From assembly GCA_003697085.1 (NCBI GenBank), contig RFFU01000074.1, forward strand, positions 146,600 through 199,724: DNA of 53,125 nt, in the 5' to 3' direction. The stretch comes from Candidatus Hydrogenedentota bacterium. GTDB taxonomy: Bacteria; UBA8481; J006. Positions 1-53,125 of this stretch are shown here, one piece after another. The notes under the pieces are model-generated. The model worked only from the letters and a program-made list of their open reading frames with translations, did no database searches and was not told the DNA's origin. The position numbers and the translations under genes were made by a program. The stretch's first letter is position 1. Every line of letters begins with the position of its first letter.

Positions 1-1
1 C

Positions 2-1885
2 CAGGTGGGATATAATCCGAAAGCGACACAAAAGTATGCCTTTGTTGCGGTTTGGATGGGGGATTTGGGCGGACACCGTCTCAAGGGGAAGAATACATTT
101 GAGGTGGTCAACGAAAAAACGGGAAAGGTTGTTTTGACGGGGGATGTGGATTTGGTACACGTGGCCCCGCCGAACAGCAAGGACAAGGCGGATGTAGAAC
201 AAGAGGTCGGTGGGCCGTTTTACTTGATCGATCTGTCGAAGGTGCGTCCGCAACCGGGGGAATTCTTTATTGCGATTCCCGGACTCGGACGGTCCTACGA
301 TTTCGGTCTTGATGATAAGCATGTTTTCCATTCGTTTTATGTTCATATGAAGGGGTTTTATCATCAGAGATGCGGCATTGCTCTTGAGGAACCATATACG
401 AAATGGACGCGGGGTATTTGTCATACCAAGATGACGATTACCGACGCCGATCCGCCGGATTTCATCAAGGAAAAAGGAACGGAGGTGCGTAAGAGTATCG
501 GGGGACATCATGACGCCGGTGATTTTGATCAACGATTGAGTCATACGCTGGTTCCCGGGTGGTTGATGAACGCCTACGAACTTTTTCCGGAAAAGTTTGT
601 CGATGGTCAGTTGGATATTCCCGAGGGGCACAACGGCATCCCCGACATCCTGGACGAGGCTTTGTGGGCCATAAAGCGCTGGGAGGTTCTTCAGGAAGCG
701 GACGGGGGTATTCGGGCGGGGGTGGAGTCTTACCGTCACCCGTACGCTTATGGTTCGGATGAGGCGAACGCCGCCGCGGATCCTTTGGAGTACCGCACAT
801 ATAAACGGTACGGCCACACGACATTGGCCGGAGCGGCGTTGTTCGCGTGGGCGTCACGCCTTGTCCGACGTTTCAATGAAGAGAAGGCGAACGAACTTGC
901 CGAGAGGGCCAAGCGCGCCTGGGGATTTTACGAGATGGTCCTGAAGAAGAAGAAGGAGGCGGAGGCGAAGGTTTCCGAGGACGAGTACACGTTGGAGAAA
1001 AAGACGGGTGACGTAACGGATCTGGAGTTTTCGAAAGGGGTGCTTCTATACGCGGCGTGTCAACTGTATCTTCTTACGGGGGAAGAGAAGTATCATCGTG
1101 TTTTCCGGGAGATCGCAAAGTATTACGGGACTCCTCCCTACGGCGAGTGGCCGGCTCAGTATAACGGGACCTATTACAATTTGAAAGTTGTGAATAAAGG
1201 TATGGTCTTCACCCATTATTTCATTTCGTACCTGCTGGACAAGACGCGGAGAAAAGATCCGGAGACAGTTGAATTACTGAGAAAGGCGGTTCTGAGGAAG
1301 GCGGATATTGCCTTGTATGTCATCAATCGTCGCAAATGGGCCTATCTCTCTTCAGCGGGATGGGGAATGTCGACGGCCCTGGGACGCTGGGGGGATTTCC
1401 TTCTGAACGCCTATGGATTGACGCGGGATCAGAAATATTTTGACGGCGCCAGCCGGATAGCGGATTACGTCTTGGGGGCGAATCCCCCGGGGTGGTGTTT
1501 TACGACAGGCTTGGGGGATCGACCACCTTACGATCCGCTTCACCTCGACTCCTATAAGTACATCAAGAAGGGAATGGGGCCGGCTCCGGGAATCGTGATA
1601 TATGGTTCCCCTTTGGTCCAGCAGGTGCCCTATATGATTCCCGTGGTTGGAAAGACGCATCCCCTATTTTATGACGGCAAGGTTCCTTTGATGAGGGAGA
1701 TTGTCGACGGGTGGTCGGTTGTTCTTCAGAACGAGTTTACAATTTGGGAGACGATGGCTCCGAATACCTTCCTTCACGCCTGTCTTGCTCCGGAAAAGCC
1801 GCTGAAGGGGCAGCAACTTCCGATGGGGGAACCGAAGATTCCAGGGGGGTATCCGGATCTGAGTCGCTTTCATATTCATCCATGA
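2..1885 (+). CDS. Glycoside hydrolase family 9 cellulase (endoglucanase), 5'-truncated
   Basis: Likely hydrolyses beta-1,4-glucan. The frame is open to the left edge: the codon before the first possible start encodes Gln, giving QVGYNP, the family's conserved (N)QVGY motif at the start of the Ig-like domain that precedes many GH9 modules. The true start and any signal peptide are therefore outside the window. Visible order: Ig-like domain to about residue 100 (ends FFIAIPGLGRSYDF), a linker with the Cys pair RCG...CH, then the (alpha/alpha)6 catalytic domain with GGHHDAGDFD near residues 167-176, whose Asp pair positions and activates the catalytic water, and a C-terminal general acid in QNEF (Glu577, counting from the Met/Val codon at 5). 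No carbohydrate-binding module is seen. It lies upstream of another carbohydrate enzyme and shares its architecture with the longer GH9 gene at 4027. The substrate could be another beta-glucan; the family call is firm. Confidence 0.93.
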   Translation, partial: QVGYNPKATQKYAFVAVWMGDLGGHRLKGKNTFEVVNEKTGKVVLTGDVDLVHVAPPNSKDKADVEQEVGGPFYLIDLSKVRPQPGEFFIAIPGLGRSYDFGLDDKHVFHSFYVHMKGFYHQRCGIALEEPYTKWTRGICHTKMTITDADPPDFIKEKGTEVRKSIGGHHDAGDFDQRLSHTLVPGWLMNAYELFPEKFVDGQLDIPEGHNGIPDILDEALWAIKRWEVLQEADGGIRAGVESYRHPYAYGSDEANAAADPLEYRTYKRYGHTTLAGAALFAWASRLVRRFNEEKANELAERAKRAWGFYEMVLKKKKEAEAKVSEDEYTLEKKTGDVTDLEFSKGVLLYAACQLYLLTGEEKYHRVFREIAKYYGTPPYGEWPAQYNGTYYNLKVVNKGMVFTHYFISYLLDKTRRKDPETVELLRKAVLRKADIALYVINRRKWAYLSSAGWGMSTALGRWGDFLLNAYGLTRDQKYFDGASRIADYVLGANPPGWCFTTGLGDRPPYDPLHLDSYKYIKKGMGPAPGIVIYGSPLVQQVPYMIPVVGKTHPLFYDGKVPLMREIVDGWSVVLQNEFTIWETMAPNTFLHACLAPEKPLKGQQLPMGEPKIPGGYPDLSRFHIHP

Positions 1886-1937
1886 GGATTCGTTCAGGAA
1901 GCAGGCATCGCGGAGTTATGGGCACCCCAATGAAGGT

Positions 1938-1990
1938 AGAGCCGTTTTATGAATGTGAATTTCGTCGGCGCCGAGAAACGGGGCTCTTTT
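1938..1990 (+). terminator. Probable rho-independent terminator after the GH9 gene
   Basis: AGAGCC plus GTTT pairs with AAAC plus GGCTCT; two unpaired G bases form a bulge. The large loop contains the palindrome TCGGCGCCGA. The right arm runs straight into TTTT. It sits about 50 bases after the stop codon, where a terminator would be expected. Confidence 0.5.
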
Positions 1991-2088
1991 CGGAGAAGGG
2001 GGCGATTCTAAGAAGAGCAGGGTAGGGGGCTTTGTTACGGGGGAGGGTGCGGGCGAGCGGCCGTGTCTGGGCAGGAACGAATTTTCAA

Positions 2089-2115
2089 TTGCCGGCGTGA
2101 CGCCGGAGTTCCGCG
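2089..2115. repeat. REP-like palindromic element, copy 1
   Basis: Perfect 7-bp inverted repeat CCGGCGT-G-ACGCCGG at 2092-2106. The 27-base block aligns without gaps to 43319-43345 at 18 of 27 positions, and several stem differences are compensated on both arms. This suggests a dispersed extragenic palindrome family. Confidence 0.45.
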
Positions 2116-2220
2116 TTCCTTCGGCGGTGGTTATTTTATCTTCTTTCAAGAATTATTGCGGTTGAATGCTTTTAATCTGATATTAAGATCTCCGCATCCT
2201 GCGGAAGGAGGAGAAAGAAA

Positions 2221-3801
2221 ATGCATTTCGATAAAAAACGATGGGACGGGAAACCGCTCCCAAAATGGGAAGAAGCAAGATCCATTCTTCCGGAACCTGT
2301 TTTCGAAGGGTGGCCTGCGGCCGTCGAGGCCTATTGGGGAGCGTGGAAAATCGCTCTGCGGAACATGAGGCAGCCGACGCCAAAAAATGGATTCGTCAGT
2401 AATTATATGTATATGGATTTTTCCAATGCTATTTTTGCACACGATACGACCTTTATGGTTGCCTATGGTCGATATGGACACCGCTTGTTCTCGGCGGTCG
2501 AAAGTTTTGATAACTTTTATGTTAAACAGCATCCGACCGGCGAAATCTGCCGCGAAATTGGAATCGAGAACGGGGAGGATTATTGGAAGAATACCGAAGG
2601 AGATCCCCTTTGGGTCGCCTTGTATGAACCACATAAAAATAACCCCGCAGGATATTATTTCACACGGCCGACGATCAAGAGTCATCCCCAACCTTCTTTT
2701 TGCTCTCTTCCCGGCTTGAATGATCCGTCTTGCATGGCTTGGGGGGAGATGGAGTCATACCGGATTACGGCTGATGCGGCACGCCTGCGCCGTATTCTTC
2801 CCGTACAAAAAGCGTGGTACGACGCATTCCAGGTATATGTTCGGGCGGAGTGTGGATTCTACGTCACCGATTGGGCCAGTGCGGACAACCATCCGCGGAA
2901 TCCCTATCTCGGATACGGAGTGGATGTTGTGAATCAAATGATCCACCTGGCGGAGCTCTTGTTGGAAATAGGGGGGATAATCGGTGAGGAAGCGGGAGCA
3001 GACCGGTATCGCAAAGACGTGGAGGAAACGGTCGAATTAGTTCAGCGGTTTATGTGGCATGAAGAAACGGCGATGTTTTACGATCTCGACAAGGAACTTC
3101 GGATTATTCCCTTTAAGGCGGTATTTGGATTTTGGCCCATGCTGAGCGGGGCGGCTACTGAAGAACAATGCAAAGCCCTGGTCCAACATCTTGATGATCC
3201 AAAAAGCTTTAATCGGAGGGTTCGAGTGCCGACCTTGGCGGCGGATCAGCCAACGTTTACTCCGAAGGGAAGTTATTTTCATGGAGGAGTGTTTCCTTTT
3301 ACGAACCATATGGTCATCCGCGGTTTGGAAAAACAGGGCTACGACCGGCTTGCGCGGGAGATCGCGATCAGCCATTGGTCCGCTTCGGTGGAACTCTTTC
3401 AAAAGACGGGGACGGTGTGGGAATATCTTCAACCTGACGAGATTGCTCCCGGGGAAGCGGCACTGGGAGATCCCGGTGAAAAAGCGCGCCCCGATTTCGC
3501 CGGCTGGGGAGCGCTTCCTGTGATCGGTTATTTGATCGAGTATGCGATCGGTTTGAAGGCCGATGCCCCCGCGAATACCGTCATCTGGAATTTGACGGAG
3601 ACGAAGTGTTGTGGCTGCAGGAGGTTTGCCTTCGGTGACGTGGTAACGGATCTTGTTGCTCTTGAAAGAACGTCTTCCGAGGAAGAACCCCGTTTGGAAT
3701 TACAAACGAACAAACCGTACAAATTGATTCTTCGTTGGGGAAAGAACAAAGAAAAAAGAATATCGGTTGGTGAAGATAATCAGAAAATTAAATCCTGTTA
3801 A
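2221..3801 (+). CDS. MGH1-like (alpha/alpha)6-barrel glycoside hydrolase
   Basis: A 526-residue cytoplasmic-looking protein (no signal peptide) related to the GH37/GH63/GH15-type six-hairpin glycosidases known as MGH1-like. Visible features: the barrel segment FAHDTTFMVAYGRYGH near the N-terminus; TDWASADNHPRNP at about residues 216-228, resembling the general-acid segment of GH63 and trehalase relatives (D217 or D222); and WEYLQPDE at about 400-407, followed by DFAGWGALPVIGYLIEYAIG, a typical C-terminal barrel helix. A strong Shine-Dalgarno (AAGGAGGAG) stands about 8 bases before the ATG. It lies between two cellulase genes, so it may process an oligosaccharide released from plant or microbial polysaccharide. 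The specificity (trehalose, glucosylglycerate, mannosyl or other alpha-linked substrate) cannot be read from sequence alone. Confidence 0.78.
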   Translation: MHFDKKRWDGKPLPKWEEARSILPEPVFEGWPAAVEAYWGAWKIALRNMRQPTPKNGFVSNYMYMDFSNAIFAHDTTFMVAYGRYGHRLFSAVESFDNFYVKQHPTGEICREIGIENGEDYWKNTEGDPLWVALYEPHKNNPAGYYFTRPTIKSHPQPSFCSLPGLNDPSCMAWGEMESYRITADAARLRRILPVQKAWYDAFQVYVRAECGFYVTDWASADNHPRNPYLGYGVDVVNQMIHLAELLLEIGGIIGEEAGADRYRKDVEETVELVQRFMWHEETAMFYDLDKELRIIPFKAVFGFWPMLSGAATEEQCKALVQHLDDPKSFNRRVRVPTLAADQPTFTPKGSYFHGGVFPFTNHMVIRGLEKQGYDRLAREIAISHWSASVELFQKTGTVWEYLQPDEIAPGEAALGDPGEKARPDFAGWGALPVIGYLIEYAIGLKADAPANTVIWNLTETKCCGCRRFAFGDVVTDLVALERTSSEEEPRLELQTNKPYKLILRWGKNKEKRISVGEDNQKIKSC

Positions 3802-3843
3802 CAAATGAAATAAACCTTGAAAACGAAATGATGTCGGTTATCC

Positions 3844-3863
3844 TCCGCCTGAGGAGTGGCGGA
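3844..3863. other. Small hairpin upstream of the LamG-GH9 gene
   Basis: TCCGCC and GGCGGA arms separated by eight bases. No T-tract follows, so it is not a standard terminator. The 225-base gap around it (3802-4026) shows no gene; the ribosome binding site GGGGAGG lies just before the next ATG. Confidence 0.3.
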
Positions 3864-4026
3864 AAATTGCGGGATTGAATTCGATAGGCGATCGAATAGC
3901 TATGGTCGATATCTACAGTGGTCGGTAGGGATTCTGTGGGATAAGTAACCGCACGGAGTGGAAAGAATGTTTTTGGACCGGCCGAAATGCAGAGAAATGA
4001 GAAACGAAATAAGGGGAGGTTGATCT

Positions 4027-7000
4027 ATGAGTAAGCGATCGGTTGTGTTCCTTTGCCTTATGGTGTTTTTATGTGTGCTTTCCGGTTCAGGTCATGCCTT
4101 AACCTTCGATGAATTCCAAAATCTTCCGGATCAGAAGATTGAAATTCGGAGATCGTTGGGAGTGAGAAAAGCCGTCCCCGTTGCTTCGGATCGGATTCTG
4201 GTTGTTCTGGGAATGGACATTACGGGGGCGTTTGAAAATCCCTTGTCCTATCGCATCGTATCTCTCGAGGACGAAAATTATTCTTATGAGAAATTCGTCA
4301 AGCCCGTTGAAGTTTTGAAAGTCAATGAAGTAAAGGAGAGCAAGGGGGCGGAAGGTGCTCTGTTTCGGCCGTTTATGCGGACGGAAGTAACGTTGAGCAT
4401 TCCTTACCCGATGAAGGCGGGGAAACGGTATTTTGTCGTCGCCCAAGGGCATCGGGAGACGATGGTGACGGGGGCGCACACCGCGGCATCCTTTGTTTAC
4501 GAGGGTCCGATCAAGGCTTTTTCCTACGATAATACTCTGGATCTTGCGGTTCTGGGGTTGAGAGGAATTGAACCGGTTGGGAATGGAATAATCAAGCTGA
4601 GTTTCGGGCCGGATTTCTCCTTTGAAAAGGGAAAATTGATTCGGAATTATTCCGTGAAAATCAATGGGGAAGAGACGAGAATTCAAAATTTGGGTCTTTA
4701 TCGAAACATCGAGGCGTACATCCAGGTGGGGTGGCCGCCCCGGGCGGTTCCCTATGAGGAAGTCTTTCTCCAACTGGCGACCATCTACAAGAGCGGCGAT
4801 AAAATCGAAGTCGAGGTTTCGGAGGAAGTTACGGCGTCAAATCGGATGGCCGAGATCGTCTTTGACGATCTAGAGACGTATTCCCGATCATTGAAGGTGA
4901 ATCAGGTGGGCTATCTGGTGAATTCCCCTGTAAAAATCGCTTATCTCGGAAGGTGGCTTGGTTCTTTTCCGGAGAAACAACCCAGTGAAACGGGAGGGGC
5001 GGGAAAGGATGTCGGTGCCTTGGAGGAGAATTTTTGGAGTGAGTTGGAGGGGGAAGGAAAGAAGAACGGGGCGAAGGACCAAGAGGGACGGAAGGCGGGC
5101 GCGGGAGAAAGGGTCCCGCCGGCTCTCTTCTTTCCGGGACCGCCGGAGTTTCACATAGTAAAGCGCGGGACACGAGAGGTTGTTTTTACAGGGCAAACGA
5201 GGTTGATCCACAAATCAGGGGAATTCGATGAGGGCATTTATCATTATGACCATTCTGGTGAAAATGTTTATGAAATCGATTTTTCGGATTTTCGGGAGCC
5301 CGGTGAATATTTTATCAGTGTGCCCGGCGTCGGTCGAAGCGTGGATTTTGAGATCGCTGACACCGTCTACGAGAAGGCCTTTCGCGCCGCTGCGTCAGGC
5401 GTTTTCAAGCAGAGGTGCGGCATTGAATTAGCACCTCCTTATTCTCCGGACTGGTACCGCATTCCTTGTCACAAAAAGGGGATCATTGCTGTTACTCAGA
5501 AAAAATATCTTCCTCACGATTTTAGAAAGTTGGACAAGATGATTGATTTTTCTCGCGTGAAATCGGGGGAACCCAGCCCGGAAATCATTGCTTTGAATAG
5601 GGATCGCAAACTCCTGGCCTATTATCCTTTCGACCGGGATATGAAAGACCACAGCGGTCATGGTTATGATTTGCGTCCGGTGGCCGTCGCCTCGGGTTAC
5701 GAGCGGGAGGCGGCTTTGATGCCCGGTGAAAATTATACTTATGGACCGACGGGTGAAGATACAGGGACGGGGCTCTATACGGACGAAATTCCTCCGGAGA
5801 AGATCGATTTAAAGGATGGTATGACGATTACGATGTGGTTTCGCGACAAGGGGCTCTTTCAATTCCAGGGACCTATTGTAGGGTTTTTCGAGAAAAAGCC
5901 GGGTTGGTCGAAACCGCAGTTGGGGCTTTCAGCAAATTGGGGTGTCTTTTCCGCGGCGGTCGGGGGGGGTGATCGAAGCGGAGGTAACGTTGGAAGATGG
6001 AGTGATGGAAAATGGCACCATTTCGCGTTGGTCGTGGATCCTCAAAAAGGAATGGGGAACAGTTCCTCGGGAGGGAAAAAGAGGAGGAGACGTAAGGAAA
6101 AAGGACCGCGGATAAGGAAGATTGGGTCAAGACATCACCGAGGGAAAAACGAGCAAGAGGAAGAGGAAAAGAAAAAGCGTCAGGGTGTTTATGACAAGAT
6201 TCCTTATCGTATTTACGTCGATGGGCAGGAGATGGCTCACGGAGAAGGAAGCGGAGACATCCGTGCGTCGCGGTTTTACATTATGAACGTCGGCCGGACA
6301 CAGCGAGGAGGACTGGGGGGGAAGAACTGGGACGATGTGCGGATCTACACGCGGGCGTTGAGGCCGCGGGAGATTCGAAGTTTGGCGAGAAAGGAAGGCT
6401 TGGAGGGACTCAAAATCGCTGCTTTCGGTGGCCACCATGATGCCGGTGACTACAACCCTCGCTCCCATATCGATGTAGCACAACGATTGATGGATGCCTA
6501 TGAGATCGCCCCGCGGAAGTTTTATGACGGACAACTGAATATTCCAGAGAACAACAATGGAATTCCCGATATCCTCGATGAGGCTTATTGGGCGATGCGC
6601 TTATGGGAGCCGTTGCAGGATGAAGATGGTGGTGTGTTTAACGGTACGGAGTCTAACGGTGACCCGAATTTTATTCAGACGGTGGAACTTGATCCCCTGG
6701 GAGATTTTGCGTATGCCAAGGACGCTCAGGCCTCTTTCACGTTAGCGGGGGTGTGGGCGCAGGCGGCCCGCATTTGGAGAAAAATCGGGCAGGAGGAGAA
6801 AGCGGATGGATTTTTGGATCGGGCGGTTCGAGCTTACGATTGGGCGAAAGCGCACCCTCCGACGGATGTGAGAAAAGGCCCTCAGTTTGCAGACATTTAT
6901 ATTTCACCTCAAGCGTATGCAGCTGCGCAGTTGCTTCATACGACAGGGGAAGAAAAATACAACGAAGATTTTATTAATGTCGCCGTCTGGGCGAAAAAGC

Positions 7001-7626
7001 CGGATGCGAAACTGTCTGTCTATAAAAAATATAATCAAGAACTGGCCGCGTGGGCCTACGTCAATTGTCCGGAGGATATTGTGGATCCCGATCTTCAGGA
7101 AACGATCCGGAATGCTATTCTGCGGGAGGCGGATTATTATATCGAGAAATCGGGAACGATGGCCTATAAGTTCATCCGGCATCCAGAGGCGCCGATTGTA
7201 TGGGGGGTTGGAGCGTATGAAAACTTCCTCCATCCGGTGTATTGGGCCTATAAACTGACCGGGGAGGAGAGATACAGGGAGTGGATGGTTCGGACCGCGG
7301 ACAATACATTGGGGGATAATCCTCTGAGTCTTAGTTACATAGTCGGTTTAGGGGAAAGAACGATTCGGGCTCCGCTCCACAACAGCCGTTTTGGTTTTTT
7401 AAAAGGGGAAGTGGCTTCGGGCCTCCAATGCCAGGGACCGAATGAACAAAACCCCGGATATCGTATGAACGAGATAGCCTACCCCAAAACGGAGCGGAAA
7501 TTCGCGGCGTTGTACCATTATGCGGATGCTCACATCGCGATAGCGATGAATGAGGGGACGATGGGGTCGTTGGCCAATACGATGGCTGCTTTCGGCCTCT
7601 TGCTTCCCGACCACGAAGAGCAATAA
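4027..7626 (+). CDS. Secreted GH9 cellulase with a LamG-like domain inserted in the catalytic module
   Basis: Begins with a signal peptide (MSKRSVVFLCLMVFLCVLSG, cleavage probably after GHA), preceded by AGGGGAGG about 8 bases before the ATG. Residues 30-280 are an unrecognised beta-rich region. An Ig-like domain starts at VNQVGY (about 290) and carries a low-complexity Gly/Glu/Lys insertion (about 320-370). The GH9 module starts with RCGIELAPPY near 465 but is interrupted at about 527-790 by a LamG/concanavalin-like domain (LLAYYPFDRD, DGKWHHFALVVD, IYVDGQE, DDVRIYTRALRPREI). The GH9 fold resumes with GGHHDAGDY at 801-809 (Asp805, Asp808) and ends with the acid Glu1176 in AMNEGTM. The homologue at 2-1885 has only a short linker where the LamG lies. 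Inside the LamG is a Lys/Arg/Glu-rich tract (about 684-718). The enzyme is probably exported by Sec and then T2SS. At 1199 residues it is far longer than usual; all catalytic residues are present. Confidence 0.93.
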   Translation: MSKRSVVFLCLMVFLCVLSGSGHALTFDEFQNLPDQKIEIRRSLGVRKAVPVASDRILVVLGMDITGAFENPLSYRIVSLEDENYSYEKFVKPVEVLKVNEVKESKGAEGALFRPFMRTEVTLSIPYPMKAGKRYFVVAQGHRETMVTGAHTAASFVYEGPIKAFSYDNTLDLAVLGLRGIEPVGNGIIKLSFGPDFSFEKGKLIRNYSVKINGEETRIQNLGLYRNIEAYIQVGWPPRAVPYEEVFLQLATIYKSGDKIEVEVSEEVTASNRMAEIVFDDLETYSRSLKVNQVGYLVNSPVKIAYLGRWLGSFPEKQPSETGGAGKDVGALEENFWSELEGEGKKNGAKDQEGRKAGAGERVPPALFFPGPPEFHIVKRGTREVVFTGQTRLIHKSGEFDEGIYHYDHSGENVYEIDFSDFREPGEYFISVPGVGRSVDFEIADTVYEKAFRAAASGVFKQRCGIELAPPYSPDWYRIPCHKKGIIAVTQKKYLPHDFRKLDKMIDFSRVKSGEPSPEIIALNRDRKLLAYYPFDRDMKDHSGHGYDLRPVAVASGYEREAALMPGENYTYGPTGEDTGTGLYTDEIPPEKIDLKDGMTITMWFRDKGLFQFQGPIVGFFEKKPGWSKPQLGLSANWGVFSAAVGGGDRSGGNVGRWSDGKWHHFALVVDPQKGMGNSSSGGKKRRRRKEKGPRIRKIGSRHHRGKNEQEEEEKKKRQGVYDKIPYRIYVDGQEMAHGEGSGDIRASRFYIMNVGRTQRGGLGGKNWDDVRIYTRALRPREIRSLARKEGLEGLKIAAFGGHHDAGDYNPRSHIDVAQRLMDAYEIAPRKFYDGQLNIPENNNGIPDILDEAYWAMRLWEPLQDEDGGVFNGTESNGDPNFIQTVELDPLGDFAYAKDAQASFTLAGVWAQAARIWRKIGQEEKADGFLDRAVRAYDWAKAHPPTDVRKGPQFADIYISPQAYAAAQLLHTTGEEKYNEDFINVAVWAKKPDAKLSVYKKYNQELAAWAYVNCPEDIVDPDLQETIRNAILREADYYIEKSGTMAYKFIRHPEAPIVWGVGAYENFLHPVYWAYKLTGEERYREWMVRTADNTLGDNPLSLSYIVGLGERTIRAPLHNSRFGFLKGEVASGLQCQGPNEQNPGYRMNEIAYPKTERKFAALYHYADAHIAIAMNEGTMGSLANTMAAFGLLLPDHEEQ

Positions 7627-7706
7627 GAGTAAAAACGAAATACGGGTCGTTCTTCTGATCGGCCCAGCTGTCTAGGTATCAGCGCTGACGAGTAACGGGG
7701 AAGAGA

Positions 7707-10178
7707 TCAGGAAGGAATCATCCGTGCGGTGACATAACACGGCCTATTTGGGTCTGTGACAATCGGTATCGTATTTCCGGGCACGGGGTGCCCGTCGACT
7801 TTCAGCTCAATTCGGCCTTTTTCAAGGCCATCGGGATTGAGGACGGTGATTTTATAACGACCGTTTCGAAAAAAACGTTCTACAGTGAAACGCTTCCAGT
7901 GGGCGGGAACGCAGGGGTCGACGACGAGGCCGTCGAAAGAAGGCCGAATGCCGAGAATTCTCTGAGTGATGAGGACATAGTTCCAGGCAGCGCTTCCGGT
8001 GAGCCAGGAATTTTTTCCCTCGCCGGGAAGCGCGGCCGCCTTTCCGGAGATCATTTGACAATAAACGTAGGGTTCAACTTTGTGGAGAAGCCGGCGTTTC
8101 TCGTCGAAGAACGTCGGGGTAATACGCTGATAGATATCGAACGCGCGGTTTCCATGTCCCACAATAGTTTCCGCGATACCCAACCAGGGATTATTATGAC
8201 AAAACACACCGCCGTTTTCCTTGTATCCCGGCGGATAGGAAGTGATTTCCCCGAGAGATTTGTCATAGCGGGTGTAAGCGGGTTCCACGAGGACGGAGCC
8301 AAAGGGCGTGTCCAAGTGTGTTTTGGCTGAGGAGAGGGCTTTTTCAGCGCGGCCGTCGTTCAAACCGACACCGGCCATGACACAAAAGGCCTGGGATTCG
8401 ATGAAGATTTTTCCTTCAGGACACAAATGGCTTCCCACCCTTTTTCCCGTAGCGTCAAAGGCGCGGAGGAACCATTGGCCGTCCCACCCGTGTTCTTCAA
8501 CAGCCGTTCTGAATTTTGTTGTTTCTTTTTCGAGAAATTCCGCCAGTTCGTTTCTTCCTGTGATGCGACAGAGCTGAATAAAATCGGGGGCGACAAAGAG
8601 GAAAAGACCGGCGATCATCAGCGATTCCGCGATTGGTCCCTCGGAAGGGCCGGTCGTCTGAAAAGGTTCATCGGGGGTTTCGGAGAAGCAGTTGAGATTG
8701 AGACAATCGTTCCAATCGGCGCGGCCGATCAGAGGGAGGCCGTGGGGGCCTTTATGATCAATCGTGAAGACGATAGCGCGCCGAAGATGTTCGAAAAACG
8801 GCGCTGTCGACCCGCGGCCGCAATCAAAGCGCACGGGTTCGGAAAGGATCGAGAAGTCACCGGTTTCCTTGATATAGGATGTTGCGGCGAGAACTAGCCA
8901 AAGGGGGTCATCGTTGAAACCGCTTCCTATTTCGTTGTTTCCTATGCGGGTGAGGGGTTGATACTGGTGATAGGCATGGCCGTTTTCAAGTTGGGTCGAG
9001 GCGAGATCAAGAAGGCGGATTCGAGTGCGCGTGGGTTCCATGTGGACGAATCCCAGGATATCCTGCGCGGAATCACGAAAGCCCATTCCCCTGCCGATTC
9101 CGGATTCGAAATAAGAAGCCGATCGTGAAAAATTAAATGTGGTCATGCATTGGTAAGGATTCCAGATATTGATCGATCGATCGAGAGCAGGGATTCCTGT
9201 TGAGGCGCGGAAACGTGACAGTCGTTCGTCCCAATATTCCCCCAAGGTTTCTAAAGATCTCTGGATTTGTTCTTTGGTGGCGAACTCCTTTTTTATGGCT
9301 TCTGCAGGTTCCTTATTAATACCGCGTTTCGAGCTCCATTTTTTGTCAGGCGGTACCTCGACGTACCCCAACAAAAAAATAAAGTCTCGTTTTTCTCCCG
9401 ATTCAAGACTGAACCTCAAATGGTGAGAGGAAACCGGGGACCAGCCATGAGCCAAAGAATTTCGGGAAACGTTATCTTCAAGGACCTGCGGGCTTTCTAA
9501 ACCCCGATTTATTCCAATGAATTCTTTACGATCGGTGTCAAAGCCGACCAGAGGAGCGTTGACCGAGTGAAAAGCGTAATGGTTTCGACGCTCCCGAAAT
9601 TCCGTTTTATGGTAAATGGTCGAAGCGTTTTGATCCACCTCGACTTCTCCGGTGCTGAAATTCCTTTGAAAATTGGTCATATCGTCGAAAGCATTCCACA
9701 GACAGAATTCAATAAAGGAATAAAGATCGAGATTTCGTCGCGAGGAAGACAAGTTTGTAAGGGTCATATGATGAATTTCGACATTCGCCTTCAGCGGAAC
9801 GAAAAACAGCGTTTCCACGCGGAGACCGTACAATTCCGTCGTGATCACTGTGTAACCCAACCCATGGCGGCATTCGAAGAAATCGGGTTTGATCCGCATA
9901 GGACGGACGGTCGGGGACCAAAAGCGCGTTCCATCATGAAGGAAAAAAGTTCGGCCGTCGTTGTCGAGAGGGATATTGTTGTAGCGGTAACGGGTTATTC
10001 GACGAAGCCGGGCATCCTTGTAAAAACAATAACCTCCCGCGGTATGAGAGATCAGAGAGTAGAAATCCTCCGTCCCCAGGTAATTGATCCACGGATGGGG
10101 GAGATCAGGGGTATGGATAATAAATTCCTTGCGCGAATCATCGAAGGTTCCAAGAGTTGTGGCCTGCTTTTCTTTCAT
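7707..10178 (-). CDS. GH94 cellobiose phosphorylase
   Basis: Phosphorolysis of cellobiose to alpha-glucose-1-phosphate and glucose in the cytoplasm, saving one ATP per disaccharide. The 823 residues match the usual family length (about 800-820) and there is no signal peptide. Recognisable blocks: PHPWINYLGTEDFYSLISHT and GGYCFYKDARLRRITRYRYN at the N-terminal beta-sandwich, ESGIGRGMGFRDSAQD in the barrel, and IGRADWNDCLNLNC, where D491 of the WND motif is the expected general acid (Asp490 in the Cellvibrio gilvus enzyme). Only 32 bases separate it from the upstream gspF on the same strand, so it probably belongs to the gspE-gspF transcript. This places intracellular cellobiose use next to export of cellulases. 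Cellodextrin or laminaribiose phosphorylase are alternatives in this family, but the block pattern is nearest to cellobiose phosphorylase. Confidence 0.9.
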   Translation of the reverse strand: MKEKQATTLGTFDDSRKEFIIHTPDLPHPWINYLGTEDFYSLISHTAGGYCFYKDARLRRITRYRYNNIPLDNDGRTFFLHDGTRFWSPTVRPMRIKPDFFECRHGLGYTVITTELYGLRVETLFFVPLKANVEIHHMTLTNLSSSRRNLDLYSFIEFCLWNAFDDMTNFQRNFSTGEVEVDQNASTIYHKTEFRERRNHYAFHSVNAPLVGFDTDRKEFIGINRGLESPQVLEDNVSRNSLAHGWSPVSSHHLRFSLESGEKRDFIFLLGYVEVPPDKKWSSKRGINKEPAEAIKKEFATKEQIQRSLETLGEYWDERLSRFRASTGIPALDRSINIWNPYQCMTTFNFSRSASYFESGIGRGMGFRDSAQDILGFVHMEPTRTRIRLLDLASTQLENGHAYHQYQPLTRIGNNEIGSGFNDDPLWLVLAATSYIKETGDFSILSEPVRFDCGRGSTAPFFEHLRRAIVFTIDHKGPHGLPLIGRADWNDCLNLNCFSETPDEPFQTTGPSEGPIAESLMIAGLFLFVAPDFIQLCRITGRNELAEFLEKETTKFRTAVEEHGWDGQWFLRAFDATGKRVGSHLCPEGKIFIESQAFCVMAGVGLNDGRAEKALSSAKTHLDTPFGSVLVEPAYTRYDKSLGEITSYPPGYKENGGVFCHNNPWLGIAETIVGHGNRAFDIYQRITPTFFDEKRRLLHKVEPYVYCQMISGKAAALPGEGKNSWLTGSAAWNYVLITQRILGIRPSFDGLVVDPCVPAHWKRFTVERFFRNGRYKITVLNPDGLEKGRIELKVDGHPVPGNTIPIVTDPNRPCYVTARMIPS

Positions 10179-10210
10179 AGGTTTTCGTTCAACCTCCTGT
10201 GTCTTTGTAT

Positions 10211-11305
10211 TTAAACAGTGCGGATTTTCAACATTGGAAGATAGAGAGAAATTACTACCCCTCCCAAGAGAGCGACGATAAAAACAATTGCGATTGGTTC
10301 AAGAACCGCAGTGAATATTCTCAGCGTTAAGTCCACCTCACTCTCGAAAAATTCAGCTGCTTGGACGAGCATTTCCGGAAGTTCTCCGGTTTCCTCTCCG
10401 GCGGCCGAAAGTTCCGACATCAACTTCGGGAACAACTCTTGATCCGATAACGCTTGGGAGAAAGAAATTCCTTGAGAGATTGCGGATTCGATACTTTGTG
10501 CCGTCCTCATGAAAACAACGTTTTCCAACACCTGGCTAACGACCGCCAGCGCATCGACGATATTTACGCCGCTCGCCATAAGAAGCGCCAAGGTCGAGGC
10601 GAAACGCGCCGTAAGAGTCTTCGTCAAAAGGGCCCCCCAGATAGGAGTTCTCAATAGAAATCGGTCGCGAAACTCTTGGAATTGCGGGATGTTCCGGGTT
10701 CGTGTGAGCAAATAGATCAATACCACGGAAGAGATCAGGAGGAGAAGATTGTTCGGAAACGTGAAAAGGTTGTGTGTGAGGAAGTCGCTGATTCCGAGAA
10801 CGACGCGCGTTGGAAGAGGAAGCGCTGTTCCGTGTTTCAAAATGGTGCTCTTCAAGCGGGGTACCAAATAGATCAGAAAGGCTCCCAATATCAGGAAACT
10901 TACGAGGAGAACAACAATGGGATACGCCAACGCCGTAATAATTTTCGATTTTAGAGCAATGGATTTTTCCTGAAACGCATAAACCCGCGCCAACATTTCC
11001 GGGAGTTGTCCGGATGTTTCCCCCGCGCGAACCAAGTTGACGTAGACAGGGCGAAAAGTTCTCGGGTGTTTCGCGAGGGCTTGGGAGAGGGGGACGCCTG
11101 CAGTCACATCATGGTGAATGGATGACAGGATCCCTCTGAAGAATTCGTTTTCCGTTTGATCGCGGGTGATCAATAACGCCCGATCCAAGGGAAGACGAGC
11201 CTTCAAAAGCGTGAGAAGAATTCGCGTAAAAATCAAAAGGTCTTTATCGGAAACGCGCTGGCGAAAAATAATTTTTTTGTTGGCGGAGTGTCTCCTGAAA
11301 ACCAT
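10211..11305 (-). CDS. gspF: Type II secretion inner-membrane platform protein GspF
   Basis: Polytopic inner-membrane protein of the T2SS/type IV pilus assembly platform that couples the ATPase to pseudopilus growth. Two GspF/PilC repeats are visible: the first around LLTLLKARLPLDRALLITRD...VRAGETSGQLPEMLARV, the second around LALLMASGVNIVDALAVVSQ...AAGEETGELPEMLVQAAEF. Hydrophobic stretches YPIVVLLVSFLILGAFLIYL, the segment before LLTRTRNIPQF, and a C-terminal AIVFIVALLGGVVISLYLPM give the usual three membrane spans. Length 364 is slightly short (usual about 400). It follows gspE by 11 bases on the same strand, so it is co-transcribed. A type IV pilus PilC role is possible, but the neighbouring pseudopilin and secretin genes favour T2SS. 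Confidence 0.92.
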   Translation of the reverse strand: MVFRRHSANKKIIFRQRVSDKDLLIFTRILLTLLKARLPLDRALLITRDQTENEFFRGILSSIHHDVTAGVPLSQALAKHPRTFRPVYVNLVRAGETSGQLPEMLARVYAFQEKSIALKSKIITALAYPIVVLLVSFLILGAFLIYLVPRLKSTILKHGTALPLPTRVVLGISDFLTHNLFTFPNNLLLLISSVVLIYLLTRTRNIPQFQEFRDRFLLRTPIWGALLTKTLTARFASTLALLMASGVNIVDALAVVSQVLENVVFMRTAQSIESAISQGISFSQALSDQELFPKLMSELSAAGEETGELPEMLVQAAEFFESEVDLTLRIFTAVLEPIAIVFIVALLGGVVISLYLPMLKIRTV

Positions 11306-11316
11306 TGGAGTTCTGG

Positions 11317-13053
11317 TTATTCCGATTCCGTAAGAGATACGCGCAGGACTTCGTCCATCGTCGTTATCCCCTGAAGCGCTTTGTCAAAACCACATTCCAC
11401 CATCGTGCGCATTCCAGAGGTTTTGGCGACCCGCCGGATTTCGTGGGGAGACCGTTTTTCCAAGACCATTTTTCGAATTTCGTCGTTCGGTTTCAGGAGT
11501 TCATAAATGGTCGTCCGGCCCCGGTATCCGGTCCCCAGACATTCATCGCAGCCTGCACCGCGATAGAGAACAAAAGGGTCATCGGGGATATTGCGGAGCC
11601 CCAGCTGCTCCAGCCCATTTCGTTCAGCAGGATAGGAAGTTCTGCAACAGGGGCAGATTTTCCGTACAAGCCGCTGGGCTTCTGTTAGATGAACCGAGGA
11701 GGTTATCAAAAAGGGCTCAACCCCCATATCGATCAACCGCGTCATAGCGCTCGTCGAGTCATTGGTATGGAGCGTGCTGAGAACCAGATGCCCGGTGAGG
11801 GCGGCGCGAATCGCGATTTCGGCCGTTTCCAAGTCGCGGATTTCGCCGATCATGACGATGTCGGGATCCTGGCGGAGGATGGAACGCAGAGCGGCGGCAA
11901 AAGTCATTCCTATTTCACTCTTGACAGCGACGGCATTGACGCCTTTGAGCCGATATTCTACCGGATCTTCCACAGTTGTGATGTTTTTTTCGGGCGAATT
12001 GATCGAATTTAATCCGGCGTAAAGAGTGGTGGTTTTACCGCTTCCGGTCGGACCGGTTACAAGAACCATCCCGTACGGCCGTTTAAGGGCCTCCAAGAGG
12101 TGTTTCAGATCTTGATCTTCAAAACCGAGAGTATGGAGGTCGAGAGGGATGCTTTCCATGTCTAAGAGACGCATTACGATTTTTTCCCCATAGACATCGG
12201 GGAGAATTGAAACGCGGATATCAATATTATTTCCATCCACTTTTATCAAAATTCGCCCGTCCTGAGGAAGGCGTTTTTCAGCGATATCCAGGCCGGCCAT
12301 TATTTTGACGCGGCTCAGAATAGCGGGATACATAGCGAGCGGCGGGGCTTGAATTTCGTGGAGGATTCCGTCGATGCGGTAACGCAGCCGAAGTTCACGC
12401 TCGAAGGGTTCTAAATGAATATCACTGGCCCCTTTTTTAGCGGCCTCGAGTAGGATGAGGTTGACGACACGAATTGTCGGGACTTCACTCGATTTTTGTT
12501 GAAGAACGGAGATGTCTTCCTCTTCTTCCTGCTCCACGATTTCGAAATCACTTTCCCCCACGATGGTCATCATCTCATTGATACTGTTTTTGCCGCGGAA
12601 CGCTTTTCGGAGCTCGCGTTGGATTTCGGGGATCGACGCGACCAAGATATCAAGGTTTCGTTTCGAATGAAAACGAAGGACTGCGCGCGCTTCAGGGTTG
12701 TTTGGATTTGCCATCGCCACGGTTAACGTTTTTTCTGTGACGTTAATGGGAAGCAAATGAAATCTGTAACACACCGATTCTGGAACAACCTTCAGAGCCT
12801 CCGGGTCAGTGGGATGTCGTTCGGGAATATATGGCGGAAGACCATGGAGGCGTGCCAAGAAGATCGTAAGAGTTTGGGCGGGGACCGCTTCCATTTCAGC
12901 GAGAACTTCATCCAGACGCTTGTCGGGATGGGATGACAGTTGCTCTTTTGCGAGAACCAGGGTTCTTTCATCAACAACATTTTCTTTCAAAAGAAGGGAT
13001 TCCAATGTCTCTAAGACCTGGGTCACAACACTGCCACTCCACTTTCTAAACAA
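11317..13053 (-). CDS. gspE: Type II secretion assembly ATPase GspE
   Basis: Cytoplasmic hexameric ATPase that powers pseudopilus assembly. Visible order: N-terminal GspE/MshE-type domain (residues about 10-150, with KRLDEVLAEM and HGLPPYIPE), N2 domain with GASDIHLEPFERELRLRYRI, then the RecA-like core with Walker A GPTGSGKT (334-341, Lys340), Asp box TTVEDPVEYRL, Walker B IVMIGEIRD, and the His box STLHTNDSTSA. A zinc-binding set is present: CPCC in RLVRKICPCC and CDEC in GAGCDECLGTGY, as in many GspE/PilB proteins. The start is TTG; a GTG ten codons in is an alternative. Length 578 is typical. A candidate promoter stands 51 bases upstream of the start (13104-13132), and the gene is divergent from gspG. 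Confidence 0.94.
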   Translation of the reverse strand: MFRKWSGSVVTQVLETLESLLLKENVVDERTLVLAKEQLSSHPDKRLDEVLAEMEAVPAQTLTIFLARLHGLPPYIPERHPTDPEALKVVPESVCYRFHLLPINVTEKTLTVAMANPNNPEARAVLRFHSKRNLDILVASIPEIQRELRKAFRGKNSINEMMTIVGESDFEIVEQEEEEDISVLQQKSSEVPTIRVVNLILLEAAKKGASDIHLEPFERELRLRYRIDGILHEIQAPPLAMYPAILSRVKIMAGLDIAEKRLPQDGRILIKVDGNNIDIRVSILPDVYGEKIVMRLLDMESIPLDLHTLGFEDQDLKHLLEALKRPYGMVLVTGPTGSGKTTTLYAGLNSINSPEKNITTVEDPVEYRLKGVNAVAVKSEIGMTFAAALRSILRQDPDIVMIGEIRDLETAEIAIRAALTGHLVLSTLHTNDSTSAMTRLIDMGVEPFLITSSVHLTEAQRLVRKICPCCRTSYPAERNGLEQLGLRNIPDDPFVLYRGAGCDECLGTGYRGRTTIYELLKPNDEIRKMVLEKRSPHEIRRVAKTSGMRTMVECGFDKALQGITTMDEVLRVSLTESE

Positions 13054-13103
13054 TACCTGCGGTCAGTTTCTTCACGGCGTATTGAGTTAATTTGCCAGCA
13101 TTA

Positions 13104-13132
13104 AAGATAGCGGTTTCTTTTTGTTGCGGCAA
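13104..13132 (-). promoter_or_regulatory. Candidate sigma70-type promoter for gspE-gspF-GH94
   Basis: Read on the minus strand: TTGCCG (13132-13127), 17-base spacer, TATCTT (13109-13104). Four of six consensus matches in each box. The predicted transcript start lies about 45 bases before the gspE start. Confidence 0.35.
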
Positions 13133-13145
13133 AGAAAAAATCTTA

Positions 13146-13173
13146 TTGCTTCTTTATGAAAAGGTTTTATAAT
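13146..13173 (+). promoter_or_regulatory. Candidate sigma70-type promoter for the gspG operon
   Basis: TTGCTT (13146-13151), 16-base spacer, perfect TATAAT (13168-13173). A transcript start near 13180 would exclude the upstream in-frame ATG at 13156 and supports the gspG start at 13282. It lies back to back with the gspE promoter. Confidence 0.5.
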
Positions 13174-13281
13174 CCTTTTTATAAGGTAGGAAAGGATTCC
13201 GGAAGGATTTTCGGTGGATGTTGGTTTTGGAGGAGAGTATCTCCGGCGGGGGAAGGGAGTGCAGAGAAGGAGAGGGTCGTC

Positions 13282-13812
13282 ATGATTCAAAGAGTGGGTT
13301 TCAGAAAACAAGGCGGATTTACGATAATCGAACTCACAGCGGTTTTGTTGATCATTGGGATTTTGATGGCGGTGGCGGCGCTGAGTTTTCGAGGGAATGA
13401 GGAAGCCGCCAAAATCACCTCGGCTCGCGCTTCGCTGAGAAATATACAAAATGCTCTCGAGACGTATCGATTACAAAAGAAATATTATCCCACGGGAACG
13501 GATCGCGTGGGGTTGGCGAAACTTGTCAATGCCGGTCTGATTTCGGAGGAGAACCTCGAAGATCCCTGGGGGAACGACTATCATTATGAGCCGGTTCCTG
13601 AAGACAAGCCGACGGGTTATCGGCTGGAGAGCTACGGATCGGATGGGGTGGACGGACCGGAGGATCCGACGCTCCAGATGAGTAGTGCTTCGGCCGACGA
13701 GGAGGTGCAGAATCTGGATGAAGAAGCATTAGAGGGAGTCGATATTCCGGCTCCCATAGACAGCCGTCGGCATGATTGGGACGATTCCAATGACAACGTT
13801 GAGGTTCAATAA
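13282..13812 (+). CDS. gspG: Major pseudopilin GspG
   Basis: Main subunit of the T2SS pseudopilus. I chose the ATG at 13282, not the in-frame ATG at 13156: AAGGAG lies 9 bases upstream, and it gives a normal short, basic leader, MIQRVGFRKQGG, cut by prepilin peptidase before FTIIEL (Gly12-Phe13, with Glu at mature position 5). The hydrophobic helix follows (LTAVLLIIGILMAVAALSF). The globular part has the hallmark GspG signature: QNALETYRLQKKYYPT, GLAKLVNAG, DPWGNDYHYEPV, and YRLESYGSDG with DG-type calcium-loop residues. The C-terminus is extended by about 45 mostly acidic residues (ASADEEVQNLDEEALEG...) compared with classical GspG of about 140 residues. First gene of the rightward operon. 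Confidence 0.93.
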   Translation: MIQRVGFRKQGGFTIIELTAVLLIIGILMAVAALSFRGNEEAAKITSARASLRNIQNALETYRLQKKYYPTGTDRVGLAKLVNAGLISEENLEDPWGNDYHYEPVPEDKPTGYRLESYGSDGVDGPEDPTLQMSSASADEEVQNLDEEALEGVDIPAPIDSRRHDWDDSNDNVEVQ

Positions 13813-13887
13813 GATTTGGAAGACGTATTGCCGTTGTGGGAATACGAAGGAAGGAGAGGGGGATTGACGGCGAATAGATCGGACTAG

Positions 13888-14574
13888 GTGGTGTCTGAAC
13901 GAAGCGGTAGAGTTGCGGGGGACGGGTGTGGGAATCGGGGGATCCCGGGGAGAATTTCCGGCTTTACGATCGTCGAGCTGACTCTCAGTCTGTTTCTGAT
14001 GGCCCTTATTCTTTCGGCCGTGTTTGGTGTCTTTTTTTCAACTGCGAAATCCGGGAACGAAGTGGAGCGGCATGCAACGGCTTTGCGGTTGGCGTCGAGT
14101 GAAATGGAGCGGTTGGCCTCTTATTCAAATCCCTTGTATATCGGAATTTCCGGGGGAAAGGGAACGGGAGAAAAGCCGAAGGTTGTCGGCAGGGATATTT
14201 CATTTAAGGATCATTTTTCCATCGTGAGGAGAATTCACGCGGCGGAAACGAACCAAGATGTTCCGGGATTCATTCCGTCGGCGGACGATCTGATAACGGC
14301 GTTTATCGAGCCCAAGGACTATGTTCGTCGTCTTGCTGTTGTAGAAACGGAGGAGGAAAAAGCAGAAGCGGCTTCCGGTTCGACCGGAGAGTTGCGGCAT
14401 GTTAGTAGAGACGCGGTTTTCGCTCGGACGGTAGAGAGAGAGATCCTTTCCTTTCATCCGCCTCTCGTCAAGGTATGGGTGACGGTCTATTGGAACGACA
14501 GGAGCGCGGGAATAGATCCTTTGGAGGATGGAGAGGCGGACTCCGTTCAGATCAGCACGTTATTGGCAGGTTAG
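13888..14574 (+). CDS. Minor pseudopilin (GspH/GspI type)
   Basis: A prepilin-like protein in the position of gspH/gspI. The leader is MVSERSGRVAGDGCGNRGIPGRISG, followed by FTIVEL with Glu at mature position 5 and a hydrophobic helix (TLSLFLMALILSAVFGVFF). The start is GTG at 13888 or the adjacent GTG at 13891; no strong Shine-Dalgarno is evident. After the helix comes the SSEMERLASYSNPLY region typical of minor pseudopilins, then a 150-residue beta-rich domain ending VKVWVTVYWNDRSAG, which resembles PilV/GspI ends. It would form part of the pseudopilus tip that initiates assembly. The assignment to H, I or PilV is not secure. Confidence 0.8.
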   Translation: MVSERSGRVAGDGCGNRGIPGRISGFTIVELTLSLFLMALILSAVFGVFFSTAKSGNEVERHATALRLASSEMERLASYSNPLYIGISGGKGTGEKPKVVGRDISFKDHFSIVRRIHAAETNQDVPGFIPSADDLITAFIEPKDYVRRLAVVETEEEKAEAASGSTGELRHVSRDAVFARTVEREILSFHPPLVKVWVTVYWNDRSAGIDPLEDGEADSVQISTLLAG

Positions 14575-14584
14575 GTTTTCGAAA

Positions 14585-15499
14585 ATGGAAATGATCGCTC
14601 GAAGGAAGAGGGAAGGGTTCACAATCATTGAACTGGTGGCCGTTTTGTTAATTTTGGGAATCGTGACTTTGGCTATTTCCGAAGCGTATAATGGAATGAT
14701 ATTCACTTCGGAAGAACAAAGGTCGAAGATGTTTGCCAACCAGGATATCACGTTTTTCGCCCGGAAAATGACGAATGAGATGCTTGGGATATCGCGTCTT
14801 CTTCCGACAGGAAACGGCCAAATATTCACAGGTGATTTTTTTCTGGACAAAATTATTTCCGTGCTTCCCACCGGCGATAAAGTGGTGGAAGGCCGCCTTG
14901 CGGCTTTTCGTTTGGTTGAGGTCAAGAGCCCATATTCATCAAGTCAGGCCGAGCGATTTCTTGAGTTACAAGTGAGAAGAAGTCGGTATCGTTGGACGGA
15001 TCAGTTGGCGATCAACAAAGACAATGACGGCCCGGACGGAGTATCGGCCGATGAATATCGAAAAGATGCGGAGGGGGCTTTTCTGGATGTCGATAACGCC
15101 GATGAAGATGAGGATCCTAAAACGGGTGTCGACGTCTTCGACGACGATGGCTTTCCCGACGATTTAGGAAAGATTGAAGTGGTCGATGGGGAAATTTCAA
15201 AGGCGGAACATCGGGAACTCGTGGAACAAGGTGACTGGGAAACTTTTTTTAACGGTATTTCACCCCGGGAAAAAGAGGCCTATATTCTTCCTGTTTCGAT
15301 GTCGTTTACGTTTTTTGATTCTCTGGGGATACCCCTTAATGAAAGAAACGAAGATTTATCGAGCCTTGGTATCTATGAGCTGAACCAAGCAAGGACGATG
15401 CGAGTGTCGATCGTGTATCGAAGGCGTGTAGGGGGGAGGATCCTGGATTCGGAAGAGGAGGCCAGCTTCGTCGTTGGTCTTGGAACATTGAATTCTTAG
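14585..15499 (+). CDS. Minor pseudopilin (GspJ type)
   Basis: Prepilin-like protein of 304 residues from the ATG at 14585, ten bases after the previous stop; the ATG at 14591 is also possible. The leader MEMIARRKREG is followed by FTIIEL with Glu at mature position 5 and the helix VAVLLILGIVTLAISEAY. The mature domain (FFARKMTNEMLGISRLL, then long acidic loops DNADEDEDP and DVFDDDGFPDDLG, ending RTMRVSIVYRRRVGGR) fits the large minor pseudopilin GspJ/PilW type. The acidic loops may bind calcium, as in GspJ/GspK-type tips, but this is inference. GspK is not in this operon; a candidate is at 40203. Confidence 0.78.
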   Translation: MEMIARRKREGFTIIELVAVLLILGIVTLAISEAYNGMIFTSEEQRSKMFANQDITFFARKMTNEMLGISRLLPTGNGQIFTGDFFLDKIISVLPTGDKVVEGRLAAFRLVEVKSPYSSSQAERFLELQVRRSRYRWTDQLAINKDNDGPDGVSADEYRKDAEGAFLDVDNADEDEDPKTGVDVFDDDGFPDDLGKIEVVDGEISKAEHRELVEQGDWETFFNGISPREKEAYILPVSMSFTFFDSLGIPLNERNEDLSSLGIYELNQARTMRVSIVYRRRVGGRILDSEEEASFVVGLGTLNS

Positions 15500-15567
15500 A
15501 GAACGGAAAAGTCATGGGGAGGGAAAGAAGGGGAGAATGAAAGAAAGGGAAGAGAAGGGAACGATAA

Positions 15568-17001
15568 ATGGTGCGTGCCGCTGCAATTGAAATTGATTCG
15601 CGTGCCCTTCGGTATCTCAAAGGGTGGGTCGGGAAGAAAAAGGTTACCGTGAAAGAAAAAGGGGAGATGATTTCCGCTGATGAAAAAAGAGGCGCTGAGG
15701 GGGGGGACACGGCGGGAATCGCTTGGTACAACGAGGTTTTGGAAAAATGGAAAGCGACCGGAATGTTTCAAGATGTTGAAGAGTTGGTCGTCGTGGTGCC
15801 GGGGCCGAACGCCTTTTATTGTTCTGTGGTGTTGAGGCCGGAAGATTTGGTCTCGGCCTCCAAAGTTAGTGAACGTTGCGCGGCGGTATTGAAGGACGCC
15901 TTGGCATTCTCGAAAGTAGATACGCGTGTGGGTATTCCCGCCCGGCTTTTGGCGGCGGATGTTCGGGAAGGGCGCGATACCGTTGCAGCAGCCGTACCGC
16001 GGTCGGATTTTTCAGTATTCGATGGATTATTGCCGAGTCTTTCGGGATTGGGCTGTGACCTGGTCCGGCTGGATATCCGGGGAACCACTCTGGGAGCGGT
16101 CGGCGCGGCGCATTTTTCAAACGGAATGGTTGTCGACATCAGCGATCGGGCTGCGCGGGGTGTTCTCATTCAGGAGGGAGTAATCCGAAGGTATTTTTAT
16201 GTGGAGTCTTTGATTGCCCACGGTAAAGAAGAGGGGTTTTGGGAGAAAGTCTTACACGAGATCACGCTGGCGTTGCCAAACGCCCAAAGAGCCGAAACGC
16301 TGCTCGAGAATGTTATGGTTTTAGGGGTGACGCCGGCTCAAGAGAACCGAATTGCGGAAACATTGAGATGTTTGACGGACCGTCCTCAAATCGATGGCCT
16401 GGGAGACGATGATTCAGAAAAGTATTCTTCGTGTTACGGGGCGCTTCTCGGCCTGGCGAGAGCGGACGTGCCGGCGCTGAATTTTCTGCCGGAAGAGGCC
16501 ATCGATTTGATTTACGGTGCTCGGCGTCGGGGAAGGTATCGCAAGAGGATGCAATGGGTATGTGGGATCGCGTTCGGTGTTTTTCTTATAAGCCAAGCGG
16601 CGATGATGGTACAGGAGGAAAAAAGGGAGGCGTTAAGAGAGGATCTTCGAAAAGATAGAAGTAAAGTTGAAGCAGTAATGAGAAGAAAAAGTGAACTGGA
16701 GGAAAAGTATAAGCTCCTGGAAGCGGCGGAAAATTTGAGGCTGTGGAATTTTTCTTGGGCGGAGTTTCTTTCAAATTTGAGGGATATATTGCCGCGAAAG
16801 ACGTGGTTGGAGAGTGTTTCGTATGGAAGGGACGGGGTTTTGAAAATTCGAGGGAGTTCATATTTGAAAAACGCCTCAAAGAAATTAGAGAAATCTCTTA
16901 AGGGATTCGAACGACTTGAAAACGTTCAAATACGAAAAAACAAGCGGAGTTCGGACGGAAAAGTTTTCCGTTTCGAAATTTGGTGCGGAATTCGGAAATG
17001 A
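15568..17001 (+). CDS. gspL: GspL-type platform protein (PilM-like plus PilN-like)
   Basis: Bitopic inner-membrane protein linking GspE to the periplasmic part of the T2SS. The cytoplasmic part (about residues 1-320) has a PilM/GspL actin-like pattern: N-terminal AAAIEIDSRALRYL, ELVVVVPGPNAFYCSVV, ALAFSKVDTRVGIPARLL, MVVDISDRAARGVLI and a late SSCYGALLGLAR segment. One membrane span is seen at about 331-349 (WVCGIAFGVFLISQAAMMV), followed by a coiled coil (EEKREALREDLRKDRSKVEA) and a small PilN-like domain (FLSNLRDILPRKTWLESVSY). Length 477 agrees with GspL (about 400). The stop overlaps the start of the next gene (ATGA at 16998-17001), indicating translational coupling. Confidence 0.83.
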   Translation: MVRAAAIEIDSRALRYLKGWVGKKKVTVKEKGEMISADEKRGAEGGDTAGIAWYNEVLEKWKATGMFQDVEELVVVVPGPNAFYCSVVLRPEDLVSASKVSERCAAVLKDALAFSKVDTRVGIPARLLAADVREGRDTVAAAVPRSDFSVFDGLLPSLSGLGCDLVRLDIRGTTLGAVGAAHFSNGMVVDISDRAARGVLIQEGVIRRYFYVESLIAHGKEEGFWEKVLHEITLALPNAQRAETLLENVMVLGVTPAQENRIAETLRCLTDRPQIDGLGDDDSEKYSSCYGALLGLARADVPALNFLPEEAIDLIYGARRRGRYRKRMQWVCGIAFGVFLISQAAMMVQEEKREALREDLRKDRSKVEAVMRRKSELEEKYKLLEAAENLRLWNFSWAEFLSNLRDILPRKTWLESVSYGRDGVLKIRGSSYLKNASKKLEKSLKGFERLENVQIRKNKRSSDGKVFRFEIWCGIRK

Positions 17002-18293
17002 AGGCGCCTCCGGTAACGGACAAATGGATTCTCGCGCTGGGAGTGCTGACAGGGGTTGCCTTATTCCTGACGTTTCATAATGTTAAACGAATCAATGTTT
17101 TAATAAATACGAACAGTACTTTGAAAAATCGCGTCGAGAAAAACCGTGATGAAATATTGAATGGAAAAGAGATTGAAAAGGAAAGAAGAGAATTATTCAA
17201 ACAGTTGGAAGTTTTGAAAACGCATTTCTATGCTCCGGGAAACCCCGAAACGGTCAAGGAGGATTTGGAGCGGCTCGCAACAGAATTGAATGCGGCTTTT
17301 GGGGATGCCTGTCACTCGCGGGATATTCAAATAGTTGTTGGGCAGGCCTATCCCAGTGGGACGAAGGGTCTTTGGGAGTATCCGGTTGCATTGGACATGG
17401 TCGGAAATTATAACGCCTTGGGAAAAACGTTGGAGATGTTGGAAAGAGGGGGGAAGGTGTTACGAGTGAGTGCCCTTGAGGTTCTTCCTCGGTCCGGCGG
17501 TTTTGATTTGAAGATTCACCTGGAGTTTTCGGTAGGGGCTGTGGATGGAGGGAAACGACGGAAGAATTCCGACAGGGAATTAAAAAAGACACTCCCTTCG
17601 GCAGAAGCAAAGTGGTTGTTTGAAGACGAGCGGTTTCGCATTGTGATGAGCCCGATCCGTTCTCCTTTCGTCGACCTCGAAGAGATTGAGAATTCCCGTT
17701 TGGTTTTGCGGGTTCCACTAACAACAAAGGAGGTCAAGGCTTCGGATGGATCCCCCGTCCGAGTGTCCCCGGAACCGGAGTTGTCGTTAGGGGTTCCACC
17801 GCCGATAGAAAAGGAGTATCGCTCGAAAAACGGACAACCGATTCGGGTTATATTTGAGGATGAAAGTCCATATTATGTAATGGTGAAAGCAGGGGAGAAA
17901 ACTTTCATTGGGCCGGATGGTGCCAAGCGGTCGTTGCCCGAAGGACGGCCGGCGTCAATGATCGATAGAAAAACAGGTCGGCGGATTGTATTCACGTACG
18001 AATCAAAACCGAAATTACCGGCGATTTTTAAAAACGTGGTATATACAGGAAATATTGTCGGTGGTAAGGCGATGGTTCTTCTTCCGCGGGGCGATGTATC
18101 TGCGGATTCAAAAGAGGGCGGTAGTCGGAGGAAGAGAGCGTTTTGGGGAAAAGGACAGATTGTCGGTCGGGAGGTGGGAACGCAGCATAGGGTCTATGTA
18201 AAGGAAATAAAGAAAGAATACATCGTTTTAACACTTTATTTGGACAAGAAAACGGAATATAATTTCACACTCCTACGGTCTCGAAAACGGTGA
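16998..18293 (+). CDS. gspM: GspM/PilO-like protein with a C-terminal GspC/PilP-like domain
   Basis: The start at 16998 overlaps the gspL stop by four bases (ATGA), a better choice than the in-frame GTG 18 bases earlier. One membrane span at about residues 10-26 (WILALGVLTGVALFLTF) is followed by a coiled coil and a ferredoxin-like PilO/GspM domain (VGNYNALGKTLEMLERGGKVLRVSALEV). That accounts for about 185 residues, the usual GspM size, but the protein has 431. The last 85 or so residues (VVYTGNIVGGKAMVLLP, GKGQIVGREVGTQHRVYVKEI, EYIVLTLYLDKKTEYNFTL) look like the beta-barrel homology region of GspC or PilP, which contacts the secretin. No separate gspC is seen nearby, so this may be a GspM-GspC fusion. 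The PilO part is well supported; the HR part is inference from pattern. Confidence 0.72.
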   Translation: MKAPPVTDKWILALGVLTGVALFLTFHNVKRINVLINTNSTLKNRVEKNRDEILNGKEIEKERRELFKQLEVLKTHFYAPGNPETVKEDLERLATELNAAFGDACHSRDIQIVVGQAYPSGTKGLWEYPVALDMVGNYNALGKTLEMLERGGKVLRVSALEVLPRSGGFDLKIHLEFSVGAVDGGKRRKNSDRELKKTLPSAEAKWLFEDERFRIVMSPIRSPFVDLEEIENSRLVLRVPLTTKEVKASDGSPVRVSPEPELSLGVPPPIEKEYRSKNGQPIRVIFEDESPYYVMVKAGEKTFIGPDGAKRSLPEGRPASMIDRKTGRRIVFTYESKPKLPAIFKNVVYTGNIVGGKAMVLLPRGDVSADSKEGGSRRKRAFWGKGQIVGREVGTQHRVYVKEIKKEYIVLTLYLDKKTEYNFTLLRSRKR

Positions 18294-18321
18294 GAGAGGA
18301 GCGGAGAGGAACGGTGACTCT

Positions 18322-21300
18322 GTGAAGACGGGAAAAGGCGGACAATTTCATCAAAAACGGGGTGCCGTTGATATTATGAAATGTGGGATTCTCCTCTTAG
18401 CTTTCGGGATGACGGTGCTTGCGGCTTCGGCCAGGGTGAATATGGATTTTGAAGACGCATCAGTTGAGGAGATTGTTACGAATTTGTTTGGTGCCGAGGG
18501 GAAACGGTTTGTGGCAGAGGAGCCTCTTCCCCAGCAGAAAAGCACGATTCATGTGGAAAACTCGGATTTCGACGAAGCCTTATCCGCGGTTCTCGAGAAG
18601 ATCGGCTTTTCTTTTCGTGTGGATGAGAGCGGGGTTTACCATTTATTTCGAGAAGAAGGGCGGAAAGAGAAAGCCGGTACGTCGGAAGAGGCGACTTCAG
18701 GGAGAATATCGTTGGAGTTTAGTGGTGATGTACGGGAAGCGGTTCAGTTGGCTTTTGAGCAGCTGACCAAAAAACCAGAATACGTCATTATGCCCGAGGT
18801 TGGGGGAAAAACGGAGGTGAACTTTCGCGACAAGGATTTGAAGACGGCGTTAAAGCTCATTTTGACACCGCGGGGATATGAGGCCGTGGAAAAGGACGGG
18901 GTAATCTGGATACAGAAGGGAAAGCGTTCGAGGGAAGGGAAAACCGGGAGCAAGAAACGTGATCTGGTTACGAAGATTATCGAGGTAAAGAAGCCCGCGG
19001 AGAAGTATAAAAACATTGTAAAAAATTTGTTGACGCCGGGAAGAGGAAAGGTTGTCATCGACAAAGATTTCAACCTTGTAATAATAACGGATACGAAAGA
19101 AAAGATCGCGGAAATAGAAAACGTCATTTCCCGGTATGACACAAGAGAAGAGGGGGAGAGGGAAAAGCGGCCGGGTCAGGGCGAAAAAAAAGGAAGGGCG
19201 GACGAGTTTGTTACGCAGATTTACAAGGCCCAATACAAGAGTGTCGGTTTTCTCGAAAAACGCGTTCGAAAATATCTTAGCCCAGATGGAAACATTTATG
19301 CGGACGAGGAAGAGGGGACGTTGGAAATCGAGGACAAGAAATCGCATGTGGACAAGATTCTCTACGCGTTGAAAACATATGATATTGAGAAAGTTCGGTA
19401 TGTAACAATAAAGAAACAACTAAATTTTTCGAAAGCAGAAGATTTGGTTGATGAGTTGCGGGATATTTTATCATCCGATGCGCAGGTGACATTTAATGAG
19501 AGGACGAATAGAATCTTTGTCCGTGAAACCGAAGAAAACGCCGATCAAGTCGTCGAGTTTCTCAACGATGCGGATCAACCTCCGTTGCAGGTGTCTATTG
19601 AGGCGACCATCTTGGATTTGCAGTTGTCAGGGGACAATGAATTCGGGATTGATTGGCAGGCGGTTTTTAATTCGATGAATCCCATGGGGTCGAATTTTGC
19701 CGTGGGAACAAATCTTATTACGGATATTACGGTTGATAATCCCCAATTTGTTGAATACCAGAGAGATATGAACGGCAACCTGATTCTGGGGGCGAACAAC
19801 GATGCAGTACCCGTATCTCACACTCCCGGGTCCGTTGTTGGAAATCGACAAGGGGCGTTCGTGTCTCAGGTCCAGCTTCACAATGTCGATTTGTTCGGGC
19901 ATAAGGACCTGATAAAGGTGTTGACGGCGCGGTTATTGGCTTCGAAGGTCATTTCGAAGGCGGATATTCTGGCATCTCCGAAGATCAACGTGATCAACAA
20001 CGAACAGGCTTTGATCGAAGTAGGCTCGAAGATTCCTTTCGTGACATCAACGACAACGGGAGGTGCGGCGACGGAGAATATTACGTTTGAGGATGCTGTT
20101 CTGAGCCTGGAGGTAACTCCAACGATCAACCCGGATCACATTGTGAATATGCGAATTGATTTGACCAATGATCGTCCCGGTCCGAGCGTGAGATCGGATG
20201 TTAACGTGCCAGTTATCTTAAAACAGCATCTGACAACCAATTTAGATGTTAAATCGGGCAATACGGTGATATTGGGAGGATTGGATCGGAAAACCATTGA
20301 TGAGGATAAGACGGGGGTTCCGATTTTGATGGATATTCCCCTTCTCGGACGGCTTTTTTCGAGAAAGACGAAAACCCAGGTAAAAAGAGAGTTAGTTCTT
20401 TTTATTACGCCGACGATATTACCGTCTCCTTACGAAAATGACAACACGAAAGAAGCCCTTCGAAAAAAGCGGGAACATGAATTTGTTGACGAAAAGCCTG
20501 TTCAGTTTGTGGAGGCGTTCGTAGAACCGGAGGAATTAACGATATCGCGGGATCCTGATTTTGCCGGCGATACGCTTCGTGTGACATTTCGTGTCGATAA
20601 AGAATTGCGGGCTGATCCGATGGTTCTTGTGGCGGGGAGAAAAGCGAGAAAAATGGAAGCAGACGGGAAATCCTTTTCCTACGCATTTTCCCCCGGGGTG
20701 AATTTCCCGCAAGGAAGGAATGAAGTTATGATCAGGGTCGAGGACAAGGCGGGAAATGAAAATTCGATACAAATTCCTTTTTCCGCGTATTTAGAGAGGT
20801 TTCCACCAGAGTTTACAAACATAAAACAAAGCCCTCGTCCCGGGGTGATGGGAGAAGAAATGGAAATCTCTTTTCGAGTCAACAAAACATTGAAAGAAGA
20901 GCCGAAAGTCCGTGTGGGGGGGAAGGATCTTGTTTTGGAAAAAGCGGGGCCGCGGTCGTATCGCTATAAGTTTCAGGTTCCGATGGCTCCGCGGGAGGGC
21001 AGATACCGTTTGGAAATTGAAGGAATAGATCTCGACGGGAATGTAGGGAGGACGACCACGGGGGTCGATATCGTCTTTGAAAAGACCCCACCCAATCTTC
21101 AGTTTAAATCGGTGGTTCCGGCCACGGTTGCCCTGGGAGAAACACTTGAGGTGAATGTTGTTTCGAATGAGGCTTTGCGGAGACCTCCGGTACTCCTTAT
21201 CAATGGTCACACAGCGAACCTGACGTATTGGGACACGAGAATACATTCCTTTACGTTTCAATATCGTCCTTCGGAAGTTTCAGAAATAGGTCGGGTGCCG

Positions 21301-22950
21301 ATTAAGGTTCGAGGGATCGATAAGGTTGGAAACCTCGGCGAGGCGAGCGATACCATTCGAATAATCGGCGATCATATCCCGCCGGTGGCAAGGGAGATTC
21401 ATCTTAAACCGAAGTGTCTCGTTTACTACCCCGGCGGCAAAGCATCGCGGCTGCTTCTCGGCGTTGATTTTACTGAAGATTTGGCCGAAGAGCCACACGT
21501 ATATTTCGGAAAGAAACGAGGCGAAATACGCAGACATGAGGGGCGGCATTATGAGTATGAGTACGCCTTCAAAACGAAAAAGACGGATGAAGAAGAATTA
21601 AATATCAGAATCGAAGCGGTGGACGAATGGGGGAACCATTCGGAAACGACGATTCGCGTCCCTTTGAGGGCGGAGACCGAAGCGCCTGAGATTACAGAGA
21701 TCACAGTGGAACCAAGGGAGGTGGTGATTTATCCCGGGAACAGAAAGAAAAGAGCAGAGGCGATAATACGGTTTAAGGTGTCGGAGAAGTTGAAAGGGGA
21801 TCCTCTTGTCACGGTGGGAGGTCATTTGGCGCGCAAGATCAAGGAGGAAGGAGGAATATATCTGTACAAATTTGTTCTCGGAAGACATTCTTCAGAGACG
21901 GGAGTGCGGCCGGTGAGAATTGTAGTCACGGACTTGGCAGGCAATAGTACAGAGGTCTCGGATGAAATAGAGTTTGTATTGGAGAACGAGCCGCCCGCTT
22001 TTCGGGATTTGCGGGTTCTTCCGAAAGCGGAGGTGATGCTGTATCCTGGGGATCCAAAAAAGAAAACGAGAATCATTCTATTAAAGTTTGAGGCCAGCGA
22101 AGAGTTGAGGGGGGATCCGGAAGTAACGGTTGGAGGTAAACCGGCACAATTTGTAACGCGTTCCGGACTTAGATATACCTATCGGGTGGGGATTGAATCA
22201 GCGGATACGCGAGATTTTCTGGACGTAATTGCGGCGGGACGGGATTTGGCCGGGAATTTCGGCCGAGAGCGTATAGGAAAGATAAGGTTGGTTCGGGAAA
22301 CAAAGCCGCCGATTGTCAGGAAAATTAAAGTTGAACCGAAAAGTGTTGTGGTGTACCCCGGGCAACCGGAAAAAAACAAGGAGATTGAGATTCTTTTCGA
22401 AGTGGATGAACCATTAGGAAAAAATCCCGAGGTTTACGTAGGGGGAAATCCGGCGCGTTTTGACCCGAAAACCTCGGCGGCACCATTCCTTTTTGGGTTT
22501 TCTTACCGGCCCGGCCGGGAGGAACGCGAAGGTGCCATACCGGTAGTTATTAAAATTCAGGATCTAGCAGGGAACAAAACTTCGTTGGTTCGAAAGGTCA
22601 TTTATCGTTTTGAAAAAGACCCCCCGGTGATATCGGATGTTCACCTAGTAGGGAAACCTCTGTTGGGAAGTTGGATCAAGATCATATTTCGTGTGAATGA
22701 AACGCTTGTCGAACCGCCTTCTGTAATCGTTTCAGGACGGCGTGCCTCTTTTGAGAATTATGATTCAAAGAAACGGGAGTATGTTTATCGGTATCATATT
22801 CCTCGGAAAACGGGATCGCCTCAACTTTATGTTGAGATTGTCGCCCGTGATCTCGTTGGAAATGAGGCGACATTTTCGGGAAACCTTCCGGCTCATCCGG
22901 GGGCGTTATCCTACGGGGAAACAGTAAAAGGAAAATGGCGGGGGCGATAG
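18322..22950 (+). CDS. gspD: T2SS outer-membrane secretin GspD with eight C-terminal Ig-like repeats
   Basis: Forms the outer-membrane channel of the T2SS. The start is GTG at 18322 (purine-rich site upstream) or ATG at 18376; both give the signal peptide MKCGILLLAFGMTVLAASA. Two N0/STN-like domains follow (VNMDFEDASVEEIVTNLF and ISLEFSGDVREAVQLAFEQL), then three N1-type repeats (KYKNIVKNLLTPG, YKSVGFLEKRVRKYLSP, AEDLVDELRDIL), then the secretin core (LEVTPTINPDHIVNMRIDL, TNLDVKSGNTVILGGL, GVPILMDIPLLGRLF, ELVLFITPTIL) to about residue 705. Ordinary GspD ends here at 600-750 residues. This one continues for about 800 residues with eight Ig-like units of roughly 100 residues, each opening near a PP or AP pair, with a V.VGG..A core and a closing D.aGN motif. 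The spacing of 28 bases from the previous gene and 19 to the next shows one operon. Confidence 0.92.
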   Translation: MKTGKGGQFHQKRGAVDIMKCGILLLAFGMTVLAASARVNMDFEDASVEEIVTNLFGAEGKRFVAEEPLPQQKSTIHVENSDFDEALSAVLEKIGFSFRVDESGVYHLFREEGRKEKAGTSEEATSGRISLEFSGDVREAVQLAFEQLTKKPEYVIMPEVGGKTEVNFRDKDLKTALKLILTPRGYEAVEKDGVIWIQKGKRSREGKTGSKKRDLVTKIIEVKKPAEKYKNIVKNLLTPGRGKVVIDKDFNLVIITDTKEKIAEIENVISRYDTREEGEREKRPGQGEKKGRADEFVTQIYKAQYKSVGFLEKRVRKYLSPDGNIYADEEEGTLEIEDKKSHVDKILYALKTYDIEKVRYVTIKKQLNFSKAEDLVDELRDILSSDAQVTFNERTNRIFVRETEENADQVVEFLNDADQPPLQVSIEATILDLQLSGDNEFGIDWQAVFNSMNPMGSNFAVGTNLITDITVDNPQFVEYQRDMNGNLILGANNDAVPVSHTPGSVVGNRQGAFVSQVQLHNVDLFGHKDLIKVLTARLLASKVISKADILASPKINVINNEQALIEVGSKIPFVTSTTTGGAATENITFEDAVLSLEVTPTINPDHIVNMRIDLTNDRPGPSVRSDVNVPVILKQHLTTNLDVKSGNTVILGGLDRKTIDEDKTGVPILMDIPLLGRLFSRKTKTQVKRELVLFITPTILPSPYENDNTKEALRKKREHEFVDEKPVQFVEAFVEPEELTISRDPDFAGDTLRVTFRVDKELRADPMVLVAGRKARKMEADGKSFSYAFSPGVNFPQGRNEVMIRVEDKAGNENSIQIPFSAYLERFPPEFTNIKQSPRPGVMGEEMEISFRVNKTLKEEPKVRVGGKDLVLEKAGPRSYRYKFQVPMAPREGRYRLEIEGIDLDGNVGRTTTGVDIVFEKTPPNLQFKSVVPATVALGETLEVNVVSNEALRRPPVLLINGHTANLTYWDTRIHSFTFQYRPSEVSEIGRVPIKVRGIDKVGNLGEASDTIRIIGDHIPPVAREIHLKPKCLVYYPGGKASRLLLGVDFTEDLAEEPHVYFGKKRGEIRRHEGRHYEYEYAFKTKKTDEEELNIRIEAVDEWGNHSETTIRVPLRAETEAPEITEITVEPREVVIYPGNRKKRAEAIIRFKVSEKLKGDPLVTVGGHLARKIKEEGGIYLYKFVLGRHSSETGVRPVRIVVTDLAGNSTEVSDEIEFVLENEPPAFRDLRVLPKAEVMLYPGDPKKKTRIILLKFEASEELRGDPEVTVGGKPAQFVTRSGLRYTYRVGIESADTRDFLDVIAAGRDLAGNFGRERIGKIRLVRETKPPIVRKIKVEPKSVVVYPGQPEKNKEIEILFEVDEPLGKNPEVYVGGNPARFDPKTSAAPFLFGFSYRPGREEREGAIPVVIKIQDLAGNKTSLVRKVIYRFEKDPPVISDVHLVGKPLLGSWIKIIFRVNETLVEPPSVIVSGRRASFENYDSKKREYVYRYHIPRKTGSPQLYVEIVARDLVGNEATFSGNLPAHPGALSYGETVKGKWRGR
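20521..22900 (+). repeat. Eight Ig-like protein repeats in the secretin C-terminus
   Basis: The encoded units end, in order, at EDKAGNEN, DLDGNVG, DKVGNLG, DEWGNHS, DLAGNST, DLAGNFG, DLAGNKT and DLVGNEA. Units 4 to 7 also share a YPG turn near their start (VYYPGG, VIYPGN, MLYPGD, VVYPGQ). Divergence between units is high, so this is an old array, not a recent DNA duplication. Confidence 0.85.
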
Positions 22951-22969
22951 GTAGACAGCGGACCGGGCG

Positions 22970-24127
22970 ATGGCGCTATTTGTTTTGGGAAACTTGAGAA
23001 CAGGTGCTCTCATCAGTGTTCTTCTTTTTTTTCTGTCGATTCGTGCGGATGCGTTGGCCGGAACCACAGTGGAGAAATTGGAACGATGGGAGGCGAGGAT
23101 AAAAGAAGTTTCGCGAAGGGATCGGTATCCGGAGGAATTCAAGAAGGAATTGGTCTTTCAAAAGGGAGTTCTTGAGATTCTTTTGAGGGGCCTCGAGACA
23201 GATGCGAAAGTACGTAGAAAGTGGAGAGAGGAGGTAATAATCCACCGAAAAAGAATAAAGAAGAACGCGGATTATCTGAAGATAAGGAAATTGCGGAAAG
23301 AGAGGCGGGCACTTCGAGAGGAGTTTTGGGATTCCGCGACAAGGATTTACCAAGTGATGGGAGGAAAAGCAAAGAAAAAGTGGGGGGAGATGGTTGAGGA
23401 GTTGGACTATTTGTGGGAAACGGCCGAATTAGAACTCCAAAGGGAGAGGAGTCTGTTAGCGCAGAATGAAAAAAAGGAGAAGAATTTGGAAAAAGAGATT
23501 CGAAAGCGAAAAGAAACTTTTCTCAAGTTGGAAGCCGCGATGAGAGAAATTTCTTTTAATCAGGAAGAAGAGATCGTTTTCGAATTTGGCGAAAGGTGTT
23601 TTTCGGACGGCGTTCGGGCGGGTGCTTTGGAGGAGCAGATTGCCTTGTTAAAGGGCGATTTCGGAAGGGTGAATCGGGAAAAGCAGATTGGAGTGGCTCT
23701 AAGGCATCTAAAGCTGCTGCGGGAAAAGGAGGAGATCGACTGGAGCGTCGATCTTCTCGTGGACGACCTTTATTACAGAAATATGAAAAAGCTCGTGGAG
23801 CGAAATCGGGTACTCCCGAAGGATATTCGGCGATCACGATTGAAACAATTAACGTCCGAAGAAAAAATCAACAGGTTAAGAGGCGAATTGAGACATCTGC
23901 AAGTGCTTCTAGCGATTTTGGGAGAAGAGCGGCAGTATTGTGAAAAACTCGACGGGTTTCCTTGTGAAATACGGAAGATTGAAGGAGAAAGAGAAAGAAC
24001 GGCGTATGAAATTGAAACGAAGATGATGGAGATCGAACGAATGGAAGCGCAACAAAAAGGGGATAGGAAGACATTACGGAGACTTGAAAAGAAGATGCAG
24101 GAGCATAAGCGGTTGAGGATTCGATGA
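22970..24127 (+). CDS. Unrecognised exported coiled-coil protein in the T2SS operon
   Basis: I do not recognise a family. The 385-residue product starts with a signal peptide or N-terminal anchor (GALISVLLFFLSIRADALAG), and the rest is almost wholly charged, Lys/Glu/Arg-rich helix with long heptad-like runs (for example ELQRERSLLAQNEKKEKNLE and MMEIERMEAQQKG). Two cysteines sit close together near the C-terminus (QYCEKLDGFPCE). It follows the secretin gene by 19 bases, and its stop overlaps the next start (ATGA), so it is made together with the T2SS. It may span or measure the periplasm, like a scaffold or pilotin-like helper for the Ig-extended secretin. That role is only inferred from position. 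Confidence 0.7.
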   Translation: MALFVLGNLRTGALISVLLFFLSIRADALAGTTVEKLERWEARIKEVSRRDRYPEEFKKELVFQKGVLEILLRGLETDAKVRRKWREEVIIHRKRIKKNADYLKIRKLRKERRALREEFWDSATRIYQVMGGKAKKKWGEMVEELDYLWETAELELQRERSLLAQNEKKEKNLEKEIRKRKETFLKLEAAMREISFNQEEEIVFEFGERCFSDGVRAGALEEQIALLKGDFGRVNREKQIGVALRHLKLLREKEEIDWSVDLLVDDLYYRNMKKLVERNRVLPKDIRRSRLKQLTSEEKINRLRGELRHLQVLLAILGEERQYCEKLDGFPCEIRKIEGERERTAYEIETKMMEIERMEAQQKGDRKTLRRLEKKMQEHKRLRIR

Positions 24128-25446
24128 TTCGTTCGAAACGCATTTTTTATCCGATCGCGGGTGTCGTCATTTCCACAGTGGTCGTATTAGGAATGCAATT
24201 TATCTGCAACAAAGCGCCAGGAGAGTTAAGGTATCTTAATAAAAGAGGTGAAAGAGCGAAGTATCGCATGATGATCCACGTTGTATGCAGGACGTCAGAA
24301 GGCGACTCTATTCTTCAAAGTGTCGATTGGACCCTACGAGGAGAATTAAAGGAATACGTAAAGAGCATCGGGAAAAAGTCGGGTGTGGCTCAAGTGGAGT
24401 ACTCTTTTTCTGGGGGAAAACTTTCGTTTCTTAATTCGGAGGGAGAGGGTGGGGTTTTTCGGTTGCCTGCTACTAAAATAGTCTGCAAAAGAAATTCATT
24501 TTCTACGCTGCGAAAAATGGTTTCTCGAAGGGGAAAAGGCGTTAAGGAGGAAAAAGATCTTGCATCCTTATTTGAAAGGACGTTTGTCCCGGATTTTCTG
24601 GAGCCTCCCTTATCTCAAGAAAAGAAGAGGAAATGGAGGTGGTTTCGGAGTTTGCGGGAGGGGGAAAGATGGAAAAAAAGCGTCCCGGTAATAATTCCTT
24701 TTTTGGAGGAAGAGGTATCGTTGCCGGGACGATATCATGTAGAAAATATCGAGATCAGAAAGAAGACCGTGGATATAAAAGGGGAGTATGAGAAAAGGAT
24801 TGCAACGAGGGAAGGCCTCGGTTTTACTTCAAGCGATGGCATCGTCTTTTATCTGCGGGGCGGCATTTCCGGAGTCTCCCGATCAAAATTTGATTACCGG
24901 TTGGGACGGGTTCTCGCATCTTCGGCAAAAATCAATGCCCAGTTTCGTTATGCGGATTTTCCACTGGATAAGGAAAAGAGTGATGCAGGAGGTAAGAGAA
25001 GAACAAGCATTAGTAAACCGGTCGAGAGGGGGAGAGATATCCTAAAGATCGCAATGCAAATCCTTCAGACGGTTTTTCTTCCGGTTCCGGCCCGTGCACA
25101 GGAAGGTCGCTGGATTTTCGTGGATGGGAGAAAGCCGACAGAAGAAAAAAAGGAGACCCTTTCCGAGAACGGAACGAAAGGAAGTGAAGCTCCGACAGGA
25201 CGATCAGCGAAAGAAGACGAATTCTTGGCGCAGTACGATGTGTTTTTTGAAGATGAGACGGACAAGGTTCTGGAAGACACGGGGGTGTTCCAGGAGGAAG
25301 GATCGAATGACACGTCGAAAGCCGAACAATACGGAGGAAGTGGCTTTCGTCCAGAGGTGGAGATTTATTTTGATGAAGATGAAGTATCTCCTTTGCTTCG
25401 CGCGATGATAGAGATTCAATATGAGTTTAGAAGAGTCGGCAAATGA
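24124..25446 (+). CDS. Unrecognised single-span membrane protein, last gene of the T2SS operon
   Basis: No family recognised. The 440-residue product begins with a basic N-terminus and one membrane helix (IFYPIAGVVISTVVVLGMQFI). The remainder should face the periplasm: a beta-rich domain (KYRMMIHVVCRTSEGDSILQ, AQVEYSFSGGKLSFLNS, LPGRYHVENIEIRKKTVDI), a second hydrophobic stretch around IAMQILQTVFLPVPARAQ that looks like a signal or anchor segment within the chain, and a long acidic C-terminal tail (DVFFEDETDKVLEDTG...YFDEDEVSP). Its ATG overlaps the stop of the coiled-coil gene. The internal ARAQ-like segment could mark a processing site or a fusion of two reading units. Function unknown; co-transcription with gspD suggests an envelope role. 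Confidence 0.68.
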   Translation: MIRSKRIFYPIAGVVISTVVVLGMQFICNKAPGELRYLNKRGERAKYRMMIHVVCRTSEGDSILQSVDWTLRGELKEYVKSIGKKSGVAQVEYSFSGGKLSFLNSEGEGGVFRLPATKIVCKRNSFSTLRKMVSRRGKGVKEEKDLASLFERTFVPDFLEPPLSQEKKRKWRWFRSLREGERWKKSVPVIIPFLEEEVSLPGRYHVENIEIRKKTVDIKGEYEKRIATREGLGFTSSDGIVFYLRGGISGVSRSKFDYRLGRVLASSAKINAQFRYADFPLDKEKSDAGGKRRTSISKPVERGRDILKIAMQILQTVFLPVPARAQEGRWIFVDGRKPTEEKKETLSENGTKGSEAPTGRSAKEDEFLAQYDVFFEDETDKVLEDTGVFQEEGSNDTSKAEQYGGSGFRPEVEIYFDEDEVSPLLRAMIEIQYEFRRVGK

Positions 25447-25479
25447 GTGTTTGAAGAATCGAAGAAAAATCCAATTAAG

Positions 25480-25525
25480 GTCCCGAGGGGACTAAACTCA
25501 ATGCCGGGAGTTTAACGATCTAGTC
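25480..25525 (+). promoter_or_regulatory. Tandem stem-loops upstream of the acyltransferase gene
   Basis: GTCCC-GAG-GGGAC at 25480-25492 is followed by AAACTC (25494-25499) pairing with GAGTTT (25508-25513). An outer pair GACTA (25490-25494) and TAGTC (25521-25525) would compete with the first hairpin. No T-tract follows. It could be a structured leader or attenuator just before the GTG start; the function is unknown. Confidence 0.35.
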
Positions 25526-25530
25526 AATGC

Positions 25531-26313
25531 GTGCGTAACGAAGCAATCGCCTCAAAATATTGGGATTTGCTTCGTCGCTGCGCTTCTTGCAATCACCCGG
25601 AATGGCTTAAGTTCCTGACATTGGGGCTAAACTTGAATACAACAATGAGGTGGAAAATGGGAGCTTTCATAAAAGAATTTCCAAAATTTGATTCCGCGCT
25701 GAGAAAGATCAAAACAGGGTTGCATCGAAGGCGTTTGGGGGCATTGGGGGCTGATACCTTCATCGATATCGACACGGTCATAAAAGTTCCGGAGAAGATC
25801 TTTATAGGAAGTGAGTGTTTTTTGGCGGAGAAGGTCATATTGGAGGCACGGACGGAGAAGGACCGCGGTATTGTTTTAGGGGACAGGGTGGTGATTCGAG
25901 AAAACACGATATTAACAGCCACGCGGGGAACGATAGTTCTCGATGACAATGCGTGGGTTGGCCCGAATTGTCTTTTTTATGGAAACGGTGGTCTTGTCAT
26001 TGGAAAGAAAGTTCTGATTGCCGGCCATACAGTGATTGCGACTATCAATCACAATTTTGACCGGTTAGACGTTCCCATATACGATCAGGGGACGACATTC
26101 GAACCTGTAACAATTTGTGACGGAGCCTGGGTGGGCCTTAACACCTCGATAATGCCCGGTGTCACGATCGGAGAAGGGGCTGTTGTAGGCGCTGGTTCGG
26201 TGGTGACAAAAAACATTCCGCCCTACTGTATCGCCGTAGGAAATCCCGCACGTGTCGTTAAGAAGAGAGAGGGCAAGACAGAGAGGCCGAGTCTACGAGT
26301 TATGGAAGAATAA
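25531..26313 (+). CDS. Left-handed beta-helix (hexapeptide repeat) acyltransferase
   Basis: Probably transfers an acetyl or other acyl group to a sugar of a surface polysaccharide or free saccharide (maltose O-acetyltransferase / WbbJ / LbH superfamily). From about residue 75 the sequence runs in hexapeptide turns (TFIDIDTVIKVPEKIFIGS, IVLGDRVVIRENTIL, IVLDDNAWVGPNCLF, LVIGKKVLIAGHTVI). The catalytic-type His is probably that in ATINHNFDR, where related enzymes have a conserved His, and the C-terminal cap is VTIGEGAVVGAGSVVTK followed by AVGNPARVV, both diagnostic. The start is uncertain: the GTG at 25531 has no clear ribosome site, while the ATG at 25657 follows GAGGTGG. It converges with the GH38 gene, 20 bases away, where a CGGCCGGCCG palindrome lies. 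Confidence 0.85.
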   Translation: MRNEAIASKYWDLLRRCASCNHPEWLKFLTLGLNLNTTMRWKMGAFIKEFPKFDSALRKIKTGLHRRRLGALGADTFIDIDTVIKVPEKIFIGSECFLAEKVILEARTEKDRGIVLGDRVVIRENTILTATRGTIVLDDNAWVGPNCLFYGNGGLVIGKKVLIAGHTVIATINHNFDRLDVPIYDQGTTFEPVTICDGAWVGLNTSIMPGVTIGEGAVVGAGSVVTKNIPPYCIAVGNPARVVKKREGKTERPSLRVMEE

Positions 26314-26333
26314 TCAGCGGCCGGCCGAGGAGG

Positions 26334-28715
26334 TCAATCGGCAACGATACGAAGGGTTTTTATCTCGTTGGGTTGGAAGGTAAGAGAAGAGGAGGTAACG
26401 ATAGAGAGCGGTTCCTCTAGGAGGTTGGACAGGTAAACGTGTCGAAAAGAGGGACAAAGTCGGAAGCGAGGCCGCACTGTTCTTTTGGAGGTATTGTACA
26501 AACGTACAATAATGGCCTTTTTATCTTCTGAAATTTTCAAGGTTGATAATTGAATCGCAGGGTTGGACAGAGAGAAAGGTGCTTGGGGAAGCGGCCCAAA
26601 GGGGATCAGTCGGACGGAGTTCATAAAGAGATCTGCCCGAAGAAAGCATTCTTCGAAAGTTTCGAACGGAGACCAACCATATTCAACGGATATTTTTCCG
26701 ATGCACTGAGATTCTCCGGTTCGTATGAAGGGACCGGCCTCGTTTCTTCGATTTGGAATATTGCCGCGGGAAAGCCATCCGGTGGAGCGGAGCAAGGTTA
26801 TTCCAAGACTTGGCTGGGAAAGGTGTGCATCGTATTCAGGGAGTCCGAGGCCGAAGAGGACGATATGGCGATCGGTAACGAAACGTTGCATGGGCGCTGT
26901 TGAAGAGGGCGCCTCATGGCGTAAGGAAACCGGCCGCCGTAACTCGTGGAGGGAGGGGGGGGTTCTTTCTACAACACCAAAATGGTCTTCAGCGAAAATC
27001 CTCGATATCCTTTTTGTCGAAAAACGGACTTGGAAACGATGGTCGCAAGCCTCGTTTATCCACTGTGTTCGGAAGCGAAGCAGAGGATCTCCCGCCCGGA
27101 TTTCCATTGTAGTGGAAAATCGGGTGGGGATTGTGTAGGGGGAACGTGTCTTTTCATCGGGGTGAAGAGCGGTTGGAACCGAAAGAAAATGGAAGAATTT
27201 AATTCGCGCGATTTCAGGCGTGAGAATTTCAAGGGACCAATCCAGGAATTTCGGAGAGAGTGGCCGATCCTTCTCCAAGGGACAGAAGTTGTATTCGTCG
27301 CCCTTGTCGGCCTCATCTTGAAAAAAGAAAAGGTTTCGAAACGAATTATTTGTTTTCAAGTCTCGGACGGTCACGCGGCCTTTTTTTGATATTGTAATGA
27401 CCAAACGTCCGTTTTTTATCACGTTGTTTTCTGCGCGGACGGCGATTCCTTTAGGTGGCCGGGTAGAGTGAGAAAGCGGCACGGTCGTCAAAGGAGGTAT
27501 GGAAGGGAAGAAGTGAAAGGCGTCGTCGGTTGGATCGTGAACGACACCACGGAAGGGGTGCAAAGTTGCATTAAAAACAAAAGCGTTCTTTTGGCCTTTG
27601 GGTACGGAAGAAAAGATTTTGCGAAAGGAAGCGGTAATTCCGCGGCGGAGGGCACGATAGCGTTTCAGCATATCTCGGTGAACGGCATCAATGGAACAGC
27701 CGCAGATCGAGTCGTGAGGATGGTTTTCCAAGAGGAGGTTCCAGAGCATCTTCGAACTTGAAAGGGTGGAGGACGGTTGGTTTGCTGATGAAAGGGCCAA
27801 CAACGGATCAAGGATTCGCGCCAATGTCCATTGGTGTTCAGCGTTTTCTTTTTTGAGATAGAGTCTAGAGGAATAGACGCCCGGAAGGAGAAAAATCCGG
27901 CCTGTATCGCGAAACTCGCCCGTCAATTTTGGGAGGTCGTCTGGAAGGCGGTCAAGGAAGTCGATCGGAGTGCTTGGAACAAATTTGATATTTTTTAAGT
28001 GCGAACAAAGAAACCGGAGTTTGGATTTTAGACGATTTGGAAGAGGATGATGATCAGCCCCTATAGGTAAAAGTAGTTTCGGAACACCAGAGCGTTTTTT
28101 CACCGAGGAGAGCCATGTTTGGAAGGCGCGAAGGCGTTTTTGCGGGGTGATCGGCCCCTCCAGAGGATGAGAATCGTGAAAAAAGACATGATAATAGCCC
28201 TCTGTTAAGTGATAGGTTTTCACAGTGGAACCGTCCGGCCCTTCCCACCAAAATGCCGATAGGGGAGGGTCAATACCTCTCCAAACGATGGACGAATTGA
28301 TGCCAACTCCTTTGAGGAGGGTGGGGATCCAGCGTGAGTGGCCGAAGGAATCCGGAAGGTAGCCGACGAAATCTTTAACGTGGAATTGTCTAGCGGTTTC
28401 GATTCCATAGAGGAGGTTGCGAACGAGGGATTCGCCCGAGACGAGAAATTCATCGGCCAATACAGTCCAGGGGCCGAAAAAAAGGCGCTGCGAGCGGCAA
28501 AAATCGATGATGTCCTTTTTTCTTTCGGGGCGACGATCTAAGTAATCCCGGAGGACAATGGTTTGCCCATCGAAGTAAAACGAATGGATCGTATCCTCGG
28601 CGAGAGCGTCGAGGACTCCGTCGAAGGTTTTGATGAGTTCCGATTGGAATTCGCGAAACGTCTTGTGCCATTCGCGATCCCAATGGGTGTGAAGATAAAA
28701 ATAAACTTTTAACAC
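26334..28715 (-). CDS. GH38 alpha-mannosidase (mannosylglycerate hydrolase type)
   Basis: Retaining, metal-dependent alpha-mannosidase, probably cytoplasmic (no signal peptide). Family signatures: HTHWDREWH at residues 9-17, giving the zinc ligands His11 and Asp13; YLPDSFGHS with the nucleophile Asp122; and NHPHDSICGCSID, which supplies the last zinc-binding His. The C-terminal half is the beta-rich GH38 domain (ATLHPFRGVV, MEIRAGDPLLRFRTQW, VEYGWSPFETFEECFLRADL). At 793 residues it is similar in size to bacterial MngB proteins (about 880). The start is GTG (GTGTTAAAAGTT). It could remove mannose from oligosaccharides, mannosylglycerate or N-glycan-like material; the substrate is not readable. 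It is divergent from the histidine phosphatase gene. Confidence 0.9.
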   Translation of the reverse strand: MLKVYFYLHTHWDREWHKTFREFQSELIKTFDGVLDALAEDTIHSFYFDGQTIVLRDYLDRRPERKKDIIDFCRSQRLFFGPWTVLADEFLVSGESLVRNLLYGIETARQFHVKDFVGYLPDSFGHSRWIPTLLKGVGINSSIVWRGIDPPLSAFWWEGPDGSTVKTYHLTEGYYHVFFHDSHPLEGPITPQKRLRAFQTWLSSVKKRSGVPKLLLPIGADHHPLPNRLKSKLRFLCSHLKNIKFVPSTPIDFLDRLPDDLPKLTGEFRDTGRIFLLPGVYSSRLYLKKENAEHQWTLARILDPLLALSSANQPSSTLSSSKMLWNLLLENHPHDSICGCSIDAVHRDMLKRYRALRRGITASFRKIFSSVPKGQKNAFVFNATLHPFRGVVHDPTDDAFHFFPSIPPLTTVPLSHSTRPPKGIAVRAENNVIKNGRLVITISKKGRVTVRDLKTNNSFRNLFFFQDEADKGDEYNFCPLEKDRPLSPKFLDWSLEILTPEIARIKFFHFLSVPTALHPDEKTRSPYTIPTRFSTTMEIRAGDPLLRFRTQWINEACDHRFQVRFSTKRISRIFAEDHFGVVERTPPSLHELRRPVSLRHEAPSSTAPMQRFVTDRHIVLFGLGLPEYDAHLSQPSLGITLLRSTGWLSRGNIPNRRNEAGPFIRTGESQCIGKISVEYGWSPFETFEECFLRADLFMNSVRLIPFGPLPQAPFSLSNPAIQLSTLKISEDKKAIIVRLYNTSKRTVRPRFRLCPSFRHVYLSNLLEEPLSIVTSSSLTFQPNEIKTLRIVAD

Positions 28716-28791
28716 CTGGTGCTAAACCTTTCCAAAAACGGAGTTACAGACAAGAACGATTCTGACGTATCTACACTTAACGAGAAATTTC

Positions 28792-28820
28792 TTTTCGCGC
28801 AAGCCTAATTGTGTTAGAAT
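28792..28820 (+). promoter_or_regulatory. Weak candidate promoter before the histidine phosphatase gene
   Basis: TTTTCG (28792-28797), 17-base spacer, TAGAAT (28815-28820, five of six matches). The predicted start near 28827 leaves a short leader ending in AAGGAGAGGG. Confidence 0.28.
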
Positions 28821-28864
28821 TTTTGTATTTACAGCGTTATAAGTTAGGAAAAGGAGAGGGTTCA

Positions 28865-29530
28865 TTGAAATTAATGTTCGTGCGGCATGGTGAGATGGGG
28901 GATCATCCCCGCCCTCACTCCGAGGTCGAAATTCCTCCTGAGGGATACCTGACGGACCTTGGTATCCAACAAGCCCGGATGGTAACCCGATATTTGGAGC
29001 GCTTTTCGTTCCGGGCCATTTATTCGTCTCCCTATGGCCGGGCCTACCAAACGGGGTATGAACTTGCTCGGCGGAAGGGAATGGCAATAAAAATCTTGGA
29101 GTGGTTCAGGGAATTTTCGATGGGGGATGTGCATGAGGATCTTCCGGAAGAAAAACGGTATATGGAAGAGACTTGGGAAAACCCGGAAGGGTGGGAAAGC
29201 TGTCTCGGGTTTGCCGAGAGGGTTCGTAATGGGATGCGGAGGCTTCTGAGGGAATATGGAATCTGTGAGAGATACGGGGGGTTTGTATTTGAGGGCACTC
29301 CGGAAGGTACGCTTTTGTTCTTCGGTCACGGAGGGTCGATTGGGGAAGCCTTGAAATATTTACTTGGAATTCCCCCGTCTCCGCGGCCGTTTGTAAACAT
29401 TCATTGCGGGGCCGCGATAATGGTGTTATTCAAAGAGATCAGAGGTGTTCATTATCCGGTGCTTTCTCTGGAGCCGCCCTTCTTCCCCGATTTCCCCGGG
29501 TGGGAGGACGGCATCAGTGTATATAATTGA
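28865..29530 (+). CDS. Histidine phosphatase (phosphoglycerate mutase-like)
   Basis: Phosphohydrolase or mutase of the branch-1 histidine phosphatase family. From the TTG at 28865 (L/M-K-L-MFVRHGE) the phospho-accepting His is H8 in RHG. The fold continues with LTDLGIQQARMVTRYLE, AIYSSPYGRAYQTGYELA (the SxxxRAxQT block) and the second catalytic His155 in FFGHGGSIGEAL. I prefer TTG at 28865 because AAGGAGAGGG ends 4 bases before it; the ATG nine bases later is an alternative, and the upstream GTG at 28811 lies before the likely promoter. A WENPEGWESC insertion with three Trp residues sits in the capping region. Substrate unknown (sugar phosphate, alpha-ribazole phosphate or protein phosphate are possible). 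Located 112 bases upstream of the ABC ATPase gene. Confidence 0.87.
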   Translation: MKLMFVRHGEMGDHPRPHSEVEIPPEGYLTDLGIQQARMVTRYLERFSFRAIYSSPYGRAYQTGYELARRKGMAIKILEWFREFSMGDVHEDLPEEKRYMEETWENPEGWESCLGFAERVRNGMRRLLREYGICERYGGFVFEGTPEGTLLFFGHGGSIGEALKYLLGIPPSPRPFVNIHCGAAIMVLFKEIRGVHYPVLSLEPPFFPDFPGWEDGISVYN

Positions 29531-29642
29531 AAGGATAAGAGGCAGGAACCCGGGAGGACGTTCTCGCTGGAGGTCTAAAACAAAGAAGATTCGGGCTGCG
29601 GTATCGAATGGTCTCAAGATACGGTGAGGGAGGGAAAGAAGG

Positions 29643-30746
29643 ATGGCGGATGTAGTTTTAAAGAACATACGGAAGGTTTATCCGGGGGGCGTTGTGGCTG
29701 TCAAAGATATCAATATCGAAATTAAGGATCAGGAGTTTGTTGTTCTGGTCGGGCCATCAGGGTGTGGAAAAACCACAACGTTGAGAATGGTGGCGGGTTT
29801 GGAGGAGATTTCGAGCGGAGATTTGTTGATTGACGGTGAGCGAATGAATGATGTCCCTCCAAAGAATCGTAACATCGCGATGGTTTTCCAGAACTATGCC
29901 TTGTATCCACATTTGACAGTTCGAGAAAACATGGCTTTTGGACTTAAGTTAAGAGGGGTTCCCAAGGTGGAGATCGAAAGACGGGTGAAAGAGGTTGCGG
30001 CGATTCTCGGTTTGGAAAGTTATCTCGATCGTCAGCCGAGTGCTCTTTCAGGGGGACAGAGGCAGCGCGTTGCACTGGGAAGAGCGATAGTGAGGAAACC
30101 AAAGGTGTTTCTCTTTGACGAACCGCTTTCCAATCTCGATGCAAAATTGAGGGTCCAGACGCGGGCTGAATTGTCAAAACTTCACCAAAAGCTACGGGCG
30201 ACGGTTTTATATGTGACTCACGATCAAGTGGAAGCGATGACCATGGGGACGCGGATCATTGTGATGAAAGACGGGGTTGTCCAACAAAATGCCTCCCCGA
30301 TCGAGACCTATGATCATCCAGCGAATATTTTTGTTGCTGGATTTATCGGTAGCCCTCCAATGAACTTTCTAGAGGTGGAAATCAAAAGAGAAGGCGACGA
30401 ATTGTATCTGGTAGGAAGCGGGTTTTCATTGCGCGCAACTCAAAACCAGAGGCAAGCGTTGGAACGAACGGGGGTTTCAGAAGTGGTTTTGGGGATTCGG
30501 CCCGAACACTTCCATGACAAATTAATGGTACCGGATGCTCCAGACGATCAGACGGTGACGGCGGTTGTGGATGTTGTTGAACCGATGGGACACGAGACAT
30601 ATCTTTACTTGACGTTGGGGGGACAGACGGTAACGGCCAGGGTTGATCCGCACTGTCGCGCCCGTGTCGGACAGGACATGGATTTGGTGGTGGAAATGAA
30701 ACAGACACATGTTTTTGACAAAAGGACTGAGAGGGCGATCACCTGA
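29643..30746 (+). CDS. ugpC: ABC transporter ATPase of the sugar-uptake type (UgpC/MalK/MsmX)
   Basis: Energises import by CUT1-type sugar transporters. All ABC motifs are intact: Walker A GPSGCGKT (37-44), Q-loop MVFQNYALYPHLTV, signature LSGGQ (135-139), Walker B VFLFDEP with Asp159-Glu160, D-loop SNLDAKLR, and H-loop His193 in VTHDQVEAM. The C-terminus is the usual MalK regulatory region with TOBE folds (NFLEVEIK, VVLGIRPEHF, VDVVEPMGHETYLYL). Length 367 is typical. No permease or binding protein gene is adjacent, so it may act as a shared ATPase for transporters encoded elsewhere, as MsmX does in Bacillus. GGAGGGA precedes the ATG. It is followed after 61 bases by the GGDEF gene pair. Confidence 0.92.
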   Translation: MADVVLKNIRKVYPGGVVAVKDINIEIKDQEFVVLVGPSGCGKTTTLRMVAGLEEISSGDLLIDGERMNDVPPKNRNIAMVFQNYALYPHLTVRENMAFGLKLRGVPKVEIERRVKEVAAILGLESYLDRQPSALSGGQRQRVALGRAIVRKPKVFLFDEPLSNLDAKLRVQTRAELSKLHQKLRATVLYVTHDQVEAMTMGTRIIVMKDGVVQQNASPIETYDHPANIFVAGFIGSPPMNFLEVEIKREGDELYLVGSGFSLRATQNQRQALERTGVSEVVLGIRPEHFHDKLMVPDAPDDQTVTAVVDVVEPMGHETYLYLTLGGQTVTARVDPHCRARVGQDMDLVVEMKQTHVFDKRTERAIT

Positions 30747-30807
30747 CCATCGGAGGCGGATAAAACCAGGGAGATTGGGAGAACGCTCGGCGAGATCGGG
30801 ATAGGCG

Positions 30808-32238
30808 ATGGAGATTTTTATTCGAAGAAATGACCGATTTTCGGTTCGTTTTTTCGCCGCTTCCATTTTTGTTCTTCTGACAATATTTGTTGCGTGGGTG
30901 TATGAGTATGCCGTTGGAAGCGGGGGGGCGATTCTCGCGTCGTTGGTTTTTTCGATAACCTTTCTGTTTGGGGGGTATATCGGTGGAGTTACATTTTTTC
31001 TCTTTCTTCCTTTTTTATGGTTCGTGACGCGGATGGAACCGATGTTGATGGGGAGTGTCATCGTCAGAACAGCCTATTTAGGTACGGGCGTACTAATCGT
31101 GGCGCGCACACGGCGTTTAATGGAGGCACGCCAAGCTTACGAGGGGTATCAGAGCGTCGATTCAGAGGGCGAGTTGAATCATCTCAAAAATCTTCTTTTG
31201 CACAAGAGCGAACGGGTGGAGGCATTGCGAAGGGGAATAAAACGGATGGAAGGATTGGCTGTGGCGGCGAAAGAGTTGAACGCGGCGAACAGTGTTACGG
31301 AGGTGGCCAGAATACTGGCTGATTATGCTTCAAGGGGAGGCCGCGAAGGAACGCGAGTGGTGATATTTGCTGTTGATGATCAAGATGATGCTGAACCGCT
31401 TGCAGCGGGTAAGAACGGTGAAATTGTTACGGGAGGAAGAGAGCTGAAGCAGTTGGACGGTCAAGATTTCAATCCTTATCTTTTACGGCGGCGGATCAAT
31501 ATCTTTGTAGAGGACGTTTCCGACGAGTTTCGGACGCCGCCGTTGGCGAAGGTCAACCGTGATGTTGCTTGTGTAATGGCTGTTCCTATGGTTATCGGAG
31601 ATAAGGTAGTGGGGATTATTCGGTGTGAATCGGATACGCCGCGAAATTATGAAATGGAGGACTTGCGATATATCAATTCCCTGGCCGTTCCCGGGGCTAT
31701 CGCTTTAGAAAATGCACGGCTTTATTCTCAAACGGAAGAACATGCAAAGTTAGATGGATTGACGGGTGTTTTCCGCAGGGGAAGGTTAGAAGCGAGGTTG
31801 GATTGGGAGATCAAGAGAGCCATCCGATACGGAAAACCGCTTTCTGTTCTTTTGTTGGATGTAGATCATTTCAAATCCATTAATGATTCGTACGGGCATG
31901 TGGTTGGAGATGATGTCTTACGGCGGATGGGAGGGATTCTAAAAGAGAATTTTTCAGAGCCGTATTTCGTGGGGAGATATGGAGGTGAAGAATTTTTGGT
32001 ATTGATGCCGAATCATGACACGAAGGAAGCGAAAGACCGTGCCGAGGCATTTCGAAGAAGGGTGGAAGAGACAACGTTCGGGGAAAAGATAAAAATCACT
32101 ATTTCTGGAGGAATTGCCACCTGTCCGAAGGATGCGAAAACTGACAAAAAGCTGCTCAAAATGGCGGATCGGGCTCTGTATTGTGCCAAGGAAAGTGGAA
32201 GGAATCGGATTGAAATCTTTAACGAGGGATCTCGATGA
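30808..32238 (+). CDS. Membrane GAF-GGDEF diguanylate cyclase, I-site absent
   Basis: Makes cyclic di-GMP from two GTP. Order: three or so membrane segments in residues 10-105 (FAASIFVLLTIFVAWVY, AILASLVFSITFLFGGYIGG, FFLFLPFLWFV), a coiled-coil linker, a GAF domain (about 150-300, VACVMAVPMVIGDKVVGII), then the cyclase domain starting at LDGLTGVFRRGRLEARLD with metal-site Asp in LLLDVDHFKSIND and the active-site loop GGEEF at 392-396. The usual product-inhibition site RxxD, four residues before the R-Y-G-G stretch, is replaced by SEPY, so feedback inhibition is probably lost. Its last codons overlap the start of the next GGDEF gene (ATGA at 32235-32238), implying coupled synthesis of two cyclases with different control. 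Confidence 0.9.
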   Translation: MEIFIRRNDRFSVRFFAASIFVLLTIFVAWVYEYAVGSGGAILASLVFSITFLFGGYIGGVTFFLFLPFLWFVTRMEPMLMGSVIVRTAYLGTGVLIVARTRRLMEARQAYEGYQSVDSEGELNHLKNLLLHKSERVEALRRGIKRMEGLAVAAKELNAANSVTEVARILADYASRGGREGTRVVIFAVDDQDDAEPLAAGKNGEIVTGGRELKQLDGQDFNPYLLRRRINIFVEDVSDEFRTPPLAKVNRDVACVMAVPMVIGDKVVGIIRCESDTPRNYEMEDLRYINSLAVPGAIALENARLYSQTEEHAKLDGLTGVFRRGRLEARLDWEIKRAIRYGKPLSVLLLDVDHFKSINDSYGHVVGDDVLRRMGGILKENFSEPYFVGRYGGEEFLVLMPNHDTKEAKDRAEAFRRRVEETTFGEKIKITISGGIATCPKDAKTDKKLLKMADRALYCAKESGRNRIEIFNEGSR

Positions 32239-33533
32239 GAATATTGGGGGCGGCGATGTCGGCGATCTTGCTTGGCCTTCTCTTGCAAGGGGGAGGGGAA
32301 TATCTTCTTGAAGGATATTTTGTGATGGGGATAGGGGGAGGATTATTAATCATATGGCCATTTTCGGACGAAGAAAAAAGATTTGATTTTGGAAAGATCG
32401 TGCTTGTCGTTTGCGTTTCGGTGGCGCTCTTTTTTATGGGAGGCGGGTATTTTGGAAAGGATTTACTGGCGTTTCTTATTCCTCTAGTGATGATTGAATT
32501 CGTGACGGATCGCTTTCTTCGCCAGAGCGATAGAAGATCGGAAGAAATTTGGAGAAAATTTCGTAGAAGAAAGCAGGTGTTGGAAGAGCAAATCAGGAGG
32601 GAGGAAGAGAGAATCAACGAATTAATGGAGACGATGCGGAATTTGACGAGAACCTATGATACGATCAAAACATTGAGTGAATCCTTGGATCAGAGAGAAA
32701 CGCTTTCAAGATTGGGACGGATCTTGCATTCTGAGTTCGCCGTTCTGGATGCCTGCGTAATTTTGAAAAATTCGGACACAAGAGAAGAAGAAGTATGGTA
32801 TCTAGGATACGGCGAAGTGAAAAAACGAAGGCGGGGAGAATTCCGAGGGGAAAAAGGAGGGGGCATTGTTTATCGCATTCCATTACGTTCGGAAGGCGGA
32901 CGGATCGGGGAAATCTATATAAGGACGAAGACCGTTGAAAAGCGGGAGATTCTAGAAGCGATTGGTGAACAAGCAGGAATGGCATTGACGCGGGCGGTTC
33001 TATACCAGAAGGTGGCCCATGAAGCACGAACAGATGCCCTTACAGGTTTATTAAATCACAAAAGTATTTTGGAATATGTTGAAGAGGAGATGACGAGGGC
33101 GAGAGCAACAGGGGAAGAATTTTCTTTTATGATGGCGGATATCGACCATTTTAAAAGGTTTAATGATATCTATGGGCATGAAGCAGGAGATGCCGTGTTG
33201 ATTGCCGTGGCTCGAACATTGACTCACGGCTTAAGAGCCAGTGATCGGGTGGGGCGTTGGGGGGGGGAAGAATTTGCGGTGCTTTTTCCAGAAACTCCGG
33301 CTTCCGGTGCCGCGGTTTATGCGGAGCGCTTTCGCCGAAACGTGGAAGCGAAGAAAATACATTTCAGCCAGTACGAAAAGCCGTTATCCGTCACCATTAG
33401 TGTCGGTGTGGCAGGTTATCCGGAGCATGCTACCACCGTCGAAGAACTGATAAATGCTGCCGATGCAGCACTTTACACCGCGAAAAGAAAAGGGCGAAAT
33501 CAAATACAGAAGGCACAGGGAAAAAAGCAATAA
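32235..33533 (+). CDS. Membrane GAF-GGDEF diguanylate cyclase, I-site present
   Basis: Second cyclic di-GMP synthase, translationally coupled to the first by a four-base overlap. Residues 1-90 hold membrane helices (MSAILLGLLLQGGGEYLL, IVLVVCVSVALFFMGGGYFG, LLAFLIPLVMIEFVT), followed by a coiled coil (QVLEEQIRREEERINELMET), a shortened GAF-like domain (about 150-250, ending AIGEQAGMALTRAVLYQKV) and the GGDEF domain: TDALTGLLNHKSILEYV, MMADIDHFKRFNDIYGHEAG and GRWGGEEFAVLF. The active loop GGEEF is near residue 345, and the inhibitory RASD site is intact just before it. The GAF lacks many core residues and is only weakly recognisable. The pair probably adjusts c-di-GMP in response to an envelope signal. 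Confidence 0.9.
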   Translation: MRILGAAMSAILLGLLLQGGGEYLLEGYFVMGIGGGLLIIWPFSDEEKRFDFGKIVLVVCVSVALFFMGGGYFGKDLLAFLIPLVMIEFVTDRFLRQSDRRSEEIWRKFRRRKQVLEEQIRREEERINELMETMRNLTRTYDTIKTLSESLDQRETLSRLGRILHSEFAVLDACVILKNSDTREEEVWYLGYGEVKKRRRGEFRGEKGGGIVYRIPLRSEGGRIGEIYIRTKTVEKREILEAIGEQAGMALTRAVLYQKVAHEARTDALTGLLNHKSILEYVEEEMTRARATGEEFSFMMADIDHFKRFNDIYGHEAGDAVLIAVARTLTHGLRASDRVGRWGGEEFAVLFPETPASGAAVYAERFRRNVEAKKIHFSQYEKPLSVTISVGVAGYPEHATTVEELINAADAALYTAKRKGRNQIQKAQGKKQ

Positions 33534-33568
33534 CGACAAGGCAGAAACCTGTTGGGGATAAAGACGGG

Positions 33569-33587
33569 GGCGTGAAGCGCCATTTTT
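33569..33587 (+). terminator. Weak rho-independent terminator after the GGDEF pair
   Basis: GGCG-TGAAG-CGCC stem-loop followed by A and five T bases. It lies 36 bases after the stop, in the convergent gap before the GH172 gene. The stem is only four base pairs, so it may be weak. Nothing else is seen in 33534-33814. Confidence 0.35.
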
Positions 33588-33814
33588 GGGCCAACATCGG
33601 GCGAACGGATTCGCTTCCTGTCGGGGCCAAATCCGTGGTTGTTTTGCTTTACGGCGGAACTGCGGGAGTTGGATATCCTTCTCCTTTCGGGCCGGGACGT
33701 TGTTGTTGTTGCTGTGGCTTTTGTCAGGGGCGGGTGTCAGTGTTCCACGTTCTGTTGGAGGCGCGAAAGAAAGGGCCTTAGAAGGGAGAATACCAAGAAA
33801 GGATCACACGAACG

Positions 33815-35008
33815 TCAACCATCAACACGTTGCTGGTGATTTTGTTCCGATGGAGCGGAGAGGCCGGCGACGCGGAGTTGCAGAGGGGGGAGAGTATAAT
33901 GAGGGCAAATTGGAGAATCGAGATAAAAGTAAGCGGTCGCTGACCAATCATCCTGTCGAAAAAAGTTGCACCATTGTCCCTCTTCGGGAGAGGACACATT
34001 TTCAAGTTCAAAGGGGGATTGAGGGGAAAAGATTTGTTGAATCGCCCCCGCAGGACCACATATTGTTACGGGGATCAGAGGGGCCTTTTTTTTATGAAGG
34101 CGTATGGCGTCGGGAAGCCATGTTCCTCCGATTGTTTGAATGGAAACGCGGCAAGCGCGATCAAAATAAACCGGATCACTGATATGATAGCGGTAGAACG
34201 ACCACTGGCGGTTTTCGGCATCGGCGATCAGGCATCCCTGAGTTTGATGAGAATAGGTGTTCATTCCCCAGGCCGTACCGATGTAATCTTCTGTCCCGGA
34301 TCCGCAGAGAGTCGGGTTTTTTTCATTGTCCAACCAGATTTTTACTTCGCCTTCCCCCCACCATGCGTTTTCATAAACGGGATTCGTGATAATTCCGATG
34401 TTACAGCCCAGGAATCGACCCGCTCCCTGGACAGGGGGGAGAATGACAAAATCCCTGCCGAGTTGATTCGGGGATTCCCGTCGCCACTGGGCATGGAAGT
34501 AACAGACGTCGGAGGGATGAGATATTCCAAGAAGGAAATCGATATCATAAAAGAGAGAGTCAACAAAAAAGTCGGAGTCATTTGTCAGAGTGACGGAGGC
34601 GGAATTTCGAAACGGCATTGGGATGAAACAATTGAAGCTCCGGCCTTCCGGATTGGAAAAGAGCGCGGATTCAAAAGGGGTTGTGCGTCCCAATCCGATC
34701 CCGAAGAAGTCGCCCAAAGGAACCGATACAGCGGGCAAGGAAGAATCGTCCCATGTCATTTCAATTTTCAGAGACCGGAGAATTTCGGGGGAGCGGTCGC
34801 TGAGCGTCAGCCAAATACGAGTGATGAGACCACTTCCCCTTACTTCAAGCAGGTGTTTCTTTTCTCTCGGGCGGATTGGTTCACTAGGATGTCCCTTCGC
34901 CCCAAAGTTTTCCAAGCCCCCGCGGTTGGGGAGAGCACGGAGATTTTCGAATCCCGCCCAACGCGAGACCAATCCACGAGGTTTTCTATACAGTTCCATG
35001 GTTCTCAT
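33815..35008 (-). CDS. GH172-type (DUF2961) glycoside hydrolase
   Basis: Belongs to the DUF2961 / GH172 group, whose characterised members act on fructofuranosides and arabinofuranosides (for example difructose dianhydride I synthase/hydrolase and alpha-D-arabinofuranosidases). No signal peptide. Typical double jelly-roll landmarks: N-terminal LYRKPRGLVSRWAGFENL, the loop VSVPLGDFFGIGLGR, FNCFIPMPFRNSASVTLTND, and the strongly conserved LCGSGTEDYIGTAWGM, whose Glu is a candidate catalytic residue, followed by WSFYRYHISDPVYFDRACRV. Length 397 is near the family norm (about 370-430). It is 137 bases downstream of the large GH-A-like gene on the same strand, so the two may form one transcript acting on the same glycan. 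Confidence 0.85.
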   Translation of the reverse strand: MRTMELYRKPRGLVSRWAGFENLRALPNRGGLENFGAKGHPSEPIRPREKKHLLEVRGSGLITRIWLTLSDRSPEILRSLKIEMTWDDSSLPAVSVPLGDFFGIGLGRTTPFESALFSNPEGRSFNCFIPMPFRNSASVTLTNDSDFFVDSLFYDIDFLLGISHPSDVCYFHAQWRRESPNQLGRDFVILPPVQGAGRFLGCNIGIITNPVYENAWWGEGEVKIWLDNEKNPTLCGSGTEDYIGTAWGMNTYSHQTQGCLIADAENRQWSFYRYHISDPVYFDRACRVSIQTIGGTWLPDAIRLHKKKAPLIPVTICGPAGAIQQIFSPQSPFELENVSSPEEGQWCNFFRQDDWSATAYFYLDSPICPHYTLPPLQLRVAGLSAPSEQNHQQRVDG

Positions 35009-35145
35009 CTAATGTAGGTTTATTCATAGTCCGTAAAAAGGTAACGTCCGAGATTCTGCAGATTCACGGGACAAGGTGCAAGAGGCAACAAAACCGATGA
35101 ACTTTTGAAAAACTTGAAGAGAGGGAAACACCATAATTCTTTCGA

Positions 35146-38073
35146 CTAACTCAGTCTCAGATAGAGTCCCTTACCGGAAACAATAGGAACGGAAAAAGAG
35201 AACCACTGTTCCCCTTCTTCCATTAAAGCATAGCGCTCACCGGTGGCCAAGTCTTCCACGAAATCAGCTCGAGGTTGATCGATCCGGACCTTAAAAGTAT
35301 GAAAGAAAGGCTGTGTCTTGAGAAAACTCAGAGCCAGAAAAAATTCTCCGCTGGAGCCACGCACGACGTCTTTGAAGATGTTCAGCTGTTCAGAGGTGAA
35401 GTCCCTCGGTTGGATTTTCAAATATTGAGCCATTCGAACAAGGGAATGATGCTTTAAAGAGAGGCAGGATTCGTTATGGATATTACCATCAAGGGAATCG
35501 GAGGAATCATCGTATCCGGCGAGGAGAAGATTTCCTTTCCCGAAGGGACGTTTTACGAGGACAGGGCGGCCGGAAAGATCTTTCCAGAGGACGATTCCTT
35601 CAGATTTAACCGTGAAAGCGTTCCCCGTTGCTTGGCCTCCGCCAAACGAATCGGGGAAACGGACAGTCTTGAGCGAATAATCGTCGTATTGAACATCTTC
35701 GATCTTGAAGATCTGCCTTAAAAAAGTTCGTGGTGGGTTTGTCGGGAGGCAAGAATGCGGAAAGATCAAAAGGTTGAGTCCTTTTTCGACAGACTCTCTG
35801 AGGAGCCAATAATATTCTTCATCTTCAGGGAGGAGGGGAACTCCCGATTCCGTGGTGTCGGAAGATGGAAGAGCGAGGAGACGGTAGCAGGAAAAGTCGA
35901 AACGGTGTTTCTTACAAAGGTAGTCCGCGGTTTCATCAATCCGGAGGGCGACATGAGGCAGTTTGTTAGGGGTATTCCAACGGCCTTCCCCGAGAACGGC
36001 GATTTCCGGATGGCGGCGTTGCGCCCCCATAATCGAGCGGCGGATATATCCGATACGCGCAACCTCTTCGCCAAAGACGTTGAGATCCGGGCCGGGTATT
36101 GTGTTGTAGTAGGCATTGAAGCGAAGGGAGCCGAAAAGCGCTTGATCAAGTTCCTTATAGGTGCCTCCAACCTGCCACGCTTCCCCTCCCCATTTTCGAC
36201 CTGCGTTGTGTAAATATACCTTTGAAGGGTGAAATTTTTTTTCTTCCTGGAAATGTCGTTTTTTAACGTCGTACCAGGCGGTTTCAAGGTCGGAAATGGA
36301 GCCTAAGCCGTGTCCCGGGATATCCTCAGGAGTCTTGTTCGGTGCATATTTTAATAATATTCGGCGAATTTCCCGCATCCCTTGTCCCACCGACCATTCT
36401 CGGAAGCCGAGATAAACGGACCAGGCTTGGGGGGAATCGGGTGTAGGGACCGGTATTTCGTCAAAGGTCAAAAATGTTCTTTGAAAGAGAGCATTAATTT
36501 TGTGCAAGTCGAAGTTTAGTTCCTTGGTCAGGTAGCGAACAAATTCTTTGCGTTCGATCGGAGAGTAATCGAAGTAGTCGGGTGGATTAACGTAGTAATG
36601 ATAGCTGTAGGGAAAATCAGAATTTCCAAAATCAATAATGAGAAGATCGAGTGCTTTTTCATTTGCATAGCGCATTGCGAGTTGACAAACCATGCCAAAG
36701 TAGTGTTGGCGGTAGAAGGGACTCCAAATTGTGGGGAAATTGCCAGGGCGGCCGAATTTATCGATTGCAGGTTCTTTCAGGGTCCAGCGGGGGACACCGG
36801 CTTCCGCCAAACCGGAGCCGAAGGCGGTTGGAAAAAGCCAGAAACTAATGGAAAAGTTTTCGGATTCAGCGAAAGAGATTAGTTGATCAGGGATGGCCCA
36901 GTCGTAACGGCCGGGTTCGGGTTCGATATCTTCCCAAGGAAGATTTGCACGAATGAACTGTACCCCCCGATCGAGCAGGCCGCGGACAAAGGTCTTGTAT
37001 TCTTCAGAAACTCTTCTTGTTTTAAAGGCGTGATATGTTGAGGCTCCAAAGCCGGGATGACGGCTCGTTCGTTCTTCAAGAACAAATTCTGATTTTTCAT
37101 GGAAGGAGAGTATTTGGGAGCGCTTTCGGACGGAAAGATTCCATTTATGGATTCCGGGCTTTCTCGGAGGAAGAGGAATGTCGCGGAGGAGTCGGCCCTC
37201 GGCGGGAAGGGAGACAATGTCACGGAAAACGGTCTTGTGGGAAGAAGTGTTTTCAAGCAAAACTTCGATCTCTTCCAGATGTATTCCCGAGATATTGCGC
37301 AGTTCGATTGTTATTGGAGACGATTCGGATTCCAAATGGACGGCGGGAACGCGGATTGCTCCTTCGATCTCCACAGGGGTCAACCATTTCAACAATTTGA
37401 GGATCATCGAGGGAAGGACTTTCCATTTGCGATTCAAAAGTCCAGGATTGTAGGACCATTCAAGGGGGTAGGCGCCGCAAGCGACCTCCCGGGGTTCGCC
37501 GCCGTTGAATCCGATATGAACGACACGGCCTCCAAGAAAACGAGGGTCTTTTCTTTGGATTGTCACGACACAGTTTCTTTCCCAAGCGTCCCCGTTATCG
37601 TTACGAATGAGATTTTGCGTTATGTCATCCGGAAAGCCCGTCGTGCGAATAGCAACGCATTCCAACCCCTCGATCTCTCGAAAATCGTCGAGGGGAGCGA
37701 AGATTTCGCGGCCGGCCTCCGTTATTCCGGTGATTCGAATGGGATCATTGGCGCGGGTCATATGTAGTTCAAAAGAGTAGACGTTTCTATACGGATACCA
37801 CGAATCTTTGTGGGGAATATCGCCAAGGAAAAAGAGGCTTCCCCCTTCTTCATGGAAGCGGATAATCGCCCGTAATGCTTCGTGGGAGAAGTTACCTTTC
37901 GAATAAGGAAGCGCGAGAACATCTGTATGGGTTCGCGAGAGGTTTTCCAACTCGTGATGCCGGATGAAAACAGGGGAGAACTCAGGATGTTTTTCTAGAA
38001 GTTGCATGAGGTCATCGGCTGTATATTCGGCAACCGGTTGGAAGGCAGGGTCTTTCAAAATAGCAACTTTCAT
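35146..38073 (-). CDS. Large GH-A-like putative glycosidase with GATase-like flanking domains
   Basis: A 975-residue protein without signal peptide. The middle (about residues 330-700) looks like a (beta/alpha)8 barrel distantly related to GH42 beta-galactosidases: GASTYHAFKTRR, FIRANLPWEDIEPEPGRYDW, FSISFWLFPTAFGSGL, AWSVYLGFREWSVGQGMREI. The N-terminal part (about 1-230) resembles a GATase/ThuA-like domain (ALPYSKGNFSHEALRAIIRF, EEGGSLFFLGDIP), and a similar fold returns after the barrel (RLLALPSSDTTESG, EKGLNLLIFPHSCLP), as in the GH42 trimerisation domain, ending in a small beta domain. At the place where GH42 enzymes carry the acid-base Asn-Glu, the sequence is IIDFGNSDFPYS, with Asn-Ser. 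Either the acid-base residue has moved or the enzyme is non-canonical. Good AGGAG site before the ATG. Confidence 0.65.
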   Translation of the reverse strand: MKVAILKDPAFQPVAEYTADDLMQLLEKHPEFSPVFIRHHELENLSRTHTDVLALPYSKGNFSHEALRAIIRFHEEGGSLFFLGDIPHKDSWYPYRNVYSFELHMTRANDPIRITGITEAGREIFAPLDDFREIEGLECVAIRTTGFPDDITQNLIRNDNGDAWERNCVVTIQRKDPRFLGGRVVHIGFNGGEPREVACGAYPLEWSYNPGLLNRKWKVLPSMILKLLKWLTPVEIEGAIRVPAVHLESESSPITIELRNISGIHLEEIEVLLENTSSHKTVFRDIVSLPAEGRLLRDIPLPPRKPGIHKWNLSVRKRSQILSFHEKSEFVLEERTSRHPGFGASTYHAFKTRRVSEEYKTFVRGLLDRGVQFIRANLPWEDIEPEPGRYDWAIPDQLISFAESENFSISFWLFPTAFGSGLAEAGVPRWTLKEPAIDKFGRPGNFPTIWSPFYRQHYFGMVCQLAMRYANEKALDLLIIDFGNSDFPYSYHYYVNPPDYFDYSPIERKEFVRYLTKELNFDLHKINALFQRTFLTFDEIPVPTPDSPQAWSVYLGFREWSVGQGMREIRRILLKYAPNKTPEDIPGHGLGSISDLETAWYDVKKRHFQEEKKFHPSKVYLHNAGRKWGGEAWQVGGTYKELDQALFGSLRFNAYYNTIPGPDLNVFGEEVARIGYIRRSIMGAQRRHPEIAVLGEGRWNTPNKLPHVALRIDETADYLCKKHRFDFSCYRLLALPSSDTTESGVPLLPEDEEYYWLLRESVEKGLNLLIFPHSCLPTNPPRTFLRQIFKIEDVQYDDYSLKTVRFPDSFGGGQATGNAFTVKSEGIVLWKDLSGRPVLVKRPFGKGNLLLAGYDDSSDSLDGNIHNESCLSLKHHSLVRMAQYLKIQPRDFTSEQLNIFKDVVRGSSGEFFLALSFLKTQPFFHTFKVRIDQPRADFVEDLATGERYALMEEGEQWFSFSVPIVSGKGLYLRLS

Positions 38074-38312
38074 CCGTGAATCTCCTATTTTTGAAGTTGT
38101 TGCGTTTTAAAAAAAGGAAGATAAGATGTTAAATCGGAAACGAGGGGGAGAGTATCAATTTTTATCCTGGCGGCAAGGCGTTTATTTCGCAAAGACGCTC
38201 CCTGGAATCAAGCGGAAGAAAACCAGCGAAGGAATACGCATTTGGAGGAAACGGTGGGGAGGAAAAACGTGCGATCGTCTGCGGCTCGTCAAAAAGAGGA
38301 GGAAATGGGAAC

Positions 38313-40100
38313 TTGCGGGTAATTATTGAGACAAAGAATGAAAGAGGTCAAAGGATTCCGTGCACGATTCATCTCAAGGATAAGGAGGAAAGGTGTTTTT
38401 CGAGGGGATGGTATACGGATTACGAATGGATCTATTCTTCCGGACGGGCTGTTTTTGAGGTGGAGGGAGCGGCGTTTCCCTTGAGGGTCATCGTTCGTCG
38501 AGGTGCAAGATGCAGGGAAATAGTCGATGAAATCGGAGAGGAGGCATGCGGGGACTCCCAAGAGGTCGTCCGGGAGTACTCCCTTCAGAGGTGGGATAAG
38601 GGGATATTAGAGGGGTGGTTTTGTGGAGATGCACACAACCATGTGGCGAGGTCAGAAAAAGTCGAGGATTTTCGAACGATGTGGGATGCGGCCGAGGTGG
38701 CTGCGGCTGAGGGGCTCGATTTTGTGGGTTTGGGTTCGCCATGGACGCGAACTCACCACGTGAAATATCGGGACTCTATCGGACGGCCATTGGAGGCGAT
38801 AACAGAAGATGAGCGGGTGAAAGGGAAGTCGGTACCGGAGATTTGCGAAGAGATATCGCAGAAAGGTATTGTTTTAGCGATACCGGGGAACGAATTCATA
38901 AAAACGCGTTTTGCTCATCTTTTCCTCTTTGGTGGGAATATCGACGAAGATTACTGGCGGTATTACGATGATGTTTTTGATTTTTGGCAGTGTTCACGCT
39001 CAAGACGCGTTCGGGAACAGGAGCCCGAGTATCGTCTGAGGCCGATTTATGAAATATTGACGGACGAACGGTACTGCTGGGGAGCACGGGTATATGCTCA
39101 TCCCACAAGTTGGTGGTATGAACCCGAGGCGGGTTTTGTAACAAATATTGCGGCCACTCTTCCCTTCGATACCCTTGTTGGCCCCTTGTACGATGCGATA
39201 GTGGTGATGGGGTATGAACCGGAGAGGCGAGAGTATCAGGAGTTATGGTACGAGTTATTGAATAGAGGATATCGTATCACGGCGGTTTCGGAATTAGATG
39301 CATGTTTTGATAATCGAAGATCCTTTTGCAATCGCCCGTTGGTATTGACTTATTGTCATATAGGGGACGATGTGATTGGGGCGAAGACGATAGCGGAAGC
39401 TGTAAAAAAGGGAAAAACGTTTGTAAGTTCCGGACCTCTGTTGGACATACGGGAAGAGGGAAAGACGGTTATCGGTGCGGTTTTGCCCTCCGACGGGCAA
39501 GAGCGGAAATGGAGCCTATTCGGAGATTATCAAATGCGATCGAGCGACGGCATTTCGCGTGTTCAATTAATTAGAAACGGGAAAATCCTACGGGAGTGGC
39601 GGCCGTGCGGGAGTTTCGAGGAATCTATTACAATCTGTGAACGGGAAGATTCTTGGTATGTGATGAAGGTGTATGGGAAGGAGGAGAAACGGGAACTTGC
39701 CCTATCGAGTGCTGTGTATTTCCGGAGAGATCTGAAACATCCCTTTTCCGGCCCGGTGATGACTCCTTTTGAGATTCGGGGGGGGAGGAATCAAGTTTTG
39801 GGATGCCGGGTTCACGATTTTGCGACGGGAAAGGAGAAAACGTATTGGGGAAAGGAGCGGGTTGAATTCGAAGCAACCGCGGCGTGTACCATAGAGGTGT
39901 TTGACCGGGAGGCGGGGAAAAAGATAAGAGAGGTTCGTCCGTTTTTCGATCACAAGCCGATATGGGATCACGCGCGGCATCTGTATTTGGGCAGATTTAT
40001 TCGAAAGGAATTGGCATGCGGAGAGGTGCCGGTTGAGGCATTTCGAATAGGCGAGCTCCGAGACATTTTGCTACGAAAGATGATATTTCACGTGTCCTAA
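38313..40100 (+). CDS. CehA/McbA-type PHP-domain metallohydrolase
   Basis: Metal-dependent hydrolase of the PHP superfamily. The start is TTG, chosen because GAGGAGG lies 10 bases upstream. The N-terminal 100 residues form a beta-rich domain. The PHP domain opens with GDAHNH (His108, His110), continues with AAEVAAAEGLDFVGLG, VLAIPGNEFIKTRFAHLFLFG (metal-binding Glu and His), YAHPTSWWYE and ends with GKTFVSSGPLL, the pattern seen in CehA/McbA family proteins. A C-terminal beta-sandwich (about 400-595) follows. Characterised relatives hydrolyse carbaryl or phosphoesters, but most are uncharacterised and found beside carbohydrate genes. It is divergent from the GH-A-like gene across a 239-base gap in which I see no supported gene. 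Confidence 0.8.
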   Translation: MRVIIETKNERGQRIPCTIHLKDKEERCFSRGWYTDYEWIYSSGRAVFEVEGAAFPLRVIVRRGARCREIVDEIGEEACGDSQEVVREYSLQRWDKGILEGWFCGDAHNHVARSEKVEDFRTMWDAAEVAAAEGLDFVGLGSPWTRTHHVKYRDSIGRPLEAITEDERVKGKSVPEICEEISQKGIVLAIPGNEFIKTRFAHLFLFGGNIDEDYWRYYDDVFDFWQCSRSRRVREQEPEYRLRPIYEILTDERYCWGARVYAHPTSWWYEPEAGFVTNIAATLPFDTLVGPLYDAIVVMGYEPERREYQELWYELLNRGYRITAVSELDACFDNRRSFCNRPLVLTYCHIGDDVIGAKTIAEAVKKGKTFVSSGPLLDIREEGKTVIGAVLPSDGQERKWSLFGDYQMRSSDGISRVQLIRNGKILREWRPCGSFEESITICEREDSWYVMKVYGKEEKRELALSSAVYFRRDLKHPFSGPVMTPFEIRGGRNQVLGCRVHDFATGKEKTYWGKERVEFEATAACTIEVFDREAGKKIREVRPFFDHKPIWDHARHLYLGRFIRKELACGEVPVEAFRIGELRDILLRKMIFHVS

Positions 40101-40142
40101 CGAAGCGGGAACATACCGTATACCACCAAGAGAATGGGTTGT

Positions 40143-40172
40143 TTGCAAGGAATTTAAAACGTTTGTTATAAT
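40143..40172 (+). promoter_or_regulatory. Strong sigma70-type promoter for the PilX/GspK-like gene
   Basis: TTGCAA (40143-40148), 18-base spacer, perfect TATAAT (40167-40172). The expected transcript start is at about 40179, exactly the first in-frame ATG, so the message would be leaderless from that ATG or use the ATG at 40203 with GGTGGAG close upstream. Confidence 0.55.
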
Positions 40173-40178
40173 GATGCA

Positions 40179-43172
40179 ATGAGAAAGTCATTCGGTGGAG
40201 AAATGAAAAGGCCCGAAGGGAGGCATCGCGATCAAAGGGGGAGCGCTTTGCTTTTTCTTTTTCTGATACTGGCGGTTGGAACGATACTTGGTATTACCTT
40301 GAGCCAAATATTGAAAAATCAAACAAAGACGCTTGAAGTGCAGGATGATTTGGTTCGCGCACGTTGGATCGCTCAGGCGGGCATGGCTCAAATTGTCTTT
40401 CTCCTCAAGGAAAATTATTTTAAGAACCGGTACAAAGTGATTCCTGAAATCGGAGATACCGAGCCGAGATACCGCTCCCCAGACGAAGACGATGAGATCA
40501 AATACGAACCGTTTGAAGGAGGAGGATATATTGCCGCTGTTTCAGAGATTCCGAACTCCGTCGGGAACCACGTTGCCGAGATTCTGGTAGCCGCTGATTT
40601 TAAAGGTTCGAAATCGGTCTTATTGACTCAGGTTGCTTTTGATGCGCCGACAGACTACGTACTCTATTCCCGGCAACCGGAGTTCTTTTCGGAACAGTCG
40701 ATCTACGGGCCGATATATGTGGATAATCCGATCGAGGCGATAGAGCGTTTTCACATCTATCGTCGGAAGGATATTCGAGGCCCATTGATCAACACAACAA
40801 GTGTGTATTTTCAGAGCAAGGCGGCCCACACGGCACCGGATGTCAAACAGTTTCATATTTCGGAGAGTACGGATCCGATCACAGGAAATTTGACCGACGA
40901 GATCGGGAAAGAGAGTTTAAGTGACGTGCAAACGACGAACGTAGAGAATTCCGGATATTGGATCGGAACGATAGGAGGAAATAAGGCTCAATTTCTAAAT
41001 ACTATTGCGGATCCGACCTTTCCGACGAACATTTATCCAGGAGGGACGCCGGCTTCTCCGACGTACACGAACGTGTTCGGCGTGTCGGAAAACCTTGTTC
41101 GAGATCAGTTTCACGATCCCATCGAGATCAAACTGACACCTGTCACCCAAACGGATATCAACGATCTAATAGATCCCGATTTTACCATTACGGATGTCAG
41201 TTCTCCGGAGTTGGGGGCTCCGGTTAGTTTTCGCAATCTATGGTTAAAGAACTGGGAGGGGCCGTTAACGCCAGCAGGGACGAACGGGATAGGCGAGAAA
41301 AGATACAAATATGATGCGGGAGTAAGCGGCGGGAAGGAGAAAATTCCGATCGTGGTCATTATACCCAAGGGGCAGGATTTCAATACTTTTACGGACCAGG
41401 TGGGTTTGAGGTTTCTCACGTCCCGCTATGCGTTAAACCCGAATGATTACACCGTGGCGTACGACGAAGCGAGCGTTGGAGTTGGATACATCGATGTGAC
41501 GAAGGGCGATGATTATTTTCCGAAGAACTATGTAGGAAGATCACCGGCGGATCCCTGGACGAATGTGACCTACGATGTTACAAAATTGAGTTCTTCTTGG
41601 GACATTTACATACCGAAACGCGTAGATGCGGTGGCCGTCGATCTCGGGTCGGCGATATCGGCGAGCCATTTTCCGAAAAACGGTTTGATTTATTCTACGG
41701 TGCCCATTCTCCTTTTTGGTTCTCCACCGTCCGGGACACCGGATTTTACAATTTATTGTACGGAGAATGTTTATTTACGGAACATTAACGTAGCGTTCGA
41801 CAAAGAAGGAAATTCAGTAGGATATTCCTCGGATGATCCAAATGCTCCGCGGATCGGTATCATTTCACCAAAAATGATCTTTGTGGACGTCGCCGATGGT
41901 TACCGTTTAAACAATCAGGATTTTTCGAAGTTTGATTGGAAGGTAGGGTGGATTGTCGGGGCGAATCTTGATTTGAGCGAGAACGTCAGCGGTGAAAACG
42001 CCGGGAAAAACGCGATGGCCCTGTCACTTGTAACCAACGGAAATCCTGTGGGGGCTCCGACGTTTTCGGGGGATGAGTACATATTGCCGGAGGGAGGCTT
42101 TCCTCCGGTATTTCGGGGCTGGTTGGACGTGGAGTGGTCGAATCCCGCCTTGGAAAATGGAAAAGAAGTAACCGTGAAGATCTTTACGGCCAACACAGAT
42201 GTGGAGGTGTCGATTGATAACCGAGCGACATGGTTTGTTCCGACGGCGAATGGAGATTTTCGTGATTTTGATTATACGCCGAAGAGTCATCGAATTCGTA
42301 TTTGGATACGCGACAAACTAGGTGGGGGGAGTTCAAAGGTAGGAAGGATCGAGGTTTATCGAAAGGACTGTCCGGATTATGCCCAGGCGATAGGAAGCGA
42401 TTGGGAGACGTTTGCGGAAGGACATTATCCGGGAATAACAGCATCGGAAAAGGCGTGGATCGGGAACAACAACAGTGGAGCGATCTTTATGACGGAGGAA
42501 GGCGGGGTGTTGAAGGATTATCTTCCGTATCATCGACGGGTAGAATCTCTCACGGGTGATGTCGGGGCGATGCATCTCGCTCCAGGAATGTATTATTCCA
42601 ACCATCCGATTGAAGGGACCGCTGTTGAGGAGGCAGACGTCACGCTGAATAAAGTTATTCTTTTTTCAATGGCTCCCGGAACGGTTGGATCGGGCATTAT
42701 ATCTGCGTTCGACAGTATTGGAGGGCAAAAGGGGGACGGGACTATCGGTTTTGTGGGGAATCCGGGCATTTATGCGTCAGCGGGGAATCCGGAAGCAAGG
42801 TACTCGGGTTTTGAGGTACGGGATGTTCCCCAACCGGTGGTCACGATGATCGGATCATTCATCAAAGGGGCGTTCACCGGCTACGAGGACCCGACCGTTT
42901 TCGATCCGGAGACAACGGCGAACTTTGCGGTTGTCCTTCCTTGGTTTCGGCCGAGTTATGCAAATTCACTGCGCCAGGGAATTCCTCCTGCATTTCCGAT
43001 TTTAGGACGAACCCTCCAACAAGGGACGGTTGAGTTTTCAAAGGCGAGTACATTTTTTGAGAGCTACCGGTCTCTCTTGGAAGAGACGGATTTTTCGGAT
43101 CCGGGTTTTGAAACTCTCGATTTTCAGAAAAAAATTATCGATGTACTTTCTCTTTTGACAAGCGGTGAATAA
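40179..43172 (+). CDS. Very large PilX/GspK-like minor pseudopilin
   Basis: The N-terminus is a class III-like prepilin anchor of the PilX/GspK group: a basic leader (KRPEGRHRDQRG), likely cut before SALLFLFLILAVGTILGITL, without the Glu at mature position 5, as is normal for GspK. It continues as an amphipathic helix (SQILKNQTKTLEVQDDLV) and RARWIAQAGMAQIVFLLKE, the usual PilX/GspK helix with an A.aG signature. Known GspK proteins have about 320 residues; this one has 997. The remaining 900 residues are beta-rich and secreted-looking (FFSEQSIYGPIYVDNPIE, GLIYSTVPILLFGSPP, IGIISPKMIFVDVADGY, IWIRDKLGGGSSKVGRIEVY, AMHLAPGMYYSNHPI), resembling cell-surface fibre proteins. ATG 40179 fits a leaderless start; ATG 40203 gives a shorter leader. 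It is separate from the T2SS operon, which lacks gspK. Confidence 0.78.
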   Translation: MRKSFGGEMKRPEGRHRDQRGSALLFLFLILAVGTILGITLSQILKNQTKTLEVQDDLVRARWIAQAGMAQIVFLLKENYFKNRYKVIPEIGDTEPRYRSPDEDDEIKYEPFEGGGYIAAVSEIPNSVGNHVAEILVAADFKGSKSVLLTQVAFDAPTDYVLYSRQPEFFSEQSIYGPIYVDNPIEAIERFHIYRRKDIRGPLINTTSVYFQSKAAHTAPDVKQFHISESTDPITGNLTDEIGKESLSDVQTTNVENSGYWIGTIGGNKAQFLNTIADPTFPTNIYPGGTPASPTYTNVFGVSENLVRDQFHDPIEIKLTPVTQTDINDLIDPDFTITDVSSPELGAPVSFRNLWLKNWEGPLTPAGTNGIGEKRYKYDAGVSGGKEKIPIVVIIPKGQDFNTFTDQVGLRFLTSRYALNPNDYTVAYDEASVGVGYIDVTKGDDYFPKNYVGRSPADPWTNVTYDVTKLSSSWDIYIPKRVDAVAVDLGSAISASHFPKNGLIYSTVPILLFGSPPSGTPDFTIYCTENVYLRNINVAFDKEGNSVGYSSDDPNAPRIGIISPKMIFVDVADGYRLNNQDFSKFDWKVGWIVGANLDLSENVSGENAGKNAMALSLVTNGNPVGAPTFSGDEYILPEGGFPPVFRGWLDVEWSNPALENGKEVTVKIFTANTDVEVSIDNRATWFVPTANGDFRDFDYTPKSHRIRIWIRDKLGGGSSKVGRIEVYRKDCPDYAQAIGSDWETFAEGHYPGITASEKAWIGNNNSGAIFMTEEGGVLKDYLPYHRRVESLTGDVGAMHLAPGMYYSNHPIEGTAVEEADVTLNKVILFSMAPGTVGSGIISAFDSIGGQKGDGTIGFVGNPGIYASAGNPEARYSGFEVRDVPQPVVTMIGSFIKGAFTGYEDPTVFDPETTANFAVVLPWFRPSYANSLRQGIPPAFPILGRTLQQGTVEFSKASTFFESYRSLLEETDFSDPGFETLDFQKKIIDVLSLLTSGE

Positions 43173-43250
43173 GACCTCTTTTTACCTCCTGAAAACAGAA
43201 AGATAAGAAGAAAGTTCCTTAAAAAAGATGTGATAACAATCTGCCGTTTT

Positions 43251-43270
43251 TTAGTTCAGATTAGTTCAGA
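43251..43270. repeat. Tandem direct repeat, 10 bases, two copies
   Basis: TTAGTTCAGA occurs twice without spacing. It may be a chance duplication, a regulator half-site pair or the scar of an insertion event. Confidence 0.6.
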
Positions 43271-43318
43271 GTCGAGAAGTTTTCAGGAGGAGGGGCGCGG
43301 CGAGGATGGACCTCCTTG

Positions 43319-43345
43319 TTGCAGGCAAGATGCCTGCGGTCCCAG
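43319..43345. repeat. REP-like palindromic element, copy 2
   Basis: Perfect inverted repeat GCAGGCA-AGA-TGCCTGC at 43321-43337. Aligns gaplessly with the element at 2089-2115 at 18 of 27 positions. Confidence 0.5.
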
Positions 43346-43435
43346 GAAGCGTTTCCGCTCCGCGGGCGGTTCGACACGCGCCGAGGAATCCTGAAAAAAG
43401 ACATTTTTCTGTCACAAAAGGGGGGGCAGAAGGTG

Positions 43436-43441
43436 TATAAT
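43436..43441 (+). promoter_or_regulatory. Candidate -10 box for the giant repeat gene
   Basis: Perfect TATAAT preceded by GTG, 112 bases before the GTG start. No good -35 box at 16-18 bases (the region is CACAAA), so it may need an activator. Confidence 0.35.
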
Positions 43442-43552
43442 TTCTTCCGGACTGTATCCCTGCCGGGAGGGTGAGAAACGAGAGAGGAACGGGGAGAGGA
43501 GAGGAGGGGGAGGGAGCGGACGTCACCGAGAGGCCGTCGCCGGAAGGAAGGA

Positions 43553-46500
43553 GTGCATTCCGAGGCACCGGTGGAATCGTCGGCGAACTCCCGGCCTTTG
43601 TCTTGGAAGCGTTTTCTTTTTGTCCTGGGAGGACTCTTCTTTTCTGCGGTTTCGGTGCTTGCGGCGCCGGTGGTTCCGGTCACGTGGACGACGGGTACGG
43701 ATTTCACGGATTCAATTACGGCTTTCGGGCCGGTGGTGCGGCCAGTCTTCGGGGACGGAGCCGCGGAGTTGGGCATCACGATCGTCAACGACACGATCGG
43801 CCCGAACAATATGTGGATCCGCTCATTTTTCTCCTACAAAGCCGACACGCTTTTCGCCGGAGGGTTCGACAACGGCGGGCCGAATGATCTGGCCCCGTTT
43901 TTCGAGCGGACCTCGTCCGGGTGGACGTTCCGGGGATACGTCGGGCCGAGCGGTTCTGGGAACAAGGACGAACTCTGGTGGGGCACGATGTACAGCGACA
44001 CGCTGTGGATCGGGGTCGGGAGGCCCTTGGCCGGCGGCGCCGACATCGCCGTCACGTACCGCTACAATCCCGCATTGGACACATTTGTCTTCGACGTAAG
44101 ATGGACCGATTCAACGACGCTGAACTGGCGGCGGTTTCGCGAGGACGTGGCGCAACTCGGCGGGATACTTTACATCTCGGGACGGACGACGGGGCCAGGT
44201 GGGAACAACAACGGGGCGGCGTATGGTTTGACGGACGGTATCAACTACGACGCGCGAACATTAAAACAGATCTTGGGGCGAACGGCGAACTGGGGGAACG
44301 ATCTGGCGGCGATCGTCGAGTACGGGGGTTTGCTCTATTTCACGCCGGATATCGCAGGCGGATCGGAACGAGACATCGGGCGTTCGAACGGTGTCTTCGC
44401 CGGTTCGGTGATCGCGACTTTGAGCGAGGGGATTTTGAGTCTGGCGCGGTTGAACGACGGAACGGTGGGGGACACGCTTTTTGCCGGAGGTGTCAACGGA
44501 ACGCTCTTCCGCTCGACGGACGGAACGACGTGGACGACGATCGGGGACATCAACGGGGCCGGCGCGTTCTCGATCGACGACATCGATAAATTCGGGCCGG
44601 ACCTCTGGCTCTCCTCGGAAGCCGACAACAACTTGTACCGATATGTAGCGCGTTACGACACGGCGGTTCTGATGGGAAGCGTGGGTGGTGTGAACTTCCG
44701 GCCGTACACGAAGTACGCCTCGGCGGTCACCGGGGACACGTGGCTCTACATCGGCGGCGAAGACAACGGTGTACCGCGTGCCGAGATCTACCGCGTGCAA
44801 TTTCTCGATTCGGGGACCTGGACGTCGGACACGATCGACCTGCAGGATACGACGGGGTACACCCACAACGTCGGCGATTCGGTCGAGTTTTCTGTATTGG
44901 AGAACGCGGGAACCGTGACGGTGGTGGTTTTTACCTGGCCGGAGGGAGCGGACACGACGACGCGGAGCACGGCCCGGGCGGAGACCTTCACGTTTTCGGG
45001 CCAGACCTTCCTGAATCCGGATACGCGGCCTTCGAATTCGTTTCGATACCTTCAGGTGGACGTCCATTTCGAGGCGCCGTTAAAGGATGCAACACCGATA
45101 TTGGAATCACTGACGATTCACGTTCACGGAGACACTGCGCCGCCGCCAACGGTCACGAACCGCTTCCCGCTGGATAAAACCGAAACCAATATCGTTGACC
45201 AAACCTTCCGTTGGAACGCGGAGAACGACTCAGTGCCGGGCGTGGTAGAGAGCGGTCTGGACACGTACGTCTTGCAGATTTCGCGCGATTCCTCGATGGC
45301 CGTCATCGATTCTTCCTACATTCTGTTTGGTGACACTCAAGGGGTCGTATCCTTCGGGCCGGTACCGCTTTTGGGAGACACGGTTCACTTCTGGCGGGTT
45401 CTGGTCGTCGATACAGCGGGGAACGTAGCGACGGGTGAGACCTACACACTGACGGTGGATGTAACGCCGCCGAATCCGGGAGCGGACACGGCGTTGCAGC
45501 CGCTGGACTTCGAAGACACGACGGAACGCACTTTGACATTGCGATGGCTCACGGCGATCGACACGCTTTCGGGGATCGCGCGGTACGTGGTCGAGCGGGA
45601 TTCGGGAGCGACACTCGGGTTTATTTCCCCGGTCACCGACACCGTTTATCCTCCCGATACCTTCTTGGCGATCGATCTGTTGGGGTTGTCGAAGACGGAT
45701 ACGTGGTTCTGGCGGGTGACGGTGTACGATTCCGCGACGAACGCGACAGTTTCCCCGATCTTTTCCTTCCGCGTCCGGACCCAAGCCGCCGTTTTCCTGG
45801 AGGATTCGCGCGGCGTGGTGGTGACGGATTACACGGTACGAGACACGTTCACGGTGGTCGTGGCGGATACCGACCGGAACCGGGATCCGGCGGTGGCGGA
45901 CACGTTGCGGGTGACCGTGGCCACGGCGGCAACCGGCGACACGAAGAGCCTTCTGCTGACGGAGATCGGCGTGAACGCGAATCTCTTTTCGGGAACGTTG
46001 ACGTTATCGGACACGACGGAGAACGGTTTTCTGTTGGCGGCGGTGGGGGACACAATCCGTGTGCTTTACGAGGACAGTATGCCGCCGTTTCAGCCGATCG
46101 AGACGGGGGAGACGTACGGGCGAACGACGCGCATCTCGACGAACGGCATGGCCGGCTTCGATTCGACCGGATACCGGATCTTCGAGACGCCAGTGACGAC
46201 GATCACCGATCCAGACAGAAACCGCGATCCGCGGCGCCGGGACACCGTCAGTGTGCTGATCTGGAACAAGACGCGGAACGATTCCGAGGCGATCGTGTAC
46301 CGGGAAACGACGGACACATCGGGGGTCTTTTCCGGCGACACACTGTGGATCAGCGATACGATCGGAGAGAACTCGGGCGACTCGATTCTCTTCGCAGGCC
46401 CGGGAGATATCTTAATTTTGGATTATACGGATGCGTACGACGGAGCGGACACGGGGCGGGACACGGCGACGGTCGTGCGGACTTTCCGCTCGGCTTCCGG

Positions 46501-49500
46501 GACGGCCGTCGATTCGCGGCTGGTCTCGGTCGATTCCGCCGCGCCTTTCGATACGTTGGGATTCCGAGTCACTGATCCGGACGGGAATGCGGATGTCGCC
46601 CTGCGCGACACGATCGCCGTCCTCGCGAGGAATCTCACGACGGGGGAGACGGAAATTTTCGTTCTGGTGGAGACGACGGAGACATCGGGGATTTTCGGGC
46701 CGGACACGGGTGTGGCGACGTCGCTTGCGCCGGCCGATTCCGTGTCCGGAACAGGAACGCTCTTCGGGATTCCCGGCCAGACGATCCGCCTGGAGTACGA
46801 GGATGCCGGGGATGCTTCGGACACGGCGGCCGACACGATCGTGATCCTCTTCCGGCCGACGAACGGCACCGTGCGGTTGACCGACTCGTTAGGTAGCCCC
46901 GCCGACACCGCCTCACGCGATTCCACCCTCTCGGCGACGGTGAGCGATTCGGATCAAAACCGGGACGGTGCGATTCCCGAGACGGTCGGTGTCGCGGTCC
47001 GCTCGGTGCGTGCGGGAGATTCGGAGACGCTGACGCTGACCGAGACGGATTCGAACTCGGGCGATTTCCGGAATCTCGTGGCACTTGCGATAACGGATAC
47101 GGGAGCGGGCGGAGTTGGAGACGGGATTCTGACCGTCCGACCGGCTTACGATACGATCTTCGTCGAATACCGGGATGACGCGGGACGCGTTTCCGACACG
47201 ATCGCCTATCGGTTCACCCGTTCGCGTTCGCGGATGCAGTTCATCGACAGGTTCGGGAAAGCGGCGGATCAATTCACGAGCGGAGAGACGATCAGCGCTC
47301 GGGTGTACGACGAGGACCAGAACGCCACGGTGGCGAGCGAAGGGAGCGCGGAAACGGTCGCGGTCTTCTACTATCACCTCGGTACGGGAGACAGCGAGAA
47401 GGTCGTTCTGCGTGAGACGGCGAATCTGAGCGCCCAGTTTGACTCGGTTGTCGGTATACCCACCTCGGCCAATCCGCTCGATTCGCTTCCCTTCACAGGA
47501 GTCCTGTTTGCCTTGCCGGGAGATACGATCGTGGTCCGATACACGGATCCCGCCGACGGAACGGACACCCGGGAACTGATCATCGTTGCATCCTCGACGC
47601 CGACCTCCTCGAGCGCGGACTTCACCGACTCGGTCGGAAGTTCGGTGGCGACCTATGCGCTGCCCGACTCGAGAGTCTATGCCACGGTCGCGGATACGGA
47701 CGAGAACCTCTTTCCGGGAGGGTTGGATGACATCACGGCGACGTTCTGGTGTCCGGCGACGAACGACACGGAGACGTTGGTTCTGACGGAGACGGGGAAC
47801 GATTCCAATATCTTTCGGAACACGACGGGTCTTCCGATCTCGGATACGCTCGGTTCGGCGGTGAACGACGGAGTTCTTCTTGTGGGGCGCGCGGATACGA
47901 TCGTTTTCGTGTACGAGGATCCGAACGATCCCAGCGATTCGGCGACGGTGACGGCGGACCTTTCCGCGTCGACAACGCCGGCCACGGTGGCGTTTGATTC
48001 TTCGGGGTATCTTGCTCCGACGACGATGACGATCGTGATCACGGATGCGGATCGGAATTTCGACCCGCGAACGGCGGAGACATTGGGGATCGCGATCCGA
48101 GGCTTGATCGCGGGGGATTCTGAGACGATCACGTTGACGGAGACGACGGAGACATCGGGGGTCTTTTCCGGGAGCCTACCGGTCTCGAATCTCGCCGGAG
48201 CAGGAGCAGGAGACGGGACCTTGATGGGGGGGTTGGGCGAGACGGTCCAGGCCGAATACGCCGACAGCGTGAATCCAGGAATCGATACCGGTGTGGACAC
48301 GGCGATCGTCTTTTTGGCACCGACGGCTTCCCGCGGTGATCTTCTCGACAAGACGTTGCTTGCGGTCGATACCGCCTTGCGGGCCGAGACGATCACCGCG
48401 CGCGTGGTGGACGCCGATGCCAGTATCGATCCGCTTGCAATCGACACGGTGGGCGTGATCTTCGAGAACGTGCGGACGGGGGAGACGGAACCGTTGGATC
48501 TGTTCGAGACGGCGGTGAGGGCGGAGACATTCGTTTCGAGAGTCGGGATCGCGCTCTCCGGTTCGTTGTCCGATTCCCTCACGGGAGACGCGTTGTTGTA
48601 CGTCGTTCCGGGTGACACGGTTCGACTTCTCTACGTGCAGGGATCCGATACGGCGGGCGACACGATGTTGATCACGGTGGCTCCTTCGACGGGTGCGGTC
48701 GTTTTCCGCAACGGTTCGGGGGCGGTCACCGACACGGCGAAGGTCGGGGCGGATTCACTCTTCCTCACATTTGCCGACACGGATCGGAACCGGGACGGAA
48801 CGCGCGCGGAGACGGTGCTGGTGGTCTTGACGGTGAGCGGCACGGGAGACGGCGAGACGGTCGTCTTGACGGAGGAGGATCGGGATTCGCCGGACTTCCG
48901 GTTCACGGGAGGTGTACCGGTAGTGGACACGGCGGCGGTCGTGGTCCAGGACGGAATTTTGGTGGCGGGGCCGGGAGACACGATCGAGGCTCTCTTCACG
49001 GATCCGGACAACGGCGACACGGCGTTCGACACGGTGCTGGTGACGGCCAACCTGCGCGTTTCTTCGACACGCTTTCTTCCGATCGGGGTTACGACTTACA
49101 CGACCTCGGATTCGACACGTGTCGAAGTGATCGATCCGAACGCGAATCACGATCCGACGGCGATCGAGACGGTCGCGGTTCTGGTGACGAATCCTCGGAC
49201 GGGGGAGACGGAGCCTTTGGATTTGTTCGAGACGGGGCCGTACAGCGGGGTCTTTCGCTTCGAGACGGGGCTGCCGCATTCGACGAATGTCCTCGATTCG
49301 GTTTCGGCCACCGGTGTCCTTTATGTCGTGTCGAGCGACACGATCGAGGTGCTCTACGCGGACGCGGACGATGCTGCGGACACGGCCTTCGACACGGTCT
49401 TGATCGTTCCGCCGCCCTCGAACGGGTCGGTCATCTTCAGTGATTCCTTCGGCAACTCCATCTCGACCTATCCGATGGATACGTTCCTTTACGTTACCGT

Positions 49501-52500
49501 TCAGGACACGGATCGCAACGTCAACGGCGCGGCGATCGAGACGATCACGGCGGTGGTCTTCGATACAATGACGGGGGACACGGAGACGGTGAATCTCGTC
49601 GAGCAGGGGGCGAATTCTTTCCTCTTCCGGAATGCGGTGGCCGTGAGTCTTTCGGACACGTTGGGAGCGGTGGTCGACGACGGAGTGCTCTTCACCGGCA
49701 CCGTACTAACGATCCAGGTATTGTACACCGATCTTCTCAACGGGGACACCGCGGCGGACACGGCGAATCTCACGCCGGCGGTCACGAGCGCCTCGTTGCT
49801 TCTGGACCGTTCCGGTTATGCTCCGGAGACCCGCGTCATTCCGACATTGACGGATCCCGATCGAAACAGAAACCCGCTCCTACCCGATTCGGTCTCCGTA
49901 ATCGTCTCGTCCCCCTGGCGGGCGGATACGGAGACATTCGTGTTGACGGAGACGACGGACACCTCGGGGGTCTTTACGGCGGCGTCGGGCTTTCGTCTTT
50001 CGGACACGATCGGTTTCGCCGTCGGCGACGACACGTTACTGGTTGCTCTGGGAGACACGTTCCTCGTGAGTTATTCGGATGCCTACGACGCCTCGGATAC
50101 CGCCGAGACGGTCGGGGCCGTCCTGGCGCTCAACACTTCCTCGACGGTCGCCTTTGACTTGCCGGGATATCAGGTAACGGATTCGGTGGTGGTCTTCGTG
50201 ACGGACCGCGACCGCAACCTCGACCCGCGCGCCTTCGATACGATCGTGGCGTTGGTATGGAATCCGAGGGTTTCGGATACGGAGACACTGGTTCTGACCG
50301 AGACGGATTCGGCTTCGCTGACCTTCCGCAACGATACGGTGACGCTGAAGGACACGGGAGCGGTGACGGTGGGTGACGGATTCTTGCGCGTGGGGAACGG
50401 AGACGAGATCCGGCTGCTCTATTCCGACCCGGTCTTCAGCGACACGAACCTCGATTCGGCTACGATCCTGCCCATTCCGACCGCGGGCGTCGTGTCGGTC
50501 GATACGAACATCGTGTGGAACGGCGAGACCTTCGTGATCACGGTGGTGGACGGGGATCGGAACCTGGATCAAACGGCCGTCGAGACGATCGTGTTGCGCA
50601 ACGCCTTTGTGAAGACGCCGCAGGATGTGATCGTGGAGAATGAATTCCAGACGATCAAACTGGTCGAAACGAGTGATACCTCGGGGGTCTTCGTATCGCA
50701 GCCGATCACTGTCCGCACGGACGTGACCCCGACGCCGGGGGATCGGATTCTTTTGATCGGGCGAAACTACTCGATCGAGGTGGAGTATCAGGATGCGACG
50801 AACGGTGATTTCGACACGACCGGATTGTCGGTGACCTGGTTCCAGGCGGCCTCCTCGGCCTCGCTCGACCGGCCCTTCTATGTTCCGGGCCTGAGGATCT
50901 TCGGGACGGTGAGCGATTCGGACGAGAACGCGGTTCCGATCGCGAAGGACACCGTAACGTTCATCATTCGAAACGCGGGAACGGGGGAGACCGAGGTGAG
51001 AATCGGATACGAAGGCGCGAATCTTTCGGGGATATTCAACGACACGGCGGGGCTTTTGACGAGCGCCTCGGTGAGCGATTCCGTCTCGAACGACGGTATC
51101 CTCTTCATCCGCACCGGCGACACGGTCGTGATCGATTATGCGGATTCAGACAATGCCTCGGATACCTCCACGGACACCGCCACAGTCGGTCTCTCGACCG
51201 ATACGGTCCCTTCGGCAACCTGGTTCAGCAATGCGAACGGCGTGGTTCAGACGGCGTACCGTATGGACTCGCTCGTCTTCATCACGGTCCGCGACACCGA
51301 TCAGAACTTCTCCGGGCTTTTCAAGGAGACGGTGACGGTCGATGTTTACGACAGTATGACGGGCGATTCGGAGCGGATCAAGTTGACGGAGTTGGCGGCG
51401 GATTCGGGAATCTTCCGGAACCAGACCGGCCTGCCGCTTTCGGACACGGTCGGAGCGGTGATCAACGACGGGGTACTCTTCACGGGACCGGCCTTCTCGA
51501 TCACCGTCTTCTACCAAGACGCGCTCGTTCCCTCGGATTCCTCGACGGACACGGCGGGAATCAACCGTCTCCCCAGCGCCTCGTTTCTCTTCTTCGACAG
51601 TCCGTCGTATGCTCCGGAATCGGCGGTGACGGTCTTCGTCGGCGATTCCGATCGGAACCGCAACCCGATCGCCAAGGACACAGTGACGATCACGATCTGG
51701 AGTCCGCGGCGGGCGGACACGGAGACGGTGCTTTTGTACGAGACGACGGAGACCTCGGCGCTCTTCGCCAACACGGCGCCGATCCGTATCTCGGACACGG
51801 AAGGATTCAATGTCGGGGACGGGATTCTGTTGGTGGCGTTGGGAGATACCTTCGCGGCGGGGTACACGGACGCCTACGACGCGACGGACTCGGCGAATTC
51901 GAGCGCGGGGGTCGATACCTTGGGGACGCTTTCGACGGTGGCCTTGGACGCCGTCTTCTATACCGTTGCCGATTCCGTGGTGATCACGGTGACGGATCGC
52001 GACCGCAACCTCGATCCGCGTTCGAAGGACACGGTCGTCGTCTCCGTCCGTAACACGCGCAACGGGGACTCGGAGACATTGACATTGACCGAGACCGATT
52101 CCGCCAGTCTCGCGTTCCGGACGAACCAGTTGAATCTGACGGACACGGGCGCGCCGGTTCCCGGAGACGGGAATCTTCGCGTCGGTCCCGGCGACACGTT
52201 CCTGGTGGAATACAGTGATCCACGGAACGGAGACACGGGAAGCGAGACGGCCGCGATCACAGCGGCTCCAACAGCCGGCCGTGTGATTCTGCCGCTGGGA
52301 ACGGTTACGGACGGGGACACGCTTCCGATCTTCGTGGAGGATCTCGACCAGAATCTCGATCAAACCGCGCGTGACACGATTCTGCTTCGCAATGTTTACG
52401 CGCTTTCTCCCGACAGTGTGATCGTGGACAACGAGTTCCAGACGCTTCTGCTCTTCGAGACGGCGGATACCTCAGGGCTCTTCGAACTTCCCGGCGGTCT

Positions 52501-53125
52501 CAAGATTACGACGGCGCGGGCGCCGAACCCCGGCGACAGTTTCCTGCTCGTCGGATTCAACTTCACGGTGATCGTCGAGTATCAGGACCAGACAAACGGG
52601 GATTTTGATTCCGGATCCGCAACGGTCACGTGGTTCCAGACTCCTTCCTCGGCCGCGCCCGACCGCGCAATTTATGCCGCTGGGATGCGCGTGATCGGTC
52701 AAGTGACCGATACCGATGCGAACCGGCTTCCGACAGCGAAGGATACGGTATTGGTTACCGTGACGAATCTGGCGACGGGGGAGAGCGAGGTGAGGTTACT
52801 GGAGGAGGACGCAGTGCGGTCCGGCACCTTCAGCGATACGCTCGGGCTCCTCCTGACCGTCGATCCCGCCGATTCCGTCTCGAACGACGGAGCCCGTATG
52901 TTCGTCCGGACGGCCGATTCGATCGAGGTGCGCTATCTCGACGCCTTCGACGGTACGGACTCGTCTTCCGATACCGCGCTGATCGGAACTCCCGGCGAGA
53001 CGACGCCCTCGCTGACGACCTTCGTGGACGGAAACGGGAACGCGGTTTCGGTCTTCGCGATGGATTCGCTCGTCTTCGTACAGGTGCGCGACACCGGCCA
53101 GAACCTCAGCGGCGCGCTCATCGAG
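43553..53125 (+). CDS. Giant secreted Ig-like repeat protein, 3'-truncated by the window edge
   Basis: I translated one frame from the GTG at 43553 to the last base without meeting a stop: 3191 codons in the window. The start has GGAAGGA upstream and gives a signal peptide, with basic SWKR, hydrophobic FLFVLGGLFFSAVSVLA and cleavage near LAA-PVV. Residues about 35-500 include propeller-like blades (TLFAGGFDNGG, GGILYISGRTTG, TLFAGGVNGTLFRSTDGTTW). Two FN3/Ig-like domains follow (RFPLDKTETNIVDQTFRW...FWRVLVVDTAGNVATGETY, then LDFEDTTERTLTLRW...FWRVTVYDSATNATVS). From residue 772 at least 21 modules of about 120 residues each carry a DxDxN motif, an ETLTLTET-like strand, SGxFxG and GDTIxVxYxD. 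The modules contain almost no cysteine and are very rich in Asp, Thr and Ser. It could be a surface adhesin, matrix or fibre protein; export by the neighbouring T2SS is only a guess. Confidence 0.9.
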   Translation, partial: MHSEAPVESSANSRPLSWKRFLFVLGGLFFSAVSVLAAPVVPVTWTTGTDFTDSITAFGPVVRPVFGDGAAELGITIVNDTIGPNNMWIRSFFSYKADTLFAGGFDNGGPNDLAPFFERTSSGWTFRGYVGPSGSGNKDELWWGTMYSDTLWIGVGRPLAGGADIAVTYRYNPALDTFVFDVRWTDSTTLNWRRFREDVAQLGGILYISGRTTGPGGNNNGAAYGLTDGINYDARTLKQILGRTANWGNDLAAIVEYGGLLYFTPDIAGGSERDIGRSNGVFAGSVIATLSEGILSLARLNDGTVGDTLFAGGVNGTLFRSTDGTTWTTIGDINGAGAFSIDDIDKFGPDLWLSSEADNNLYRYVARYDTAVLMGSVGGVNFRPYTKYASAVTGDTWLYIGGEDNGVPRAEIYRVQFLDSGTWTSDTIDLQDTTGYTHNVGDSVEFSVLENAGTVTVVVFTWPEGADTTTRSTARAETFTFSGQTFLNPDTRPSNSFRYLQVDVHFEAPLKDATPILESLTIHVHGDTAPPPTVTNRFPLDKTETNIVDQTFRWNAENDSVPGVVESGLDTYVLQISRDSSMAVIDSSYILFGDTQGVVSFGPVPLLGDTVHFWRVLVVDTAGNVATGETYTLTVDVTPPNPGADTALQPLDFEDTTERTLTLRWLTAIDTLSGIARYVVERDSGATLGFISPVTDTVYPPDTFLAIDLLGLSKTDTWFWRVTVYDSATNATVSPIFSFRVRTQAAVFLEDSRGVVVTDYTVRDTFTVVVADTDRNRDPAVADTLRVTVATAATGDTKSLLLTEIGVNANLFSGTLTLSDTTENGFLLAAVGDTIRVLYEDSMPPFQPIETGETYGRTTRISTNGMAGFDSTGYRIFETPVTTITDPDRNRDPRRRDTVSVLIWNKTRNDSEAIVYRETTDTSGVFSGDTLWISDTIGENSGDSILFAGPGDILILDYTDAYDGADTGRDTATVVRTFRSASGTAVDSRLVSVDSAAPFDTLGFRVTDPDGNADVALRDTIAVLARNLTTGETEIFVLVETTETSGIFGPDTGVATSLAPADSVSGTGTLFGIPGQTIRLEYEDAGDASDTAADTIVILFRPTNGTVRLTDSLGSPADTASRDSTLSATVSDSDQNRDGAIPETVGVAVRSVRAGDSETLTLTETDSNSGDFRNLVALAITDTGAGGVGDGILTVRPAYDTIFVEYRDDAGRVSDTIAYRFTRSRSRMQFIDRFGKAADQFTSGETISARVYDEDQNATVASEGSAETVAVFYYHLGTGDSEKVVLRETANLSAQFDSVVGIPTSANPLDSLPFTGVLFALPGDTIVVRYTDPADGTDTRELIIVASSTPTSSSADFTDSVGSSVATYALPDSRVYATVADTDENLFPGGLDDITATFWCPATNDTETLVLTETGNDSNIFRNTTGLPISDTLGSAVNDGVLLVGRADTIVFVYEDPNDPSDSATVTADLSASTTPATVAFDSSGYLAPTTMTIVITDADRNFDPRTAETLGIAIRGLIAGDSETITLTETTETSGVFSGSLPVSNLAGAGAGDGTLMGGLGETVQAEYADSVNPGIDTGVDTAIVFLAPTASRGDLLDKTLLAVDTALRAETITARVVDADASIDPLAIDTVGVIFENVRTGETEPLDLFETAVRAETFVSRVGIALSGSLSDSLTGDALLYVVPGDTVRLLYVQGSDTAGDTMLITVAPSTGAVVFRNGSGAVTDTAKVGADSLFLTFADTDRNRDGTRAETVLVVLTVSGTGDGETVVLTEEDRDSPDFRFTGGVPVVDTAAVVVQDGILVAGPGDTIEALFTDPDNGDTAFDTVLVTANLRVSSTRFLPIGVTTYTTSDSTRVEVIDPNANHDPTAIETVAVLVTNPRTGETEPLDLFETGPYSGVFRFETGLPHSTNVLDSVSATGVLYVVSSDTIEVLYADADDAADTAFDTVLIVPPPSNGSVIFSDSFGNSISTYPMDTFLYVTVQDTDRNVNGAAIETITAVVFDTMTGDTETVNLVEQGANSFLFRNAVAVSLSDTLGAVVDDGVLFTGTVLTIQVLYTDLLNGDTAADTANLTPAVTSASLLLDRSGYAPETRVIPTLTDPDRNRNPLLPDSVSVIVSSPWRADTETFVLTETTDTSGVFTAASGFRLSDTIGFAVGDDTLLVALGDTFLVSYSDAYDASDTAETVGAVLALNTSSTVAFDLPGYQVTDSVVVFVTDRDRNLDPRAFDTIVALVWNPRVSDTETLVLTETDSASLTFRNDTVTLKDTGAVTVGDGFLRVGNGDEIRLLYSDPVFSDTNLDSATILPIPTAGVVSVDTNIVWNGETFVITVVDGDRNLDQTAVETIVLRNAFVKTPQDVIVENEFQTIKLVETSDTSGVFVSQPITVRTDVTPTPGDRILLIGRNYSIEVEYQDATNGDFDTTGLSVTWFQAASSASLDRPFYVPGLRIFGTVSDSDENAVPIAKDTVTFIIRNAGTGETEVRIGYEGANLSGIFNDTAGLLTSASVSDSVSNDGILFIRTGDTVVIDYADSDNASDTSTDTATVGLSTDTVPSATWFSNANGVVQTAYRMDSLVFITVRDTDQNFSGLFKETVTVDVYDSMTGDSERIKLTELAADSGIFRNQTGLPLSDTVGAVINDGVLFTGPAFSITVFYQDALVPSDSSTDTAGINRLPSASFLFFDSPSYAPESAVTVFVGDSDRNRNPIAKDTVTITIWSPRRADTETVLLYETTETSALFANTAPIRISDTEGFNVGDGILLVALGDTFAAGYTDAYDATDSANSSAGVDTLGTLSTVALDAVFYTVADSVVITVTDRDRNLDPRSKDTVVVSVRNTRNGDSETLTLTETDSASLAFRTNQLNLTDTGAPVPGDGNLRVGPGDTFLVEYSDPRNGDTGSETAAITAAPTAGRVILPLGTVTDGDTLPIFVEDLDQNLDQTARDTILLRNVYALSPDSVIVDNEFQTLLLFETADTSGLFELPGGLKITTARAPNPGDSFLLVGFNFTVIVEYQDQTNGDFDSGSATVTWFQTPSSAAPDRAIYAAGMRVIGQVTDTDANRLPTAKDTVLVTVTNLATGESEVRLLEEDAVRSGTFSDTLGLLLTVDPADSVSNDGARMFVRTADSIEVRYLDAFDGTDSSSDTALIGTPGETTPSLTTFVDGNGNAVSVFAMDSLVFVQVRDTGQNLSGALIE
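45866..53125 (+). repeat. Array of at least 21 modules (about 360 bases each) with a five-module super-repeat
   Basis: First codons of the DxDxN motif stand at 45866, 46208, 46574, 46946, 47309, 47693, 48044, 48410, 48776, 49133, 49505, 49853, 50204, 50549, 50915, 51293, 51644, 51995, 52340, 52709 and 53090. Every fifth module repeats its character: distances 45866-47693-49505-51293-53090 are 1827, 1812, 1788 and 1797 bases. The array continues beyond the window. Confidence 0.88.

Follow-up and report, generated by a model that had tools for sequence, protein, structure and literature searches.

The right end of the window, a stretch of 53,125 nucleotides from a Candidatus Hydrogenedentota bacterium, looks like a patchwork of short frames on both strands. 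It raises the question whether a single giant gene lies beneath them, what such a gene would encode and how its product would leave the cell. We found that the giant open frame is a real gene. Comparison of its sequence with known families points, with a probability of about 0.72, to a T9SS-exported cell-surface fibre of about 4684 residues with a co-translated PorV partner, which would be an S-layer-like coat component or an adhesive stalk.

A single open frame in the window

The plus-strand frame at 43553-53125 runs for 3191 codons without a stop. For comparison, the longest open frame in random first-order Markov DNA of the gene's composition (53 kb, 20 trials) had a mean of 392 and a maximum of 506 codons. 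The start codon is a GTG at 43553 with the purine-rich sequence GGAAGGAAGGA immediately 5' of it, and the N-terminus of the protein (RPLSWKR, followed by FLFVLGGLFFSAVSVLA and then AP) reads by eye as a good Sec signal peptide, with predicted cleavage between VLA and AP. The claims of the earlier note on this DNA that one frame stays open from this GTG to the last base, that it begins with a ribosome site and a signal peptide, and that its single product is modular and secreted-looking were all borne out, the product having a signal peptide and a module array. The features of the gene in the window are as follows.

43542..43552, plus strand: ribosome-binding sequence GGAAGGAAGGA, read directly before the start codon
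43553..53125, plus strand: giant gene, 5' 3191 codons; the rest lies on contig C42 (locus L023, minus strand from base 13200)
43553..43666, plus strand: Sec signal peptide, residues 1-38, from the translation by eye
43667..45112, plus strand: N-terminal region, about residues 39-520, with blade-like repeats DTLFAGG, DTLWIGV, LYISG and RSTDGTTW
45113..45793, plus strand: Ig/FN3-like linker, about residues 521-747, with a weak Big_13 match at 591-636
45794..53017, plus strand: 20 complete S-layer-type Ig-like modules, m01-m20, about 117 residues each, with the core VxDxDxNxxPxxxDT..TETxxxSGxF..DGxL..GDTI..YxD
49433..51220, plus strand: super-repeat copy 1 (m11-m15), five modules, from identity by lag
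51221..53017, plus strand: super-repeat copy 2 (m16-m20), five modules, from identity by lag
53018..53125, plus strand: first part of module 21; super-repeat copy 3 (m21-m25) starts at 53018 and goes on into C42

The longest minus-strand frame in the region has 441 codons. After shuffling of the giant's own codons, the longest antisense frame had a mean length of 574 codons (5-95% range 390-890). The observed frame lies within this range, in agreement with the earlier view that the long minus-strand frames are antisense shadows of the codon bias. A second plus-strand frame inside the gene (45544-46575 and neighbourhood) is open for 414 codons, against a 5-95% range of only 133-244 after codon shuffling, and is probably driven by the repeats.

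Modules and their S-layer kinship

The N-terminal region (39-520) matched no family, no homologue in 98 genomes and no PDB entry, and its single-sequence structure prediction had a pLDDT of 37. Its repeats suggest a beta-propeller, a guess made by eye only. Sequence similar to the linker (521-747) is also present in further giants encoded by this genome. The module array comprises 30 modules in the whole protein (residues 748-4329), in which neighbours are on average 31% identical. Identity rises to 40.9% at a lag of five modules, compared with 30-32% at lags of one to four, and 15 of the 30 modules form three copies of a five-module unit (11-15, 16-20 and 21-25). Across 44 module copies, residues D25, E57 and F65 do not vary, and N29, L55, Y97 and D99 hardly do. 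The last 355 residues consist of a pre-domain, common to the paralogue P0002, and the C-terminal sorting domain (CTD).

Among solved structures, the sole confident match of the module profile was the Nitrosopumilus S-layer protein (PDB 8c8k, E 3.9e-17), and a two-module profile matched the same entry with E 9.9e-19. A profile search of one module had been proposed in the earlier note; the profile searches lead to the Nitrosopumilus S-layer, with an E of about 1e-18 for the two-module profile. Structure prediction of modules, also proposed there, was run on two modules and returned the same fold: the AlphaFold2 model had a pLDDT of 92.7, and its best five Foldseek matches were all Nitrosopumilus S-layer (E from 7.5e-16). 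The next Foldseek matches were Bap (C region 7dm0) and macroglobulin-type domains, the latter in accordance with weak MG2 matches of the modules. Judged by profile and structural model, the modules are homologous to the S-layer protein of Nitrosopumilus maritimus. Furthermore, the Kuenenia S-layer model NF052345 matches the giant in nine stretches (177 bits, E 3e-52), far below the family cut-off of 1400. The module-profile search also found two gammaproteobacterial proteins, each containing a single such module, and a whole-protein search against genome contigs found no relative. Hence, the earlier statement that no named family is recognisable is true of the whole protein, but not of its parts, which match S-layer modules and a T9SS type A domain.

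The Nitrosopumilus protein, NmSLP (Nmar_1547; PDB 8c8k-8c8r; PMC11153153), shares with the giant homologous Ig-like modules, the VxDxDxN motif and a similar Asp content, at 10.9% in NmSLP (PMC11153153) and 10.2% in the window part of the giant, in which T amounts to 13.4% and K to 0.8%. In contrast to the giant, which is bacterial and has 30 modules, a distinct head and a T9SS tail, NmSLP is archaeal, has 1734 residues with ten Ig-like domains, and has no reported T9SS CTD. The Nitrosopumilus S-layer is Asp-rich and negatively charged and is disassembled by EGTA (PMC11153153). The Asp motif of the giant's modules probably binds Ca2+ as well. The S-layer glycoprotein Kustd1514 of Kuenenia stuttgartiensis (NF052345; PMC5088730) has 1576 residues, and the paper describing it mentions no secretion system.

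With modules homologous to those of both NmSLP and Kustd1514 and an Asp content close to that of NmSLP, the giant might itself be the main S-layer protein, many copies of which form a two-dimensional lattice as these two proteins do. S-layer export via T9SS is known from Tannerella forsythia (PMC4175972). However, the giant is almost three times as long as either protein, and its NF052345 score remains far under the cut-off. Moreover, the genome encodes at least one paralogue of other length (P0002, 3326 aa, 15 modules), so that no single major protein is evident. We consider a main S-layer protein unlikely and prefer the T9SS-exported surface fibre, in which S-layer modules of archaea and anammox bacteria would be put to use as a T9SS fibre.

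Continuation beyond the contig end

The window reaches up to the final base of contig C106 (199,724 bases), and the frame being open to the last base therefore reflects the end of the assembly. The assembly is metagenome-like (3.2 Mb, 145 contigs). The end of contig C42 repeats the last 99 bases of the window (53027-53125) exactly, and a full-length copy occurs nowhere else in the assembly. The continuation rests on this 99-base overlap and not on reads. It is supported because the join keeps the giant's frame, because GC3 is alike on both sides (0.77 in the window part and 0.79 in the C42 part, compared with 0.46-0.56 in neighbouring window genes), and because the five-module super-repeat stays in register across the junction (m16-m20 versus m21-m25, with 62% identity between m16 and m21).

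On C42 the frame stays open for a further 568 codons up to a single TGA at codon 3760, beyond which another 924 codons lead to its natural stop, a TGA at L023:8620-8622. The earlier count of at least 3191 codons thus holds for the window, whereas the whole gene has about 4684 codons, the in-frame TGA counted. Even this is a minimum, because a further repeat unit of about 1.8 kb could be lost at the contig break, perhaps as a short contig left out of the bin. Such a length is notable, but no record. Extension to the right, as suggested in the earlier note, yielded both the stop and a C-terminal T9SS type A sorting domain.

An in-frame stop had been named beforehand as an observation that would speak against the gene. 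One does exist, but the repeat array and the same frame persist beyond it up to the natural stop. Since related modules often have Gly at this position, the TGA is most likely a single base difference or error. UGA recoding was rejected as its cause, as TGA terminates the giant itself and seven of the 15 window genes checked.

The in-frame TGA could also mark a gene that is decaying or mis-assembled, giving no full-length protein or a population with several lengths, and the contig breaks within the repeat array, both here and in the relative G001, would fit such a history. Yet 4683 other codons are open across 14 kb, the similar GC3 of the gene's two parts argues against it, and a single TGA at an often-Gly module position fits one base difference or error. 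Decay or mis-assembly is accordingly very unlikely in our estimate.

Sorting domain, PorV/PorQ partner and other giants

The C-terminus of the giant matches the T9SS type A sorting domain TIGR04183 with 25.9 bits (29.1 in the genome search; cut-off 23) and the solved PorZ sorting domain 5m11 with E 2.7e-8, while Pfam CTD models gave matches below cut-off only. A type B CTD (PF13585/TIGR04131) was not supported, with PF13585 at 16.6 bits (cut-off 27) and a partner of the PorV/PorQ family, not PorP/SprF. The TIGR04183 search found 13 type A sorting tails in this genome, which also has 16 PorV/PorQ-family matches (14 over cut-off). A 2100-residue ORF on C50 is SprA-like (143 bits, E 5.5e-42, cut-off 200; PF14349 22.9, cut-off 27). 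Such a translocon would be unsurprising in this lineage, because SprA-like proteins occur in 35 of the 98 compared genomes, 20 of them over cut-off. The PorU sortase model NF033707 hits the genome (94.6% complete) by the CTD region only, at best with 33 bits of 420. Judging from these domain matches, a type IX-like secretion system is the giant's probable export route. An adhesin of the RTX/LapA/Bap kind, exported by type I secretion and built of Ig-like Ca2+-binding repeats, would share the repeat architecture, the Asp-rich modules and their structural likeness to the Bap C region (7dm0), but is hardly credible given the Sec signal peptide, the type A C-terminus, the PorV-family gene behind it and the lack of RTX or type I domains among the Pfam/NCBIfam matches.

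The next gene after the giant, outside the window on C42, encodes a PorV/PorQ-family barrel (NF033709 121 bits, cut-off 90), which scores nearer PorQ than PorV but under the own cut-off of each. The stop codon of the giant and the start codon of this partner overlap by four bases (ATGA). The giant gene belongs to a two-gene unit with a PorV-family gene that lies beyond the window and was out of reach of the earlier note. The paralogue P0002 has the same cargo/PorV layout with the overlap GTGA, and the relative G001 shows the same order of module array, pre-domain, CTD and PorV with an ATGA overlap. G001 is the only genome of the same order among those compared; otherwise, none is closer than domain. 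In this genome and G001 together, the -4 overlap was found in 18 of 23 CTD/PorV pairs. With 13 tails scattered by chance over 3.2 Mb, we roughly estimate that fewer than 1 in 1000 PorV genes would have a same-strand tail in the 350 bases upstream.

The distances among CTDs and among PorVs were correlated both in this genome (G000; r 0.51, p 0.003) and in G001 (r 0.59, p 0.011), and the cross-genome best partners of CTD and PorV agreed in 8 of 12 cases. At the level of sequence distances, this correlation shows long-lasting pairing but not binding, because inheritance of linked genes gives an equal signal. In seven distant SprA-bearing genomes, a CTD gene ends at most 350 bases upstream of 40 of the 60 PorV genes, and we rejected the idea that the pairing is peculiar to this lineage. 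The -4 overlap occurs in three of the seven (G030, G072 and G068) and is absent from the other four; only this four-base overlap, not the pairing, is restricted to some lineages. CTDs far outnumber PorVs in genomes with strong SprA scores (for example, 64 versus 11 in G008 and 104 versus 17 in G004); in this genome, G001, G065, G030, G068 and G072, PorVs are about equal to CTDs or more. One more giant cargo, an open frame of 5224 codons, has its type A tail at C34:15410-15664 in G030.

In the T9SS systems described in the literature, the PorV shuttle recognises every type A CTD, with a single PorV for all type A cargo (PMC12618676), and type B cargo such as SprB has a cognate PorP/SprF barrel encoded directly downstream (PMC12618676, PMC9143113). 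The system studied here resembles the type A system of Bacteroidota in its CTD over cut-off, PorV/PorQ partner and candidate SprA-like translocon. It differs in that most cargo genes have their own overlapping PorV/PorQ gene and that no PorU was found. With SprB/SprF it shares a (putative) giant surface adhesin and a dedicated outer-membrane shuttle gene directly behind, but combines a type A CTD with a PorV/PorQ-family barrel instead of a type B CTD with a PorP-family barrel. We found no description of type A cargo with its own PorV/PorQ gene in the literature searched, which was mostly open-access; the arrangement may nonetheless be known. A tentative generalisation, which we place somewhat short of even odds, is that type A T9SS cargo outside the classical Bacteroidota commonly has a dedicated, co-translated PorV/PorQ partner, which would act as private shuttle and lasting anchor instead of sortase-and-LPS attachment, each very long S-layer-like fibre being placed by its own barrel. 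The observed pairing suggests a checkable rule: where a PorV-family gene is located, the gene immediately before it often encodes the cargo. Should the partner prove specific, a second mode, parallel to SprB/SprF, would have to be added to the view of a single PorV for all type A cargo.

For the giant itself, Sec would carry the chain to the periplasm, and the divergent SprA-like translocon would move it across the outer membrane with the CTD as signal. The co-translated PorV-family partner would take the CTD and carry or hold it, so that the 30-module array projects outward with the N-terminal head distal. By analogy with S-layer proteins, Ca2+ probably binds to the Asp-rich loops (DxDxN, conserved E, YxD) and makes the array stiffer. 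The fibre might then serve as an S-layer-like coat component or as a long adhesive stalk; its length and distinct head lead us to favour the stalk. A giant gene of a deep lineage would thereby receive a name and an export route.

Further giants and neighbouring genes were observed in the same genome. The giant gene starts just past the right border of a low-GC stretch of about 74 kb (C106:116500-190000; window 1-43172), with a GC content of 0.47-0.53 versus 0.57-0.62 in the flanks. The low-GC stretch, which covers most of the window, might be either a genomic island or a chimera of the assembly; a scan of border pieces turned up no tRNA. Within this stretch, at L024:9039-19019 (C106:131038-141018), lies the gene for P0002, which shares the local composition (GC3 0.55). 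P0002 is likewise a giant CTD protein; it has a TIG plus propeller-like N-terminus and a PorV gene of its own. More very long ORFs, some of them cut by contig ends, were found at L055 (C62; 3458 codons), L028 (C92; 2609), L027 (C136; 2738), L030 (C96; 2291) and L029 (C140; 1975). On C62, C92 and C96, the ORF carries the same sorting tail at its end and is followed by a PorV gene. Elsewhere in the window, the protein encoded by the 1199 codons at 4027-7626 has a C-terminal half with a CelK-like stretch, and 18322-22950 encodes a PilQ/GspD-like secretin that is far longer than usual (1542 codons), with an OmpL47-type match near residue 983.
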